A stretch of 64,000 nt of DNA from Variovorax sp. RA8 (GTDB taxonomy: Bacteria; Pseudomonadota; Gammaproteobacteria; Burkholderiales; Burkholderiaceae_C), in assembly GCF_901827175.1 (NCBI RefSeq), contig NZ_LR594665.1, positions 1 through 64,000 of the forward strand, given 5' to 3'. Under the pieces are notes generated by a model. It did no database searches, was not told the origin of the DNA, and worked only from the letters and a program-made list of their open reading frames with translations. The translations under genes were made by a program, and so were the position numbers. This document shows positions 1 through 64,000 of this stretch, piece after piece; position 1 is the stretch's first letter, and every line of letters begins with the position of its first letter.

Positions 1-774
1 ATGAAAACCCTGGTCGTCGCTCAACAGAAAGGCGGAGTCGGGAAGACTTCGAGTGTTGTTCACCTGGCGTTCGACTTCCTGGAGCGTGGCCTTCGCGTTG
101 CCGTAATCGACCTGGACACGCAAGCCAATGCCTCCTTCACCCTGGCGCAGTACAAGATCGAGGCTCGGGCGAGCGGTTTCTTTGGTCCGGTGCCGGCCGA
201 TGGCTGGCGAGGCGCAGCCGCGGCCGATAGCGACGGCGCACGCCTGGCCCTGATCGAAGCAGATCCCGAGCTGGCCAATGCCGTTTTTCTGCCGCTGGAC
301 AAGGCCAAGCAGAACCTGAAAGCCAACCTCAAGGCGCTGGCTGGCCAAGGGTTCGACGTGTGCCTGATCGACACGGCACCCGGCCTTGGCGTTGCCCTGG
401 TGGCCGCGCTCTACGCAGCCGATTGCGTGCTGTCCCCTATCGAGCTGGAGGCGTACAGCATTCAGGGCATCAAGATGATGCTGACCACGATCATGAACGT
501 CCGCAAGGAGAACGCCGGCCTGCAGTTCCTGGGCATGGTGCCGTCCAAGGTAGACGCGAGGAACCCGCGCCATGTGCGCCACCAGGTCGAGCTACAGGCG
601 GCCTATCCGAAGCTGATGGCGCCGGCCAGCATCGGCCTGCGCAGCAGCATTGCCGACGCCCTGGCGTCCGGGGTGCCCGTCTGGAAGATCAGGAAGACCG
701 CCGCCCGCAAGGCCACGCACGAAGTTCGCGCTTTGGCCGCCTATGTTTTTGAAAAGATGGAGATCGCGCAATGA
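1..774 (+). CDS. incC: IncC, ParA-type partition ATPase
   Basis: The 257-residue protein is a Walker-type ParA ATPase that positions plasmid copies together with KorB. The deviant Walker A motif KGGVGKT is at residues 10-16 and the family DLDTQAN segment follows near residue 38. The stop overlaps the korB start (ATGA), so the two are translationally coupled as in other IncP-1 plasmids. The window begins exactly at this ATG. In RK2 a longer IncC form starts upstream and overlaps korA, so this may be only the short form; what lies upstream cannot be seen. Confidence 0.95.
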   Translation: MKTLVVAQQKGGVGKTSSVVHLAFDFLERGLRVAVIDLDTQANASFTLAQYKIEARASGFFGPVPADGWRGAAAADSDGARLALIEADPELANAVFLPLDKAKQNLKANLKALAGQGFDVCLIDTAPGLGVALVAALYAADCVLSPIELEAYSIQGIKMMLTTIMNVRKENAGLQFLGMVPSKVDARNPRHVRHQVELQAAYPKLMAPASIGLRSSIADALASGVPVWKIRKTAARKATHEVRALAAYVFEKMEIAQ

Positions 775-1844
775 GCACCGCCGCAAACAAGAAGATTGCC
801 CCCAAGTCGAAGACGCCTGCAAAGGCCGCTCCCGAGGCCGAGGCGAAGCCGCAAGCCGGTGGGCTGGGCCTGGAGGGCATGGGCGACCTGTCGGCGCTCC
901 TGGCCGGCCCTACGGCCGCCGCGAACGGTGGCGGGCCGCTGGACCTGGACATGGGCCTGATTGATGAAGACCCGCACCAGCCGCGCACAGAGGACAACCC
1001 CGGTTTCTCCGACGAGAGCCTGGACGAGCTGGCCGCCTCGATCCGCCTCCGTGGCGTCAAGACCCCCATTTCCGTGCGCGACAACCCGGATGCGCCTGGT
1101 CGCTACCTCATCAACCACGGCGCGCGTCGCTTCCGTGGCTCGAAGCGAGCCGACAAGGCCACGATCCCCGGCTTCATCGACAACGACTACAACGAGGCCG
1201 ACCAGGTGGTGGAGAACCTGCAGCGCAATGAACTGACGGCCCGCGAGATTGCCGACTACATCGGCCGCGAGCTGGCGAAGGGAGTCAAGAAGGGCGAGAT
1301 TGCCAAGGCCATCAGCAAGTCGCCCGCCTTCGTGACGCAGCATGCCGCGCTGCTGGACTTGCCTGATCCCATTGCCGAGGCGTTCAACTCGGGCCGCGTC
1401 AAGGACGTTACCGTGGTCAACGAGCTGGTGACGGCGTTCAAGAAGAAGCCGCAGGAGGTCACGGACTGGCTGGAAGATGAGAACCAGGAAATCACGCGGG
1501 GTTCGGTCAAGCTGCTGCGCGAGTTTCTGGACGACAAGCGCAAGCACGAGGACGACGACCGCGATCCGAATACGGTAGACGTACTCACCGGAAAGACGGA
1601 CGCCGAAGCTGGCGACGGCGAGCAGGGTTCAGGTTCTGACTCCAAGAAGGAAGAGAAGGAGCCCGACCCCGACAAGCTGAAAAAGGCCATCGTCCAGGTG
1701 CAGCACAACGAACGCCCTGCCCGGCTGATCCTCAACCGTCGCCCACCGGCCGAGGGCTTCGCCTGGTTGAAGTACGAGGATGACGGCCAAGAGTTTGAAG
1801 CCAACTTGAGCAGCGTCACTCTGGTGGCCCTGCTGGAAGGCTAA
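771..1844 (+). CDS. korB: KorB, ParB-family partition protein and global repressor
   Basis: KorB is a 357-residue ParB-family DNA-binding protein that binds TTTAGCCGCTAAA sites, eight exact copies of which are in this window. Visible features are the ParB-type DEDPHQPR box near residues 65-72, the conserved NLQRNELTAREIADYI segment leading into a helix-turn-helix at about residues 155-195, an acidic linker (about 260-305) and a small C-terminal domain of the kind that dimerises in RK2 KorB. It overlaps incC by four bases and is followed by a strong terminator. It acts both as the centromere-binding protein and as repressor of the trb, trfA, kfr and tra promoters. Confidence 0.96.
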   Translation: MSTAANKKIAPKSKTPAKAAPEAEAKPQAGGLGLEGMGDLSALLAGPTAAANGGGPLDLDMGLIDEDPHQPRTEDNPGFSDESLDELAASIRLRGVKTPISVRDNPDAPGRYLINHGARRFRGSKRADKATIPGFIDNDYNEADQVVENLQRNELTAREIADYIGRELAKGVKKGEIAKAISKSPAFVTQHAALLDLPDPIAEAFNSGRVKDVTVVNELVTAFKKKPQEVTDWLEDENQEITRGSVKLLREFLDDKRKHEDDDRDPNTVDVLTGKTDAEAGDGEQGSGSDSKKEEKEPDPDKLKKAIVQVQHNERPARLILNRRPPAEGFAWLKYEDDGQEFEANLSSVTLVALLEG

Positions 1845-1900
1845 ACCAAGCCCTGATTCCCCCGCAGGGCCGCGCCCAGGCCCACGCCGCACCCCACAAG

Positions 1901-1928
1901 CCCGCCCGCTCCCGGCGGGTTTTTTTTC
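1901..1928 (+). terminator. Rho-independent terminator of the incC-korB operon
   Basis: A perfect CCCGCC/GGCGGG stem (1901-1906 with 1914-1919) is followed by an uninterrupted run of T. It lies about 55 bases after the korB stop and just before the kfrA operators. Confidence 0.85.
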
Positions 1929-1938
1929 GTCCCACGGT

Positions 1939-1951
1939 TTTAGCCGCTAAA
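1939..1951. promoter_or_regulatory. KorB operator OB upstream of kfrA
   Basis: Exact TTTAGCCGCTAAA, the 13 bp IncP-1 KorB operator. It lies just upstream of a KorA operator and the kfrA promoter. Confidence 0.92.
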
Positions 1952-1955
1952 AAAA

Positions 1956-1967
1956 GTTTAGCTAAAC
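1956..1967. promoter_or_regulatory. KorA operator OA upstream of kfrA
   Basis: Exact palindrome GTTTAGCTAAAC, the IncP-1 KorA operator. It sits 4 bp after the KorB site and immediately before the kfrA -35 box. korA itself is not in the window. Confidence 0.9.
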
Positions 1968-1969
1968 GC

Positions 1970-1998
1970 TTGACAGGTAAGAATAATAATAATAATAT
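1970..1998 (+). promoter_or_regulatory. kfrA promoter with (AAT)5 spacer
   Basis: A consensus -35 box TTGACA at 1970-1975 is followed 17 bp later by TAATAT at 1993-1998. Five AAT repeats (1982-1996) fill the spacer and run into the -10. Beyond it, an AT-rich imperfect inverted repeat (aataat...attatt type, to about 2016) could be the KfrA autoregulatory site; that role is inferred from RK2 and R751. Confidence 0.75.
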
Positions 1999-2038
1999 AA
2001 CTCTTATTATCGTATTACTCAACCCGGAGCCGCGCACC

Positions 2039-3055
2039 ATGGAACTTGCCAAAGACACCCGCGACCGCATCTTTGCCGCCGCTGATTCGCTCTACGAGCA
2101 GGCCGGCCGGGCCGCCTTTCCCACGGTCGATGCCGTGCGGAAGGTCGCCCGCGTCAACATGAACGACGCCAGCGCTGGCATGAAGGAATGGCGGCGTGCG
2201 CAGACCGCCCAGGCGGCCCCGGTGGCCGTCCAGGTGCCCGAGGCCGTTCAGCAGGCCAGCAGCGCCGCGCTGGCGTCCTTGTGGAAGGAGGCCCAGGAGC
2301 TGGCGAACGAGTCCCTTCGGGCTGCGCAAGCGGGCTGGGACGCGGAGCGCATCGAGGCCGAGACGCTGAACAAACAGATGGCCGACGCCTACGAGTCGCA
2401 GGCGGCCGAGCTGGAGGCGGCGCAGGGCCGCATTGCCGAGCTGGAGGCGGCGGCTCGCCAGGCGGCCGAGCTGGCCGAGGCGAGCCGGCAGCAGATCGAG
2501 GAAGGGCATACCGCCCTGCTGGGCATGCAGCAGCGGGCCGCCGTGGCCGAGGGCCGGGCCGAAGAAATTGAGCGTCGGGCGGGTGAGCTGCGCGCCGAAC
2601 TCGATCACGCGCACGCCGAGGCCGAGACTGCCGCCGCCCAGGCCAAGGCCACGGCCGATAGCCTGCGCACCGAACGCGACAAGGTGCAGCAGCGCCAGGA
2701 GCTGGCCGAGGCCGAAGGCGTCAAGCTGGCCGACCAACTACGCCAGGCTCAGGTCCAGGTCGAGGCGTTGCGGAGCGAGCTGGCCGGCGTCAAGGCCCGT
2801 GCGGAGTCCCAGGCAGAGGCGCACCAGGAGCAGCGCAAGACGGCCGCCCAGGAAGCGGCGCGCATGGTCGAGCGCTTCACTGGTGCCCAGGCCGAGCGCG
2901 ACCAGGCGCAGCGGGACGCGGCTGCGGCGCGGGAAGAGGCGGCAGGGCTGCGCGGCCAGCTCGAAGCCTTCAAGGAGCAGCACACGCAATTGATGGCCGC
3001 ATTCCGAGACTCGGAAAAAGCCGATAAGGCCGTTTCACGTACCAAAAAGGACTGA
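2039..3055 (+). CDS. kfrA: KfrA, alpha-helical DNA-binding regulator
   Basis: A 338-residue protein with an N-terminal DNA-binding domain (about residues 1-85, including the AGRAAFPTVDAVRKVARVNM segment typical of KfrA) and a very long coiled coil from about residue 90 to the end, rich in Ala, Glu, Gln and Arg. In other IncP-1 plasmids KfrA represses its own promoter and aids stable maintenance. The ATG at 2039 was chosen because it follows a purine-rich site and starts the conserved domain; the upstream in-frame extension would translate the AAT repeats of the promoter. Confidence 0.9.
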   Translation: MELAKDTRDRIFAAADSLYEQAGRAAFPTVDAVRKVARVNMNDASAGMKEWRRAQTAQAAPVAVQVPEAVQQASSAALASLWKEAQELANESLRAAQAGWDAERIEAETLNKQMADAYESQAAELEAAQGRIAELEAAARQAAELAEASRQQIEEGHTALLGMQQRAAVAEGRAEEIERRAGELRAELDHAHAEAETAAAQAKATADSLRTERDKVQQRQELAEAEGVKLADQLRQAQVQVEALRSELAGVKARAESQAEAHQEQRKTAAQEAARMVERFTGAQAERDQAQRDAAAAREEAAGLRGQLEAFKEQHTQLMAAFRDSEKADKAVSRTKKD

Positions 3056-3119
3056 TATTTCGGGGGTTTTGCGCTAAAATGGCATGTTGTTTGGCAGCTA
3101 CATCCGAGGGGCAAAAATC

Positions 3120-3308
3120 ATGATCGCAGAGCAGGAACAGACCGAGCGCCGCGCCGTGGTGCAAAGCGCCCTTGCGAGCCAGCGCATCGAGGGCTTAGAG
3201 CCCGATGCGCAGGCCGTGGCCGACGCCGAGCGCTGGGCGCGTGGCGAGATGACCATCGGTGCCGCCGTGGACCAGTACAAGGCGCGCATGCGGCTAGAAA
3301 TGGCATGA
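3120..3308 (+). CDS. VbhA-like antitoxin of a Fic toxin
   Basis: A 62-residue acidic helical protein directly upstream of fic. It carries the family's inhibitory signature SxxxEG (SQRIEG, near residues 18-23), which in class I Fic antitoxins blocks ATP binding by the toxin. Its stop overlaps the fic start (ATGA), so translation is coupled, as usual for antitoxin-toxin pairs. The ATG at 3120 follows a GAGGGG ribosome site; the upstream in-frame ATG is less plausible. Function is inferred from context and motif. Confidence 0.82.
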   Translation: MIAEQEQTERRAVVQSALASQRIEGLEPDAQAVADAERWARGEMTIGAAVDQYKARMRLEMA

Positions 3309-3913
3309 AATACGCCGGGGATCGCGGCGATCCTTACCTGGACAGCGAAACGGGTGTTCTCCGCAATCTCCTTGGAATCAAGGAACAGGGTGGACTCGAT
3401 AAAGCCGAATCCACCCTTTCCTTTTTGCGGGCCAGCGAATTGCGCGAGCAGCCCGTTAAAGGCAAATTCGATTTAGCGCACCTGCAGCGAATTCACAAGC
3501 GCCTTTTTGGCGACGTGTACGACTGGGCGGGCCAAATCCGCCAGGTCGAAATCTCGAAAGGCAGCACCATGTTTGCCCGGCAGGTTGCGATCCAGAGCGC
3601 GGCGCAGCAGCTCTTTGGGCAGCTTGCCAAGGAACAGCTCTTGCGCGGCCTCGATGCCGACGAGTTCAGCAAGCGGGCCGGCCACTATCTCGGGGAAATC
3701 AACGTGCTTCATCCCTTCCGTGAAGGGAACGGCAGGACGCAGCGTGAGTTCATCGGGCAACTGGCCCAGCAGGCGGGCCACAGGATCGACTGGAGCGGGG
3801 TCAGTCAGGCCAGCATGACCCAGGCGTCAATCGAGGCCTACAACGGCGACTCAAGCGGTATGGCTGGCCTTATTCGCGCTGGCATGCCAGACCAGCTTTT
3901 TTTTAACCCATGA
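3305..3913 (+). CDS. fic: Fic-domain AMP transferase toxin
   Basis: The 202-residue protein is a Fic enzyme, a family that transfers AMP from ATP to target proteins; bacterial FicT toxins hit gyrase or topoisomerase IV. The catalytic loop HPFREGNGR is complete at residues 136-144, including the catalytic His and both glycines. No inhibitory alpha-helix is obvious within the protein, consistent with a separate antitoxin encoded upstream. The pair sits between kfrA and kfrB, where RK2 has no such genes, so it is an insertion into the kfr operon or a lineage-specific module. The target is unknown. Confidence 0.9.
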   Translation: MKYAGDRGDPYLDSETGVLRNLLGIKEQGGLDKAESTLSFLRASELREQPVKGKFDLAHLQRIHKRLFGDVYDWAGQIRQVEISKGSTMFARQVAIQSAAQQLFGQLAKEQLLRGLDADEFSKRAGHYLGEINVLHPFREGNGRTQREFIGQLAQQAGHRIDWSGVSQASMTQASIEAYNGDSSGMAGLIRAGMPDQLFFNP

Positions 3914-3929
3914 GTCTAGGAGTATTGGA

Positions 3930-4274
3930 ATGAAACAGCGCCTTCTTGTGATGAACGGGCAGAGGCTCGTTCAGAGCGAGCAGGGAGGACAGTGGGCCAC
4001 GGATAAGGTCGAAAAAGCCGGCCCGATCAAGCCGGGGATTTACAACATCCACCTATCCACCAAGGCCGACAAGAGCCAGAGCCACGATGGAGTGATCGTC
4101 CATGCCGACAAAGATCATGTGTATCAACAGGTCGGCAAACAGTTCGTCCAGCATGACCGGACGAATTTCGATAAAGTACCTGAAATCGGGAGCAATTCCA
4201 GCATCAAATACGATGGTGACAAGGCGCAAGTCGCCCCGTCATCCATCAAGCTGGGGCGAGGGTTGTCCCGATGA
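3930..4274 (+). CDS. kfrB: KfrB-domain protein
   Basis: A 114-residue protein whose central part (HDGVIVHADKDHVYQQVG, about residues 52-70) matches the KfrB domain, also known at the ends of some plasmid relaxases. It lies in the normal kfrB place between kfrA and kfrC but is short compared with RK2 KfrB and consists mainly of the one domain. It is thought to bridge KfrA and KfrC in plasmid maintenance. A good ribosome site (AGGAG) precedes the ATG. Confidence 0.75.
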   Translation: MKQRLLVMNGQRLVQSEQGGQWATDKVEKAGPIKPGIYNIHLSTKADKSQSHDGVIVHADKDHVYQQVGKQFVQHDRTNFDKVPEIGSNSSIKYDGDKAQVAPSSIKLGRGLSR

Positions 4275-4277
4275 AGC

Positions 4278-4290
4278 TTTAGCCGCTAAA
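4278..4290. promoter_or_regulatory. KorB operator OB before kfrC
   Basis: Exact TTTAGCCGCTAAA in the 30 bp gap between kfrB and kfrC, overlapping the kfrC translation-initiation region. Confidence 0.9.
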
Positions 4291-4304
4291 AAGGAGCCAA
4301 GGCC

Positions 4305-4955
4305 ATGAGCATTCCCAGGGAGCGACTGCAGCAGCAGACGCAGCAAACCGCCCGCGCCACGCTTGCCGGTGCCCGCCAGGCCGGCGCAGACGCAGAGGTT
4401 CAAGCCGACGCCCTGCAGGATCGCGCCCTGGAGGCCCAGGCCGAGCAAGCGGCCTTGCTTGAAGCCTCCCCCTTGGAGTCTCAATACAGCGCCGCTTTCG
4501 CGGCGCAGGTCGAGGCGAAGCACGACCAGGCGGAAAGGATCGAGGACCGGCTTGAAGACCTGATCGAGCGGCAAGAATCCCGGATGCAGCAGGCGCAGGC
4601 CAAGCAGCCGGGCATGCTTGCTTTGCCCTCGACCCGTGCCAAGTGGCAACAGCAGATGCAGCAGCAGCAAGCCACCTTGCAGCGCCTGCATGGACGGCTA
4701 GAAACCGTCCGTGAAATCAAGGAGGGCATGGGCATCCATTCCCCCCGCATCGAAGAGCTTGCCGCTCGAAAGCTGCGTGCTCAAGAGCCAGAGCTTGCCA
4801 GCGAATGGGCCGACATGCGCGAAGCGCAGCGCCGGCACGAAGCCCTGCAGCGCAAGGAAGAGCAGGAGAAAAAGCAGGCTCAGGACCGCGAGCGTCGAGA
4901 GCAGATCGAACGAACCGGCCGAGGCGTGCGGCTAGGGCTTTCGCAGGCGCGCTAG
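4305..4955 (+). CDS. kfrC: KfrC-like plasmid maintenance protein
   Basis: A 216-residue, highly charged, Gln-rich helical protein, predicted to be mostly coiled coil. Position after kfrB and composition match IncP-1 KfrC (upf54.4), which works with KfrA and KfrB in stable inheritance. No catalytic motif is visible. It ends just before a bidirectional terminator separating it from the converging traM-L-K operon. The start is supported by the ribosome site AAGGAG. Confidence 0.78.
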   Translation: MSIPRERLQQQTQQTARATLAGARQAGADAEVQADALQDRALEAQAEQAALLEASPLESQYSAAFAAQVEAKHDQAERIEDRLEDLIERQESRMQQAQAKQPGMLALPSTRAKWQQQMQQQQATLQRLHGRLETVREIKEGMGIHSPRIEELAARKLRAQEPELASEWADMREAQRRHEALQRKEEQEKKQAQDRERREQIERTGRGVRLGLSQAR

Positions 4956-4969
4956 CTGCGCCGCATCCC

Positions 4970-5003
4970 CAAAAAAAGAAGCCCGGCGATGCCGGGCTTT
5001 TTT
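4970..5003. terminator. Bidirectional terminator between kfrC and traM
   Basis: GCCCGGC/GCCGGGC stem (4981-4987 with 4991-4997) with T's on the right and an A-rich run on the left. It can serve both converging operons. Confidence 0.85.
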
Positions 5004-5025
5004 ATGCGCGCCTGCAGGCGCTGCG

Positions 5026-5466
5026 CTATCGCAGCGCTACCCACAACGCAACCGCCGCCGCCGCGAGCGTGATGCACGATGCAAGCACGTTCAGCAGGCC
5101 GATCCGCCGCGCATCCTTGACCTGGCCAGCGACACGGCCCAAGGCTGCATCGACCTCGGCGCGCACCGTGGCTGCCGTGCTCTTGGCGTTCTCCTGCATG
5201 GCCTTGTCCATCGCCCCTTTGCTTGCGGTCAGTGCCGCATTCAGGATGCGCTCGGCCTTGTCTTTGGCGTCCGTCCCCCAGCGGAGCGCCAGGGCCTCCA
5301 GCTCTTCCTTGTACTGATCGAGCTGGGCCTGTTGCGCCTTGGAGCTGTCCTGCATCAGCCGGTTGTTGATCGTCTGCAGGACCAGGATCGGATCATCACG
5401 CGAGACGGCTATGCCGTGCTTCGCGGCAATCTCCTTGATGAGTTCCTCTACCTGGTCGGCCATCAC
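5026..5466 (-). CDS. traM: TraM, conjugation auxiliary protein
   Basis: A 146-residue protein: a long helical, coiled-coil-like region (residues 1-120) followed by one hydrophobic C-terminal segment (about 125-143) that probably anchors it in the inner membrane. It overlaps traL by four bases and is the last gene of the leftward traK-L-M operon, as in other IncP-1 plasmids, where TraM boosts transfer. The biochemical role is not established from sequence. Confidence 0.85.
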   Translation of the reverse strand: MMADQVEELIKEIAAKHGIAVSRDDPILVLQTINNRLMQDSSKAQQAQLDQYKEELEALALRWGTDAKDKAERILNAALTASKGAMDKAMQENAKSTAATVRAEVDAALGRVAGQVKDARRIGLLNVLASCITLAAAAVALWVALR

Positions 5467-6188
5467 AGCACCGCTGCGCTATCGAGCTGGCCGAAGAGCT
5501 GGCCCTTCACGATCTTGAGCCGCTGCCTGGTCATGATCGTGAGGGAGTCCATCGCCAGGGCTTCATCGAACGTCAAACGTTCCTGCAGCATGTCGCTCAG
5601 ATCGCGGCCGTAGGTTTCTTCCTTGAGGGCTGGAATCGACACGATGGCCGAAACGCGGGCCTTGTTGGCCGTGTATGCCTTCAACTGTTCAAAGCCCTTA
5701 CCTTCGTGCTCAATCGGCCCCCAATACGGATTCAGCCACACCACGAAAATTGCTTCCGTGGGGAACTGGCTCACGAGCTGCGAAAAGCCGCTCACGGTGT
5801 CAAGAAGAGCCTGGCCGCCCGTGATGACCGTATGCACGACCAGTTCATGCCCCATGTCTGCCAGGAGTGCCGGCACCTGGTTGCTGATGAGGTAGTGCGA
5901 AAGCGGCACGAACGAGCTGGCCCCGTTGTCGATGATTACGTCATCCTTCGACGGCGCAACTAATTCGACCAAGGTATCGAAGTTGCGCGGGTTGATTTCG
6001 TCGCCTTCCATGATCTGGAGGCGCTTCACCCCGAGGGCTTTGTAGCCGGCGAACGTGGCGTTCACCGGGTCCGTGTCGATGCAGAGTGGCTTCTGACCCT
6101 TGCTTGCCTTGTACTGTGCCAAGGTGGCCGCGATGAACGACTTGCCCACCCCGCCCTTGCCTTGCAGAACCATGTGAATTTTCGCCAT
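5463..6188 (-). CDS. traL: TraL, ParA-like ATPase of the leader operon
   Basis: A 241-residue P-loop ATPase of the MinD/ParA superfamily; the deviant Walker A GKGGVGKS is at about residues 10-17. It is embedded between traK and traM with one-base and four-base overlaps, the standard IncP-1 arrangement. In RK2 it is an accessory transfer protein. Its partner is not visible. Confidence 0.88.
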   Translation of the reverse strand: MAKIHMVLQGKGGVGKSFIAATLAQYKASKGQKPLCIDTDPVNATFAGYKALGVKRLQIMEGDEINPRNFDTLVELVAPSKDDVIIDNGASSFVPLSHYLISNQVPALLADMGHELVVHTVITGGQALLDTVSGFSQLVSQFPTEAIFVVWLNPYWGPIEHEGKGFEQLKAYTANKARVSAIVSIPALKEETYGRDLSDMLQERLTFDEALAMDSLTIMTRQRLKIVKGQLFGQLDSAAVL

Positions 6189-6586
6189 TACAGTAAATCC
6201 TCTTTTTTCGGTTGAGAGTCAAATTTGAAGCCGGCCGGAGCTGGCGCTGACTTCGTTGGTTGTTGCGGCCGTGGTGCAGCGGTCTTGCCTGCAGCGGGTG
6301 GACGTGGCGGGTCTGGTGGCGTCGATGGCTGGCCGTCTACCACCGCAGGAGGCCGGCCCTTGATGTGCCGGCGTACATGCTTCAAGAAGGTTTCGTAGCG
6401 ATACGGGATCTTCCCCTTCTCGTGCAGATGCTCCCAGATCGTTAGAAGCGAATAGCCGGCCGCGATTGCGTCCTGCACGTCGCTCTTGAGGGCCAAGAAC
6501 GCCACCACGTTCTTGTCCTGTCTCGGCCTGGTTGCTTCGCGTTTTTTCACCCATTCGGCCAGCTCTTCGGGGTAGCTCTTCGGCAT
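6188..6586 (-). CDS. traK: TraK, oriT-binding protein
   Basis: A 132-residue basic protein. The N-terminal 60 residues resemble RK2 TraK (PEELAEWVKKREA...), which wraps the intrinsically bent DNA beside oriT and stimulates relaxosome formation. The C-terminal half is Pro-rich and probably disordered. It is the first gene of the leftward operon, transcribed away from oriT. Confidence 0.88.
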   Translation of the reverse strand: MPKSYPEELAEWVKKREATRPRQDKNVVAFLALKSDVQDAIAAGYSLLTIWEHLHEKGKIPYRYETFLKHVRRHIKGRPPAVVDGQPSTPPDPPRPPAAGKTAAPRPQQPTKSAPAPAGFKFDSQPKKEDLL

Positions 6587-6599
6587 CGTTCGTTTTCCA

Positions 6600-6977
6600 T
6601 GTCGTTCCTATTGCGTACAACTCTAGCACTGCGTTAGATCGCAAAAAGATCGCTGTTACAGCGCTGTCAATGTGCTGACAGTGCGCTGAAACAAGGCGAT
6701 TGAGGCTGATTATAGGCATCCTATGCGCTTTTTCGCTATATCGGTTAGCTTTCAGCGCAATAACAGCGGTTAAATGCGGCGCGGTGGTGTATGCTTTCCT
6801 TGGTGTTCATACCGCCGAAAGGCGGGCAGGATAGGTGAAGTTAGCTAACCGGAAAGCCGGTTATCTATCTTCACTATCCCCTTATTCGCACTTCGTGCTC
6901 AACGGGGAATCCTGCTCTGCGAGGCTGACGGCTACCGCCGTCTGAGGTGCGCGGCTTTAGCCGCTAAAGAGAGGCCA
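6600..6977. other. oriT: oriT region with nic site
   Basis: The 390 bp between traK and traJ matches the IncP-1 origin of transfer. The minus strand reads TATCCTGCCCGCC with the expected nick after TATCCTG (between 6827 and 6826). Beside it is the inverted repeat GGTGAAG...CTTCAC (6834-6873) where TraJ would bind, followed by the conserved stretch around TTATTCGCACTTCGTGC (6883-6899). The part next to traK (6600-6780) is rich in repeated gctg and tcag motifs, fitting the bent TraK-binding DNA. Divergent promoters for traK and traJ must lie here. Confidence 0.9.
6956..6968. promoter_or_regulatory. KorB operator OB before traJ
   Basis: Exact TTTAGCCGCTAAA ten bases before the traJ start, at the edge of oriT. 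Confidence 0.9.
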
Positions 6978-7367
6978 ATGGCAAAGACAAGAAACAGCGA
7001 CGATCCGCGAATGCCGACCCGCAAAGCGGGCCGGCATTTGCGCGTCCCCGTGCTTCCCGACGAGGAAGCCGAAATCAAACGACTGGCGGCTTCGGTCGGG
7101 CTTCCCGTGGCGGCGTACCTGCGGAACGTGGGTCTTGGCTACCAGGTGCCCGGCATCCTGGACAACAAGCGAGTTGAAGAACTTGCTCGCATCAATGGCG
7201 ACCTTGGGCGGCTGGGTGGGCTGCTGAAGCTGTGGCTCACCGATGACGTGAGGACGCTCCAGTTTGGAGAGACGACCATCCTCGCCCTGTTGTCGAGGAT
7301 CGAATCCACGCAGGACCGCATGCACGAGGTCATGCAGGAGGTTGTCACTCCAAGGGTGAAGCGATGA
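6978..7367 (+). CDS. traJ: TraJ, oriT recognition protein
   Basis: A 129-residue basic protein with a ribbon-helix-helix-like N-terminus (RHLRVPVLPDEEAEIKRLA, about residues 18-36) of the MobC/TraJ class. It binds the inverted repeat at oriT and recruits TraI. Position between oriT and traI, and the preceding ribosome site GAGAGG, agree with RK2 traJ. Confidence 0.92.
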   Translation: MAKTRNSDDPRMPTRKAGRHLRVPVLPDEEAEIKRLAASVGLPVAAYLRNVGLGYQVPGILDNKRVEELARINGDLGRLGGLLKLWLTDDVRTLQFGETTILALLSRIESTQDRMHEVMQEVVTPRVKR

Positions 7368-7371
7368 GCCC

Positions 7372-7384
7372 TTTAGCCGCTAAA
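7372..7384. promoter_or_regulatory. KorB operator OB between traJ and traI
   Basis: Exact TTTAGCCGCTAAA in the 34 bp traJ-traI gap. Confidence 0.9.
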
Positions 7385-7401
7385 AATTGCGGGGGGTGGC
7401 C

Positions 7402-9594
7402 GTGATCGCAAAGCACGTTTCCATGAAGACGGTGCAGAAGAGTGACTTCGCCGGTCTGGTGAAGTACATCACCGACGAACAGGCGAAGAACGAGCGCGTG
7501 GGCTACGTGGCTGTCACGAACTGCCACACAGACCGGCCCGAAGTGGCGATCACCGAAGTCCTCAACACCCAGGCGCAAAACACCCGGTCGGGGGCCGACA
7601 AGACGTATCACCTGATCGTCAGCTTCCGGCCAGGCGAGCAACCCGACGACGCGACCTTGAAGGCCATCGAGGCGCGGATATGCGAAGGGCTGGGGTTTGG
7701 CGAGCATCAGCGCGTCAGTGCCGTTCACCACGACACCGACAACCTGCACATTCACATCGCCATCAACAAGATTCACCCAACGCGCTACACGATCCTGGAG
7801 CCATTCAACGCTTATCACACGCTCGGGCAGCTCTGCGAAAAGCTCGAACGCGAATACGGCCTGGAGCGCGACAACCACCAGGGGAACAAGCTGGTATCGG
7901 AGGGCCGCGCCCAAGACATGGAGCGGCATGCAGGCGTCGAAAGCCTGCAGGGCTGGGTCAAGCGCGAATGCGCCGCAGACATGCAGGCCGCGCAGTCGTG
8001 GGAGGCTCTGCACCAGGTCATGCGGGACAACGGCCTGGAGCTGCGCGAGCGCGGCAATGGGTTCGTGATCCAAGCCGCTGACGGCCTTGCCGTCAAGGCC
8101 AGTTCCATCGGCCGCGAATTCTCCAAGGCCAAGCTGGAAGAAAGGCTGGGCACCTTCGAGCCATCGGCCGAGCACTTGGAGCGCGCAGCGCAGAAGCCGC
8201 GCAAACAGTACGACAAGAAGCCGGTGCGGTCCCGTGTCAACACGGTAGAGCTGCACGCGAAGTACAAGGCCGATCAACTCACCATCAGCGGATCGCGCAC
8301 GGCCGAATGGGAGAAGGCGAGGGCGAAGAAAGACCGCCTCATTGAAGCCGCGAAGCGTAGCGGGCGGCTCAAGCGTTCGACCATCAAGCTGATTTCAGGG
8401 GCCGGCGTGGGCAAGAAGCTGATGTATTCGGCCACCAGCAAGACCATGAAATCCGAGATCGAGAAGATCAACAAGCAGTACCTCAAGGAACGGCAAGAGA
8501 TACATGAGAAGTACCAGCGCCGTGCGTGGGCCGATTGGCTGCGCGCCAAGGCCGCAGAGGGCGACCAGGAGGCGCTAGGGGCGCTGCGCGCCCGCGATGC
8601 TGCCCAGGGCCTCAAGGGCAACACCGTGGCCGGCACGGGGCCGCTGCGGCCCCAGGCGGCCGCTGCAGAGCAGGACAGCGTGACGAAGAAGGGCACGATC
8701 ATCTATCGCGTCGGCCCTACCGCCGTCCGCGACGATGGCGACCGCCTGAAAGTCTCGCGCGGGGCCGACCAGGACGGCATGCAGGCCGCGTTGCGCATGG
8801 CAATGGATCGCTACGGCGACCGCATCAGCGTCGGCGGCACGCCGGCATTCAAAGAGCAGATCGCCCAAGCGGCGGCGGCCTCGAAATTACCCATCACCTT
8901 TGACGACGACGCCCTGGAGCGCCGCCGTCAAGAACTATTGACCCAAGCAACCACGAAGGAGAACGACCATGACCGAACCGACCGAGGACGAGCTGCTGGA
9001 GGCGGCATTAGCGGCAGTGGACCAGCCATTGCCGCAATCCCCGGAGCCGCCCGAGCCGGACAGCCACGAGCCGCCGCAGCCGGACGGACCACCAAGCCCA
9101 ACGTTGGCCGCGTTGGACGAAAGCCGCCGCCCCAAAGCCAAAACCGTCTGCGAAGACTGTCCCAACTCGGTGTGGTTCAGCTCGCCAGCGGAAGTGAAGT
9201 GCTATTGCCGCGTCATGTTCCTGGTGACGTGGAGCAACAAGGAGCCAAACCAGTTGACGGCCTGCGACGGGATATTTTTGGGCCAGGAAGACTAAGCCCG
9301 CAGGTTGCCGCTGCCGCCGACAAATACATAGCGGAGCGGGAGGGCAAGCGCCTTAAAGGATTCGATATACCGAAGCACTCCCGCTATACTGACGGGCAGG
9401 ACGGGGCCGCGACTTTCGCCGGCATCCGCCAGGTCGAGGGGCAATCACTGGCCCTTCTGACACGCGGCGAGGAAGTCATGGTGCTGCCAGTTGATGAGCC
9501 GACCGCACGACGCCTCAAGCGCCTTGCCGTTGGTGATGCCATCACCGTGACCCCCCAGGGTTCCATCAAAACGACGAAAGGACGTAGCAGATGA
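7402..9594 (+). CDS. traI: TraI, MOBP-type relaxase
   Basis: The 730-residue relaxase cleaves oriT and stays bound to the 5' end through a tyrosine. The nucleophile Tyr22 lies in LVKYITDEQ, and the metal/active-site motif HHDTDNLHIHIAINKI has His116 and His118 at the same positions as RK2 TraI. The C-terminal half is variable, and the last 100 residues contain a KfrB-like domain (FAGIRQVEGQSLALLTRG). The GTG at 7402 is chosen because it begins M-IAKHV as in RK2; a TTG 15 bases upstream is less likely. traH is nested within it in another frame, and the end overlaps traG by four bases. Confidence 0.95.
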   Translation: MIAKHVSMKTVQKSDFAGLVKYITDEQAKNERVGYVAVTNCHTDRPEVAITEVLNTQAQNTRSGADKTYHLIVSFRPGEQPDDATLKAIEARICEGLGFGEHQRVSAVHHDTDNLHIHIAINKIHPTRYTILEPFNAYHTLGQLCEKLEREYGLERDNHQGNKLVSEGRAQDMERHAGVESLQGWVKRECAADMQAAQSWEALHQVMRDNGLELRERGNGFVIQAADGLAVKASSIGREFSKAKLEERLGTFEPSAEHLERAAQKPRKQYDKKPVRSRVNTVELHAKYKADQLTISGSRTAEWEKARAKKDRLIEAAKRSGRLKRSTIKLISGAGVGKKLMYSATSKTMKSEIEKINKQYLKERQEIHEKYQRRAWADWLRAKAAEGDQEALGALRARDAAQGLKGNTVAGTGPLRPQAAAAEQDSVTKKGTIIYRVGPTAVRDDGDRLKVSRGADQDGMQAALRMAMDRYGDRISVGGTPAFKEQIAQAAAASKLPITFDDDALERRRQELLTQATTKENDHDRTDRGRAAGGGISGSGPAIAAIPGAARAGQPRAAAAGRTTKPNVGRVGRKPPPQSQNRLRRLSQLGVVQLASGSEVLLPRHVPGDVEQQGAKPVDGLRRDIFGPGRLSPQVAAAADKYIAEREGKRLKGFDIPKHSRYTDGQDGAATFAGIRQVEGQSLALLTRGEEVMVLPVDEPTARRLKRLAVGDAITVTPQGSIKTTKGRSR
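8969..9295 (+). CDS. traH: TraH, acidic relaxosome stabiliser nested in traI
   Basis: A 108-residue acidic, Pro-rich protein read in a different frame inside the 3' half of traI. RK2 has traH in exactly this nested place, where the protein stabilises the TraI-TraJ-oriT complex. A GGAG ribosome site precedes the ATG. The C-terminal part has four cysteines (CEDC...CYC...C), unexpected for random overlap coding. Confidence 0.78.
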   Translation: MTEPTEDELLEAALAAVDQPLPQSPEPPEPDSHEPPQPDGPPSPTLAALDESRRPKAKTVCEDCPNSVWFSSPAEVKCYCRVMFLVTWSNKEPNQLTACDGIFLGQED

Positions 9595-11504
9595 CAAAAG
9601 ACAGGTTCAACAACGCGGTAGGGCCGCAGGTACGCGCCGAGAAGGAGGGGCCTGGCAAGGTCATCCCGGCGCTGGCCGTGCTGTCCCTTGGCGGCGGATT
9701 GCAGGCTGCTACGCAGTTCTTCGCCCATGACTTCAAGTACCAGGCCGCGCTTGGCGCGCACATCAACCACATTTACCCGCCGTGGGGAATCGTCCAGTGG
9801 GCCGGCAAGTGGTACGGCCAGTACCCCGACGCCTTCATGCGCGCCGGAAGCATCGGCGTCACGATTACCGGCGTTGGCCTCATCAGCCTGGTTGTCGCCA
9901 AGATGGTGCTGGCGAATTCATCGAAGGTGAACGAGTACCTGCACGGCTCGGCCCGCTGGGCGAACGTCAGGGACATTCAGGCGGCCGGCCTCATCCCGCG
10001 TGCGCGGTCGTTCTGGCAAACCATCACCGGCAAGGATGCGGCGGCCAGCTCAGGCGTCTACGTGGGCGCGTGGATCGACAAGAAGGGCAAGCAGCACTAC
10101 TTGCGCCACAACGGGCCGGAGCATGTGCTTTGCTATGCGCCGACCCGTTCCGGCAAGGGCGTCGGCCTGGTGGTTCCTACGCTGCTGTCCTGGGGCCATA
10201 GCGCAGTCATCACCGACCTGAAAGGCGAGCTGTGGGCGCTGACGGCCGGATGGCGGCAGAAGCATGCGAAGAACAAGGTTCTGCGTTTCGAGCCGGCGAC
10301 GGCCAGCGGTAGCGTTTGCTGGAACCCACTCGATGAAATCCGCCTTGGCACGGAAAACGAAGTGGGCGACGTGCAGAACCTCGCAACGCTGATCGTTGAC
10401 CCGGACGGCAAGGGCCTCGAATCGCACTGGCAAAAGACCAGCCAGGCGCTGCTTGTCGGCGTGATCCTGCATGCGCTCTACAAGGCCAAGGCCGAAGGCA
10501 CGCCGGCCACGCTGCCCGGCGTCGATGCCATGCTGGCCGACCCCAACCGCGACATTGGCGAGCTGTGGATGGAAATGACCACCTACAGCCACGTAGACGG
10601 CCAGGTCCACCCGGTTGTCGGCTCTGCCGCCCGCGACATGATGGACCGGCCCGACGAGGAAGCAGGATCGGTGCTGTCCACCGCCAAGTCCTACTTGGCC
10701 CTGTACCGCGATCCCATCGTGGCCCGCAACGTGAGCAAGTCCGAATTCAAGATCAAGGACTTGATGCACCACGACAACGCGGTGAGTCTCTACATCGTCA
10801 CGCAGCCAAACGACAAGGCCCGCCTGCGGCCGTTGGTGCGGGTCATGGTGAACATGATCGTTCGCCTGCTGGCCGACAAGATGGACTTCGAGAACGGCCG
10901 TCCGGTGGCGCACTACAAGCACCGCATGCTGATGATGCTTGACGAGTTTCCCAGCCTGGGGAAGCTCGAAATCATGCAGGAGTCGCTGGCATTCGTGGCC
11001 GGCTACGGCATCAAGTGCTACCTGATTTGCCAGGACATTAACCAGCTCAAGAGCCGCGAAACCGGCTACGGCCACGACGAGAGCATCACGTCGAACTGCC
11101 ACGTCCAGAACGCCTACCCACCGAACCGCGTTGAGACGGCCGAGCATCTTTCCAAGCTCACCGGCCAGACCACCGTAGCGAAGGAGCAGATCACCACCAG
11201 CGGCCGGCGCACGAGCGCTTTGCTGGGCCAGGTGTCGCGCACGATCCAGGAAGTTCAGCGCCCCTTGCTCACGCCCGATGAGTGCCTGCGCATGCCCGGC
11301 CCGGTGAAGACCGAGGGCGGCGACATTGCAAAGGCCGGCGACATGGTGGTGTACGTCGCGGGCTATCCCGCGATCTACGGCAAGCAGCCACTGTATTTCC
11401 AAGACCCGACCTTTCAGGCGCGGGCGGCGATTCCCGCACCGAAGAACAGCGACAAGCTGCGTAACAGCTTTGTCGCGCCCGCAGGGGAGGGGATCACGAT
11501 ATGA
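9591..11504 (+). CDS. traG: TraG, type IV coupling protein
   Basis: A 637-residue VirD4-family coupling protein that brings the relaxosome to the secretion channel. Two N-terminal membrane segments (around residues 20-40 and 85-110) precede the nucleotide-binding domain with Walker A APTRSGKG (about 183-190) and Walker B MLMMLDEF (about 445-452). It overlaps both traI and traF by four bases. Confidence 0.95.
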   Translation: MTKDRFNNAVGPQVRAEKEGPGKVIPALAVLSLGGGLQAATQFFAHDFKYQAALGAHINHIYPPWGIVQWAGKWYGQYPDAFMRAGSIGVTITGVGLISLVVAKMVLANSSKVNEYLHGSARWANVRDIQAAGLIPRARSFWQTITGKDAAASSGVYVGAWIDKKGKQHYLRHNGPEHVLCYAPTRSGKGVGLVVPTLLSWGHSAVITDLKGELWALTAGWRQKHAKNKVLRFEPATASGSVCWNPLDEIRLGTENEVGDVQNLATLIVDPDGKGLESHWQKTSQALLVGVILHALYKAKAEGTPATLPGVDAMLADPNRDIGELWMEMTTYSHVDGQVHPVVGSAARDMMDRPDEEAGSVLSTAKSYLALYRDPIVARNVSKSEFKIKDLMHHDNAVSLYIVTQPNDKARLRPLVRVMVNMIVRLLADKMDFENGRPVAHYKHRMLMMLDEFPSLGKLEIMQESLAFVAGYGIKCYLICQDINQLKSRETGYGHDESITSNCHVQNAYPPNRVETAEHLSKLTGQTTVAKEQITTSGRRTSALLGQVSRTIQEVQRPLLTPDECLRMPGPVKTEGGDIAKAGDMVVYVAGYPAIYGKQPLYFQDPTFQARAAIPAPKNSDKLRNSFVAPAGEGITI

Positions 11505-12037
11505 GCCGCTTGCTGAAACGGATCACCATCGGCACCGCCATCGGCGGCGCTGCCGTGCTCGCCTTGGGCGTTGCCTGCTATGCAGCCGGTGCCCGCGTCA
11601 ACACCACGAAGAGCATTCCCGTCGGCCTCTATTGGGCAAGCAGCGCGCCGGTAGAGAAGGGCGCTTACGTCATGTTTTGCCCGCCGCAAGTCGGCGTGTT
11701 CGGTGACGCCAAGGAACGGGGCTACATCGGGGGCGGGTTCTGCCCTGGCGGCTACGGCTACCTCATGAAAAAGGTTTTAGCCGCTAAAGCCGATGCCGTC
11801 ACCGTGGCCGATGACGGCGTGCGAGTGAATGGCGCACTGCTGCCACTGAGCGCACCGCTCAAGACCGACAAGGCTGGCCGGCCCTTGCCGCGCTACCAGA
11901 CCAACAGCTACGAGCTGGGCAATTCCGAGGTGCTGCTTATGTCGGACGTGAGCGGCACATCGTTCGACGGCCGCTACTTCGGGCCGGTCAACGTTTCGCA
12001 AATCAAGACCGTGATCGTCCCGGTCATCACCTGGTAG
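11501..12037 (+). CDS. traF: TraF, pilin-maturing serine peptidase
   Basis: A 178-residue relative of signal peptidase I. It has an N-terminal membrane segment (about residues 8-30), the catalytic Ser in SIPVGLYW (about residue 37) and a catalytic Lys region MKKVLAAKADAV (about 89-100). In RK2, TraF trims and cyclises the TrbC pilin; the TrbC here keeps the matching cleavage region. A KorB site lies inside the gene. Confidence 0.92.
   Translation: MSRLLKRITIGTAIGGAAVLALGVACYAAGARVNTTKSIPVGLYWASSAPVEKGAYVMFCPPQVGVFGDAKERGYIGGGFCPGGYGYLMKKVLAAKADAVTVADDGVRVNGALLPLSAPLKTDKAGRPLPRYQTNSYELGNSEVLLMSDVSGTSFDGRYFGPVNVSQIKTVIVPVITW
11776..11788. promoter_or_regulatory. KorB site inside traF
   Basis: Exact TTTAGCCGCTAAA within the traF coding sequence, translated as part of the VLAAKA segment. 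Such intragenic KorB sites occur in IncP-1 plasmids; here it cannot sit on a promoter of traF itself. Confidence 0.85.
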
Positions 12038-12045
12038 GAGGCACC

Positions 12046-14238
12046 ATGCGTTTGTTCATTGCAGAAAAGCCCGACCTGGCGAAAGCCATTGTCGAAGGCT
12101 TGGGAGGCGGAAGCCGCAAGGACGGGTACTACGACTGCGGCGGCGACTATGTGGCCTGGTGCTACGGCCACATGCTGCAACTGCTGGACCCCGAGGACTA
12201 CGACGAGCGATACAGCAAATGGAACATGGACGACCTGCCCATGTCCCATATTCCTTGGAAGAAGAAGCCCAGCGGTGACAAGGGCGCGAAGGACCAGCTC
12301 AAGGTCATTCTCGGCCTGTTGAAGAAAGCCAGCAGCGTCGTCAACGCTGGCGACCCCGACGATGAAGGGCAGCTTCTTGTCGATGAAATCCTGGAGTACG
12401 CCGGCTGCACTCTTCCGGTGAAGCGGGTTCTCATCAACGACAACAACACCAAGGTTGTGCGCAAGGCGCTGGAGAGCATGCGCGACAACCGCGAGTTCGC
12501 CGGCCTGTCGGCCGCCGCCGAGGCCCGCAGCGTGGGCGACCAGCTCTACGGCTACAACATGACCCGCGCCTACACCCTGGCGGCCCGCCAGAAGGGCTAC
12601 CAGGGCGTCATGAGCGTGGGCCGGGTGCAGACCCCCATCGTCGGCCTTGTCGTGCGCCGCACGCGGGCATTCAAGGCCCACAAGAAGGCGTACTACTACA
12701 ACGTCACCGGACGGTTTGAGGTCGAAGGCGTTGCCTTCCCTGCGCGGTATCAGATCGTTGAAGCCGATCCAGTGGACGAGAAGGGCCGGCTGATCGAAGA
12801 GCAGCATGCCCAGGCCATCGCGGATGCCGTCAAGGGCAAGCCTGCGCGAATCGTCAGCGCCGACACCAAGCAGAAAGAACAGCATCCGCCCTTGCCTTAC
12901 AACCTGTTGAAGCTGCAAACCGATGCCTCCCGCAAGTTCGGTTTCAAGCCCGACCAGACCAAGGACATAACGCAGTCGCTGCGCGAAAAGCACAAGCTCA
13001 TCACGTACAACCGCAGCGACTGCGAATACCTCAGCGACGAGCAGCACGGGGACGCGCCGGGCGTGCTGGCGGCGATCACGCAGACCGCGCCCATGTTGGC
13101 CGCCGTTGCGCAGCGGGCCGATCCCTCGATCAAGAGCCGGGCCTTCAATTCGTCCAAGGTTTCCGCCCACCACGGGATCATTCCAACAGAGGCGACGGCG
13201 AACCTGGCGGCGTTGAGCGAGGGGGAACAGAAGATCTATTTGCTGATCGCCCGCGCCTACATCGCGCAGTTCTGGCCCAAGCACCAATACGACCAGACCG
13301 ATGTGCTGGTGGAGTCCGAGGGGCACCGCTTCGCCGTGCGCTCCAACGTCACCACGCGCCAAGGCTGGCTTGTTCTCTACAAGAACGACGCGGGCAATGA
13401 AGACCTGGAAGGCGACGAGAACGACCTGTCCATCGACATACGCACGCTGCGCGACGGCCAGGCCGGCGTCTGCGTCGATGCCGAGGCCGCCAAGCAGGAA
13501 ACGAAGCCGCAGCCGCTCTACACGATGGCGACCCTGCTAGGGGACTTGACCCGCGTTGCCAAGTACATCCGCGACGACCGCCTGCGCAAGCTGCTGCTGG
13601 AGAAGGACAAGGGCAAGGAAGGCGAGCATGGCGGCATCGGGACGCCGGCCACGCGAGACAGCATCATCGCCACGCTCTTCGAGCGCGCCTACCTGGTCGA
13701 GCAAGGCAAGAACATCGTGCCCACACCCACGGCCGAAGAGTTCTACGACGCCCTGCCCGACCAGGCCAAATTCCCCGACATGACCGCGCTCTGGCATGAG
13801 CAGCAGAAGGCCATCCAGGCCGGCCAGCGCGACACCGAATCATTCGTGCGCGAGCTGATGGACTACATCGCTGGCGAGGTGGCCGGCGTGAAGGAAAACG
13901 GGCTGGCAATCAAGGTTGACACGCACCCTTGCCCGCTCTGCGCCAAGCCGTTGCGCCGCATCAAGAAGAAGGAAAAGAACGAGTTCTTTTGGGGATGCAC
14001 CGGCTTCGCCGATGGCTGCAAGTTCGTCTGCGAAGACAAGGCCGGCAAGCCCGTGCCGCGAGAGACGCCAAAGGTGTCGGAGCTGCACAAGTGCATGGCT
14101 TGCGGCAGCGGCTTGTCTAGGCGGGCCAGCACGAAGAAGAAAGGCATGTTCTGGTGGGGTTGCAGCAACTACCCGACATGCACACAGACCTATCCCGACA
14201 TCAAGGGCAAGCCCGATTACAGCAAACCGAAGGAGTGA
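12046..14238 (+). CDS. traE: TraE, topoisomerase III-like type IA topoisomerase
   Basis: A 730-residue type IA topoisomerase. The N-terminal Toprim domain has the acidic motif DPDDEGQ (about residues 102-108), and the active-site tyrosine is Tyr321 in LITYNRSD. The C-terminus carries two four-cysteine zinc modules starting near residues 628 (CPLC) and 683 (CMAC). Size and position match TraE of IncP-1. It may resolve tangled DNA during transfer, though in RK2 it is not essential. Confidence 0.93.
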
Positions 14239-14242
14239 TGAC

Positions 14243-14620
14243 ATGACCCAGCAAACCAACGACCAGGCCGCCGAAGTGATCCCGGCCATTGACGACGCCG
14301 CAGCCAGCGCGGAAGCCTTGCGCGAGAAGCTGACCGATGCACAGACGCCCGGCTACCAGGCCGAATTCGATCCCGACGAGGCCGACCGTGCCGGCGCGTT
14401 CGCAGAAGACGCCTTGAGCGAAGGCGATGCCCTCGCCAGCACCGACGACCTGGCCGACCTGGCCGGCGATGGGTCGCTGGAGCCGGCATTCCTTGACGAT
14501 GACGGCCCGAGCGCAGACCTCCCGCGCATCGTCTCGACCACCAACGCCCGCAAGCTGTACGAGCTGCGCCCCGGCGAGTCGGTCGCCCAGGCCGCCGCAC
14601 GCAAGGCCAAGGAGGGCTGA
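14243..14620 (+). CDS. traD: TraD, small acidic Tra1 protein
   Basis: A 125-residue strongly acidic protein between traE and traC, in the position of IncP-1 TraD. The C-terminal segment ([25 protein letters not shown]) looks structured and the rest appears disordered. The function is unknown even in RK2. The ATG at 14243 lies just after the traE stop with a GGAG site. Confidence 0.75.
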
Positions 14621-14623
14621 TCC

Positions 14624-17600
14624 ATGCCCATCACGAAAGCCGAGGCGCAGGAGGTGACGCGGGCCTTTGTCCGCGACTACCCCGGCGCGCTTGAGCTGGC
14701 CTACAAATTCCGCGAGGACGCCGCCGAGCTGTACGGGCCGCGAGCCGCCGAAGTGCCCCAGGACATGAAAGGCGGCTACGTCCCGAAGGAGACGCAGCAC
14801 GCCGGCCGTGCCTACCGTGGCCGCGTGGACGTGCCCCTGGCGAACGTGGAGGATGCCGGCGACCTGCTGCTGACGCTGCGGCACGAGGTGTTGGGCCACT
14901 ACGGAGCCAACACCTTCGCGCCGGCAGAGAAGCGTGCCTTGCTGGACGGCCTGGTGGCCGCCCGCGAGGAACCCAGCCTCAAACCGCTATGGGACGACAT
15001 AGACCGGCGTTACGCCGGCTATCCCGTGGACGTGCGCGCCGAGGAAGTCTTTGCCCTGTACTGCGAGGGCATCGAGCCAAGCCATCACCAGGGCGCGGAC
15101 CTCTTCGCCCAGGGCACAGACCAGGTGCGGCAGAAGGGCCAGCAGTCATTCGCGGAAACCTGCATCGCCCGCGTGCGGCCCATGCAGGCGGACGACTTGC
15201 ACAACATCGTGTGCGTCGTCGCTCAGGGCCTGCACGACCGATCCAGGACGCAGCAGACCTTTCCGCAGATCAACGAGCTATTCAGAAGGGACGACAAGAT
15301 GGAGCCGAAAAAGCCATTTCACGAGACAGTGGCCGAGAAGCTGATCGAGCAATTGAAAGAGGGCACCGCTCCATGGCAAAAGCCGTGGGAGCCTGGTCAA
15401 CCTGGTGCTTTCATTCCGACGAACCCGACCACCGGCAAGCGCTACCGGGGCATCAACGCTATCCAGCTCATGAGCCAGGGCCACAGCGACCAGCGCTGGA
15501 TGACCTACAAGCAGGCGGCTGCCGTTGGTGCCCAGGTGCGCAAGGGCGAGAAGGGAACGCCGATCCAATACTGGAAGTTCAGCGACGAGCAGATCAAGAC
15601 CGACGCGGACGGCAAGCCCGTCCTTGATGCACAGGGCGAGCCGGTCAAGCAGTCGGTCAAGCTGGAGCGGCCGAGGGTGTTCTTTGCGACGGTGTTCAAC
15701 GCCGAGCAGATCGACGGGCTTCCACCGCTGCAACCGCGCAAGCAACAGGATTGGACGGCCGTGGAGCGCGCCGAACACATCCTGCAGGCGTCCGGTGCCG
15801 TGATCCGCCACGGCGAGCAGAACCGGGCGTTCTACCGCCCGGCGACGGACAGCATCCACATGCCCGACAAGGGGCAGTTCCCCACGGCCGACAACTACTA
15901 CGCGACCGCGCTCCACGAGCTGGGCCACTGGACCGGCCACGAGTCGCGCCTTGATCGAGACTTGTCCAATCCATTCGGGTCCGAGGGGTACGCCAAGGAA
16001 GAGCTGCGGGCGGAAATCGCCAGCATGATCTTGGGCGACGAGCTGGGCATCGGCCACGATCCCGGCCAGCACGTCGCCTATGTGGGTTCGTGGATCAAGG
16101 CGCTGCAGGACGATCCGCTGGAGATTTTCCGGGCCGCTGCAGATGCCGAGAAGATTCAAGACTATGTGCTGGGCCTGGAGCAGCAACAGGTGCAGGAGCA
16201 GGACCAGCAGCAGCAGCGCCAGGCGCTGCCGGAGACACAAGCTGAAAGTGTTGTGGCCGCGCTGGAGTCGGCCGGCTGGGTGCGCAGCGATGGCGCTGCC
16301 ATCGCGTCCAAGTCGTTCGATACGGTGAACGGTAAGAACGATGCACATGCGTTCATCACGGCCGGCGATGGCATCAACCGCACTTTGCAATTCCAGTACC
16401 TCAGCGAAGGGCGCAACGTGGTGGCGGCAGATGGCGCGCTCATTCCAGTAGGTGCGACGGCCGAGCAGGCCGCCCGAATTGCGACAGCCGCCGCCGCACG
16501 GGCCGATAAGTCGATTCAGGATTCCTACGGCGTCCGCGTTGCCGCCATGTTGGACGAAGGGAAGCAGCAGGAGGCGAACATGCAAGCACAACAAGCCAAG
16601 CGGGCCGAGGCGGCCTACATCGAGCGCGTACTAGAAGCCGTCACGCGGGTGTCCGACCCGGCCGCCCTGCAGACGAGCGAGAAATTCGAGCTGGCCGAGC
16701 GGCGCAACGCCATCATCTTGACGGCCGACGCACGCACCATCAGCCCGGCATCGTTCCAGCAGAGCGCGAAGGAAGGCTTCGGCGTGGACATGCCGGCCGA
16801 TTGGAACGGTCGAATCCATGTGCAGGGCAACGTGACGCAACAGATCGACGGCAAGCCTCACGTCGCCGCAGCACATTCCCTTGGCGTTGAACCGGAGTTC
16901 TTCGGGGTCTACGCGCAGCACGAGGACGGCACGCATCAGTGGCTGGCCGACTTCCCATCCGTCACCGAGGCCGACGAGCTGGCCGACCAGCTGCGCATGG
17001 TCGATGCCATTACCGAGCAGAACCCGCACGAGCAGGCGGCCAAGCTGGCCCGCGTGCTCGAAAACGCGGTGCGCCGCGACCCGAACAGCACGGACGAGCA
17101 AATTTCAGCCGCTAAAGAGGCCCGCAAGGATGCCGAGGGCGCGGCCATGCTCAACGATGCCGACATGCAGCGCCGAATCGCCGAGTTCGAGCGGGAACGG
17201 GGCCAGCAGCAGGCCGCAGCGCCGGCAGCGCAGTCCCCGAGCCAGATCAAGGCCGAGGCCCAGGCGCAAAAGACCTTCATCCAAGTGCCCTACCGCGAGA
17301 AAGACGAGGCGAAGGCGCTGGGTGCGAAGTGGGACCGGCAGGAACAGTCCTGGTACGTTCCGGCCGGTGTCGCTGCAGGCCCCTTCGCAAAATGGGCGCA
17401 GGGGGCCGCTACGGCCGCCGTAGACGCGCCGCAGGCCGTGCAGACGACCGAAGGCCCCACCGTGGGCCGCAAAGCGGCCCAGGAGCGGGAATACCTGGCT
17501 GTTCCCTACGGCGAGCGCATCGCGGCCAAGGCGGCCGGCGCCGAGTGGGACAAGGTAGCGAAGTCCTGGTATGCCGGCCCGAAGGCCGACATGGAGAAGC

Positions 17601-18802
17601 TGGCCCGCTGGAAGCCCGAGAACGTGCCCGACCAGCAGGGGCCGGCCATGACGCCGCAGGAAGAGTTTGCCGATGCGCTGCGCTCCATCGGCTGCGTGGT
17701 CAGCGGCGAGCATCCCATCATGGACGGCAAGAAACACCGCATCAGCGTGGAAGGCGAGAAGCCCAGCGAGAAAGCCGGCTCGGGTTTCTATGTCGGCCAT
17801 CTTGACGGACACCCTGCCGGCTACATGAAGAACAACAAGACCGGCATCGACATGAAATGGAAGTCCAAGGGCTACACCCTCGATCCCGAAGAGAAGGCAC
17901 GCATGGCGGCCGAGGCCGCCACCAAGCTGCAGGCCCGCGAAGCCGAGCAGGCTCAGGCCCACGAAGCGACCGCGCAACGTGTCGGCCGCCAGATGGCCGA
18001 CCTGGTGCCGGTCGAGCAGCCGACGCCCTACATGCAGGCCAAGGGCATCGAGCCGCAGGCCGGCGTCTTCACCGACCGCGCAGGCCAGAAGACCTACATC
18101 CCCGCAACGGACGTGGACGGCAAGCAGTGGACGATGCAATACATCCAGGAGGACGGCACAAAGCGGTTTGCGAAGGACAGCCGCAAGGAAGGTTGCTTCC
18201 ATGTCGTCGGCGGCATGGATGCGCTGGCCCAGGCCCCCGCCCTTGTGATCGGTGAAGGCTATGCGACTGCCGGCAGCTTGTCGCAATCGCTGGGCTTCGC
18301 CACCGTGGCCGCGTTCGACTCGGGGAACCTGCCGGCCGTTGCGAAGGCGCTGCACGAGAAATTCCCGGACAAGCCCGTCATCATCGCCGGCGACGATGAC
18401 CGCCACCTGGAGCTGACGCAGGGCGTCAACCCAGGCAAGGCGAAGGCCCAGGAGGCCGCGAAGATCACCGGAGGCAAGGCAATGCTGCCGATCTTTGCGC
18501 CGGGCGAGAACAGCTATCCCGCTGGCCTTCCACCCGTCACCCCGGACAAGTTCAGGGAGCATCAGCGCACCGGGACGACACTCAGCGACCAGCAGCTTGC
18601 CGCGCTCGATCACATGAAGGGCAAGACCGACTTCAACGACCTGGCGAACAAGAGCGTGCTGGGCAAGGAAGGGATCGACCGCCAGGTGCGGGCCGCCGTC
18701 CATGACGTGATCGAGAAGCACCAGGCGCGTATCGAGCAGCAGCAACAGCGCGTGCAACGACAGGACCAACCGTTGCAGCCGCGCCGCGCTGCGAAAATCT
18801 GA
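14624..18802 (+). CDS. traC: TraC, DNA primase with ArdC-type antirestriction domain
   Basis: A 1392-residue multidomain protein. Residues 1-225 contain a zinc-metalloprotease-like HEVLGH (His87). Residues 226-520 resemble ArdC antirestriction proteins, with a ssDNA-binding N-part and HELGH at 431-435. The middle has two copies of a short domain of the form VPYxExxxAKxxGAxWD (about 884-905 and 955-977). The C-terminus (about 1130-1360) is the Toprim primase core with GEGYATA (about 1209) and GDDD (about 1255). It primes synthesis on the transferred strand; RK2 TraC is co-transferred to the recipient. A second, shorter form from an internal start is likely, as the domain at residue 226 begins MEPKKP. 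Confidence 0.92.
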   Translation: MPITKAEAQEVTRAFVRDYPGALELAYKFREDAAELYGPRAAEVPQDMKGGYVPKETQHAGRAYRGRVDVPLANVEDAGDLLLTLRHEVLGHYGANTFAPAEKRALLDGLVAAREEPSLKPLWDDIDRRYAGYPVDVRAEEVFALYCEGIEPSHHQGADLFAQGTDQVRQKGQQSFAETCIARVRPMQADDLHNIVCVVAQGLHDRSRTQQTFPQINELFRRDDKMEPKKPFHETVAEKLIEQLKEGTAPWQKPWEPGQPGAFIPTNPTTGKRYRGINAIQLMSQGHSDQRWMTYKQAAAVGAQVRKGEKGTPIQYWKFSDEQIKTDADGKPVLDAQGEPVKQSVKLERPRVFFATVFNAEQIDGLPPLQPRKQQDWTAVERAEHILQASGAVIRHGEQNRAFYRPATDSIHMPDKGQFPTADNYYATALHELGHWTGHESRLDRDLSNPFGSEGYAKEELRAEIASMILGDELGIGHDPGQHVAYVGSWIKALQDDPLEIFRAAADAEKIQDYVLGLEQQQVQEQDQQQQRQALPETQAESVVAALESAGWVRSDGAAIASKSFDTVNGKNDAHAFITAGDGINRTLQFQYLSEGRNVVAADGALIPVGATAEQAARIATAAAARADKSIQDSYGVRVAAMLDEGKQQEANMQAQQAKRAEAAYIERVLEAVTRVSDPAALQTSEKFELAERRNAIILTADARTISPASFQQSAKEGFGVDMPADWNGRIHVQGNVTQQIDGKPHVAAAHSLGVEPEFFGVYAQHEDGTHQWLADFPSVTEADELADQLRMVDAITEQNPHEQAAKLARVLENAVRRDPNSTDEQISAAKEARKDAEGAAMLNDADMQRRIAEFERERGQQQAAAPAAQSPSQIKAEAQAQKTFIQVPYREKDEAKALGAKWDRQEQSWYVPAGVAAGPFAKWAQGAATAAVDAPQAVQTTEGPTVGRKAAQEREYLAVPYGERIAAKAAGAEWDKVAKSWYAGPKADMEKLARWKPENVPDQQGPAMTPQEEFADALRSIGCVVSGEHPIMDGKKHRISVEGEKPSEKAGSGFYVGHLDGHPAGYMKNNKTGIDMKWKSKGYTLDPEEKARMAAEAATKLQAREAEQAQAHEATAQRVGRQMADLVPVEQPTPYMQAKGIEPQAGVFTDRAGQKTYIPATDVDGKQWTMQYIQEDGTKRFAKDSRKEGCFHVVGGMDALAQAPALVIGEGYATAGSLSQSLGFATVAAFDSGNLPAVAKALHEKFPDKPVIIAGDDDRHLELTQGVNPGKAKAQEAAKITGGKAMLPIFAPGENSYPAGLPPVTPDKFREHQRTGTTLSDQQLAALDHMKGKTDFNDLANKSVLGKEGIDRQVRAAVHDVIEKHQARIEQQQQRVQRQDQPLQPRRAAKI
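17104..17116. promoter_or_regulatory. Degenerate KorB site inside traC
   Basis: TTCAGCCGCTAAA, one mismatch to the KorB operator, within the traC coding sequence. Binding is uncertain. Confidence 0.45.
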
Positions 18803-18889
18803 CAACGGATTTAACGAACCGCCCGCATAATGGCTGCACTGTGTGAGCGGGTTCCTCCCTCCCTCCCTACCGCTCCGCAGCCTCCCTTG

Positions 18890-18919
18890 CCGCCTCGCAC
18901 CCCGAGGCGGCTTTTTTTT
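18890..18919 (+). terminator. Terminator of the Tra1 operon
   Basis: CCGCCTCG/CGAGGCGG stem (18890-18897 with 18903-18910) followed by eight T's, 87 bases after the traC stop. Confidence 0.88.
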
Positions 18920-18929
18920 GCCCCTGCCG

Positions 18930-19140
18930 CGCATCGAGCATGCACGCGGCGGCCGTGGCCAACACCGAGTTGGCCAGGCTGGCCAACCTGGTCGAGATCT
19001 ACTGCAGCAGATCCCGAACGAGATCCACGCCGGCCAATTTGGGTAGCCAAAATCGACCCGGCCAATTTGACCCGTGGCGCGAGTTCTTGGCCCCCTGTAG
19101 CATGACCAGCTCATTTGCGTATACCCTAAAAGGCCATGCC
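18930..19140. promoter_or_regulatory. Probable resolution site and promoter of the parA-type resolvase
   Basis: About 210 bp without a gene, between the Tra1 terminator and the resolvase. It holds several TTGGCCA/TGGCCAA elements (18957-18987) and two near-copies of CGGCCAATTTGG (19031-19042, 19060-19071). Such repeated half-sites upstream of a serine resolvase are typical of a res site. The resolvase promoter probably overlaps it. The exact subsites were not established. Confidence 0.55.
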
Positions 19141-19815
19141 ATGACGACAAAGAGGAAGACGACCAGCTCGGCCGCGCCGGTCAAGGTTGCCCGCATCTAC
19201 ATGCGAGTAAGCACCGAAGCGCAGGATTTGGAGCGACAGGAAGGTATCGCGCAGGCCGCAAGGGCGGCCGGGTACTACGTCGCCGGCATTTATCGGGAAA
19301 AGGCATCAGGGGCACGCGCTGACCGTCCCGAGCTGCTGCGCATGATTGACGATCTGCAACCCGGTGAAATCGTGGTGGCTGAGAAGATCGACCGCATCAG
19401 CCGCCTACCCTTGGCCGAAGCCGAAAGGCTTGTGGCCTCGATACGCGCCAAGGGTGCCCGGCTATCGGTGCCCGGCATCATCGACTTGGACGAACTGGCG
19501 GCCGAAGCACAGGGCGTGCCCCGCATCGTCTTGGAGTCCGTGCAGGACATGCTTTTGAAACTGGCCCTGCAAATGGCCCACGAGGACTACGAGGACAGGC
19601 GCGAACGCCAGCGCCAAGGCATTGAGCTGGCGAAGGCTGCGGGCCGCTATGCTGGCCGCACGCCCGATACCGCCACACATGCCCGCATCGTGGCCCTGCG
19701 CGAAGGCGGTAAGAGCATCGCGGAAACGGCAAGGCTGGCCGGATGCAGTCAAAGCCAAGTGAAGCGCATATGCGCGATGGCGTTACCAGCGGTTGGCGAC
19801 ATGAAGGAGCCCTAG
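19141..19815 (+). CDS. parA: ParA-type serine resolvase
   Basis: A 224-residue serine recombinase with the nucleophile Ser in YMRVSTEAQDLERQEG (about residues 20-35) and a C-terminal helix-turn-helix (IAETARLAGCSQSQVKRI, about 197-214). It resembles the ParA multimer resolvase of the IncP-1 par locus and lies at the usual place between the tra and trb regions. A C-terminal fragment of a closely related resolvase remains at 22340-22621, so two versions of this gene have met here. It would resolve plasmid dimers at the upstream repeats. Confidence 0.85.
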   Translation: MTTKRKTTSSAAPVKVARIYMRVSTEAQDLERQEGIAQAARAAGYYVAGIYREKASGARADRPELLRMIDDLQPGEIVVAEKIDRISRLPLAEAERLVASIRAKGARLSVPGIIDLDELAAEAQGVPRIVLESVQDMLLKLALQMAHEDYEDRRERQRQGIELAKAAGRYAGRTPDTATHARIVALREGGKSIAETARLAGCSQSQVKRICAMALPAVGDMKEP

Positions 19816-19961
19816 GTCATAAACCTGTCACTATATAGGAAGGCTAAGCCCAACCGGACTGCGAAGCGGTACTAAACTCATTCTCGCATTTAAAGCATCA
19901 ATTACTCTACTCGGCAGTGTTATTAATTCGGTGCACGGTTCACGCCCTCCTATAGGAGGGT

Positions 19962-22100
19962 ATGAACAATATCAATATTTTGGCAAGTAACTTTCTGGGG
20001 TTGCAAGTGAATCAATTTAATATTTCTATTAGCAACTGCAACAGCGTTGACCGGGCCGATGTTGTTCTCACGAAAGGCACGCTAAATATAAAGTATGGCC
20101 CAAATGGTTTGGGTAAAAGTACCCTAGCAAAGGCAATCGTTAGCCAAATCCGCGGGGATGGCAGTCTCCAAGATCTCGTTCCATTTAAGAACCGTGGCAA
20201 AGCGGAAGCCATGCCTCCCCAAGTGGATGGCGTCGATGACTTGAAGTCTACTCTGGTATTTGATGAGGGCTACGTCCAGCAGTTCGTATTCCAAAAAGAC
20301 GAAGTGCTCAAAAACAGTTTCGACATCTTTATAAAAACCCCGGAATATGTTGCAGCGATGGACGCGATCGATGCCCTGCTGTCGGGTGTAAAGAAGGCGC
20401 TCACTAACAACGCCGAAATAGAGAAAACCATTTCCGATTTGAAGGAATTACGTGATGCGTTCGGCAATTCCAAACCCGGCAATATCCCGAAGAATAGCAA
20501 AATTCATAAGGCGTTTGGCACTGGCAATAAAATTGAAAACATCCCAGCGGCTCTGAAACCTTTTGAGACGTTCATCAAGGGCCAAGAGCCATCTAAGTGG
20601 ATCGCTTGGCAAATTAAGGGCAACGATTTTTTGAAGCTTGGCGATACCTGCCCATATTGCTCAACCGCATTGGCAGGCGAGGGCCAGAAAGACACTGCAC
20701 TTGCTGTTGAGAAAGAGTATGACGCGACTGCGGTGGGTCATCTAAACACGCTTAAGGCCGTTATCGAACGACTCGGCAAGTACTTCAGCGTGAGGTGCCG
20801 CGAAAACCTTGAGAAGGTGACGAAAACCAAGGTTGAGCTGACCGCGCAGGAACTGAGCTTCCTGACTGGACTTAAGGCTGAAATAGATGGTTTGATCACG
20901 CAACTTGAAGGCCTGCGAGCTATTTCTTTCTTCTCATTGAGGGACGTAGAGCAAATCAACGCGCGGATCACCCCGCTGAAGATCGACCTTGCACTTATGG
21001 ACAAGCTGGACTCCGGGGAAACCAGGAGCATCACTGATCCGGTCAATGCGCAACTGGAAGAGCTATTGTTGAAGATCGGTGAGCTAACCGGACAGGTCAA
21101 TAAGCACAAAACAAAAATCAAGAAGGCCATTGAGGCCAATCAGACCAGCATCAATGCATTTCTGAAGTCAGCAGGTTACAAATACACTGTAGAGATCGTA
21201 CCGGAGATCGAATCCTACAAAATGAAGCTGGTGCACCGCGACCTAATTGGGCACCTGGAAACTGCCTCAAAACACTTAAGCTACGGCGAGAAGAACGCCT
21301 TCGCCCTGGTTCTTTTCATGTATCAGGTGTTCAGTGAGAATCCTGACCTTGTGGTGTTGGATGACCCAATATCCTCGTTCGACAAGAATAAAAAATTCGC
21401 CATCCTCCACGAGTTGTTCCAAGGTAAAGCCAGTCTCAAGGGGCGAACCACCCTGATGCTCACTCACGACATTGAGCCTGCCATCGATATCATAAAGACA
21501 ACCAAAGACGTTTTCCAGGCATCTAAGCCTTCAGCATCGTTCCTATCATCGCGTAATGGTGTGGTGAGGGAAGTGCCCATCGCAAAAGAAGACATCCAAA
21601 CTTTTGCAATGATCTGTCGAGCAAACATTACCACCCTTCACGATCCAATTCTTAAAGCGGTTTATTTACGGCGCGACTATGAGCTGCGAGATGAAGTCGG
21701 TCTGGAATACAACCTATTGGCTAGCCTGTTCAAGGGTCGAGTCGTGCCGACGCTGCAATCAGCGACTGAGAATCGGGACATGACATCCGAGGAAAAGCAA
21801 TCGGCTGAGGCCAATATTCAAACCGAACACTTTCCCGGTTTCAACTACGACTCCCTTGTCGCAGAAGTGAACAATGTGAACTGCATCCGAGTCAAATTTC
21901 TAGCGACCGATGTCGGTTACGAGAAAATCCAACTATTCCGAATTTTCAACATTGCGCACGATGACGATGTAATCCGGAAATTTATCAACGAGTCGTACCA
22001 CATCGAAAACGAGTATGTTATGCAGCTCAACCCCCACAAATTTGAGAGTATCCCCGAGTATGTCATCGAAGAATGCGTGCGAATGTTACCTCTGGCTTAG
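19962..22100 (+). CDS. AAA-family ATPase with CxxC insert, possible defence protein
   Basis: A 712-residue SMC/ABC-like ATPase of the AAA_13 type. Walker A GPNGLGKST is at residues 46-54, an ABC-like signature LSYGEKN near 438-444 and Walker B LVVLDDPISSFD near 463-474, separated by helical, coiled-coil-like regions with a CPYC pair at 230-233 resembling a zinc-hook. The layout recalls PrrC/RloC-type anticodon nucleases, but I could not identify their nuclease motif in the last 170 residues. It is clearly more AT-rich than the backbone, has a strong ribosome site (AGGAGGGT) and stands alone beside a resolvase in a hotspot. A role in phage or plasmid defence is a guess. Confidence 0.75.
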   Translation: MNNINILASNFLGLQVNQFNISISNCNSVDRADVVLTKGTLNIKYGPNGLGKSTLAKAIVSQIRGDGSLQDLVPFKNRGKAEAMPPQVDGVDDLKSTLVFDEGYVQQFVFQKDEVLKNSFDIFIKTPEYVAAMDAIDALLSGVKKALTNNAEIEKTISDLKELRDAFGNSKPGNIPKNSKIHKAFGTGNKIENIPAALKPFETFIKGQEPSKWIAWQIKGNDFLKLGDTCPYCSTALAGEGQKDTALAVEKEYDATAVGHLNTLKAVIERLGKYFSVRCRENLEKVTKTKVELTAQELSFLTGLKAEIDGLITQLEGLRAISFFSLRDVEQINARITPLKIDLALMDKLDSGETRSITDPVNAQLEELLLKIGELTGQVNKHKTKIKKAIEANQTSINAFLKSAGYKYTVEIVPEIESYKMKLVHRDLIGHLETASKHLSYGEKNAFALVLFMYQVFSENPDLVVLDDPISSFDKNKKFAILHELFQGKASLKGRTTLMLTHDIEPAIDIIKTTKDVFQASKPSASFLSSRNGVVREVPIAKEDIQTFAMICRANITTLHDPILKAVYLRRDYELRDEVGLEYNLLASLFKGRVVPTLQSATENRDMTSEEKQSAEANIQTEHFPGFNYDSLVAEVNNVNCIRVKFLATDVGYEKIQLFRIFNIAHDDDVIRKFINESYHIENEYVMQLNPHKFESIPEYVIEECVRMLPLA

Positions 22101-22211
22101 GTGGCGGGCGAATTAGAAGACAGCTATTTGGCATTCAACCTGCGCTGTCCCTGGCTTTACGCTATTCCCGAAAATATGCGATTCCGGCGTAACCGCCCAC
22201 GCAAGACAAAT
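22101..22211. other. Remnant DNA after the ATPase gene
   Basis: Short non-coding junction between the ATPase stop and an antitoxin remnant. No credible gene or terminator was seen. Confidence 0.4.
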
Positions 22212-22316
22212 TCAGCGTACCGGCTTCACGAACTCGGCAAGGTCGATTTCACCGGCAACAAACCTGGCGGCCCGCTGTTCTTCGGCCTCGGATAGCTTGA
22301 ACCCTTCAAGGCCCAC
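22212..22316 (-). pseudogene. Remnant of a VbhA-like antitoxin
   Basis: The minus strand reads GLEGFKLSEAEEQRAARF followed by VAGEIDLAEFVKPVR and a stop, the C-terminal half of an antitoxin VbhA-type protein. A stop lies a few codons upstream and the only possible start is a GTG, so the N-terminal inhibitory helix is missing or reduced to its last residues (LEG). No Fic toxin gene follows. It is unlike the intact antitoxin at 3120-3308 in detail, so it came from a different system. Confidence 0.55.
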
Positions 22317-22339
22317 GGATGCGCGGGCTTAGTTCACTG

Positions 22340-22621
22340 AAGATCGTGCTGGAGTCGCTGCAGGAGCTGCTATTGCGCCTTGCCCTGCAGATGGCCCGCG
22401 ACGACTACGAAGACCGGCGCGAGCGGCAGCGCCAGGGCGTGGCGCTTGCAAAGGAAGCGGGACGGTACACCGGCCGCCAGGCCGACACAGCAACTCACGA
22501 GAGGATCATTGCGCTGCGCACTGCGGGGCACAGCATCCCCGATACGGCCAGGCTGGCCGGCTGCAGCGAAAGCCAGGTCAAGCGCGTTTGGTCAATGCGG
22601 GCGACGGCCTCACCAGCTTGA
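22340..22621 (+). pseudogene. C-terminal fragment of a second ParA-type resolvase
   Basis: This frame encodes KIVLESLQELLLRLALQMA and onwards to a complete C-terminal helix-turn-helix. It aligns residue by residue with the last ~95 residues of the intact resolvase at 19141-19815 but differs at many positions. The catalytic N-terminal half is absent. It probably is the original backbone parA, cut when the resolvase-ATPase segment came in. Its end overlaps the end of the converging upf32.8-like gene. Confidence 0.75.
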
Positions 22622-22997
22622 CCGTGACGCCGGCAGGCCGCATGAGAGCCTTAACCACGGCGGCCGACACCTCATTGCGGGACTGCGCTTTCTCTTCGAC
22701 GCTTTTGCGTGGGAGGTCATCCGTTGAATCTGGAACGCTCACGGTGAGCTGATCCCCGATCAATGAGGCTTCAAACATGCGCTTGCCGGCCGGCGTGATC
22801 CACATGCCTATCAGCTCGCGCTTGGAGTCGGCGACCAGGCGCTGCGCCGGCTTGTCCATGTGGGCCTTGATCTTCTCGCACATGGCCGTGGTGGCCGGCA
22901 CCGAGGGAAGACGCTGCAGGTAGTCGAGAACGTTCTCGAGCACGGCCAGCGTTTCCTTGTGCTTCTGTTCGTCGGTGAATTTCACTTGGCGTCCCAT
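22578..22997 (-). CDS. Upf32.8-like conserved IncP-1 protein
   Basis: A 139-residue protein with no motif I recognise; it occupies the last place of the leftward Tra2-downstream genes, where IncP-1 plasmids carry upf32.8. The ATG at 22997 is preceded by AAAGGG and lies within the end of the nuclease gene, giving a short overlap. The upstream in-frame ATG would lengthen the overlap and is less likely. The function is unknown. Confidence 0.6.
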   Translation of the reverse strand: MGRQVKFTDEQKHKETLAVLENVLDYLQRLPSVPATTAMCEKIKAHMDKPAQRLVADSKRELIGMWITPAGKRMFEASLIGDQLTVSVPDSTDDLPRKSVEEKAQSRNEVSAAVVKALMRPAGVTVKLVRPSPALTKRA

Positions 22998-23467
22998 CCC
23001 TTTCTTTTTTCTGCGCGCCACTCCCAGGGCGCGACCGCGTGCGGATCGGCCCACAGGCCGACCCGCCCAGCGCGTGCCGCTGCTTCGACGTCGAGCAGCG
23101 ACCGATCCACCAGGTAGGCCCGATACACCCAGGCCATGCCCTGTTCCACCATCATGCGGTTGACACTGCGGCCGTCCACCAACAGCGTGCCGATCGCGCG
23201 GCCGTAGCGATCGACGGACGCCGATCGCACGTAGACCGACTTCTGGAACACCGCCGCAGCAAGCGCCTGCCTTGACCTGGTGCCGAAGGCTTGCGCCTTC
23301 TCGGGGGCGTCAATCTCAGCCAGGCGCGTGCGGATCGGCGTGCGATCCACCAACACATCCACCGTATCACCATCGAGAACGCCGACGACGCGGCCCGCGA
23401 AATCGGCGTGTGCCTGTCCTGCAGCGATGCACAGGACCAGCGCGACCAGGCGAGCCAAGCGCGCCAT
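22982..23467 (-). CDS. Secreted thermonuclease-like nuclease
   Basis: A 161-residue protein with a clear signal peptide (residues 1-21, ending GQAHA) and a staphylococcal-nuclease-like domain: GVLDGDTVDV (about 29-38), the catalytic Arg region RTRLAEIDAPE (about 47-57) and DRYGRAIGTLLVDGRSVN (about 85-102). It is expected in the periplasm. It sits among the upf genes downstream of trbP; similar nucleases are found there in other IncP-1 plasmids (upf31.7 region). Whether it helps transfer is unknown. Confidence 0.8.
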   Translation of the reverse strand: MARLARLVALVLCIAAGQAHADFAGRVVGVLDGDTVDVLVDRTPIRTRLAEIDAPEKAQAFGTRSRQALAAAVFQKSVYVRSASVDRYGRAIGTLLVDGRSVNRMMVEQGMAWVYRAYLVDRSLLDVEAAARAGRVGLWADPHAVAPWEWRAEKRKGWDAK

Positions 23468-23468
23468 G

Positions 23469-23900
23469 TCAGTTGCCCACGAAGACAAGTTCGACTTCCA
23501 CGCGCTGGTTCTCAAGCCGGCCTTCTGGCGTCGAGTTGTCCGCGATGAAGTCTGCAGCAGATGCGAAGTTGACGACGATCTTCAACGGCGAAACGCCGCG
23601 TGCGATGAGATAGGAGCGCGCCGACAGTGCCCGAGCAAGGGCCAGCGATTCATCCTGCGCGCTCGGCTTGAGTGTGCTGGTCCGTCCCTTGATCGTCACC
23701 AGGTCGGCATCCTTCGCGTTGAGCAATTCCGCTTCCTGCCGTGCCGTGGGCCGGAAGGCCGTGCCGCCATGGGGGAACGACACGAAGACACCCGACAGGA
23801 CCGGCCTGCCGTATTCGGTCATCGGCTGGGCCGATGCGCTTTGCGCGGCCACCAGGAAGGCAGCAGAGAGGGCCAGCAGGCACGGTTTGAACATGAACAC
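23469..23900 (-). CDS. Upf30.5-like OmpA-family periplasmic protein
   Basis: A 143-residue protein with a signal peptide (ending SASAQ near residue 25) and a C-terminal OmpA-like peptidoglycan-binding domain (LALARALSARSYLIARGV...ENQRVEVELVFV, about residues 85-142). Position just after trbP matches upf30.5 of IncP-1 plasmids. It probably sits in the periplasm or outer membrane. It is separated from the next gene by one base. Confidence 0.78.
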   Translation of the reverse strand: MFMFKPCLLALSAAFLVAAQSASAQPMTEYGRPVLSGVFVSFPHGGTAFRPTARQEAELLNAKDADLVTIKGRTSTLKPSAQDESLALARALSARSYLIARGVSPLKIVVNFASAADFIADNSTPEGRLENQRVEVELVFVGN

Positions 23901-23907
23901 GCTCCAA

Positions 23908-24612
23908 TCAGAAAAAGAGGTAGCCGGCCTTGCTCATCGGGATTCGGATGAGCCAAAGCGCGATCAGGTGCAGGGGGTAGTAGGCGTAAAACGCCCACCG
24001 CAGCCGGGGCAGGCGCACATCGACGTGCGCAGCCGCGGCGACCACGGGGAGCGCCGCCAACGCCCAAAAATTGCCGTTGATGAACCACAGCGCGGCGCAG
24101 GACGCCAGCAGCAGCGCGAGCGCCGGCACCGATGGCTTCCTGCAGTACCACCAGACAGCCAGGCAGATCGAGAGCGCCGGCCACCAGTATTCGACCGAGC
24201 TGCCGGCGACGAGGAACACGGCGGCAGCGGCAACCAGGCGCGGACGGCCTCCCTGGTCGATGAGGAAGAGCACGGCCGTTGCGGCCAGCAGCGTGAACAT
24301 CACGTTCAGCGGCCACCAGCCGGCCCACAGGCCGCCCAAGGCGAGGAATGCAGGGGTGGCGGCAAGGCCGAAGAGGGCCAGGCGCTTCAAGGTGCGGCGA
24401 TAGACGCCGCGCTGCAGCGTATCCGGCCGAGCCAGGTTGTACGCCAGGACAAAGCAGAAGATCGGCAGCGCCAGGCGACCCGCGTTGAACAGCAGCGGCA
24501 CCGTGCCATTGAACAGGTACTTGTTGACGTGATCGCCGGTCATGAGCAGCAGCGCGAGCCACTTCAACGCTTCGACCGATCCATCAGCGACGACCAGGCG
24601 CGGCAACCTCAC
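23908..24612 (-). CDS. trbP: TrbP, TraX-family integral membrane protein
   Basis: A 234-residue protein with about eight hydrophobic segments, similar to TraX, which acetylates F pilin; the role of TrbP in IncP-1 is accessory. GTG at 24612 overlaps the trbO stop (GTGA), which decides the start: it gives VRLPRLVVADGSVEALKWLAL at the N-terminus. A longer frame reading back across trbO is an artefact. Confidence 0.85.
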   Translation of the reverse strand: MRLPRLVVADGSVEALKWLALLLMTGDHVNKYLFNGTVPLLFNAGRLALPIFCFVLAYNLARPDTLQRGVYRRTLKRLALFGLAATPAFLALGGLWAGWWPLNVMFTLLAATAVLFLIDQGGRPRLVAAAAVFLVAGSSVEYWWPALSICLAVWWYCRKPSVPALALLLASCAALWFINGNFWALAALPVVAAAAHVDVRLPRLRWAFYAYYPLHLIALWLIRIPMSKAGYLFF

Positions 24613-24872
24613 TTGCGGCCACCTCGCCGGCTGTAGTGCTGGAGGGCGACGAAGGCGAGATACAGCACAGGCGCGAGCAGGATCAGCGCAATGGTCTTGC
24701 CGATCCATGCCGGCAGCGACCAGAGCACCAGGCCGAGCAGGAGCAGCGGTCCGAAGGCAAGCAGCAGTAAATCGCCCTGGCTCTTGGCCTGCGACTCGGC
24801 CCAATCGCAATAGCTCTTGATGACACCGAAAAGGCCGAGGGTGTACCGCTTCATGAAGGCGTGAAAGTCCAT
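24609..24872 (-). CDS. trbO: TrbO, small membrane protein
   Basis: An 87-residue protein with a hydrophobic stretch spanning about residues 36-78, enough for two membrane passes. It lies between trbN and trbP as in RK2. It is not essential for RK2 transfer and its function is unknown. Confidence 0.75.
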   Translation of the reverse strand: MDFHAFMKRYTLGLFGVIKSYCDWAESQAKSQGDLLLLAFGPLLLLGLVLWSLPAWIGKTIALILLAPVLYLAFVALQHYSRRGGRK

Positions 24873-24875
24873 GTT

Positions 24876-24888
24876 TTTATCCGCTAAA
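24876..24888. promoter_or_regulatory. Degenerate KorB site between trbN and trbO
   Basis: TTTATCCGCTAAA, one mismatch to the KorB operator, immediately upstream of trbO. Confidence 0.45.
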
Positions 24889-24897
24889 AAAACGGCC

Positions 24898-25503
24898 TCA
24901 CTGGCCGTTGATGATGAGCTTTCGAGGCACGTAGCTGGCAGTGCTCCAAGGCCCTGCAGGCGCTGCCTGCGGGACCGCTGCAGGGGCCGGCTTCGATACC
25001 ACTGGCGCGGTCTGAGCGACCGCTTGAACGGCTACCGGAGTCGAAGGGATTGCGCCGGGCTTTGTCACGTCGCGGGTGACGAACCGCGCATCGAGCCAGT
25101 CGGCCCACTTGACAGCCCTGCGCATCAAGTCGGCGCGATAGACCACGTTGAATTGGGGGGTGCGCGAGTGGTAGTTAGCCGCCCGCGTCCACAAGTCGCC
25201 CTTGTCCATGCGGATGTGTTGCCGCAGCCGCCAGGCCGCCAGGTCAAACGAGTAGCAGCCAGCCGCTGCCACGTCGTTTGCCGTAATGCCGTACTTCGCC
25301 AGGTCGCCCAGGTACAGGGTGTTGAACTGCATCGGGCCCACGTCATGCGTGCCGTTCGTGTTCTTCACCCACTGGCCCGGCTTGCCGCCTTCTTTCTCCG
25401 CGACCGCAAGAACGATGTTCGCCGGCACTTCGTATTTGACGGCGGCCGAAATCGAGCAGATGACGCGCTCTTGAAGCTGGGGCGGGAGATCGATGAAAGG
25501 CAT
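24898..25503 (-). CDS. trbN: TrbN, lytic transglycosylase
   Basis: A 201-residue soluble lytic transglycosylase (VirB1 class). The catalytic Glu is in LAVAEKEGGKPG (about residue 38), followed by the family GPMQFNTLYL segment (about 57-66). The C-terminal 70 residues are Pro/Ala-rich and probably disordered. It opens peptidoglycan for channel assembly. Confidence 0.88.
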   Translation of the reverse strand: MPFIDLPPQLQERVICSISAAVKYEVPANIVLAVAEKEGGKPGQWVKNTNGTHDVGPMQFNTLYLGDLAKYGITANDVAAAGCYSFDLAAWRLRQHIRMDKGDLWTRAANYHSRTPQFNVVYRADLMRRAVKWADWLDARFVTRDVTKPGAIPSTPVAVQAVAQTAPVVSKPAPAAVPQAAPAGPWSTASYVPRKLIINGQ

Positions 25504-25516
25504 GGTTCAGGCTCCC

Positions 25517-26110
25517 TTAGTTGCCACCGCCGCCCCAACTGGCGCGGCGGCGCTCTTCGTCTTCGGCCTTGATGCGGGCGTTGTATTCGGCCAGGGCGCG
25601 GTCATAGTCCCGCGCCTCGACCCAATACCCTCCCCGCTCAGGAATCCCCACATAGCGCGGCACCGTGCCCGAGAAGTCCGTGTAGGCGTGCGTCGTGTAG
25701 GCGGTGCAGTAGCTGGGCATCTGGTTGCTGACGTACACCATGCCATCGTCGGAACCCGTCCACGAACGCAGCACGGCATTCAGCGAAGCGGCATCACACC
25801 GGCCGGCACCATTGGCCTGCGCATTGACCAGGGCCGACATTTGCGGCGTCTGATTGGCGACGGGGCAGAGGTTCAGGAAGTTGACGCGGCCCCGGATCGT
25901 GTCCGACAGCTTGCGGTACGAAATGCTGAAATAGCGGCGCAGCGAAGGCGTGCATTCGCTGGGCTGGGTGCCAGTGGCAAGGCACAAGATCGCTTCGCAG
26001 GCCAGGCGGGTATCGCCCGTGAGGATTTCCTGCGCGCTGGCAGTGGCTGGAATCGCACCGAAGGCGGCCACCGCAAGAGCGGCCGAGGCGATGAGGTTTT
26101 TGCGTTGCAT
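25517..26110 (-). CDS. trbM: TrbM, periplasmic Trb protein
   Basis: A 197-residue protein with a signal peptide (residues 1-26, ending ATASA) and several cysteines in the first half (CEAILC, CTPSLRRYF, LNLCPV), matching the TrbM family. It lies between trbL and trbN as in RK2. It is accessory in RK2 transfer. Confidence 0.85.
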   Translation of the reverse strand: MQRKNLIASAALAVAAFGAIPATASAQEILTGDTRLACEAILCLATGTQPSECTPSLRRYFSISYRKLSDTIRGRVNFLNLCPVANQTPQMSALVNAQANGAGRCDAASLNAVLRSWTGSDDGMVYVSNQMPSYCTAYTTHAYTDFSGTVPRYVGIPERGGYWVEARDYDRALAEYNARIKAEDEERRRASWGGGGN

Positions 26111-26129
26111 GGTTGATGCTCCTTTGCAG

Positions 26130-27863
26130 TTACGAGGTTTTGGAATTGCGATTCATGAAGTCGGCCACTTCGGGCGCGACGGGGGTTTCTGCCTGGCCCT
26201 TGCCTGCAGACAGTTCGTTGTCGTTGAAGGCCGTGGCGGCCGTCGAGGCCTGCGCGGCGCTGCTGGGTGCCGGTGCGGGAGTGGACAGGTCTGCCGGCGC
26301 TGCCGCGTCCTGCGCCCTGATCGCGGCTGCGATCTTTCCGCCCGTGGTTTCGCTGATGCGATCAAGAGCCGACTCGCGCATGCTCGCGGCCTTGGCTTTC
26401 GCCACGTCCCAGGAGCCTTGCGCCAGGTTGCCCGCAGTGCCCGCAGCAATGGCCGCCGCACGGCCCAACATGCTGCCGGTGGAGCGTTGTTCGCCAGGTG
26501 CCAGGCCAGTGTCCTGCCCCCCTCCCTTGGCGTCAGAACCTGCGGCCTTGCCGCCTGCGTCGGCCTTCCCTTCGGCACCAGGTGCCGCGCCACCGCCCGA
26601 GTCCTTGCCCTCGCCTGCCGGCGCGCTGCTCTTGCCGCCCGAGCTGCCGCCTTCGGAGGCACCACCACCGAAGCCACCGCCCGAGCCACTGGAGCCACTT
26701 GAGCCGCCGCCCGAGCTGCTGCCGGTGTCCATGCCCGCGAAGACGCTGCCACCGCCAGAGCTGCCGCCGCCAGGGCCTGCAGCGGCCATAGCGACGCCGC
26801 CCATCGTGTCGCCCATGCCACCACCGCCGCCGCCCTCGCTGGATGCCGCAGACGCTTTGCTGTAGGCCGCCATGAGGGCTTGCGCGCCACCTGCCGCGCT
26901 GGCCGCGCCGGCTGCAATCGCAGCGCCGCCCGTGGCGATGGCCGCGCCGGCCACCGCCGCCGCACCCATCGCTGCGCCGGCACCAAAGCCACCGCCGAGG
27001 GCGTGCGTTCCGCCGCCCATCGCCAAGCCGCCAACCATCGCCGGCAGCTTGTTGACCAGGGCCAGCAGCACGACCGCGACGATCATCATCACGCCTAATT
27101 CCTTGAGGCTGATGCCGGCGCTCATGGCGTTGTAATACTGATCGACAAACGACTTGCCGATGCCGACGAGCAGAACCATCGTGAAGAGCTGCGCGGCGAT
27201 GTTCAGGACGGTCTTGTAATAGTTGATCGCCATGTCCGAAGTCCACCGCGATCCACCGAAGCCGAGAAAGAAAACGCCGGCATAGGCCAATATCCAGCCG
27301 CTCACCAGGAGCAGCAACATATTCACGCCGATCAACGCCAGGATGATGAGAATCGCCGCGCTGATGAGGATGCCGGCCGCGCTATCGACAGGCGACCACA
27401 CCGAAGACTGATCGAGCACCTTAAAGAAAATGTCGAAACCAATATCAACGATCCCGGAGGGCGTCAGCGTCGAGCCGGTGCCGCTTGCACTGCCTGCGAT
27501 GGTGCGCAGCGAACTCATGATGTCGGTGGCGAAATTCGGCCCGTTCGTGAGCAGCCACCAGAAGAAGCCGGTGAAGATGGTGAAGCGGATGAACTCCGCA
27601 TAGAACTCGCCAATATCGGCCTTGCGCAAGGCCATGAAGCCAAACGTCCACACCATCGAAATCACTGCGAGCGTCCAAAACAACCAGGTGGCCCGGGCCG
27701 TGATGAAGCCGGCCCAACCACTGGCGGCGGCCGAATAGCGGTTGAGGACGTTATCTAAGACGCCGGCATTGTCGATAGCCGCTTGCGCCTCAATGGAAAA
27801 GAACGCCAGCCACAGCAAAACAAACAGCAGGCCGGCGTTCTTGAATACGGCTGGCATTCTCAT
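26130..27863 (-). CDS. trbL: TrbL, VirB6-like channel protein
   Basis: A 577-residue polytopic inner-membrane protein and component of the type IV secretion channel. After a signal-like first segment come about six membrane segments (residues 1-310), an Ala/Gly-rich region, then a long soluble C-terminus with Gly/Ser-rich low complexity (about 365-440). The ATG at 27863 lies ten bases after the trbK stop; a start 44 codons earlier would read back over trbK. Confidence 0.92.
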   Translation of the reverse strand: MRMPAVFKNAGLLFVLLWLAFFSIEAQAAIDNAGVLDNVLNRYSAAASGWAGFITARATWLFWTLAVISMVWTFGFMALRKADIGEFYAEFIRFTIFTGFFWWLLTNGPNFATDIMSSLRTIAGSASGTGSTLTPSGIVDIGFDIFFKVLDQSSVWSPVDSAAGILISAAILIILALIGVNMLLLLVSGWILAYAGVFFLGFGGSRWTSDMAINYYKTVLNIAAQLFTMVLLVGIGKSFVDQYYNAMSAGISLKELGVMMIVAVVLLALVNKLPAMVGGLAMGGGTHALGGGFGAGAAMGAAAVAGAAIATGGAAIAAGAASAAGGAQALMAAYSKASAASSEGGGGGGMGDTMGGVAMAAAGPGGGSSGGGSVFAGMDTGSSSGGGSSGSSGSGGGFGGGASEGGSSGGKSSAPAGEGKDSGGGAAPGAEGKADAGGKAAGSDAKGGGQDTGLAPGEQRSTGSMLGRAAAIAAGTAGNLAQGSWDVAKAKAASMRESALDRISETTGGKIAAAIRAQDAAAPADLSTPAPAPSSAAQASTAATAFNDNELSAGKGQAETPVAPEVADFMNRNSKTS

Positions 27864-27873
27864 AGTCACAACC

Positions 27874-28113
27874 TCACCATTCTTTCTTTTCGCTGGGTTT
27901 GAAACCGCCACCACGGCGCAGGCACAGCGACGAAAACGCTTGCTGCGCGCCCTTGTCTTCGATCTTGGCAACGCTCGCGGGCTTGCAGTTCTCATCGTTG
28001 ACTTCGGGCATGGCTTGCTTGGCCGGTTGTTCTGCAGGCTTTTCGCCGCAGCCGGCGACCAAGGCCGCCACGAGGGCGGCCAGGGCCAAGGTAAGAACCT
28101 TGTTGGTCTTCAT
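27874..28113 (-). CDS. trbK: TrbK, entry-exclusion lipoprotein
   Basis: A 79-residue lipoprotein: the signal peptide ends in the lipobox VAGC (Cys near residue 22), and the small mature part has two further cysteines (NCKPAS, LCLRRG). In RK2 TrbK blocks uptake of a related plasmid. It sits between trbJ and trbL as expected. Confidence 0.85.
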   Translation of the reverse strand: MKTNKVLTLALAALVAALVAGCGEKPAEQPAKQAMPEVNDENCKPASVAKIEDKGAQQAFSSLCLRRGGGFKPSEKKEW

Positions 28114-28123
28114 CGAGCAGCCC

Positions 28124-28897
28124 TTACCAAGTGCGCGCAGGGCTAGCGCGGTACTCGCCCTTGCGCAAGTTTTCGGCAGCAGCGGCCTCTTGCGCCTCTT
28201 TGTCTGCAATCACCTGGTTGCGCGTGGCGACCGCGTTCTGTTGCGCGATCAACAGGCCGCGAATCTGCAGGAGCTGGTTTGCCTGGTTGCTGGCGAGCTG
28301 GTTTGCAAAGCCGATGGCCTGCATCTGGCCGGTGGCTCCCTGCGCGGAAGATTGCAGGCGTTGCAATTGGCGCGCATCGGATTCCATTGCGTCCTGCTGC
28401 TTGTCCAAGCCTTTGAACAGCGCATCGTTGGCCTTCTTCTGAGCTTCCGAATTCAGCTTGTTGGAAGCCTGTTTCATGGCGTCGAATTCAGCCTTCGTGC
28501 AACCGATGTTGAAGCATGGGGACGAGCGGTAATAGGACACGTCCTGGAACTTCGACAGGTAGCCGTCGAGGCTGCCCGCCTGGTTCTTGTAGTAGTTCAA
28601 CGTGTCGATGGCCCCGCGAAGCTGGTTCATCGTGGACGTGGCCTGATCCCAGATATACGCGGCCGGTGCGACCGTGTTCTGGATCATGTTTTCGTACTGC
28701 TGGAGCTGGGTGCGGTACTGCTCAATTTGCTTGAGCGTCTGCGCAACGTTCTCCACTGCCGACATGACGGTTTGCGTCAGGTTCGCACCGTCGATAACCG
28801 GGATGCCGGCCTGCGCCGGGGTCATCACGCCAGGGGCAGTAAGTGCAAAAACCAAAGCGACTTTAGCCGCTAAAACTTTCTTAGTGAGCATCTTCAT
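28124..28897 (-). CDS. trbJ: TrbJ, VirB5-like protein
   Basis: A 257-residue P-type T4SS protein with a signal peptide (about residues 1-30, ending PAQAG) and a mostly helical mature domain, with CFNIGC the only cysteine pair. It is considered a minor pilus component. An exact KorB site overlaps its first codons. Confidence 0.92.
   Translation of the reverse strand: MKMLTKKVLAAKVALVFALTAPGVMTPAQAGIPVIDGANLTQTVMSAVENVAQTLKQIEQYRTQLQQYENMIQNTVAPAAYIWDQATSTMNQLRGAIDTLNYYKNQAGSLDGYLSKFQDVSYYRSSPCFNIGCTKAEFDAMKQASNKLNSEAQKKANDALFKGLDKQQDAMESDARQLQRLQSSAQGATGQMQAIGFANQLASNQANQLLQIRGLLIAQQNAVATRNQVIADKEAQEAAAAENLRKGEYRASPARTW
28862..28874. promoter_or_regulatory. KorB operator at the start of trbJ
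   Basis: Exact TTTAGCCGCTAAA overlapping the signal-peptide codons of trbJ. KorB sites near trbJ occur in other IncP-1 plasmids. Confidence 0.85.
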
Positions 28898-28915
28898 TTC
28901 GCTTTCTCCTTTGGG

Positions 28916-30310
28916 TTAGTAGTCGAACGCCTGGTACGGCTTGGAAAACGTCATGTCCTTGGTGACGATGACGTTAAAACGGTAGCCCGGACGAATTTCG
29001 AGGGTCGGGGCAATGTTCATGTTTTTGGAAATCAACTGAGCGGTGACAAGGCCGAGCTGCTGGCCCAACGCTTCGCTAAGTGCGCCGCTGGCCGTCTGCC
29101 GATTGCCGTTGTTCTGCTGGTCCTGGTTCTGGCTCATGGTGATACCCGCCGTCACGCCAGACATGAGGAATGCCGATGCGAACAGCCGGAAATAGTGGTT
29201 GTTCACCTGGTCATTGAAGCCCGCATAACCGGCGCTGTCCGCACCAGGCATCGAACCAATATCCATTGCCTTGCCGTCCGGGAAGACGATGCGTTGCCAG
29301 GCAATCAGCACGCGGGATTGGCCGTATGCCACATCACTGGAGTACCGACCCACAAGGCGCGAGCCTTGAGGAATCAGCTTCCATTTGCCGGTGGGCGTGT
29401 CGAACACGTCCTGGCTCACCTGGGCCATGATCTGACCGGGCAAATCGGAGTTGATGCCTGAAATCAGCGTGGCGGGCACGACGAAACCGGCGCGCAGCTC
29501 ATACGGCGAGCGTGGCGCTTCGGGCTTGGAATCGAGCTTCCAGCGGTCTTCCTGCCCGGAGTTGGCGAACTGCGAATAGTCCTTGCTCCCCGGCGAGCTG
29601 GAGCCGGCCGTTTGCAGGAGCCTAGGAGCCGCCGAAACGCCTCCCCCGGACATACCCCCTACCCCACCGGCTTGAAGCTGCTGCATGCGCGCTCTGTAGG
29701 CCGCCGTGGGGTCGTCGCGGGTCTGCGCGTCGATTTGCTGGCGCACGGCCGCCAGTCGGGCTAACGCTTCCTCGCGGGTGGCCGGCGCTGCGCCATCCGT
29801 CAGGCCGCCAGGCGTCGATCCCGAGCTGCGCGGAGCGATGCCCCGCACGCCCGTCTTTGCCTTGATGGCCTCTTCGAGCTGCTGCATCTTCGCCATGCGG
29901 ACGCGCTGCATTTCGTCGTTGTTGACACGGTCATCCAGGCTTGCGCTGGTCGGTGGCGTCGGCGGCGCGTCCAGGTTGTCCGGGCGGGCAACGTCGATGG
30001 CCTGGCCTTGCGGCTGCGAGAGGTCGGGCACCGTGGGCGGTGCTGGCCGCTCGGCCTGAATGATCCCGTCCTTCTGGTTGCCGGCAATCTCGTTGGCGAA
30101 CATGCTGGTGTTGCCAGCCTTTTCGTCCTTCGCACCGGCCGGCCGGTTCTGCTGGGCTGCGCGATCCGCAGCCACCAACACCATGACCAGCAGGAACACG
30201 CCCATCAGGCCGCCGATGATGTAGACCGGCAGATTGTTGACGCGGCGAACGCCGGTCTTCTTTGTCACTTCCCCAGGGGAAGCGTCAGGCGACATTTGGT
30301 CTTCGCTCAT
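28916..30310 (-). CDS. trbI: TrbI, VirB10-like channel protein
   Basis: A 464-residue protein spanning the cell envelope: short cytoplasmic N-terminus, one membrane segment (about residues 28-50), a Pro-rich periplasmic linker and a conserved C-terminal VirB10 domain (about 260-460, with GSRLVGRYSSDVAYGQSR). The ATG at 30310 lies five bases after the trbH stop and was preferred to one eight codons upstream. Confidence 0.94.
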   Translation of the reverse strand: MSEDQMSPDASPGEVTKKTGVRRVNNLPVYIIGGLMGVFLLVMVLVAADRAAQQNRPAGAKDEKAGNTSMFANEIAGNQKDGIIQAERPAPPTVPDLSQPQGQAIDVARPDNLDAPPTPPTSASLDDRVNNDEMQRVRMAKMQQLEEAIKAKTGVRGIAPRSSGSTPGGLTDGAAPATREEALARLAAVRQQIDAQTRDDPTAAYRARMQQLQAGGVGGMSGGGVSAAPRLLQTAGSSSPGSKDYSQFANSGQEDRWKLDSKPEAPRSPYELRAGFVVPATLISGINSDLPGQIMAQVSQDVFDTPTGKWKLIPQGSRLVGRYSSDVAYGQSRVLIAWQRIVFPDGKAMDIGSMPGADSAGYAGFNDQVNNHYFRLFASAFLMSGVTAGITMSQNQDQQNNGNRQTASGALSEALGQQLGLVTAQLISKNMNIAPTLEIRPGYRFNVIVTKDMTFSKPYQAFDY

Positions 30311-30315
30311 GTGCG

Positions 30316-30783
30316 TTACTCCTTCCGAACCCACGCGCCGGCCGGGTACAGAGTGCCGTTCTGTGCAGCCGAGTAAGCGCGGGTCAATGACTGGTTGCCC
30401 ACCAGCAGGGTCACGCGGTACAGGTTCGATTCAGCTTGATCGAGGATGTACCGCAGCGGTTTGCCAGCGGTCGCCGTGGCGTCCGTGGCCGCCGATGCGG
30501 CCGAGGCCGGCGCGGCTGGTTTGAACTCCAAGAGGGCGTAGCCCTTGGCGCGCAGCGACTCGACCAGCGAAGAGCCGAAGGCATCCGGCGTGGCGTGCTG
30601 CAGATCGAACCGCGTGCTTGCGGGCGGGTACACGGCAACGAGCTGCTTCGCGGCGTCATCAGCCATCGTTTGATTGAAGGCTGCAGGCGCGCTTTGCGTG
30701 AAGTTGCCGTAGGTGGATGGCGCAGTGGTGGCGCAGCCGGCCAGGCCGACCACGAGCAGCGCGAGGAAAGCGGTCTTGCGCAT
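30316..30783 (-). CDS. trbH: TrbH, outer-membrane lipoprotein
   Basis: A 155-residue lipoprotein with lipobox LAGC (Cys17), in the VirB7 position between trbG and trbI. It is thought to stabilise TrbG at the outer membrane. The Ala-rich central linker (about 95-115) is low complexity. Confidence 0.88.
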   Translation of the reverse strand: MRKTAFLALLVVGLAGCATTAPSTYGNFTQSAPAAFNQTMADDAAKQLVAVYPPASTRFDLQHATPDAFGSSLVESLRAKGYALLEFKPAAPASAASAATDATATAGKPLRYILDQAESNLYRVTLLVGNQSLTRAYSAAQNGTLYPAGAWVRKE

Positions 30784-30785
30784 GG

Positions 30786-31691
30786 TTATTTCCCCCTGGT
30801 GATGGTCACGCGGTCTTGGCTGCTGCCGACGCCGGCAATCAGCACGGCCTTGTCGAAAACCGTGTCCACGATGTAGCGGTCACCCTGCACGCGGTAATTG
30901 ACCATCACGGTTTCTTCATCCGTGAAAACGCCGCCATCCTTGCGAACGACTAGGAGCGTCGGCGCTTCCGTCTGCTGCATCGTGCTGGGCATTTGGATGA
31001 TGGTTTTGGTCCCATCGTTGTAGACGCGCACGGGCTTCCAGGCGGCCGATCCCGACACGTCATAGGCAAAGTTCAGATCGCCCAGGTACTCGCCGGTTTG
31101 CGGGATCGTGCGCGACTGCTTTTCCTTCACTTCGCGGGTCTTGATGGCGTCCCACTTCGCCATTGCGTCTTCCGTGTAGGTGAACGCCACACGGGGCATG
31201 AACTCCGTGCGATGCGAGCGCAGCCGCAGGTGATACGTGCGCCGGTTCGTGGTGACGATCAGCGACGTTTCCAGGCCCACGTCCATCGGCTTGATGATGA
31301 GGTGCTGCACTTCGGCCGGGCCGCTGCCCGTGATGGCCGGCTCGACCGTCCACCGGGCGGTGTCGCCCAGGTGGATCGAGTTGACCTGTTCACCGGGCTG
31401 CAGCTCCACATCGCAGACCTGCAGCACTGCGCACACGATGCTGGGCTGCTGCGCACCGAACAGGAAGCGGATCGAGCCATCGGCGCCGGCCACCGGCTTG
31501 ATGCCCGTCGCGCTGTTGTCGCGCCACTTCTGAGCGATGGCGACGGCCGCTTTTTCCTGCGGCGTCAGCGTCGGGTTGTCTTTGGAGAAATAGAGGTCGG
31601 CCAGGTTCTTGTCAGCCGGGCCGGCCGGCCCTGCAGCGAGTGCGAATGCGGGCGCAGCGCCCAGGACCAAAGCGAGAAGATACTTGTTCAT
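30786..31691 (-). CDS. trbG: TrbG, VirB9-like channel protein
   Basis: A 301-residue periplasmic/outer-membrane protein with a signal peptide (residues 1-20, ending ALAAG) and the conserved C-terminal VirB9 domain (LNFAYDVSGSAAWKPVRVYNDG, about 205-226). Part of the core complex with TrbH and TrbI. Confidence 0.93.
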   Translation of the reverse strand: MNKYLLALVLGAAPAFALAAGPAGPADKNLADLYFSKDNPTLTPQEKAAVAIAQKWRDNSATGIKPVAGADGSIRFLFGAQQPSIVCAVLQVCDVELQPGEQVNSIHLGDTARWTVEPAITGSGPAEVQHLIIKPMDVGLETSLIVTTNRRTYHLRLRSHRTEFMPRVAFTYTEDAMAKWDAIKTREVKEKQSRTIPQTGEYLGDLNFAYDVSGSAAWKPVRVYNDGTKTIIQMPSTMQQTEAPTLLVVRKDGGVFTDEETVMVNYRVQGDRYIVDTVFDKAVLIAGVGSSQDRVTITRGK

Positions 31692-31703
31692 GAGTGTTGC
31701 CCC

Positions 31704-32480
31704 TTAAAGCTGTTTCGACCAAGAGAAGTCACGGACGTAGATGCCAAGCGGGTTGTTGCGCACTTGCTCTTCCGTGGTGTTTGGAGTGGTGGCGACGGTG
31801 TAGACCGTGACTAAGGCCCGCATGCGGACCGGCAGGCCCTTCACGACGCCCTGCCGGTCGCGTGTCGTCTCCATCCAGTCCACTTGCCAGGTGTCGGGCG
31901 TCTGCGGGATCACCGAGAGAATTTCGGTGCTGACCGTTTCTTTCGCGGCGCGCTTGAACGGGCTGCTGTCCTCGCTGCCGTTCAACCATTCATTGGTCTT
32001 GGCCGTGGCCGGATCGTTGGCCGAAAGCATCGAGTAGAGCCGGAACACGGCCTTGCGCTGCAAGGCCACGTCAGGCGTCACCAAGCGGGCATCGCTGACG
32101 AACGAGGCCACCGAGGCGTGCACCACGCGCTGATCGACTGCAGCGGCCCGCTGTGCCGGCGCGACGGCCACCGCCTGGCCGAGCTTGTCTACCTCGACCA
32201 CGTAGGGCACGAACTTCGATTGACTGCCAATGTGGATCAACCCGCCCACGGCGGCCAGGACGATCAACAACGACAGAATGCCGACAACCTGCCAGGTCTG
32301 GCGCGACGAGACGACCGCGCCAACGTGTTCATTCCAGGTGCGGCGTGCCGCCAGGTACGGGTTTTCGACCTCGCCCCTGCGTCGGCCACCTTCCATCACC
32401 GAATCCGGTGCGCGCCGGGGATCAGCCGGCTGTGCGGGCTTCTTGAAAATCAAGCCCTTGATCGTGTCTGCAAAGCTCAT
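31704..32480 (-). CDS. trbF: TrbF, VirB8-like inner-membrane protein
   Basis: A 258-residue bitopic protein with a membrane segment near residues 65-85 and a periplasmic VirB8-type domain. It overlaps trbE by four bases. It nucleates assembly of the secretion channel. Confidence 0.92.
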   Translation of the reverse strand: MSFADTIKGLIFKKPAQPADPRRAPDSVMEGGRRRGEVENPYLAARRTWNEHVGAVVSSRQTWQVVGILSLLIVLAAVGGLIHIGSQSKFVPYVVEVDKLGQAVAVAPAQRAAAVDQRVVHASVASFVSDARLVTPDVALQRKAVFRLYSMLSANDPATAKTNEWLNGSEDSSPFKRAAKETVSTEILSVIPQTPDTWQVDWMETTRDRQGVVKGLPVRMRALVTVYTVATTPNTTEEQVRNNPLGIYVRDFSWSKQL

Positions 32481-35014
32481 GCTGCCACCCCATAGTCAGA
32501 AAGTTTCAAATTGCGGCCGGCGAGCCATTCATGCACCCAGGCATCGCCGAACTTGGCTTCGAGGCTCTTGATAGCCGCCACGGATTCCTTGTCGGACGCG
32601 CCGACGAACGCCAGGGCCAGCGGGCCTAGAGCCAGGTCGTAGAGTCGCCGGCCGTTCTCGGAAACGTAGTAGTACTGCCGCTTCGGAATGGCCGTAGCCA
32701 GAATCTCAATCTGGCGAGCGTTGAGGCCCATGCGGCGATAGAGCGCCGCCGTGTCCTCATCGCGGGCGTACACGTTGGGCAGGAAAATCTTGGTTGCGGT
32801 CGATTCCACGATCACGTCCAAGATGCCCGAGTTCGCCGCGTCGGAAAGGCTCTGCGTTGCCATGAGCACCAGGCAGTTCGCCTTGCGCAGCACCTTGAGC
32901 CATTCCCGAATCTTGGCGCGGAACGCCGGGTGTCCCAGCATCAGCCAGGCTTCGTCCAGGATGATGACGGCCGGCTGGCCTTTCAGGCTGCGCTCGATGC
33001 GGCGGAACAGGTAGAGCAGCGTCGGCAGGGCGTATTTCTCGCCCAGGTTCATCAGCTCTTCGATTTCAAAAACGGTGAAGTCGGTGAGCGACAAACCATC
33101 TTCTTCGGCATCGAGCAGATGGCCCATGTTGCCGTCCACCGTGTACTGCCGGATCGCCTCGCGGATCGCTTCATCCTGGATCGTCACGCTGAATTCGGAC
33201 AGCGTGCGCGCTCCGCTGGCGTGCATGCTCATGATCGCGTTCCCGATCTCATTGCGTTGCGCCGGGGTGGTTTCCACGTTGTTCAGCGCAAGGATCGTGT
33301 CGATCCACTCCATCGCCCAAGCCCGATCACTCTTCGACTCCAGGAACTGCAGAGGGCAGAAGGCCAGCTTGTCGTCATCGGCCGCCACGGTGAAGTGCTT
33401 GCCGCCCGTGGCCTTGGCCAAGGGGTACATGGACATGCCTTTGTCGAAGGCGTAGATCGACATGCCTTGATAGCGACGGAGCTGCGCCGCGATCAACGCA
33501 AGGTGCGTTGACTTGCCGGCACCCGTGGGACCGAACATGAAGGTGTGGCCCAGGTCGCGCACATGCAGGTTGAGACGGAACGGCGTGGCACCGTGCGTCA
33601 CGCAATGCATGAGTGCCGGCGACAGCGGCGGATACATCGGGCAAGGCGCTTTGTTGAGGCCCGTCCAGATCGTGCTTGTCGGCAGCAGATCGGCCAGGTT
33701 CATCGTGTTGATGAGCGGGCGGCGAACGTTCTCCACGCCGTGGCCCGGAAGGCTTCCCAGGTAGGCGTCCAGCGTGTTGATTGTCTCGATCCGCGCAGCG
33801 AAGCCCAGGCGGTTGATGGCCTTTTCTACCTGGCGTGCAGAGGTTTCCAGCTTTTCGCGGTCTTCGTCCATCAGGACGACGACGCTGGTGTAGTACCCCA
33901 CCGCGACCAGGCCGCTATTGACCTCGGCAATCGCAGACTCGGCATCGTTCACCATGGACATGGCGTCCTGGTCCACCGAGCCGGTATTCGTGTTGAAAAC
34001 CTGGTCGAAGAAGCCACGGATTTTTTGCTTCCACTTCTTGCGGAACTTGTCCAGGTGCTTCACGGCTTCATGCGAGTCCATGAAGATGAAGCGGCTCGAC
34101 CAGCGGTATTCGACGGGCAGCTCGCCCAGGGCGGTCAAGACTCCCGGTGTTGACTCCAGAGGAAAGCCCTCGATGGCAACGACCTGGACGAACTTGCGGC
34201 CGATCTTGGGCACCACGCCGCCGAACAGTTCCTGGCCGCCGATCACGGCATCCAGGTACATCGGGTTGCTGGGCAGCAGCACGGGGTGATCCATGCCCGT
34301 GATGCAGAACTGCAGCCACCGCAGCAGATCGTCATGCGTGACCGTGGAGCCGTCTTCGTTCACCACCTTGTTCCCACGCAGGCGCTGCAGCTTGACGGCC
34401 GACGACAGGCGCGATTCGATGCTGGTGCATTCGCGCTTGAAGTAGTCGATCAAGCCTTGCGTGCGGGCCTTGTTGCCGGGTGTCTTCGCTTCGTCATCGA
34501 ACATCAGTTCAACGAACTTGCTTTGCGCCAGAAGCGGCGGAAAGTAGGTCATCGTGACGATGAAATAGCCCTCGTACATCGTGCCCAGGCCCTCGAAGAG
34601 TCGGCGGCGCTCTTCGTCCATGGCGGCCGACACCGGATCGGGGAAATGCGACAGGCCCGTTTCGGTGTAGTTGGGTGCCGGCCGGCGCACGGCATCGACG
34701 TGGAGCATCCAGCCGTTACCCAGGCCCGCGAGCGCCTGATTGATGCGGAACGACACCATTTCCCGCTGTTCATCGGTGCTGCTTGCGTTGTCGTCGCCCT
34801 TGTAGAGCCAAGAGGCGATGAACGACCCGTTCTTACCCACGATCACGCCGTCATCGACCATGGCGGCGTAGTTGAGTAGATCGGCCAGGCCGGCGTCCTT
34901 GGAACGATGCTTTTTGAGCTTCAATTCCGCATCGACGGCTCGGATGCGAGCGAACAGGATGAGCAGCAGCAAGGCACCGAGCGCCGCGATGCCAATTGCG
35001 ATTGCTTCGATCAT
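32477..35014 (-). CDS. trbE: TrbE, VirB4-like ATPase
   Basis: An 845-residue ATPase that drives pilus assembly and transport. Walker A GPTGAGKST lies near residue 495 and Walker B VIILDEAWLML near 680. A short N-terminal hydrophobic stretch (about 1-24) may anchor it. Four-base overlaps with trbD and trbF indicate coupled translation. Confidence 0.95.
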   Translation of the reverse strand: MIEAIAIGIAALGALLLLILFARIRAVDAELKLKKHRSKDAGLADLLNYAAMVDDGVIVGKNGSFIASWLYKGDDNASSTDEQREMVSFRINQALAGLGNGWMLHVDAVRRPAPNYTETGLSHFPDPVSAAMDEERRRLFEGLGTMYEGYFIVTMTYFPPLLAQSKFVELMFDDEAKTPGNKARTQGLIDYFKRECTSIESRLSSAVKLQRLRGNKVVNEDGSTVTHDDLLRWLQFCITGMDHPVLLPSNPMYLDAVIGGQELFGGVVPKIGRKFVQVVAIEGFPLESTPGVLTALGELPVEYRWSSRFIFMDSHEAVKHLDKFRKKWKQKIRGFFDQVFNTNTGSVDQDAMSMVNDAESAIAEVNSGLVAVGYYTSVVVLMDEDREKLETSARQVEKAINRLGFAARIETINTLDAYLGSLPGHGVENVRRPLINTMNLADLLPTSTIWTGLNKAPCPMYPPLSPALMHCVTHGATPFRLNLHVRDLGHTFMFGPTGAGKSTHLALIAAQLRRYQGMSIYAFDKGMSMYPLAKATGGKHFTVAADDDKLAFCPLQFLESKSDRAWAMEWIDTILALNNVETTPAQRNEIGNAIMSMHASGARTLSEFSVTIQDEAIREAIRQYTVDGNMGHLLDAEEDGLSLTDFTVFEIEELMNLGEKYALPTLLYLFRRIERSLKGQPAVIILDEAWLMLGHPAFRAKIREWLKVLRKANCLVLMATQSLSDAANSGILDVIVESTATKIFLPNVYARDEDTAALYRRMGLNARQIEILATAIPKRQYYYVSENGRRLYDLALGPLALAFVGASDKESVAAIKSLEAKFGDAWVHEWLAGRNLKLSDYGVAA

Positions 35015-35322
35015 TTGTATTGCTTCCCTTGGCTATTCGGGTTCAGTCGGAAAGGCGTGCTGCGCGCTGGGTAGTACCCCTTGTACTTACGGTGACGCAG
35101 GTACACGAAGCGCAGCTTGGGATCGGACTTCGCCATGAGCCGGCACGCGAAGAGCGCACCGAACCACAGCAGAAGCCCGATCACCGTTGCCCTCAGTTCT
35201 TGGGCGCTGAAAATCAGAGCGAAGGCCAGAAGACCCGAAAACATCACCAGTTCACGATCCCCACCCATGAACAGGTTGTCTCGGTTCCCGGCGCGACGAA
35301 TGGGGATCGTGCGGAGGGCCAT
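35011..35322 (-). CDS. trbD: TrbD, VirB3-like membrane protein
   Basis: A 103-residue protein with two closely spaced membrane segments (about residues 27-65), in the VirB3 position between the pilin and the VirB4 ATPase. It overlaps trbE by four bases. Confidence 0.9.
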   Translation of the reverse strand: MALRTIPIRRAGNRDNLFMGGDRELVMFSGLLAFALIFSAQELRATVIGLLLWFGALFACRLMAKSDPKLRFVYLRHRKYKGYYPARSTPFRLNPNSQGKQYK

Positions 35323-35324
35323 CG

Positions 35325-35753
35325 TTAGACCGTGCGGACGCTGTTGGTCAGAACCGATGCGGCCTTGAGCTGGTGCATCACGGCATCGCCCAGCGCAGCA
35401 ATCTCAGCGCCACGGCCGAAGAAGGTGCTCATCACGTTCTGCGCGCCGACCAGGAGGGCCATCACCAGGACGAGGAAAATCAACGTGCGGAAGAAGCCAT
35501 TCAGGTCGCCGCCGAAGATCAGCACGCCGCCCGCGATCACGATGCCGATGATCGACAGCGCGAAGGCCACGGGGCCGGTGACGGAATTGCGCAGGTTCGT
35601 CAACCAGCTTTCATAGGGCAGCGAGCCGCCCGTGCCTTCCGAGGCAAAGGCATGCTGTGGAGACAGCAGGAAAAGCACCATCAGCAGCGCCGCGCCGATG
35701 TAGAACATCGTCGTGCGGTTGATGGCGAAGGGACGGAGAAGAGACGCTTGCAT
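35325..35753 (-). CDS. trbC: TrbC, cyclic conjugative pilin precursor
   Basis: A 142-residue propilin. By comparison with RK2 TrbC, the signal region is removed after AFA (mature Ser38) and the C-terminal tail after Gly115 in FFGRG, giving a 78-residue peptide that TraF joins head to tail. The mature part [13 protein letters not shown]... with two hydrophobic stretches is nearly the same as RK2. The residues needed by TraF are present. Confidence 0.95.
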
Positions 35754-35764
35754 TGGAAATACTC

Positions 35765-36727
35765 CTAGAGGGTTTTGGTGATGTAGCGGCCGTCCACGTA
35801 CCCGGAAACCTCAAGGATTTCTTGGATGCGGCGACCGCCTTCAGGGGTGCGGGCGATATGAACAACGACATGAACCACCTCGCCTATCAGCGGTTCAATT
35901 TCGGCCGGTGCCGACTCATTACGGGTAATGAGCGACCTCAGACGAGCCAGGCCAGCGGCTGCGTTGTTGGCGTGGAGCGTTGCCGCCCCACCCTCGTGCC
36001 CGGTGTTCCAGGCATCGAGCAAATCCAACGCTTCCGCCCCACGCACTTCCCCGACCAGAATCCGGTCAGGGCGCATGCGCAGAGTCGCTTTCAGAAGCGC
36101 CGTCATCGGCACTTCCAAGGACGTGTGGTACTGAACGAAGTTTTCAGCGGCGCATTGAATTTCGCCGGTGTCTTCGATGATGAAAACGCGCTCCATGGGA
36201 TCGCAAATCACCATCTCATTGATGATCGCGTTCACGAGCGTGGTCTTGCCCGAGCCAGTGCCGCCAATCACCAGGATGTTCCGGTGGTTCTTGACGGCGG
36301 CTTTCAGGGCCTCGTACTGGCCCTGCGTCATGGTGCCGGCCTCGACGTATTGCTCCAGCGTGAAGATGGCCACGGCCTTCTTGCGGATTGCAAACGTGGG
36401 CGCAGGCACCACCGGGGGGAGCTGGCCCGCGAAGCGCGAGCCATCAAGCGGCAACTCCCCTTCCAGGATGGGCTTGCCGCGTGTGACTTCCTTGCCGTGG
36501 TAGCCGGCAATGGTTTTGATGATCGCTTCGGACTGCGCCACGCGAAGCGACCCGATGCACTTCATCTTTTCGCCAAGCCGTTCCTGCCACAGCTTGCCGT
36601 CCGCGTTAAGCATGATTTCGACCGTGCGAGGGTCATTCAATGCACCCAAGAGCAGCGGCCCCATGTCGCGTTCCAATTTCTTCTTGGCCCGCTCTTTGAG
36701 CGTTGAGAAGTCTTCTGTGTCTGCCAT
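35765..36727 (-). CDS. trbB: TrbB, VirB11-like ATPase
   Basis: A 320-residue hexameric traffic ATPase: Walker [10 protein letters not shown] near residues 152-160, the Asp box and the family segment [17 protein letters not shown] near 220-236. It is the first gene of the trb operon. The ATG at 36727 begins [21 protein letters not shown] as in RK2; an upstream in-frame ATG is rejected. Confidence 0.95.
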
Positions 36728-36979
36728 GTCCGTCCTGTTCCATTTCGTTCGTCGTATTCTACACGGACAAACGATATACCGAACAGGAAAGCAAGGCAAG
36801 CCAAAGCCTTCAACGAACTGTTACCCCTGTTGACAAATGGGGTGCCCGGTTGAAGGCTGCGGGGTGAAAGGAGGCGCTGGCTGGCGAGTTGCGCGGCTGG
36901 CTGGCGGCTGGATTGCTACCCAGCGAAGCGGCAATCCCCGTGAATGGGGGCTTTAGCCGCTAAAAATTTCCCTCTGGCG
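36728..36979 (-). promoter_or_regulatory. trbB promoter region
   Basis: The 252 bp between trbA and trbB, without a gene. It must hold the leftward trb promoter. Close to trbB the DNA becomes AT-richer with TATAT (36774-36778) as a possible -10 part. A GC-rich segment with repeated CTGGCTGGCG-like units (36878-36907) follows trbA. The KorB operator lies at the trbA end. Confidence 0.5.
36952..36964. promoter_or_regulatory. KorB operator OB between trbA and trbB
   Basis: Exact TTTAGCCGCTAAA 16 bases beyond the trbA stop, upstream of trbB. KorB bound here would act at a distance on the trbB promoter, as in RK2. Confidence 0.9.
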
Positions 36980-37357
36980 TCAGGACTTTTTGCCTTTATT
37001 TTTGGCTATTTGCTTCCTGTTCGCCTCATCCCATTGCCGCACTGTGAATGCCTGGTACTCGTTGAGGATCGCCGCTATGCGTGCGAACCCGTCCGGGAGA
37101 CTCTTGGGGGCCTTGCCCCCGGACAAGGCGTCCAGCGTTGCCTTGTCCAAGTCGGTCATTTCCAAAAGGGTCGGCAATGGGACGCTCAAGGCGTCCGCAA
37201 TGGAACCCATGATCTTGAGGGAAGGATTGGCCTTCCCGTTGGTCAAGTCGGACAGGAATGATATGGACATTCCTGCCTTCTCGGCGAGGTCATGCTTCGT
37301 CATCCCTTGCTCTTCGAGCAGGCGTAAGACGTTCGTAAAGAATATCTGGTTGTACAC
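36980..37357 (-). CDS. trbA: TrbA, transfer-gene repressor
   Basis: A 125-residue repressor with an N-terminal Xre-type helix-turn-helix (LLEEQGMTKHDLAEKAGMS to FLSDLTNGKANPSL, about residues 12-50) and a C-terminal domain of the KorA/TrbA type. RK2 TrbA shuts down the tra and trb promoters during vegetative growth. The start codon is GTG (GTG TAC AAC), giving MYNQIFFTNVLRL, close to the RK2 N-terminus. It diverges from trfA over a region with one KorB and one KorA site. Confidence 0.92.
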   Translation of the reverse strand: MYNQIFFTNVLRLLEEQGMTKHDLAEKAGMSISFLSDLTNGKANPSLKIMGSIADALSVPLPTLLEMTDLDKATLDALSGGKAPKSLPDGFARIAAILNEYQAFTVRQWDEANRKQIAKNKGKKS

Positions 37358-37391
37358 GGTCGGCTATGCCTTGCGATCCGCAGCTCAAAAT

Positions 37392-37404
37392 TTTAGCCGC
37401 TAAA
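37392..37404. promoter_or_regulatory. KorB operator OB in the trbA-trfA intergenic region
   Basis: Exact TTTAGCCGCTAAA immediately upstream of the trfA -35 box, between the diverging trbA and ssb/trfA genes. Confidence 0.92.
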
Positions 37405-37408
37405 GTTC

Positions 37409-37437
37409 TTGACGGGGAGACCGTGTTTAGCTAAACT
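37409..37437 (+). promoter_or_regulatory. trfA operon promoter overlapped by KorA operator
   Basis: -35 TTGACG at 37409-37414 and -10 TAAACT at 37432-37437 with a 17 bp spacer. The KorA palindrome GTTTAGCTAAAC at 37425-37436 overlaps the -10, so KorA blocks polymerase directly; the KorB site 5 bp before the -35 adds cooperative repression. This is the RK2 trfAp arrangement. Confidence 0.88.
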
Positions 37438-37467
37438 TCGAGTTCTCTAGCGCAAGAAAATCAATGC

Positions 37468-37656
37468 ATGAGCCTAAACAGGTTCCAATTTATCGGTAAT
37501 CTTACCCGCGATGAAGGGGGGAGCGATACATCGAGCTGCAGAGCCGATGTGATCCCCGCCCCTGGCGTCCAATCGGCCGTTTTGATACCGATGCGTCGAG
37601 CGACGGCAGGAGTTACGTCGCCGAATCACCCGCCGTTGGCATTTGCCGTGGCGTAA
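37468..37656 (+). pseudogene. ssb: Truncated ssb remnant upstream of trfA
   Basis: The first 15 residues MSLNRFQFIGNLTRD match the N-terminus of IncP-1 single-strand-binding protein, then similarity ends abruptly after the codons for EGG and the frame runs 45 unrelated residues to a stop. The OB-fold is missing, so it cannot work as SSB. Either a deletion fused the start of ssb to the region before trfA, or this is a leader peptide kept for coupling. In RK2 the ssb end overlaps the long trfA start, which is also gone here. Confidence 0.7.
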
Positions 37657-37677
37657 TTTTCATTCGGAGGAACCTCA

Positions 37678-38547
37678 ATGTCCGCACCCGCCCCAGCGCC
37701 GAAACGAAAAACTGCCGTCGAGAAGACCGCCGACAAGGTGAGCGAAGTCAAGCAGGCCGCTTTGCTCAAGCACACGAAAGAGCAGATTAAGGCAATGCAG
37801 CTTTCGCTGTTCGACCTCGCGCCCTGGGGCGACGACATGCGGGCGATGCCGAACGACCTGGCGCGTGCTGCGCTCTTCACGACCAGGAACAAGAAGACCC
37901 CGCGTGAGGTGCGGCAGCAACACGTAATTTTTCACGTCAATAAGGACGTGCTCATCACCTATACCGGGATCGAGCTGCGGGCCGATGACGACGAGCTGGT
38001 TTGGCAGCAGGTTCTTGAATACGCGAAGCGTTCGCCGGTCGGTACGCCCGTTTCCTTCACGTTCTACGAGCTTTGCACAGACCTGGGCTGGGCGATCAAC
38101 GGCCGGTACTACGACAAGGCCGAAGAGTGCCTGACGCGCCTGCAGGCGACCGCCATGCAGTTCAGTTCAGGCCGGATCGGCCGGCTTGAATCGGTGTCCC
38201 TGATCCATCGCTTCCGCGTGCTGGATCGCGGCAAGAAAACGTCGCGCTGCCAGGTCGAAATCGACGAGGAAATGGTAGTGCTTTTTGCCGGCGATCATTA
38301 CTCGAAATTCGTGTGGGAAAAGTACCGCGAGCTGTCCCCTACTGCCCGGCGCATGTTCGATTACTTCGTCTCTCACAAGGAACCGTTCCCCTTGAAGCTG
38401 GAGACGTTCAGGCTGATGTGCGGGTCCGATTCCGCCAGGCTCAAGAAGTGGCGCGAGCAGACCGGCCAGGCGTGCGAAGAGTTGAGCCAGAGCGGGCTTA
38501 TCAAGCTGTCATGGGTGCAGGGTGACTCGATCTACTGCCAGCGGTAG
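37678..38547 (+). CDS. trfA: TrfA, replication initiator (short form only)
   Basis: A 289-residue initiator that binds oriV iterons and loads host DnaB. It corresponds to the short TrfA (about 285 residues) of RK2: a variable N-terminus, then QLSLFDLAPW (about residues 40-49, the beta-clamp binding motif) and the two winged-helix domains (VWQQVLEYAKR to SPTARRMFDYF). A TAA stop eight codons before the ATG in the same frame excludes the long form. The ribosome site GGAGG supports the start. It ends before a terminator and two orphan iterons. Confidence 0.95.
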   Translation: MSAPAPAPKRKTAVEKTADKVSEVKQAALLKHTKEQIKAMQLSLFDLAPWGDDMRAMPNDLARAALFTTRNKKTPREVRQQHVIFHVNKDVLITYTGIELRADDDELVWQQVLEYAKRSPVGTPVSFTFYELCTDLGWAINGRYYDKAEECLTRLQATAMQFSSGRIGRLESVSLIHRFRVLDRGKKTSRCQVEIDEEMVVLFAGDHYSKFVWEKYRELSPTARRMFDYFVSHKEPFPLKLETFRLMCGSDSARLKKWREQTGQACEELSQSGLIKLSWVQGDSIYCQR

Positions 38548-38568
38548 ACCAGGTGGACATGCGACAGA

Positions 38569-38594
38569 GAACGGGGGCCTAGGCTCCCGTTTTT
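38569..38594 (+). terminator. Terminator after trfA
   Basis: The stem around GAACGGG...CCCGTTTTTC with central palindrome GCCTAGGC (38567-38590) ends in a T run, 22 bases after the trfA stop. Confidence 0.8.
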
Positions 38595-38597
38595 CAT

Positions 38598-38642
38598 TGA
38601 CAGATGAGGGGCGCAGCGGCGGCATGCAGACACTTGAGGGGC
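38598..38642 (+). repeat. Two orphan TrfA iterons downstream of trfA
   Basis: TGACAGATGAGGGGC at 38598-38612 and AGACACTTGAGGGGC at 38628-38642 match the oriV iterons 24 kb away (and the same TGACA..TGAGGGGC core). In RK2 isolated iterons also lie outside oriV and can aid copy control. Their start-to-start distance is 30 bp. Confidence 0.85.
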
Positions 38643-39002
38643 CAAGCCAGGGACGGGGAATTTTCGCGGGCGCGAAAACCGGCTATGTCGTGCTGCGCAT
38701 CGAGCCACGTTCCGCGTCTCGACCCCTGCGGGCTTCCAGCGCCTTTCCGACGCTCACCGGGCCCATGCCCCTCGCCGCTGGGCTACAGGCCCGCCAGCGG
38801 GCCATACGACCGCCGCAAGCGGCCATCCAAGGCCGACCGATCCCTGCCCGGGGGCCAGGTGTGACTTCCAACGATCAACCCGACTGGCGCCGCACTTAAA
38901 CGGCAGGTTTCCAGGTTGCCCTCGACTGCCGCACAAAACTGCGGACGACTGTTTGCTTTACCCCTCGGCACGCAACTGTCCAATGTGTTACGTTATAAGG
39001 TT
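38643..39002. other. Intergenic region before the restriction gene
   Basis: 360 bp without a convincing gene. The last part is AT-richer, with GTTATAAGG (38991-38999) as a possible -10 just before the restriction gene. The centre has GC-rich segments resembling those beside oriV (compare 38767-38800 with 63585-63720). No terminator or operator was recognised. Confidence 0.4.
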
Positions 39003-40022
39003 ATGGCAAAAAAACCAAAAGACATAACGCCACGATTCGGGATCGGGGAGTGGTTCGGCTTCAATCTGACGCAGCTTTCCGGGGAGGAACGCCGCCAGCT
39101 TGCCGCCGAAGTCCTCAAGCCGAAGAAAGAGCGAACCCCACAACCCTGCCCCTTTCAGGCGCGCAAAACAGGCGCTGTCTGCTCCAAGGATGGCGGGGTG
39201 TGTTCGCTCCGGCTCTACTCCTACAACACACACCCAGACAACGGCCGGGCGGTCGGTGTCCCTGTTGAGGGCAAGCAAGGCGACCTCCGCGCCACCTGCC
39301 CCTATCGCTTCCACGATGAACTCGACGTGTTCAAGTGGGTAGGCGAAACCATCCTTGGCGACCCTGACCCGCTGCTGGTCGGTGAAGTCGGCTTCCTCGA
39401 AGCCGGGGCATCGACCGACAGCGAAGGCGGCGATGACGTGGGCCGAATCGACATGGTTCTGGTCAGCTCCAAGACGCCCAAGGAAGCCCCGATGAATTGG
39501 GCTGCCCTTGAGATTCAGGCCGTCTATTTCAGCGGTAACGCCATGAAGGGCGAGTTTGAAGCCTTCAACGATGACGCCGTGGATTGGGTCATTTTCCCGG
39601 CCGGTCGTCGTCGCCCGGACTACCGCAGCAGCGGCCCCAAGCGCTTGATGCCGCAGCTTCAAATCAAAGTCCCCACGCTGCGCCGTTGGGGCAAGAAGAT
39701 GGCCGTGGTCGTTGATCGCGCCTTCTTCGATTCCATCGGTGAGATGGACAACGTGGCCGACATATCCAATGCTGACATTGCATGGTTTATCGTCCGCTTT
39801 GAAGAGGTCGAAGGCCAGAAGCGCACGCGCATCGTGCGGGATGAAGTCCGCTACACCACGCTTGAGCGCTCGGTGGAAGGGCTGACGGGTGGCAAGCCGG
39901 TTCCTCTGCCGGTGTTTGAGACTCGCATCACTGACAAGATCGTTCACCCGGTGCCCATCACTGAGCCGGTCGAGGACGGTCTGCCGCTTGAGAACGGCAA
40001 CGGCTCCGACGCCGCAAAATGA
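39003..40022 (+). CDS. NotI-like restriction endonuclease
   Basis: A 339-residue protein with the fold signature of the NotI family. Four cysteines near the N-terminus (CPF about residue 40, C 49, C 55 and TCPYRF about 99) resemble the Fe-Cys4 site of NotI. LEIQAVYFSGN (about 167-177) supplies the Glu-x-Gln catalytic motif, preceded by an acidic DVGRIDMVL segment. It is followed 99 bp later, on the same strand, by a DNA adenine methyltransferase, the expected partner. The ATG at 39003 is preferred to one 29 codons upstream. Recognition sequence unknown; the NotI similarity is remote and judged by eye. Confidence 0.7.
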   Translation: MAKKPKDITPRFGIGEWFGFNLTQLSGEERRQLAAEVLKPKKERTPQPCPFQARKTGAVCSKDGGVCSLRLYSYNTHPDNGRAVGVPVEGKQGDLRATCPYRFHDELDVFKWVGETILGDPDPLLVGEVGFLEAGASTDSEGGDDVGRIDMVLVSSKTPKEAPMNWAALEIQAVYFSGNAMKGEFEAFNDDAVDWVIFPAGRRRPDYRSSGPKRLMPQLQIKVPTLRRWGKKMAVVVDRAFFDSIGEMDNVADISNADIAWFIVRFEEVEGQKRTRIVRDEVRYTTLERSVEGLTGGKPVPLPVFETRITDKIVHPVPITEPVEDGLPLENGNGSDAAK

Positions 40023-40047
40023 CCACAAGTTGCTTGTTTGACAAGAC

Positions 40048-40110
40048 CGTGAACATTCACGGGTCTTGACGCGCCTATACGTCCTTGTTACGCTCCGTGA
40101 ATGTTCACGG
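40048..40110 (+). promoter_or_regulatory. Methyltransferase promoter with paired palindromic operators
   Basis: Two 16 bp palindromes, CCGTGAACATTCACGG (40048-40063) and CCGTGAATGTTCACGG (40095-40110), with identical 7 bp arms, bracket a promoter: -35 TTGACG at 40066-40071 and a weak -10 around 40087-40093 (TTACGC). Centres are 47 bp apart. A dimeric repressor on both could shut the promoter. The candidate repressor is the N-terminal domain of the methyltransferase itself. Confidence 0.8.
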
Positions 40111-40121
40111 AGAAAATAACA

Positions 40122-41150
40122 ATGACAACCGACGCCACTGCATTACAACGGCAGAACCGCCGCATCGAACGCCTGAAAGAGCAAGGCGTCACCCGCGCCA
40201 CGGTACTGGTTCACAGCGAATGCAAACCGGCCCTTGAAGGGCTGCGGCATCACTTCGTTGACCCCGACAAAGCGCAGGCGCTGGCCTCACTGGTTGAACA
40301 ACTCCACGACAAGAAAGCCCCGACGAACGTTGCGCAGGTTCGCCAGCTCAGTCCGTTCCGCTATCCGGGCGGCAAGACGTGGCTTGTCCCAGAGGTGCGC
40401 AAGTGGCTGACGGCATCCAAGATCACGCCATCGGTGTTTGTGGAACCCTTCGCGGGTGGAGCAATGGCGGGCCTGTCGGCCGCCGCTGAGGGTTTGGCCG
40501 AACACGTCTTTCTGGGCGAACTGGACGACGATGTGGCCGCTGTCTGGCAAACCATCTTCCACGGCAAGCCCGCTGACGTGAAGTGGCTTTGCAAGCAGAT
40601 CATCGACTTCGATGTGAACCTTGAGAACGTCCGGGAGATCCTCGACGGCAACCCCAAGAGCATTCGCGGCCGGGCCTTCCGAACCATCGTCAAAAACCGG
40701 ATGCAGCGCGGCGGCATCATGGCCGCAGGCGCTGGCCTCGTTAAGACCGGAGAGGCCGGGCGCGGCCTCAATTCGCGCTGGTATCCCGAAACGCTGGCCC
40801 GTCGCATCGAAGCCTTGCAGGCCATGCGCGATCGGATCACCTTCGAGCAGGCCGACGCCTTCGAGGTGGTGCAGCGCTACGCTGATGATGCCAATGCGTT
40901 CTTCTTCGTTGATCCGCCGTACACCGCAGGCGGCAAGAAGGCCGGGGCACGGCTCTACACCCACAACGAAATCGACCATGAAGGGCTGTTCGCGCTCATG
41001 GCCTCGGTGCGTGGTTCAGTGATGCTGACCTATGACGACGCGCCCGAAGTGCGCTCGATGGCAGAGCGTCACGGCTTCCGCGTTGAGCCGGTGCCGATGA
41101 AGAACACCCACCATGAAGTCATCCGCGAGCTGTTGATCTTGAAGCCCTAG
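40122..41150 (+). CDS. D12-class N6-adenine DNA methyltransferase with N-terminal regulatory-like domain
   Basis: A 342-residue Dam-type methyltransferase. Motif X FRYPGGKTW (about residues 77-85), the AdoMet motif FVEPFAGGAMAGL (about 106-118) and catalytic DPPY (about 264-267) are all present. The first ~65 residues (RIERLKEQGVTRATVLVHSECKPALEGL) are not part of the catalytic core and look like a ribbon-helix-helix domain, so the enzyme may repress its own promoter through the paired palindromes just upstream. The ATG at 40122 follows GGAG; an upstream ATG lies inside the operator. The stop codon is followed two bases later by the IS1071 end. Confidence 0.85.
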   Translation: MTTDATALQRQNRRIERLKEQGVTRATVLVHSECKPALEGLRHHFVDPDKAQALASLVEQLHDKKAPTNVAQVRQLSPFRYPGGKTWLVPEVRKWLTASKITPSVFVEPFAGGAMAGLSAAAEGLAEHVFLGELDDDVAAVWQTIFHGKPADVKWLCKQIIDFDVNLENVREILDGNPKSIRGRAFRTIVKNRMQRGGIMAAGAGLVKTGEAGRGLNSRWYPETLARRIEALQAMRDRITFEQADAFEVVQRYADDANAFFFVDPPYTAGGKKAGARLYTHNEIDHEGLFALMASVRGSVMLTYDDAPEVRSMAERHGFRVEPVPMKNTHHEVIRELLILKP

Positions 41151-41152
41151 TT

Positions 41153-44100
41153 GGGGTCTCCTCGTTTTCAGTGCAATAAGTGACGGTACGCAAAGCTAGC
41201 ACTGGCGCGGGGGTGGTCTGGGTAGACCGTTGATTTCATTGACTTTCCTGTTCGCTTTGTAAACGGGTATGGTGGCCTCCCACTTTTGAGGTTCACGATG
41301 CAGGGTTGGCACACAACGTTTTTGTGGATGCGTGGGCTCCCCCGCGATATCAGCGACTTCGAGATGAAGGCATTTTTCACCTTCGATGGTGCCGAGCGCG
41401 ACGCAATCAATGCACGCCGAGGTGATTCCCACAAGCTTGGTCTGGCGCTCCATATTGGTTTCCTGCGCATGAGTGGGCGTTTGCTCGGTGCCTTTCGGGT
41501 AATTCCAGTAGCCTTGTGGCGCCACCTTGGCAACGAGCTTGGCATTGCAGCACCAGAAGTCGCCTCGCTGAGAGCCATGTATGAACGCGGGCGCACGCTA
41601 TTCGATCACCAACAAGTAGCCTGCACGGTCCTTGGATTCCAGTGGATGAGCGAGCACCAGCGCCGCTCACTGGTACGTGAACTGCGCGACGAAGTGGCGC
41701 GCTGCGCCGACCGCGATCAGCTACTCGTGCGGGCGCGTCAATGGCTGTACAAGAACAAGCTGGTGATCGTGCACGAGCGGGCAATTCGGACACTGATTGC
41801 GGCGGCACTTGCCCAGCTTGAAGTTGAAACAGGCACCGCCATCGCCGCCAGCGTTGATCCAGCAACACTTGATCGCTGGCGAGCCTCAGTTTCAGAGCTG
41901 CGCCCAGATGGACAAACCCAGCAGAGTTGGCTATGGGCTGCACCGGCGAAACACTCAACCCGCCAAATCAGCGAGGTACTGGAGCGCATCGACCTGCTTT
42001 ACACGCTGGACGTTCATAAGCACCTGGCAGACATCCCCGATCTCATCTTGCGCCGCTACGCGCGCCGACTTGTCTCCAGGCCGCCCTCAGCCGGAGCCAA
42101 GATCAAAGAGCCAGCGCGCACCGTGGAGGTCGCATGCTTTCTTCGGTATTGCCTGTTCACCACCACAGACCAGTTGATCCTTATGGTGCAGCGCCGGATC
42201 GCCGATCTGTGGCGTCAGGCTGCCGCCGATGTCCCCGCTACCGTCAATTGGGCCGCAATGTACAAAACGCTGCTCGGCGAACTTGTTGCCTTGAGCGCGC
42301 AAGGTGCGGTGCCAGATGCTGAGTTGCGTGCCCGTCTTGAAGCCTTGATCACCGAAACCCAGAAACGCAAACCACCGAGCAGGGCCTCCCTGGTCCGCGA
42401 GGGATTGATTGATGGAATTCGCCCCGTGCGGTCGTTGCTCGTCGCCATTGCAAAGCTGCCCTGGCAGGCCACCGGCGAGCATCCTGCCATCGAGTACCTT
42501 GCCAAGCTGCAAGCTTTATATCTCAAAGGATCCAGAAAGCTGCCAGTTGAAGTGGTGGCACCAAGTCTGGGAATGATCTGGCAGGTTTCGATCTCCAGCC
42601 CAGACCGGGAACGGGCGTTTCAGGCGTTGGAGGTGGCCACCCTGTTTGCCCTGCGCCGCGCGGTGCGCAATGGCTCGGTCTGGATTGAGCACAGCCTGAG
42701 CTTTCGGGGTCGTGCGCGCTTGTTCTTCACGGACGAGCGTTGGCAGGCAGAGTCCAAGAAACACTATGCCCGTCTATCGTTACCCAGCAAGGCTGCCACT
42801 TTCTTGAAGCCTTTGCTGGCCAGAGTAACTGCCGGTGTCGATGCGGTGGCCGCTGCAGCCCGCAGTGGCGTACTGCGCGTGGATGATGAACTCCATTTGT
42901 CGCCATTGCCCGCAGAGGACGAAGACCCAGAAGTGACCAAGCTGCGCGCGGCTTTGGATCACCGCATCGGTGAGGTTCAATTGCCGGAAGTGATTCTGGC
43001 CGTTGACGCCCAGGTGCGCTTTAGCTGGATCATGCTCGGACGTGAGCCGCGCTCTACCGACGAGCTGCTGATGGTCTATGCCGGCATCATGGCCCACGGC
43101 ACCAGTCTGACTGCGGTCGAATGCGCGCGCATGATTCCGCAATTGTCTGCCACCAGCATTCGCCAGGCCATGCGCTGGGCGCGGGACGAACGGCGTCTGA
43201 GCCAGGCCTGCCAGGCTGTGCTGGAATTCATGCAGCGACACCCGATTGCCGCCACCTGGGGGCGGTCCGATTTGGCATCTTCTGACATGATGACCATGGA
43301 GACCACCAAACGGGTGTGGCAAGCCCGGCTTGATCCTCGGCGCAACACACCTTCCATTGGAATCTACTCCCATGTAAAAGACCGGTGGGGCATCTTCCAT
43401 GCGCAGCCCTTTGTGCTCAATGAGCGCCAGGCGGGCGTGGCCATTGAAGGTGTCATCCGCCAAGAAAAGCTGGAGACCAGCCAGCTTGCTGTGGATACCC
43501 ATGGCTACACCGACTTTGCCATGTCACATGCCCGTTTGCTTGGTTTTGATCTTTGCCCGCGGTTGAAGGAACTCAAACAGCGCCACCTCTTTGTGCCACG
43601 CGGCACCAAAGTGCCCGCAGAAATCGCTGCGGTGTGCGAAGCCAATGTCGACGTCGCTTTGATCGAAAAGCATTGGGATAGTCTGGTGCACCTGGCAGCC
43701 TCGGTCATGAGCGGACATGCCAGTGCGGTGGCAGCTCTTGCGCGGTTCGGTTCTGCCGCCCAGGGCGATCCAATCTATGAGGCTGGCGTGCAATTGGGGC
43801 GGTTGCTGCGTACGGCGTTTTTGGCTGACTACTTTGTCAAGGACGCTTTCAGGAACGAGTTGCGCCGGGTGCTCAATCGGGGCGAGGCTGTTAACGCCCT
43901 CAAGCGCGCCATTTATACCGGCCGGATCAGCCCGGCGCAGGCCAAACGTGTCGATGAAATGCAGGCTGTGGCCGATGCGTTGAGCCTGATGGCCAACATC
44001 GTGATGGCGTGGAATACCTCACAGATGCAGGCGGTCCTGGATCGCTGGTCGAACCGCCGCCAGGTCATTCCACCGGAACTGATCGGGAAGATTGCGCCCA

Positions 44101-44356
44101 CCAGGCTGGAGAGCATCAACTTGCGGGGTGTGTTTCGCTTCCCGGTTGACCGCTATGCTGACCAAATCCTGCCTTCGCGGCCAAATGCATCGATAACTGG
44201 CACCAATGGATGAAACCGACCACGGTTTGACGCCACGAATCGCAGATTTGAAAGTGAACAGGAAAGTCAATGAAATCAACGATCTACCAACACCACCTCC
44301 GCGCCAGTGCTAGCTTTTCGTACCGTCACTTATTGCACTGAAAACGAGGAGACCCC
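41153..44356 (+). mobile_element. IS1071 copy 1
   Basis: 3204 bp, complete, starting GGGGTCTCCTCG and ending in the reverse complement, with long terminal inverted repeats (about 110 bp) typical of IS1071. Flanks TAGTT and GATTA do not match each other. It lacks a resolvase, as usual for IS1071. Confidence 0.95.
41298..44213 (+). CDS. tnpA: IS1071 transposase TnpA, copy 1
   Basis: A 971-residue Tn3-family transposase starting MQGWHTTFL. It differs from the other two copies by one residue, Trp instead of Gly at position 10 (TGG versus GGG at 41325). The catalytic DDE domain appears intact. The ATG at 41298 gives the standard IS1071 length; a TTG four codons upstream is rejected. Confidence 0.95.
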   Translation: MQGWHTTFLWMRGLPRDISDFEMKAFFTFDGAERDAINARRGDSHKLGLALHIGFLRMSGRLLGAFRVIPVALWRHLGNELGIAAPEVASLRAMYERGRTLFDHQQVACTVLGFQWMSEHQRRSLVRELRDEVARCADRDQLLVRARQWLYKNKLVIVHERAIRTLIAAALAQLEVETGTAIAASVDPATLDRWRASVSELRPDGQTQQSWLWAAPAKHSTRQISEVLERIDLLYTLDVHKHLADIPDLILRRYARRLVSRPPSAGAKIKEPARTVEVACFLRYCLFTTTDQLILMVQRRIADLWRQAAADVPATVNWAAMYKTLLGELVALSAQGAVPDAELRARLEALITETQKRKPPSRASLVREGLIDGIRPVRSLLVAIAKLPWQATGEHPAIEYLAKLQALYLKGSRKLPVEVVAPSLGMIWQVSISSPDRERAFQALEVATLFALRRAVRNGSVWIEHSLSFRGRARLFFTDERWQAESKKHYARLSLPSKAATFLKPLLARVTAGVDAVAAAARSGVLRVDDELHLSPLPAEDEDPEVTKLRAALDHRIGEVQLPEVILAVDAQVRFSWIMLGREPRSTDELLMVYAGIMAHGTSLTAVECARMIPQLSATSIRQAMRWARDERRLSQACQAVLEFMQRHPIAATWGRSDLASSDMMTMETTKRVWQARLDPRRNTPSIGIYSHVKDRWGIFHAQPFVLNERQAGVAIEGVIRQEKLETSQLAVDTHGYTDFAMSHARLLGFDLCPRLKELKQRHLFVPRGTKVPAEIAAVCEANVDVALIEKHWDSLVHLAASVMSGHASAVAALARFGSAAQGDPIYEAGVQLGRLLRTAFLADYFVKDAFRNELRRVLNRGEAVNALKRAIYTGRISPAQAKRVDEMQAVADALSLMANIVMAWNTSQMQAVLDRWSNRRQVIPPELIGKIAPTRLESINLRGVFRFPVDRYADQILPSRPNASITGTNG

Positions 44357-45458
44357 GATTAGCGCCATCGAGCGCTGCCGCACGTCCGCGCTGGGTGGTC
44401 ACGTCGAGCAGTGCGACGCCTGCGGGCACCAGCGCATCGCTTTCAACAGTTGCCGCAACAGGCACTGTCCGAAGTGCCAGTCGCTGGTGCGCGCCCAGTG
44501 GCTGCAGGACCGGCAGGCCGAACTGCTGCCGGTCGAGTACTTTCACATCGTCTTCACCGTACCGCAGGAGATTGCCGCCATCGCGTACCAGAACAAGGCC
44601 GTGGTGTACGACATCCTGTTTCACGCCACCTCTGAGACGCTGCGCACCATCGCCGCCGACCCCAAACATCTCGGAGCCGAGATCGGCTTCATCACCATCC
44701 TGCATACCTGGGGCCAGAACTTGCTGCATCACCCGCATCTGCACTGCGTCGTGCCCGGCGGTGGGGTGGCCCCGGACGGCAAGCGCTGGATCGCCTGCCG
44801 AGCGGGCTTCTTCCTGCCGGTGCGGGTGCTGTCGCGGCTGTTTCGCCGCCTGTTCCTGACACAGTTGCGCAGCGCCTTCGACAACGGGGAACTGCGCTTC
44901 TTCAACGGCCTGGCTGCGCTACAGGATTGCGATGCCTTCGCCAGCTACCTGGCGCCCGCAACCCAGGCCGAGTGGGTGGTCTACGCCAAGCCACCTTTCG
45001 GCGGGCCCGAGCAGGTCCTGAACTACCTCGGGCGCTACACCCATCGCGTGGCGATCTCCAACAACCGCCTGGTCGACTTCGCCGATGGCGAGGTGGCCTT
45101 TGCGTGGAAGGACTACCGCCACGAATCGCGCCACAAGGTCATGCGCCTGGATGCCCAGGAGTTCGTCCGCCGCTTCCTGCTGCATGTCCTGCCCCCTGGA
45201 TTCCAGCGCATCCGCCACTATGGGCTCCTGGCCAACCGCTATCGCGAGACCAAGCTCGACCACTGTCGCCAGCTGCTGGCGGCACCCGCACCGGTCGTGG
45301 AGTTGCCCGATGCACCGCTGGACTATCGGGACCGCTATCAGCGCCTGACTGGCGTGTCTCTGCGCGACTGCCAGCATTGCGGTCGTGGCCAGATGGTGCG
45401 AATCGAATCCTTTCTGCCGGGAACCTTGCCGCGCGGTCCGCCGCCCATCCCCTCATGA
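44307..45458 (+). pseudogene. 5'-truncated IS91-family transposase fused to the IS1071 end (copy 1)
   Basis: From about residue 18 on, this frame (AIERCRTSALGGHVEQC...) is an IS91-type transposase: cysteine zinc motif CDACGHQRIAFNSCRNRHCPKC (residues 37-58), the HLHCVVPGGG segment, and the Y2 region with YKxxR-like HRVAISNNRLV. The natural N-terminus was removed when IS1071 inserted. The first 16 codons [16 protein letters not shown] lie inside the IS1071 inverted repeat, so a fusion protein could be made. A second, identical copy is at 49616-50767. Confidence 0.85.
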
Positions 45459-45738
45459 ACACAAGCCCGGCCTTCACCCCATGCGCTTCCAGATCCGTGT
45501 CGCGAAGCGATAGGTGTCCCTTTGCATGCTCACGCCCATCAATGGCGAGAGCCTCTCGCCACGCCCTCGTGGCAGCGCCAATGCACACGCCGCAGCCCCC
45601 CGTTCTTCGGTGCCAGCTCAACCCAGCGCTGCAATTTCCTCAGCCTTGCGCACCTGCGCCTCGCGCTTGGACAAGTCGGTGCTGATTCAATCCCCATAGC
45701 GCACCACCACCTGGACGGCGGTTTAGTTCAACGGGATC
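45459..45738. other. IS91-like element 3' region
   Basis: 280 bp after the transposase frame with no credible gene. The frames present are short and lack ribosome sites. It belongs to the duplicated segment. Confidence 0.45.
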
Positions 45739-45810
45739 TTTAGCCTACCGGCTGCGGAACAGGCGTCGCGGGGTTGATCAGCGTCTGCGCGCCGCAGCCG
45801 CCAGGCTAAA
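45739..45810. repeat. Imperfect hairpin near the inner end of the left arm
   Basis: TTTAGCCTACCGGCTGCGG (45739-45757) pairs with CCGCAGCCGCCAGGCTAAA (45792-45810) around a 34-base loop, with two mismatches. It lies 16 bases from where the two arms diverge and may be a terminus of the IS91-like element or of an earlier insertion. Confidence 0.65.
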
Positions 45811-45826
45811 GACTCTCTGCATTATG

Positions 45827-46309
45827 GAGAGCTTTCCATAAGCAGCGGTTGCTGCTGGTTGCGGGAGCGCCATGACTTCTCGCTCTTTGTACCCAAGCCG
45901 CCATCGGAGGGATACGCAGCCTCTGAGGCCCTATGTCCAGTTTTAGATACGGCCGACTTTGGGGAAATGTCGCTACTGCGCTTTGTCTCGAACGACGACG
46001 CCCCCAAGGCCCAACAGGTGCTATCGATCTCAAGGCATCCATGGACTATGAGTATCTTTGAACTGGAAGTTGAAAACTGTTTAGCGAAGCGGGTGAAGCC
46101 CACCTTCCAGAAGTCTACACCTGTCCTAGCGTCCGCACAGGAACCTTATGGGTAGCGCATATTGATTTCCTCAGGGTTCGCCACATTCAAAAATGCCAGT
46201 GCGAAGACCGAGAACGGATACCAACATCTGACCCCCGGTGTTTTAACTTTGTTTGAGGTTTCCCGGGAACGTCAAAGGCTTGAGTTGAGCAGGTTTGAAG
46301 AATCCACTT
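45827..46309. other. Unique segment between the IS91-like end and the amidase
   Basis: About 480 bp without a recognisable gene. A 98-codon frame on the plus strand (45859-46155) has no ribosome site or known motif. The stretch just after the amidase stop (46243-46300) contains no clear terminator. Confidence 0.4.
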
Positions 46310-47737
46310 TTATTGAGCGAACACTTTGGGCCTGAATGCTCGCCAAGGCTGCAATCGTTCAAGGTCACGAGCGACCTGAAGCAAAACATCTTCACGCCCC
46401 ATTCCCGCCACCATTTGAATGGGGACGGGCATCTCGTCATGCATGCCTGCTGGCAAGGTTAGCGCTGGCAGTCCGGTCATGTTGAACTGCGCCGTGAAAG
46501 GAATCGCATCGAAGAGCCGGTCGTACCAGCCATGAGCGTCGAGACTCGCATCGTTTTGATCCAGGTACCCAAGGGGCAGTGGCGTGCGTTTCAAGGCGGG
46601 CATCAAGATGATGTCGTAGCGCGTGAGAAATACGCCGAGACTTCGGGACATGGTGTTCATCACGGCAAACACATCCTCGATGTCCATCGCCGTCAATGCG
46701 TTGCCCGCCTGCGCGCAGGCCAGCGTCACTGCCTCAAGCACATCTGGCCCAGGTTCACGGCCCATAGCGGCTTTCAACCCATTGACCCCCACCGCAAGGA
46801 AAGACATCCACGCCGAAAAATTCGCGCGCATGAAAGCATCAACGTCATAGACAGGCGCCGTTTCCTCAATCACATGCCCCTGGGCCTCCAACAAGCGGGC
46901 GGTGCGCTGCAGCGCCTCGTCGATTTGCCGCTCCACCGCCGGCGCCTTGGGCCACTGCCGCACCAACGCTACTTTCAGTGGCCGGGTGTCGGAAGCAATC
47001 GCGCGCACGTAGGACTGGGTTGGCAAGGCGATGCCTTGGGTCGCGCCGATGTCGGGGCCTGCGACAGCATCGAGCAATGCCGCGCAATCGCGTACCGTTC
47101 GGGTCACGGCGAATTCGCAGGCCATACCGAGCACTAGCATCCCGTGGTAAGGGCCAAGAGGCGTTCGGCCCCGAGATGGTTTCAATCCGATCAGGCCGCA
47201 AGAGGCCGCTGGAATCCGTATGGAACCTGCGGCATCGTTGGCATGCGCCACGGGCACAATGCCAGCCGCTACAGCGGCCGCTGAACCCCCTGAAGAGCCG
47301 CCAGAAGAGCGATCGAGGTTGTAGGGGTTGCGGGTGGGCCCGTGAAGAACCGACTCGGTGGTGGCGTTGAAGCCGAACTCGGGCGTTGCTGTGATCCCGA
47401 TGGTGTTGAGGCCCGCCTTGCGAAAGCGCGTGAACAGTTCACTGTCTGCCGGAGGAATGAACTCGCCCTTGGCCAGCATGCGGGTGCCCATCATTTGCGG
47501 CACGCCGCCTACCGCCAGAACCTGGTCCTTGACCAAAAATGGCACGCCAGCAAAAGCGCCCTCGCTGTCGCCCATCACTGGAGGGTCCAGCCTGCGGACA
47601 ACGGCATTGATTGAACCGTTTACCGAATCGATTGCGCGGTTGGCACAGTCGGTGAGTTCTGCTCCGCTCACTTCTCCGGCTCTGACCAAATCGGCCAATC
47701 CAGTGGCGTCATGTGCGCTGTAGTCCTTCAAGTCCAT
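46310..47737 (-). CDS. Amidase-signature family hydrolase, NylA-like
   Basis: A 475-residue amidase of the Ser-cisSer-Lys type. Lys70 (PFLVKDQ), Ser148 (GGSSGGS, 146-152) and Ser172 (NDAAGS) have the same spacing as the catalytic triad of 6-aminohexanoate-cyclic-dimer hydrolase, and [21 protein letters not shown] (171-191) is a strong match to that subgroup. No signal peptide, so it acts in the cytoplasm. It lies in a segment walled by insertion elements with one regulator gene, the pattern of a recruited catabolic gene. The substrate cannot be told; an aromatic or aliphatic amide or xenobiotic is likely. Not GatA, as there are no partner subunits. Confidence 0.88.
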
Positions 47738-47823
47738 GTCTCAAGCTCCTTATTTATGTCCTGTCACTTCAGGGCAAAGAGAGCTTGCAGCAAAGCGTCA
47801 ATCTTTTGAATGATGCAAATGAC

Positions 47824-48855
47824 CTATGGTGGCGAAGATCGGTCGGGGCTGGCCGAAGCAAGGACGGAGGCCAGCGTCGCTCGGTTGTGGACGCCCAGCT
47901 TGTCGTAGATTTGGCTCGTCTGATTGCGCACCGTAGCCGGGGAAATACCCAGATGGCGCGCGACGTGTTTATGGCTGAGGCCTTGGGTCAAGAGTGCTGC
48001 CACTTCCGCTTCGCGCGGGCTTAACCGACTGACCGGTGACAGGGGTCTGACGTGCACTCTCCGAAGTCCAGCGCCGTCGTCGACTTTGGCTGGCTTCGCG
48101 GTGATGACCAGTCCCAAATCATCAGCCACGAGTCGACCGGTGCGCGTCAGTGCCGTTCGGATGGCTGCCTGCAACTTATCGCGGACGGGGCCCTCAGCAT
48201 CCATTCCCAAGGCAAGCAACCCGGCACCGCCAAAGACGCAGTGCCCGGCAGCGGAGACCAGCAGCTCAACACCCTCACCGCTAGTCGCGGCAGTCACGTC
48301 TGCCCGTTGGCGGATTTGTCGGTCCAACACCTCAACCGATGCGTACAGAAAATCGCGTTCTCCGTTGTGCCAGCGGCGCACGGACGATCCCCCATGGCGC
48401 AAACAGGCCAAGAACAATGAGCCTTGATGATCCGTTCGTATCTGGGTGGCTGTGGCGATGGACCCGATGCCATACCGATCCACCATCGCCATCATCCCGT
48501 CCGTCTGCACGGCTTGACTTCGCAGGTACGTGGCAACTCGTCTCGGGGCCTTGCGAATCTGATCAAGCAACAGATCTTCGTGGCTCATCGCCTGCCATGT
48601 TTGATAGAAGTCACCCGGCAGGTTCAGCGCAGCCGTGCCATGCATCACCGGGCCGGTATTGCTTGAGTTTGACGGCACGCCATTGCCCGCGCTTGAAGTC
48701 TCCCAGCCCAGGAACCCATACCAGGCCGAATCAAAGCCCAGCACCTTAGCCAGCCGCCTCACGCACCCATCCAGAGCAGAAAGCGGGGGCATTTCCTCTA
48801 GAAGTCGATCGACATCATTGAGGTAGGTCGAAAAGGTTCGAATGCTGCAGGTCAA
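47824..48855 (-). CDS. LuxR-type transcriptional regulator
   Basis: A 343-residue regulator with a C-terminal GerE-type helix-turn-helix (LSPREAEVAALLTQGLSHKHVARHLG to VHNRATLASVL, about residues 270-330) and a ~250-residue N-terminal sensor of unknown ligand. No receiver or autoinducer-binding signature was recognised. It is 86 bases upstream of the amidase on the same strand and the only other gene in the unique segment, so it probably controls the amidase. Confidence 0.85.
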   Translation of the reverse strand: MTCSIRTFSTYLNDVDRLLEEMPPLSALDGCVRRLAKVLGFDSAWYGFLGWETSSAGNGVPSNSSNTGPVMHGTAALNLPGDFYQTWQAMSHEDLLLDQIRKAPRRVATYLRSQAVQTDGMMAMVDRYGIGSIATATQIRTDHQGSLFLACLRHGGSSVRRWHNGERDFLYASVEVLDRQIRQRADVTAATSGEGVELLVSAAGHCVFGGAGLLALGMDAEGPVRDKLQAAIRTALTRTGRLVADDLGLVITAKPAKVDDGAGLRRVHVRPLSPVSRLSPREAEVAALLTQGLSHKHVARHLGISPATVRNQTSQIYDKLGVHNRATLASVLASASPDRSSPP

Positions 48856-49247
48856 CAGCTGGCCCCCGTTGCTTAAGAATGGAAAGGAGTAGCACGCGTA
48901 TCAATGTACTGGACTTCAACCGCTTCTGTAGACAATTATCATCTTCCAGTTCGAAGTTGTGACGTCTCCCCCATATCCGGACACTTTCAAACTGGAGTTG
49001 GACGGCTTCCGGCTTGTTGACCCGACCTCTTTTTGACGTACTCACTCGGGGTCAGGTCTGGGCGATGACAACATCTGACATTGGCAGGGCAACGCATGGC
49101 AGGCAATAGCCCATCGCTGATGAGTGGCCGCTGCCGAATTTACAGCGGTTGGGCGCCTCGCAGGATGACGAATGGCAGGTTTCGGCGGCGACTGTCATTG
49201 GGCTGCAAAACCTGACCGGCTGCAGTCAGCCTTTATGTACAGCTGTG
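48856..49247. other. Region upstream of the LuxR gene
   Basis: 392 bp without a clear gene. It must contain the regulator promoter. A 76-codon frame on the minus strand has no family features. The boundary with the right inverted-repeat arm is at 49248. Confidence 0.4.
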
Positions 49248-49615
49248 CATAATGCAGAGAGTCTTTAGCCTGGCGGCTGCGGCGCGCAGACGCTGATCAA
49301 CCCCGCGACGCCTGTTCCGCAGCCGGTAGGCTAAAGATCCCGTTGAACTAAACCGCCGTCCAGGTGGTGGTGCGCTATGGGGATTGAATCAGCACCGACT
49401 TGTCCAAGCGCGAGGCGCAGGTGCGCAAGGCTGAGGAAATTGCAGCGCTGGGTTGAGCTGGCACCGAAGAACGGGGGGCTGCGGCGTGTGCATTGGCGCT
49501 GCCACGAGGGCGTGGCGAGAGGCTCTCGCCATTGATGGGCGTGAGCATGCAAAGGGACACCTATCGCTTCGCGACACGGATCTGGAAGCGCATGGGGTGA
49601 AGGCCGGGCTTGTGT

Positions 49616-50767
49616 TCATGAGGGGATGGGCGGCGGACCGCGCGGCAAGGTTCCCGGCAGAAAGGATTCGATTCGCACCATCTGGCCACGACCGCAATGC
49701 TGGCAGTCGCGCAGAGACACGCCAGTCAGGCGCTGATAGCGGTCCCGATAGTCCAGCGGTGCATCGGGCAACTCCACGACCGGTGCGGGTGCCGCCAGCA
49801 GCTGGCGACAGTGGTCGAGCTTGGTCTCGCGATAGCGGTTGGCCAGGAGCCCATAGTGGCGGATGCGCTGGAATCCAGGGGGCAGGACATGCAGCAGGAA
49901 GCGGCGGACGAACTCCTGGGCATCCAGGCGCATGACCTTGTGGCGCGATTCGTGGCGGTAGTCCTTCCACGCAAAGGCCACCTCGCCATCGGCGAAGTCG
50001 ACCAGGCGGTTGTTGGAGATCGCCACGCGATGGGTGTAGCGCCCGAGGTAGTTCAGGACCTGCTCGGGCCCGCCGAAAGGTGGCTTGGCGTAGACCACCC
50101 ACTCGGCCTGGGTTGCGGGCGCCAGGTAGCTGGCGAAGGCATCGCAATCCTGTAGCGCAGCCAGGCCGTTGAAGAAGCGCAGTTCCCCGTTGTCGAAGGC
50201 GCTGCGCAACTGTGTCAGGAACAGGCGGCGAAACAGCCGCGACAGCACCCGCACCGGCAGGAAGAAGCCCGCTCGGCAGGCGATCCAGCGCTTGCCGTCC
50301 GGGGCCACCCCACCGCCGGGCACGACGCAGTGCAGATGCGGGTGATGCAGCAAGTTCTGGCCCCAGGTATGCAGGATGGTGATGAAGCCGATCTCGGCTC
50401 CGAGATGTTTGGGGTCGGCGGCGATGGTGCGCAGCGTCTCAGAGGTGGCGTGAAACAGGATGTCGTACACCACGGCCTTGTTCTGGTACGCGATGGCGGC
50501 AATCTCCTGCGGTACGGTGAAGACGATGTGAAAGTACTCGACCGGCAGCAGTTCGGCCTGCCGGTCCTGCAGCCACTGGGCGCGCACCAGCGACTGGCAC
50601 TTCGGACAGTGCCTGTTGCGGCAACTGTTGAAAGCGATGCGCTGGTGCCCGCAGGCGTCGCACTGCTCGACGTGACCACCCAGCGCGGACGTGCGGCAGC
50701 GCTCGATGGCGCTAATCGGGGTCTCCTCGTTTTCAGTGCAATAAGTGACGGTACGAAAAGCTAGCAC
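49616..50767 (-). pseudogene. 5'-truncated IS91-family transposase fused to the IS1071 end (copy 2)
   Basis: Same 383-residue product as the copy at 44307-45458, in opposite orientation, again beginning within the IS1071 terminal repeat. The identical junction shows that the IS1071-IS91 unit was duplicated as a block after the IS1071 insertion. Confidence 0.85.
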
Positions 50768-53700
50768 TGGCGCGGAGGTGGTGTTGGTAGATCGTTGATT
50801 TCATTGACTTTCCTGTTCACTTTCAAATCTGCGATTCGTGGCGTCAAACCGTGGTCGGTTTCATCCATTGGTGCCAGTTATCGATGCATTTGGCCGCGAA
50901 GGCAGGATTTGGTCAGCATAGCGGTCAACCGGGAAGCGAAACACACCCCGCAAGTTGATGCTCTCCAGCCTGGTGGGCGCAATCTTCCCGATCAGTTCCG
51001 GTGGAATGACCTGGCGGCGGTTCGACCAGCGATCCAGGACCGCCTGCATCTGTGAGGTATTCCACGCCATCACGATGTTGGCCATCAGGCTCAACGCATC
51101 GGCCACAGCCTGCATTTCATCGACACGTTTGGCCTGCGCCGGGCTGATCCGGCCGGTATAAATGGCGCGCTTGAGGGCGTTAACAGCCTCGCCCCGATTG
51201 AGCACCCGGCGCAACTCGTTCCTGAAAGCGTCCTTGACAAAGTAGTCAGCCAAAAACGCCGTACGCAGCAACCGCCCCAATTGCACGCCAGCCTCATAGA
51301 TTGGATCGCCCTGGGCGGCAGAACCGAACCGCGCAAGAGCTGCCACCGCACTGGCATGTCCGCTCATGACCGAGGCTGCCAGGTGCACCAGACTATCCCA
51401 ATGCTTTTCGATCAAAGCGACGTCGACATTGGCTTCGCACACCGCAGCGATTTCTGCGGGCACTTTGGTGCCGCGTGGCACAAAGAGGTGGCGCTGTTTG
51501 AGTTCCTTCAACCGCGGGCAAAGATCAAAACCAAGCAAACGGGCATGTGACATGGCAAAGTCGGTGTAGCCATGGGTATCCACAGCAAGCTGGCTGGTCT
51601 CCAGCTTTTCTTGGCGGATGACACCTTCAATGGCCACGCCCGCCTGGCGCTCATTGAGCACAAAGGGCTGCGCATGGAAGATGCCCCACCGGTCTTTTAC
51701 ATGGGAGTAGATTCCAATGGAAGGTGTGTTGCGCCGAGGATCAAGCCGGGCTTGCCACACCCGTTTGGTGGTCTCCATGGTCATCATGTCAGAAGATGCC
51801 AAATCGGACCGCCCCCAGGTGGCGGCAATCGGGTGTCGCTGCATGAATTCCAGCACAGCCTGGCAGGCCTGGCTCAGACGCCGTTCGTCCCGCGCCCAGC
51901 GCATGGCCTGGCGAATGCTGGTGGCAGACAATTGCGGAATCATGCGCGCGCATTCGACCGCAGTCAGACTGGTGCCGTGGGCCATGATGCCGGCATAGAC
52001 CATCAGCAGCTCGTCGGTAGAGCGCGGCTCACGTCCGAGCATGATCCAGCTAAAGCGCACCTGGGCGTCAACGGCCAGAATCACTTCCGGCAATTGAACC
52101 TCACCGATGCGGTGATCCAAAGCCGCGCGCAGCTTGGTCACTTCTGGGTCTTCGTCCTCTGCGGGCAATGGCGACAAATGGAGTTCATCATCCACGCGCA
52201 GTACGCCACTGCGGGCTGCAGCGGCCACCGCATCGACACCGGCAGTTACTCTGGCCAGCAAAGGCTTCAAGAAAGTGGCAGCCTTGCTGGGTAACGATAG
52301 ACGGGCATAGTGTTTCTTGGACTCTGCCTGCCAACGCTCGTCCGTGAAGAACAAGCGCGCACGACCCCGAAAGCTCAGGCTGTGCTCAATCCAGACCGAG
52401 CCATTGCGCACCGCGCGGCGCAGGGCAAACAGGGTGGCCACCTCCAACGCCTGAAACGCCCGTTCCCGGTCTGGGCTGGAGATCGAAACCTGCCAGATCA
52501 TTCCCAGACTTGGTGCCACCACTTCAACTGGCAGCTTTCTGGATCCTTTGAGATATAAAGCTTGCAGCTTGGCAAGGTACTCGATGGCAGGATGCTCGCC
52601 GGTGGCCTGCCAGGGCAGCTTTGCAATGGCGACGAGCAACGACCGCACGGGGCGAATTCCATCAATCAATCCCTCGCGGACCAGGGAGGCCCTGCTCGGT
52701 GGTTTGCGTTTCTGGGTTTCGGTGATCAAGGCTTCAAGACGGGCACGCAACTCAGCATCTGGCACCGCACCTTGCGCGCTCAAGGCAACAAGTTCGCCGA
52801 GCAGCGTTTTGTACATTGCGGCCCAATTGACGGTAGCGGGGACATCGGCGGCAGCCTGACGCCACAGATCGGCGATCCGGCGCTGCACCATAAGGATCAA
52901 CTGGTCTGTGGTGGTGAACAGGCAATACCGAAGAAAGCATGCGACCTCCACGGTGCGCGCTGGCTCTTTGATCTTGGCTCCGGCTGAGGGCGGCCTGGAG
53001 ACAAGTCGGCGCGCGTAGCGGCGCAAGATGAGATCGGGGATGTCTGCCAGGTGCTTATGAACGTCCAGCGTGTAAAGCAGGTCGATGCGCTCCAGTACCT
53101 CGCTGATTTGGCGGGTTGAGTGTTTCGCCGGTGCAGCCCATAGCCAACTCTGCTGGGTTTGTCCATCTGGGCGCAGCTCTGAAACTGAGGCTCGCCAGCG
53201 ATCAAGTGTTGCTGGATCAACGCTGGCGGCGATGGCGGTGCCTGTTTCAACTTCAAGCTGGGCAAGTGCCGCCGCAATCAGTGTCCGAATTGCCCGCTCG
53301 TGCACGATCACCAGCTTGTTCTTGTACAGCCATTGACGCGCCCGCACGAGTAGCTGATCGCGGTCGGCGCAGCGCGCCACTTCGTCGCGCAGTTCACGTA
53401 CCAGTGAGCGGCGCTGGTGCTCGCTCATCCACTGGAATCCAAGGACCGTGCAGGCTACTTGTTGGTGATCGAATAGCGTGCGCCCGCGTTCATACATGGC
53501 TCTCAGCGAGGCGACTTCTGGTGCTGCAATGCCAAGCTCGTTGCCAAGGTGGCGCCACAAGGCTACTGGAATTACCCGAAAGGCACCGAGCAAACGCCCA
53601 CTCATGCGCAGGAAACCAATATGGAGCGCCAGACCAAGCTTGTGGGAATCACCTCGGCGTGCATTGATTGCGTCGCGCTCGGCACCATCGAAGGTGAAAA

Positions 53701-53921
53701 ATGCCTTCATCTCGAAGTCGCTGATATCGCGGGGGAGCCCACGCATCCCCAAAAACGTTGTGTGCCAACCCTGCATCGTGAACCTCAAAAGTGGGAGGCC
53801 ACCATACCCGTTTACAAAGCGAACAGGAAAGTCAATGAAATCAACGGTCTACCCAGACCACCCCCGCGCCAGTGCTAGCTTTGCGTACCGTCACTTATTG
53901 CACTGAAAACGAGGAGACCCC
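50718..53921 (-). mobile_element. IS1071 copy 2
   Basis: Complete 3204 bp element in reverse orientation. Its left flank TAATC is the complement of the right flank of copy 1, and its right flank AGCTC matches nothing, so it has no target duplication. Confidence 0.95.
50861..53776 (-). CDS. tnpA: IS1071 transposase TnpA, copy 2
   Basis: 971 residues, with Gly at position 10, the same as copy 3. The frame is intact. It reads toward the amidase segment. Confidence 0.95.
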   Translation of the reverse strand: MQGWHTTFLGMRGLPRDISDFEMKAFFTFDGAERDAINARRGDSHKLGLALHIGFLRMSGRLLGAFRVIPVALWRHLGNELGIAAPEVASLRAMYERGRTLFDHQQVACTVLGFQWMSEHQRRSLVRELRDEVARCADRDQLLVRARQWLYKNKLVIVHERAIRTLIAAALAQLEVETGTAIAASVDPATLDRWRASVSELRPDGQTQQSWLWAAPAKHSTRQISEVLERIDLLYTLDVHKHLADIPDLILRRYARRLVSRPPSAGAKIKEPARTVEVACFLRYCLFTTTDQLILMVQRRIADLWRQAAADVPATVNWAAMYKTLLGELVALSAQGAVPDAELRARLEALITETQKRKPPSRASLVREGLIDGIRPVRSLLVAIAKLPWQATGEHPAIEYLAKLQALYLKGSRKLPVEVVAPSLGMIWQVSISSPDRERAFQALEVATLFALRRAVRNGSVWIEHSLSFRGRARLFFTDERWQAESKKHYARLSLPSKAATFLKPLLARVTAGVDAVAAAARSGVLRVDDELHLSPLPAEDEDPEVTKLRAALDHRIGEVQLPEVILAVDAQVRFSWIMLGREPRSTDELLMVYAGIMAHGTSLTAVECARMIPQLSATSIRQAMRWARDERRLSQACQAVLEFMQRHPIAATWGRSDLASSDMMTMETTKRVWQARLDPRRNTPSIGIYSHVKDRWGIFHAQPFVLNERQAGVAIEGVIRQEKLETSQLAVDTHGYTDFAMSHARLLGFDLCPRLKELKQRHLFVPRGTKVPAEIAAVCEANVDVALIEKHWDSLVHLAASVMSGHASAVAALARFGSAAQGDPIYEAGVQLGRLLRTAFLADYFVKDAFRNELRRVLNRGEAVNALKRAIYTGRISPAQAKRVDEMQAVADALSLMANIVMAWNTSQMQAVLDRWSNRRQVIPPELIGKIAPTRLESINLRGVFRFPVDRYADQILPSRPNASITGTNG

Positions 53922-54055
53922 AGCTCCGGGTTCTTGGCCAGCAAGTTTTCCTTGCGGAGACGCTTGCGGCCAGACCAGAGGTGGATGTCCAGAGAGACAC
54001 AGACGATGCCGTTGGCTTGCGTCTGTTTGATGTTGAGAACGGCGGGTGCGTTCAT
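53922..54055 (-). pseudogene. 5' fragment of a DUF3150-like gene cut by IS1071
   Basis: The minus strand reads MNAPAVLNIKQTQANGIVCV then SLDIHLWSGRKRLRKENLL, matching the N-terminus of the DUF3150 family found on integrative elements and large plasmids, and stops at the IS1071 end after 44 residues. A GGAG ribosome-type site precedes the ATG. It indicates that this part of the composite came from an integrative element. Confidence 0.6.
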
Positions 54056-54346
54056 GTGGGTACTCCAAAAGAGGAGCGGGAACCCACTACCCCTTGCGGG
54101 AATGTGAATTCCCGCTGGGGTTGACAGTTAAATGCAAGCGCTAAGACCTGCGGACGGAAGAACCGAACGAGCCGATCTTAGGGGAAGGACTCGGGCCCCG
54201 CAATCGAACCGGACCAGGCCTGTGGCAACATAAAGCCACGTCGCCCTACCCCGCCCAAGCACACCACCTGGTTACTCCACCATGCCCGCAACGCACGCAC
54301 TGAGCCTCACCCTTCACATCGACCGCCTGGCCAAGGGGCACTATCA
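54056..54346. other. Non-coding segment with a possible truncated gene start
   Basis: Upstream region of the DUF3150 fragment. An ATG at 54282 opens 22 codons (MPATHALSLTLHIDRLAKGHY) that run into the Tn21-type inverted repeat at 54347; this may be the start of another gene cut by the transposon, but I do not recognise it. Confidence 0.4.
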
Positions 54347-54379
54347 GGGGTCATCTCAGAAAACGGAAAATAAAGCACG

Positions 54380-57349
54380 CTAAGCCGGTTGCAACGGTCG
54401 TAGCGGCCTGAACTTGCCCGCGCCGATCTTTGCGCTGCTGCGCCAGAGGTAATCGCCGGTCAGGTTGATGTGCTCCCAGCCGAGCGGCGACAGGTATTGC
54501 AATAGCGTGTCATCGACAGCATGCCCGTTGCCACGCAACGCATGTGCTGCGCGCTCCAAATAGACCGTGTTCCACAACACGACGGCCGCCGTGACCAGGT
54601 TGAGGCCGCTGGCCCGGTAGCGCTGCTGCTCGAAGCTGCGGTCGCGGATTTCGCCCAGCCGATTGAAGAATACGGCGCGGGCCAGCGCGTTGCGCGCTTC
54701 GCCCTTGTTGAGTCCGGCGTGGACGCGGCGGCGCAGCTCCACGCTTTGCAACCAGTCCAGGATGAACAGCGTGCGTTCGATGCGCCCCAGCTCGCGCAGG
54801 GCGACGGCTAAGCCGTTCTGGCGCGGATAGCTGCCGAGTTTCCGAAGCATCAGCGAGGCTGTCACCGTGCCCTGCTTGATCGAGGTGGCCAGCCGCAGAA
54901 TTTCATCCCAGTGGGCACGAATAGCCTTGATGTTCAGCCTGTCGCTGCTAATCATCGGTTTGAGCGCGTCATAGGCGGTATCCCCCTTGGGGATGAACAG
55001 CTTGGTGTCGCCCAGGTCACGGATGCGCGGCGCAAAGCGGAAGCCCAGGAGATGCATCAGGGCAAAGACGTGATCGGTGAAGCCTGCCGTGTCGGTGTAG
55101 TGTTCCTCGATGCGCAGGTCGGACTCGTGGTACAGCAGGCCGTCAAGTACATAGGTCGAGTCGCGCACGCCGACATTGACCACCTTGGTGTGGAACGGCG
55201 CGTACTGGTCGGATATATGGGTGTAGAAGGTTCGCCCAGGGCTGCTGCCATATTTCGGGTTGATGTGACCGGTACTCTCGGCCTTGCTCCCGGTTCGGAA
55301 GTTCTGGCCGTCCGACGATGACGTGGTGCCGTCGCCCCAGTGTTCGGCGAAGGGATGCCGGAATTGGGCGTTCACCAACTCGGCCAGCGCTGTCGAATAG
55401 GTTTCGTCGCGGGTATGCCAGGCTTGTAGCCAGGCGAGCTTGGCGTAGGTCGTGCCGGGGCAGGACTCGGCCATCTTGGTCAGGCCCAGGTTGATCGCGT
55501 CGGCCAGGATGGTGGTCAACAGCAGATTTTTGTCCTTGGCCAGATCGCCCGATTTCAGGTGCGTGAAGTGGCGGGTGAAGCCCGTCCACTCATCGACTTC
55601 GAGCAGCAGTTCGGTGATCTTGACGTGTGGCAGGATCATGGCTGTCTGGTCGATCAGCGCCTGCGCGGTGTCGGGTACCGCCGCATCCAGCGGCGTGATC
55701 TTCAGGCCCGACTCGGTGATGATCGCATTCGGCAGGTCGTTGGCCGCTGCCATGCGGTTGACCGTGGCAAGCTGCGCTTCAAGCAGCGTCAGGCGGTCGT
55801 GCAGGTACTGGTCGCAGTCGGTGGCCACGGCCAGCGGCAATGCGCTGGACTGCTTGAGGCTGGCGAACTTCGCGGGCGGCACCAGGTAGTCCTCGAAGTC
55901 CTTGAACTGGCGCGATCCCTGCACCCAGATGTCGCCCGAGCGCAGCGAGTTCTTCAGCTCGGACAGCGCGCACAGCTCGTAGTAGCGCCGGTCGATACCC
56001 GCGTCAGTCATCACCAGCTTCTGCCAGCGCGGCTTGATGAAGTCGGTCGGGGCATCGGCAGGCACTTTGCGGGCGTTGTCGGTGTTCATGCCGCGCAGCA
56101 CCTCGATGGCGTCCAGCACGTCCTTGGCGGCGGGCGCGGCTCGCAGCTTGAGCACGTCGAGGAATTCCGGCGCGTAGCGGCGCAAGGTGGCGTAGCTCTC
56201 GCCGATACGGTGCAGGAAATCGAAGTCATCGGGCTGCGCGAGCTTTTGCGCCTCAGTGACGCTCTCGGCGAAGGCATCCCAGGACATGACGGCCTCGATG
56301 GCAGCGAACGGGTCGCGGCCCGACTGCTTGGCGTCGATCAGCGCCTGCCCAATGCGCCCGTACAGGCGCACCTTGGCGTTGATAGCCTTGCCGGATGCCT
56401 GGAACTGCTGCTGATGTTTGTTTTTGGCGGCGTTGAACAGCTTGCCCAGGATGCGGTCGTGCAGGTCGATGATTTCGTCGGTGACCGTAGCCATGCCCTC
56501 GATGGCCAGCGCCACGAGAGTGGCGTAGCGCCGTTGCGGCTCGAACTTGGACAGGTCGGCAGGCGTCATCTGGCCGCCCTCACGGGCGATCTTGAGCAAG
56601 CGATTCTGGTGAACCAACCGCTCGCTGCCGGGCGGCAGATCGAGCGCCTACCAGGCTTTGAGGCGCTCAATGTGTTCGAGCATGTGGCGCGAGTTCGGTT
56701 TGGCGGGCGACTGGCGCAGCCAGGCCAGCCAGGTCGTCTTGCCGTTGTCGCGGCGTTTCAGCAAATCGTCGAGGCGATGCCTGTGCCCGTTCGACAATGG
56801 TTCGGACAGCGCTTCGTAGATACGCCGGTTGGCGCGGGTAATGGCCTCGGCACTGGCGCGCTCAATGGCGTTGAGTGCGGGCAGGATGATCGACTGCCGC
56901 CGCAGATGCTCAATCAGTGCACTGGCCAGCACGATGCCTTTGTCGGTTTGCATGGCCAGCTCGGTCAGCGTGTGCACGGCCTGCCGGTAGTGGCTCATCG
57001 TGAACGGCTGGAAGCCGAACACCGTTTGCAGTTCGACCAGGTGCTCGCGCCGGGTCTGCTCCCGCTGCCCGTAGTCGTCCCAGCTTTCGACGCCGACCTT
57101 GAGCTGGTCGGCGACCAGTTTCAGTAGGGGCAAAGACGGCGCCTGATCGACACCAAGGAAGATTCCGGGAAAGCGCAGGTAGCAGAGCTGGACGGCAAAG
57201 CCCAAGCGATTCGCAGGCCCGCGCCGCTGCCGGATAATGGAGAGATCGGTATCGCTGAACGTGTAATGTCGAATTAGGTCGTCCTTGGTGTCCGGCAACG
57301 CCAGCAGGCTTTCCCGCTCGGCGGCGGACAGTATGGAACGACGAGGCAT
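54380..57349 (-). pseudogene. tnpA: Tn21-type transposase with an amber stop
   Basis: The reading frame would encode a 989-residue Tn3-family transposase nearly identical to that of Tn21. A TAG at 56648-56650 interrupts it at residue 234 (LKAW-stop-ALDLP, where the Tn21 protein has Gln), so one C-to-T change explains it. The two halves remain in the same frame. The downstream part could restart at the ATG near 56617 but would lack the DNA-binding N-terminus. Confidence 0.9.
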
Positions 57350-57351
57350 AT

Positions 57352-57912
57352 TTATTGATCCAATCTCAAGTATTGATACAGGGTCTCCCGGCTGACACCA
57401 AATTCACGTGCCAGCTTCGCTTTTTGTTCGCCGGCGGCGGCCCGCTGCCGCAGCTCGGCTACCTGTTCTGGCGACAGCGCTTTCTTGCGGCCCCGGTAGG
57501 CTCCGCGCTGTCTGGCGAGCGCGATGCCTTCCCTCTGCCGCTCGCGGATCAAGGCCCGCTCGAATTCGGCGAACGCCCCCATGACCGACAGCATCAGGTT
57601 CGCCATCGGTGAATCCTCGCCGGTGAAGGTCAGGCTTTCCTTGACGAACTCGATGCGCACGCCGCGCTTGGTCAGCTTTTGTACGAGGCGGCGCAAGTCA
57701 TCGAGGTTGCGCGCCAAGCGATCCATGCTGTGAACCACCACGGTGTCGCCTTCGCGCACGAAGGCCAGCAGCGAATCAAGCTCGGGCCGCTGGGTGTCCT
57801 TGCCCGACGCCTTGTCGGTGAACACCCTGCCGACTTCGACATGCTCCAGTTGCCGCTCCGGGTTCTGGTCGAAGCTGCTGACCCGGACGTAGCCGATGCG
57901 TTGACCCTGCAA
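57352..57912 (-). CDS. tnpR: Tn21-type serine resolvase TnpR
   Basis: A 186-residue resolvase with Ser in YVRVSSFDQNPERQLE and a C-terminal helix-turn-helix (TKLAREFG-like AKLAREFGVSRETLYQYLR). The likely start is TTG at 57912, preceded by GGAGGT and giving the family length; the ATG 23 codons upstream would add unrelated residues. It is intact and might still act on the adjacent res region. Confidence 0.9.
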   Translation of the reverse strand: MQGQRIGYVRVSSFDQNPERQLEHVEVGRVFTDKASGKDTQRPELDSLLAFVREGDTVVVHSMDRLARNLDDLRRLVQKLTKRGVRIEFVKESLTFTGEDSPMANLMLSVMGAFAEFERALIRERQREGIALARQRGAYRGRKKALSPEQVAELRQRAAAGEQKAKLAREFGVSRETLYQYLRLDQ

Positions 57913-58113
57913 GATACCTCCAAATACGAAAGTGTCAGGAAGAAATCTATGACCTTTCGCCGCAGGTGTCAAGAAACACAAAAGTTAACTCTATTCTGAC
58001 GTTGCTGGGTGGCTTCTCCTGACATCAGGATAGGGTATAGATCAGGTTGACGCCCCAACTCTGGGTTTCGGCTCCCGGCCAGGAGCGGCCGACCGTCAAA
58101 CGGGTAAGCAGTC
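57913..58113. promoter_or_regulatory. Probable res region upstream of tnpR
   Basis: 200 bp between tnpR and the qac cassette with paired short repeats such as GTGTCA (57931, 57968) and CTGACATCAGG (58018-58028). This is the usual place for the Tn21-type res site and the divergent tnpR promoter. Subsites were not mapped. Confidence 0.5.
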
Positions 58114-58212
58114 GCTCAACGTTTGACGTGAGGGGCCGCCGTAGCGGCGAAGCCGCGAAGGGAACCCGCAAGCGCAGCTTGTGGGCGGTCCCTCTCGACG
58201 GAATGGTTAGAT
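58114..58212 (-). repeat. attC site of the qac cassette
   Basis: On the minus strand it begins ATCTAAC (58212-58206) and ends GTTGAGC (58120-58114), the RYYYAAC and GTTRRRY core sites. The ~99 bp between can fold into the long imperfect hairpin typical of attC. It lies just after the qac stop. Confidence 0.82.
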
Positions 58213-58221
58213 GCGACCGTT

Positions 58222-58554
58222 TTAGTGAACACTTGCCTTAGATAGCAAGTTGAGCACAGCAACGCCGCTGATAATGAAGCCGACACCAACAAATCCCCAC
58301 ATATCTAGTTTTTGACCATGCAAAACCCATGCAATCGCAGTGACCAAGACGATCCCGAGGCCCGACCAAACTGCGTAGGCGATTCCAACAGGAATCGATT
58401 TGAGTGTCAGCGACAGGAAATAAAAAGCAGCAGCGTATCCCGCTACGACGATAAAAGACGGTACTAACCTAGTAAAGCCCTCACTAGACTTGAGCGCAGA
58501 GGTTGCAATGACCTCAGAAATAATGGCCGTAGCCAGAAATAACCAATTTTTCAA
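58222..58554 (-). CDS. Small multidrug resistance efflux pump, QacE/F/H type
   Basis: A 110-residue SMR transporter with four membrane segments that expels quaternary ammonium biocides by proton exchange. The essential Glu14 lies in [15 protein letters not shown]. The start is TTG at 58554 after GGAG, giving [11 protein letters not shown] and the exact family length. The gene is AT-richer than its neighbours and flanked by a core site at 58651-58657 and an attC, so it is an integron cassette (58120-58656). The exact allele (qacF, G, H or K) cannot be named with certainty. Confidence 0.9.
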
Positions 58555-58656
58555 AATATTTCTCCATGGAGTTCCGCGAAGAAATTTTAGGTTCGATTTA
58601 AGAAAACAAACAGTCTTGTTGCTGGCCGAAATTTGTGCGCACAGCAAAGCATCTAA

Positions 58657-58771
58657 CTTATGGTTTATCTGACCAAACACCGGATACCCACAACCGTGGT
58701 CGTTAAACAATGTCGCACGGCACCCAAAAAAAGTGTTTGAAATCAATTCTGTAAAGCATCATACTGGATGC
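58657..58771. promoter_or_regulatory. attI-type integration site and integrase promoter region
   Basis: Lies between the integrase start and the cassette boundary GTTAGAT (minus strand, 58657-58651). By position it contains attI and the promoters for intI and the cassette. The cassette promoter probably lies within the intI gene. Confidence 0.65.
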
Positions 58772-59051
58772 ATGAACAGGTATAACAGAAATGACAAACC
58801 TGACTGGGTCCCTCCCCGATCCATCAAGCTGCTCGATCAGGTGCGCGAACGGGTTCGCTACCTGCATTACAGCCTACAGACCGAGAAGGCTTATGTCTAC
58901 TGGGCCAAGGCATTTGTGTTGTGGACGGCCCGCAGCCATGGTGGGTTTCGACATCCGCGCGAAATGGGGCAAGCTGAAGTCGAGGGTTTTCTGACCATGC
59001 TCGCCACCGAGAAGCAAGTGGCGCCGGCCACCCACCGGCAGGCGCTCAACG
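58772..59051 (+). pseudogene. intI3: Truncated class 3-like integron integrase
   Basis: The N-terminal ~93 residues of a tyrosine integrase, [17 protein letters not shown] then [20 protein letters not shown], closest in my recollection to IntI3 rather than IntI1 (which starts MKTATAPLPPLRSVKVLDQ). After HRQALN the frame enters an IS21-type end and stops at 59074. All catalytic residues (R, H, R, H, Y) are missing, so the protein is dead, but the attI side and cassette promoter may survive. Confidence 0.75.
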
Positions 59052-59768
59052 TGTTGGCGCCGATTCAAAATTGAGCCACCGTGCCGATTGAATTTTGAGC
59101 CAGGGCTAATGGCCAACCTGTGAAGGTCGGCTGTGGATAAGTGTAGTGCCTTGGGTCGGTTTTGGTCTCCTTGGTGATCGAGCTCGGTGGTCGTCCGTTG
59201 AGGGTAAGCCGCGCAGGGCGAAGCCCGTAGCGGCTTGCCCTTGAACCGCTCAGAACGGCTCAGCCTTCTTGGCCTGTTCGCGTGCCTTGATGCGTTTCTT
59301 GGCCACGGCTGTGCTGTGCATGAACCTGTGGGACTCGTTGCCCGTCTCGACGATGTGGCAGTGGTGCGTGAGTCGATCCAGCAGTGCCGTGGTCATCTTG
59401 GCATCGCCGAACACGCTGGACCATTCCTTGAAGTCCAGGTTGGTGGTGATCATCACGCTGGTCTGCTCGTAGAGCTTGCTCAGCAGGTGGAACAGCAAGG
59501 CGCCGCCTGCCTGGCTGAAGGGCAGGTAGCCCAGCTCATCAAGGATGACCAGGTCCATGCGCTGCAAGCTCGCTGCGATGCGGCCTGCCTTGCCTTGGGC
59601 CTTCTCCTGCTCCAGTGCGTTGACCAGGTCCACCGTGGAGTAAAACCGCACGCGTGAGCCATGGCGCGTGATGCCCGCCACGCCGATGGCCGTGGCCAGA
59701 TGCGTCTTGCCCGTGCCGGGGCCACCCACCAGCACCACGTTGTGCGCCTGCTCGGTGAACGCCATGCT
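59052..59768 (-). mobile_element. IS21-family element fragment
   Basis: The end with repeated AAAATTGAGCCA / AATTTTGAGCC motifs (59063-59102) starts exactly where intI breaks off (59052, TGTTGGCG). The fragment continues into istB and is cut by IS1071 copy 3 at 59769, losing istA and the other end. Confidence 0.75.
59250..59768 (-). pseudogene. istB: 3' part of istB, IS21 helper ATPase
   Basis: About 172 residues of an IstB/DnaC-like ATPase: Walker [10 protein letters not shown], Walker [12 protein letters not shown]. The normal protein has about 250 residues; the N-terminal ~80 were removed by the IS1071 insertion. It ends KKAEPF. Confidence 0.82.
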
Positions 59769-62700
59769 GGGGTCTCCTCGTTTTCAGTGCAATAAGTGAC
59801 GGTACGCAAAGCTAGCACTGGCGCGGGGGTGGTCTGGGTAGACCGTTGATTTCATTGACTTTCCTGTTCGCTTTGTAAACGGGTATGGTGGCCTCCCACT
59901 TTTGAGGTTCACGATGCAGGGTTGGCACACAACGTTTTTGGGGATGCGTGGGCTCCCCCGCGATATCAGCGACTTCGAGATGAAGGCATTTTTCACCTTC
60001 GATGGTGCCGAGCGCGACGCAATCAATGCACGCCGAGGTGATTCCCACAAGCTTGGTCTGGCGCTCCATATTGGTTTCCTGCGCATGAGTGGGCGTTTGC
60101 TCGGTGCCTTTCGGGTAATTCCAGTAGCCTTGTGGCGCCACCTTGGCAACGAGCTTGGCATTGCAGCACCAGAAGTCGCCTCGCTGAGAGCCATGTATGA
60201 ACGCGGGCGCACGCTATTCGATCACCAACAAGTAGCCTGCACGGTCCTTGGATTCCAGTGGATGAGCGAGCACCAGCGCCGCTCACTGGTACGTGAACTG
60301 CGCGACGAAGTGGCGCGCTGCGCCGACCGCGATCAGCTACTCGTGCGGGCGCGTCAATGGCTGTACAAGAACAAGCTGGTGATCGTGCACGAGCGGGCAA
60401 TTCGGACACTGATTGCGGCGGCACTTGCCCAGCTTGAAGTTGAAACAGGCACCGCCATCGCCGCCAGCGTTGATCCAGCAACACTTGATCGCTGGCGAGC
60501 CTCAGTTTCAGAGCTGCGCCCAGATGGACAAACCCAGCAGAGTTGGCTATGGGCTGCACCGGCGAAACACTCAACCCGCCAAATCAGCGAGGTACTGGAG
60601 CGCATCGACCTGCTTTACACGCTGGACGTTCATAAGCACCTGGCAGACATCCCCGATCTCATCTTGCGCCGCTACGCGCGCCGACTTGTCTCCAGGCCGC
60701 CCTCAGCCGGAGCCAAGATCAAAGAGCCAGCGCGCACCGTGGAGGTCGCATGCTTTCTTCGGTATTGCCTGTTCACCACCACAGACCAGTTGATCCTTAT
60801 GGTGCAGCGCCGGATCGCCGATCTGTGGCGTCAGGCTGCCGCCGATGTCCCCGCTACCGTCAATTGGGCCGCAATGTACAAAACGCTGCTCGGCGAACTT
60901 GTTGCCTTGAGCGCGCAAGGTGCGGTGCCAGATGCTGAGTTGCGTGCCCGTCTTGAAGCCTTGATCACCGAAACCCAGAAACGCAAACCACCGAGCAGGG
61001 CCTCCCTGGTCCGCGAGGGATTGATTGATGGAATTCGCCCCGTGCGGTCGTTGCTCGTCGCCATTGCAAAGCTGCCCTGGCAGGCCACCGGCGAGCATCC
61101 TGCCATCGAGTACCTTGCCAAGCTGCAAGCTTTATATCTCAAAGGATCCAGAAAGCTGCCAGTTGAAGTGGTGGCACCAAGTCTGGGAATGATCTGGCAG
61201 GTTTCGATCTCCAGCCCAGACCGGGAACGGGCGTTTCAGGCGTTGGAGGTGGCCACCCTGTTTGCCCTGCGCCGCGCGGTGCGCAATGGCTCGGTCTGGA
61301 TTGAGCACAGCCTGAGCTTTCGGGGTCGTGCGCGCTTGTTCTTCACGGACGAGCGTTGGCAGGCAGAGTCCAAGAAACACTATGCCCGTCTATCGTTACC
61401 CAGCAAGGCTGCCACTTTCTTGAAGCCTTTGCTGGCCAGAGTAACTGCCGGTGTCGATGCGGTGGCCGCTGCAGCCCGCAGTGGCGTACTGCGCGTGGAT
61501 GATGAACTCCATTTGTCGCCATTGCCCGCAGAGGACGAAGACCCAGAAGTGACCAAGCTGCGCGCGGCTTTGGATCACCGCATCGGTGAGGTTCAATTGC
61601 CGGAAGTGATTCTGGCCGTTGACGCCCAGGTGCGCTTTAGCTGGATCATGCTCGGACGTGAGCCGCGCTCTACCGACGAGCTGCTGATGGTCTATGCCGG
61701 CATCATGGCCCACGGCACCAGTCTGACTGCGGTCGAATGCGCGCGCATGATTCCGCAATTGTCTGCCACCAGCATTCGCCAGGCCATGCGCTGGGCGCGG
61801 GACGAACGGCGTCTGAGCCAGGCCTGCCAGGCTGTGCTGGAATTCATGCAGCGACACCCGATTGCCGCCACCTGGGGGCGGTCCGATTTGGCATCTTCTG
61901 ACATGATGACCATGGAGACCACCAAACGGGTGTGGCAAGCCCGGCTTGATCCTCGGCGCAACACACCTTCCATTGGAATCTACTCCCATGTAAAAGACCG
62001 GTGGGGCATCTTCCATGCGCAGCCCTTTGTGCTCAATGAGCGCCAGGCGGGCGTGGCCATTGAAGGTGTCATCCGCCAAGAAAAGCTGGAGACCAGCCAG
62101 CTTGCTGTGGATACCCATGGCTACACCGACTTTGCCATGTCACATGCCCGTTTGCTTGGTTTTGATCTTTGCCCGCGGTTGAAGGAACTCAAACAGCGCC
62201 ACCTCTTTGTGCCACGCGGCACCAAAGTGCCCGCAGAAATCGCTGCGGTGTGCGAAGCCAATGTCGACGTCGCTTTGATCGAAAAGCATTGGGATAGTCT
62301 GGTGCACCTGGCAGCCTCGGTCATGAGCGGACATGCCAGTGCGGTGGCAGCTCTTGCGCGGTTCGGTTCTGCCGCCCAGGGCGATCCAATCTATGAGGCT
62401 GGCGTGCAATTGGGGCGGTTGCTGCGTACGGCGTTTTTGGCTGACTACTTTGTCAAGGACGCTTTCAGGAACGAGTTGCGCCGGGTGCTCAATCGGGGCG
62501 AGGCTGTTAACGCCCTCAAGCGCGCCATTTATACCGGCCGGATCAGCCCGGCGCAGGCCAAACGTGTCGATGAAATGCAGGCTGTGGCCGATGCGTTGAG
62601 CCTGATGGCCAACATCGTGATGGCGTGGAATACCTCACAGATGCAGGCGGTCCTGGATCGCTGGTCGAACCGCCGCCAGGTCATTCCACCGGAACTGATC

Positions 62701-62972
62701 GGGAAGATTGCGCCCACCAGGCTGGAGAGCATCAACTTGCGGGGTGTGTTTCGCTTCCCGGTTGACCGCTATGCTGACCAAATCCTGCCTTCGCGGCCAA
62801 ATGCATCGATAACTGGCACCAATGGATGAAACCGACCACGGTTTGACGCCACGAATCGCAGATTTGAAAGTGAACAGGAAAGTCAATGAAATCAACGATC
62901 TACCAACACCACCTCCGCGCCAGTGCTAGCTTTTCGTACCGTCACTTATTGCACTGAAAACGAGGAGACCCC
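59769..62972 (+). mobile_element. IS1071 copy 3
   Basis: Complete 3204 bp element in the same direction as copy 1, right boundary of the composite. Left flank ATGCT (inside istB), right flank TAGTT, which matches the left flank of copy 1. Confidence 0.95.
59914..62829 (+). CDS. tnpA: IS1071 transposase TnpA, copy 3
   Basis: 971 residues, intact, same protein as copy 2 (Gly10). Confidence 0.95.
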   Translation: MQGWHTTFLGMRGLPRDISDFEMKAFFTFDGAERDAINARRGDSHKLGLALHIGFLRMSGRLLGAFRVIPVALWRHLGNELGIAAPEVASLRAMYERGRTLFDHQQVACTVLGFQWMSEHQRRSLVRELRDEVARCADRDQLLVRARQWLYKNKLVIVHERAIRTLIAAALAQLEVETGTAIAASVDPATLDRWRASVSELRPDGQTQQSWLWAAPAKHSTRQISEVLERIDLLYTLDVHKHLADIPDLILRRYARRLVSRPPSAGAKIKEPARTVEVACFLRYCLFTTTDQLILMVQRRIADLWRQAAADVPATVNWAAMYKTLLGELVALSAQGAVPDAELRARLEALITETQKRKPPSRASLVREGLIDGIRPVRSLLVAIAKLPWQATGEHPAIEYLAKLQALYLKGSRKLPVEVVAPSLGMIWQVSISSPDRERAFQALEVATLFALRRAVRNGSVWIEHSLSFRGRARLFFTDERWQAESKKHYARLSLPSKAATFLKPLLARVTAGVDAVAAAARSGVLRVDDELHLSPLPAEDEDPEVTKLRAALDHRIGEVQLPEVILAVDAQVRFSWIMLGREPRSTDELLMVYAGIMAHGTSLTAVECARMIPQLSATSIRQAMRWARDERRLSQACQAVLEFMQRHPIAATWGRSDLASSDMMTMETTKRVWQARLDPRRNTPSIGIYSHVKDRWGIFHAQPFVLNERQAGVAIEGVIRQEKLETSQLAVDTHGYTDFAMSHARLLGFDLCPRLKELKQRHLFVPRGTKVPAEIAAVCEANVDVALIEKHWDSLVHLAASVMSGHASAVAALARFGSAAQGDPIYEAGVQLGRLLRTAFLADYFVKDAFRNELRRVLNRGEAVNALKRAIYTGRISPAQAKRVDEMQAVADALSLMANIVMAWNTSQMQAVLDRWSNRRQVIPPELIGKIAPTRLESINLRGVFRFPVDRYADQILPSRPNASITGTNG

Positions 62973-63100
62973 TAGTTGTAGCGAATGGTGTGCAGTCGCG
63001 CCGAGCGATGTTCAGTCTGATTCAGCGATGGAAATCACACCAGGTCTGCCGAAGATCCACCCGCGCCCTGTGGGCGGCTTGTGGACAAATCGGCTCACCG
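62973..63100. other. Backbone between composite and oriV
   Basis: Short backbone stretch starting with the second TAGTT. A frame beginning in the IS1071 terminal repeat runs through it to 63192 but encodes nothing known. Confidence 0.5.
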
Positions 63101-63387
63101 TGACACTTGGGGGGCGTTCATTGACACTTGGGGGGCAGAGTACCCCGGCGCACTGCAGACACTTGAGGGGCAAACGTCGGTTTTCAGCCTAGCCAGGCGT
63201 GGCCAAGTGCCTGCAAGCGCTCGCCGCGGTCAAGTTATGCACAGGAACTGTGCATAAGCCTGTGGAAAAGCCCGATTTCTATAGACACTTGAGGGGCGCA
63301 ACCCTAGACACTTGGGGGGCGGCTTCGTTGACACTTGTGGGGCCAACTACAGACATTTGAGGGGCGCACCCTAGACACTTGAGGGGC
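63101..63387 (+). repeat. oriV: oriV iterons (eight direct copies)
   Basis: TrfA-binding iterons of the form TGACACTTGAGGGGC start at 63101, 63122, 63157, 63283, 63306, 63329, 63351 and 63373: three, a gap, then five spaced 22-23 bp apart. Variants have GGGGGGC, TGGGGC or CATTTG. The five-iteron block next to the AT-rich region is the RK2 minimal oriV layout. The 110 bp gap holds DnaA-type boxes. Confidence 0.93.
63235..63257. promoter_or_regulatory. Inverted pair of DnaA-box-like sites in oriV
   Basis: TTATGCACA (63235-63243) and its reverse complement TGTGCATAA (63249-63257), one mismatch each to the DnaA box, in the position of RK2 oriV DnaA boxes between iteron groups. TGTGGAAAA follows at 63261. 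Confidence 0.75.
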
Positions 63388-63500
63388 AGCGGTTTTGCTT
63401 TTTTCTTGGCGTATCAACGACTTACGGCATGTTTTCCGATGCGCTAACCGCTTTATAACCACTTTTTAAACCAAATTTTATAAACCGTAGTTATTAACCT
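63388..63500. other. AT-rich melting region of oriV
   Basis: After the last iteron comes an AT-rich stretch (TTTATAACC, TTTTTAAACC, ATTTTATAAACC at 63450-63487), the expected site of strand opening. It ends in an AAAAAGCACGC hairpin near 63510. Confidence 0.8.
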
Positions 63501-63861
63501 GCGTGCTTAAAAAGCACGCGCCGAAGGGGGGAGACCCCCCTTCTCGATCCCACCCGGCCGCAAGCGGCCTCCCATCCCCCCAGGGGCTGCGCCCCTCGGC
63601 CTTCGGCCTCACCTGCATTCGAGCTGCGCCTAACGGCGCAGAGGGCTACCAAACAGGCGCAAGCGCCTGCAACAGCCCTAATTTCGTCTCTAGGTCGCTG
63701 CGCTATGCCCAAAGGGGCTGCGCCCCTCTGGACTCCTGCAACTCTCCATGCAGCTCAACCATCGCGGCCACGATGGAAGGACCGCGCAGCGCAACGGACG
63801 CAAGGTTTTACTCCAAGGGGAAAAGGGCCGGCGACCGTTAGCCGGATTGCTGGGAGAAGTG
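63501..63861. other. GC-rich flank of oriV
   Basis: 360 bp rich in small GC palindromes (for example GGGGCTGCGCCCC at 63581 and again at 63715). It has no credible gene; the 112-codon plus frame lacks a ribosome site. RK2 oriV also has a GC-rich arm here. Confidence 0.55.
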
Positions 63862-63876
63862 GCCCCTCAAGTGTCA
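63862..63876 (-). repeat. Solitary inverted iteron
   Basis: GCCCCTCAAGTGTCA, an exact iteron in reverse orientation, 475 bp beyond the main block and 20 bp before the next promoter. Confidence 0.85.
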
Positions 63877-63894
63877 AAGAAACGCGGGTACGGG

Positions 63895-63924
63895 TTGACG
63901 GAATAGGGCATTTTGCCCTATAAT
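63895..63924 (+). promoter_or_regulatory. Strong promoter of the next operon
   Basis: -35 TTGACG (63895-63900), 18 bp spacer, consensus -10 TATAAT (63919-63924). A KorC-type palindrome fills the spacer. The solitary inverted iteron lies just upstream. Confidence 0.85.
63904..63920. promoter_or_regulatory. KorC-type operator OC
   Basis: The perfect-armed palindrome TAGGGCATTTTGCCCTA closely matches the RK2 KorC operator (TAGGGCATAATGCCCTA) and overlaps the -10. KorC controls the klc and kle promoters, so the next gene should belong to that class. Confidence 0.85.
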
Positions 63925-63974
63925 TGATGGCAAGGCCGGGCGCTTCGCCCAGGTCAACAACCGGAGCATTTCCG

Positions 63975-64000
63975 ATGAGCAAGACTTTGAAAGTGGCCGC
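63975..64000 (+). CDS. Start of a KorC-controlled gene, cut by the window end
   Basis: ATG followed by SKTLKVA and the window edge. A GGAG site lies ten bases upstream. Given the KorC operator it is probably a klc or kle gene, but eight codons do not allow identification. Confidence 0.55.

Follow-up and report, generated by a model that had tools for sequence, protein, structure and literature searches.

A Plasmid-Borne NotI-Family Restriction Module Whose Adenine Methyltransferase Very Probably Represses Its Own Gene

The methyltransferase (MTase) of a mobile Type II module from Variovorax sp. RA8 very probably represses its own gene through an extra N-terminal domain. We draw this from sequence comparison: self-repression is very probable because the domain and a palindrome upstream of the gene are found together, and are lost together, in distant bacteria. 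The window, that is, the whole stretch of DNA analyzed here, comprises the first 64 kb of a 68,393-bp contig. A first-pass annotation of the window had proposed that the MTase carries its own repressor domain, and the joint presence of domain and operator at distant loci lends this idea strong support.

A NotI-family endonuclease and an adenine methyltransferase on an IncP-1 plasmid

The features discussed below are as follows.

38598-38642 and 63101-63387: oriV-like iterons (11 matches with at most 3 mismatches, versus 2.0 expected)
39003..40022, + strand: putative NotI-family restriction endonuclease, 339 aa from ATG (PF12183)
40047..40062, no strand: O1, a palindrome resembling an operator, CCGTGAACATTCACGG; precedes the putative -35
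40066..40071, + strand: putative -35 (TTGACG) of the MTase promoter, by eye
40089..40094, + strand: putative -10 (TACGCT), by eye; 17 bp from the -35 and abutting O2
40095..40110, no strand: O2, a palindrome resembling an operator, CCGTGAATGTTCACGG; spans the expected start of transcription
40122..41150, + strand: predicted D12-class (Dam-like) adenine-N6 DNA methyltransferase, 342 aa (RefSeq; PF02086)
40122..40325, + strand: N-terminal domain of the MTase, residues 1-68, proposed autorepressor (from conservation and co-occurrence with the palindrome)
41286-44213: IS1071-type transposase, bounding the module on the side far from trfA

The restriction-modification module in the window lies on an IncP-1 plasmid, with the order trfA, NotI-family endonuclease gene, D12 MTase gene and IS1071-type transposase. 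Plasmid 5 of Variovorax sp. SRS16 (NZ_LR594670.1) is 100% identical to the window across 38900-41300, at equal coordinates, and is typed as conjugative (MOBP + MPF_T); in its annotation, trb genes and trfA adjoin the module. An IncP-1 backbone near oriV-type sequences had been proposed at first pass, and it was borne out by the iterons listed above and by the TrfA next to the module (PF07042, E=2.5e-163 in a Pfam profile search). Sequence comparison found the same module in pIJB1 and pEST4011, which we take to be IncP-1 delta plasmids. The module is also carried by a 4.0-kb Aeromonas plasmid on which MobC is the sole further annotated gene, such gene tables being incomplete.

The endonuclease matched the PF12183 NotI profile at E=3.2e-78 (262.8 bits versus a curated cut-off of 22). 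Its start is placed at TTG 38916 by RefSeq on the identical plasmid and at the equivalent of 39003 in pIJB1. Residues C49, C60, C67, C99, D150, E170 and Q172 were invariant in each of 18 family members aligned, down to 28% identity with the window protein; we take the four cysteines to be the NotI metal site and the other three to be the NotI catalytic residues. A PDB sequence search returned no solved NotI chain, and membership of the family is therefore based on the profile and on these residues. The RA8 genome has one NotI-family gene, and the endonuclease matched none of the PADLOC models at E up to 1.

The MTase matched PF02086 (MethyltransfD12) at E=1.9e-11 (44.6 bits versus a curated cut-off of 22). 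An alternative in-frame ATG at 40101, inside palindrome O2, would give a protein of 349 aa, and in this reading the D12 domain spans residues 88-322. Some 75-80 residues lie ahead of the D12 core. The DPPY motif is intact (residues 264-267), the modeled fold matched MCBE1 (7m6b), Dam and DpnM in Foldseek, and the best PADLOC match was PD-Lambda-5_B (E=2e-43). As RefSeq starts the MTase at 40122 and the endonuclease ends at 40022, the intergenic gap is 99 bp. The open reading frames and the two profiles, PF12183 and PF02086, thus confirm the early description of a NotI-type endonuclease and a D12 MTase in tandem, 99 bp apart. The enzyme activities of both proteins are what we infer from these assignments.

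To place this pair among its relatives, we queried one genome collection with three aligned MTases and kept the best 80 of the loci listed, a sample that is thus selected by similarity to the window MTase. NotI-family ORFs were detected with a custom profile built from six family members. Within this 80-locus sample, pairing of a NotI ORF with an adenine MTase is the rule: 66 loci had a NotI-family ORF within 300 bp of the MTase (47 tandem with the endonuclease first, 14 convergent, 3 tandem with the MTase first and 2 divergent), and four of the 14 loci without one start less than 200 bases from a locus end. The pairing had been thought uncommon, a view that these counts show to be wrong for this family. 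The endonuclease tree (48 rows, the partial L038 and L041 being omitted) hints at partner exchange between lineages; we make no such claim because long branches meet and the MTase fork concerned is weak.

Cleavage at an 8-bp G/C-rich site is expected of the NotI family, and NotI itself recognizes GCGGCCGC. Since this sequence has no adenine, the target of the window module is probably a different one, provided that the MTase is cognate. On pBN5, an endonuclease 82% identical to that of the window adjoins genes for a cytosine methyltransferase and Vsr, which suggests that close relatives of this system may use either adenine or cytosine for protection.

The N-terminal domain and the upstream palindromes

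O1 and O2 are 16-bp quasi-palindromes that are exact mutual reverse complements, and their common 12-base core, CGTGAANNTTCACG, has exact matches at O1 and O2 only in the 7.42-Mb genome. They had been described at first pass as bracketing a promoter; the palindromes were confirmed, while the promoter between them is putative and is proposed by eye and from conservation. A consensus promoter scan gave no promoter at its threshold. The TTGAC of the -35 recurs in Aeromonas and in other inspected relatives with O1, and the -10 keeps its position with a variable sequence. The layout that recurs in the inspected upstream regions is O1 (if present), -35, spacer, -10, O2 and start, with 47-49 bp between O1 and O2 in ten tabulated loci. 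O1 is present in only part of the relatives, and six domain-bearing loci (L014, L039, L042, L045, L047 and L049) have O2 alone. The O2 core was in place with at most 1 mismatch in 10 in the domain-bearing bacterial and plasmid loci, except L049 (2 mismatches).

Two comparisons illustrate this conservation. In Aeromonas plasmids whose MTase is 93% identical, the DNA between the genes has diverged over much of its length, and yet O2 is identical and O1 differs at one base; the -35 and the start region are also kept. In genome G048 (locus L014) the MTase is 56-57% identical, the endonuclease is 36% identical and the genes are convergent; here TGTGAACGTTCACG, with the same palindrome arms, lies 9 bases before the MTase ATG.

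We measured the co-occurrence of domain and palindrome by searching, at all 80 loci, the 420 bp that precede the catalytic core for GTGAANNTTCAC with at most 1 mismatch in 10. It was found upstream of 13 of the 14 domain-bearing MTases, as compared to 3 of the 66 others (four of which have less than 300 bp of upstream DNA). The association is strong (Fisher p = 2.4e-11, a value that takes loci as independent despite their shared ancestry), and there were 26 matches within the upstream windows versus 8 in the remainder of the 605 kb. The fourteenth domain-bearing locus is L049, whose copy has the two mismatches noted above. As for the three palindrome-bearing loci counted as domain-less, the domain is split by a frameshift in L041. 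The N-termini of L043 and L044 look by eye like eroded domains, and an imperfect palindrome occupies its normal position there.

The MTase tree (51 rows, of which the 80 loci supplied 47; midpoint root) united the domain-bearing MTases in one clade with support of 96/96. Nested within this clade, at starred forks of 97/90 and 97/85, were L046 and L050, which have neither domain nor palindrome, nor a NotI ORF in the flanks examined. All three were likewise absent from L027, a viral-contig MTase with 68-69% identity that lies outside the tree.

Viral contigs were also searched with the palindrome only. Four of the resulting 76 stretches had a domain-bearing MTase, and the other 72 were treated as chance matches, having no such MTase. 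Three of these four contigs carried a NotI-family ORF and the fourth is cut by the contig end. Their MTase DNA is identical in the regions compared, and we therefore regard them as one lineage (L137). In this phage lineage the palindrome has a single exact copy, some 80 bp ahead of the ATG, at the position of O1 and not of O2. Domain-bearing loci include phage DNA and plasmids as well as loci labeled as several phyla (partly metagenome bins).

In the domain itself, R10, Q11, R14, R17, G22, R25, V30, H31 and L54 were invariant in all 14 aligned members. AlphaFold, run with 15 sequences, predicted a helix at 5-20, an irregular stretch at 21-34 and helices at 35-45 and 48-63 (mean pLDDT 65); the model of the full-length MTase was similar in this region, with low confidence there. 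The element order of ribbon-helix-helix (RHH) proteins, in which the strand needs a second subunit, is matched by an R-x-x-V-x-V-H segment that precedes two helices. The extension had been read at first pass as an RHH domain. The element order, including the predicted helix-extended-helix-helix succession, is compatible with that assignment, but the pLDDT is modest and the searches do not support it: no RHH or HTH Pfam model matched among 16 members, Foldseek of the domain model gave no match, VIA-align compared one chain without a match, and hhalign against 22 RHH_1 domains gave a probability of 10.7%, out of register, with a score of 17.0 (60 column shuffles scored at most 13.9). On secondary structure an RHH fold is plausible, as an unproven label.

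Other searches with the domain gave nothing significant in Pfam, NCBIfam or PHROGs and a best E of 0.49 when the domain alignment was run against PDB sequences. Below significance, PHROG 536 ("transcriptional regulator") appeared weakly in 4 of 14 members (best E 0.015), and a few unrelated Pfam names appeared at E 0.009-0.24. Relatives of the domain were few. Across 398 genomes at E up to 0.05 there were three clear matches, all domain-bearing MTases, and across 369 genomes at E up to 1e-6 only the own genome was returned. Eight weak matches were translated; one of these, L221, lies opposite a long ORF that is glycosyltransferase-like by eye. The one plausible small protein among the weak matches (L223, E 0.0099) had no RHH Pfam match and one additional distant relative across 299 genomes.

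A different N-terminus, containing TTVIR[VI]P, was found in the MTases of six loci of Verrucomicrobial type (L053, L058, L060, L072, L089 and L095). Five of these N-termini, when aligned, matched RHH_1 in hhalign at 77.8%, in register, with a score of 25.5 (60 shuffles scored at most 18.1), and the RHH Pfam models gave no match to them. In L053, L089 and L095, the palindrome CCCTGTTACAGGG precedes TTGAC immediately or at a distance of one base; the 80 loci contain no further copy, exact or with one mismatch. L058 and L072 have by eye only a related GTAACA-containing sequence, and the L060 contig starts at the gene and so has no upstream DNA. A Verrucomicrobial N-terminus with a palindrome of its own suggests more than one origin for this principle. 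We give about even weight to the broader proposal that these MTases form an undescribed class of self-repressing adenine MTases for NotI systems, with at least two origins (an unclassified helix-strand-helix-helix domain with GTGAANNTTCAC, and a Verrucomicrobial RHH-like domain with CCCTGTTACAGGG), in which both the domain and its operator persist only as long as the endonuclease does.

Self-repression and its alternatives

How might such a loop work? Upon entry into a new host there would be no MTase, the promoter between O1 and O2 would fire freely and the DNA would become protected. As MTase accumulates, its N-terminal domain, probably as one dimer per palindrome, would cover O2, and with it the transcription start, as well as O1 beside the -35, and the promoter would be turned off. 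Repression would be lifted when the MTase level drops. DNA binding by the domain, repression of the promoter and the oligomeric state are parts of this scheme that we infer. No GTGAANNTTCAC-type match (at most 1 mismatch in 10) was found around the NotI ORF start, up to 600 bp ahead of it, at 20 domain-bearing loci, except L038, where the ORF start lies beyond the sequence; the loop therefore probably sets the level of the MTase only. In favor of self-repression we count the conserved footprint, the co-occurrence and joint absence of domain and palindrome, the recovery of a domain-bearing phage lineage by palindrome alone, the uniqueness of the core in the genome, the small Aeromonas plasmid and the precedent of the cytosine-5 enzymes discussed below. 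Several observations count against it: the failure of the domain to match any known DNA-binding family significantly, the six domain-bearing loci with O2 alone, the phage lineage with its exact palindrome about 80 bp before the ATG, and the two mismatches of the L049 copy.

One alternative is that the palindromes contain the target of the MTase and that methylation of the promoter, rather than binding by the domain, regulates the gene, as in CfrBI. Adenines are present in the palindromes, and methylation-based control is described in the parts consulted of two papers (PMC12707154, PMC3978073), the former also stating that repression by EcoRII requires methylated substrate sites; methylation may therefore influence the window system too. 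As the sole explanation, however, it is very improbable. The palindrome tracks the N-terminal domain and not the catalytic core, given that L046, L050 and L027 have a related core without the domain and lack the palindrome, and a 12-base core occurring twice in 7.42 Mb is too rare for a restriction target, although a shorter embedded target is possible.

It could also be speculated that a regulator of the host or plasmid, for example of the CRP/FNR type, binds the palindromes and that the N-terminal domain has some other role. We count for this the apparent resemblance of the palindrome arms to CRP-family half sites (GTGA/TCAC). A global regulator should nevertheless have many sites, whereas the core is exact only at O1 and O2 in the genome; the palindrome is kept at loci of several labeled phyla and in phage DNA, and it is missing from the nested domain-less relatives. 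A host regulator is thus very improbable. A perfect inverted repeat downstream of the endonuclease stop codon might instead be a terminator or RNA hairpin that separates the transcription of the two genes, and this we find scarcely credible: the terminator scan did not list O1 or O2, and the palindrome arms are conserved in sequence beyond what pairing alone would require. The genome scan gave 14 domain-bearing loci, and at 10 of them the two genes converge, so no endonuclease message enters the palindrome region there. All three readings, by methylation only, host regulator or terminator, are less likely than self-repression by the N-terminal domain.

Self-repression, if true, would explain how a broad-host-range plasmid carries a nuclease safely into new hosts. 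The natural cases of loss allow the tie between domain, operator and endonuclease to be tested directly, and the domain is a small candidate DNA-binding domain with a putative operator that is unique in its genome.

Comparison with known systems

Controller (C) proteins of Type II systems are small DNA-binding modules that act on palindromic operators in the promoter of their module. The window domain differs in being fused to the MTase, and no separate controller gene is annotated between or beside the module genes in two Aeromonas plasmids, pIJB1 and pEST4011, whose gene tables are incomplete. What the endonuclease has in common with the NotI family is the profile over its core together with four cysteines and the D...E-x-Q residues, and its partner here is an adenine MTase. 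PMC9519451, in the portion consulted, describes PD-Lambda-5 as a compacted form, found in prophages, of an RM+Abi system; in the window the MTase alone matches a model of it (PD-Lambda-5_B).

The closest parallels are MTases that repress their own genes. The sections consulted of PMC3978073 name the cytosine-5 enzymes M.SsoII, M.Ecl18kI, M.EcoRII, M1.LlaJI, M.MspI and M.ScrFIA, and report that SsoII acts through the 71 N-terminal residues that precede its catalytic domain on a 15-bp quasi-palindrome distinct from its methylation site. SsoII also stimulates the endonuclease gene, unlike EcoRII, LlaJI, MspI and ScrFIA, in which the loop sets the MTase level only (PMC3978073). PMC3874152, in the text available to us, attributes autorepression of MTases to an N-terminal HTH. 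In what we consulted of these two sources and PMC12707154, the autorepressing MTases named are cytosine-5 enzymes, with an HTH where the domain is specified. Searches of open-licence full texts gave no report of an adenine MTase with a fused repressor, and nothing on the window module itself.

Like the SsoII-type enzymes, the window MTase has an extra N-terminal domain and a palindrome at its putative own promoter. On the other hand, its core is a D12 adenine and not a C5 enzyme, its N-terminal domain matches no HTH model, and two operators flank the putative promoter, in contrast to the regulatory C5 MTases. That no operator was found at the endonuclease gene fits the pattern of EcoRII and MspI rather than that of SsoII. 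A known control logic would thus be present here on an adenine MTase with a different domain, at loci of several labeled phyla, on plasmids and in phage DNA. The MTase most likely represses its own promoter as SsoII and EcoRII do, but it is an adenine enzyme and would do so with an unclassified domain.

A possible methyltransferase start codon within the operator-like palindrome

An in-frame ATG (40101-40103) lies within O2, the operator-like palindrome at 40095-40110 that abuts the putative -10 of the methyltransferase promoter, and it begins 6 bases past that -10. The expected transcription start of the methyltransferase gene should coincide with this codon. In two related loci, L038 and L039, the sole ATG ahead of the N-terminal domain (the proposed autorepressor) is the one at the matching position. 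Because these loci have no other ATG before the domain and the codon falls at the expected transcription start, it is possible that the methyltransferase message is leaderless and starts within O2.

Variation at the methyltransferase N-terminus

The N-terminus of the methyltransferase differs from the window's domain in three Verrucomicrobial-type relatives (L053, L089, and L095), and profile comparison showed it to be ribbon-helix-helix-like. An exact palindrome, CCCTGTTACAGGG, is common to all three and lies upstream of the methyltransferase, just ahead of a putative TTGAC -35. On a Ramlibacter contig (L034:1-99), the N-terminal domain of the methyltransferase is replaced by other sequence, which resembles the beginning of an IS91-like transposase, the one at window position 44307.

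Distribution of the module and its endonuclease

Metagenome bins that carry the labels Thermaceae, Gallionellaceae, Ferrovum, and Alphaproteobacteria contain near-identical modules (L030-L033); these may reflect plasmids transferred recently or plasmid contigs assigned to the wrong bins. In pEST4011 (L010:5001-6068), the endonuclease gene has one additional A close to its end, compared to the window, and the annotated C-terminus is longer. On plasmid pBN5 (L004:3533-6344), an endonuclease with 82% identity to that of the window neighbors a cytosine methyltransferase, together with a gene for very-short-patch repair. Nearly the same nuclease is partnered there with a methyltransferase of a different chemical class.
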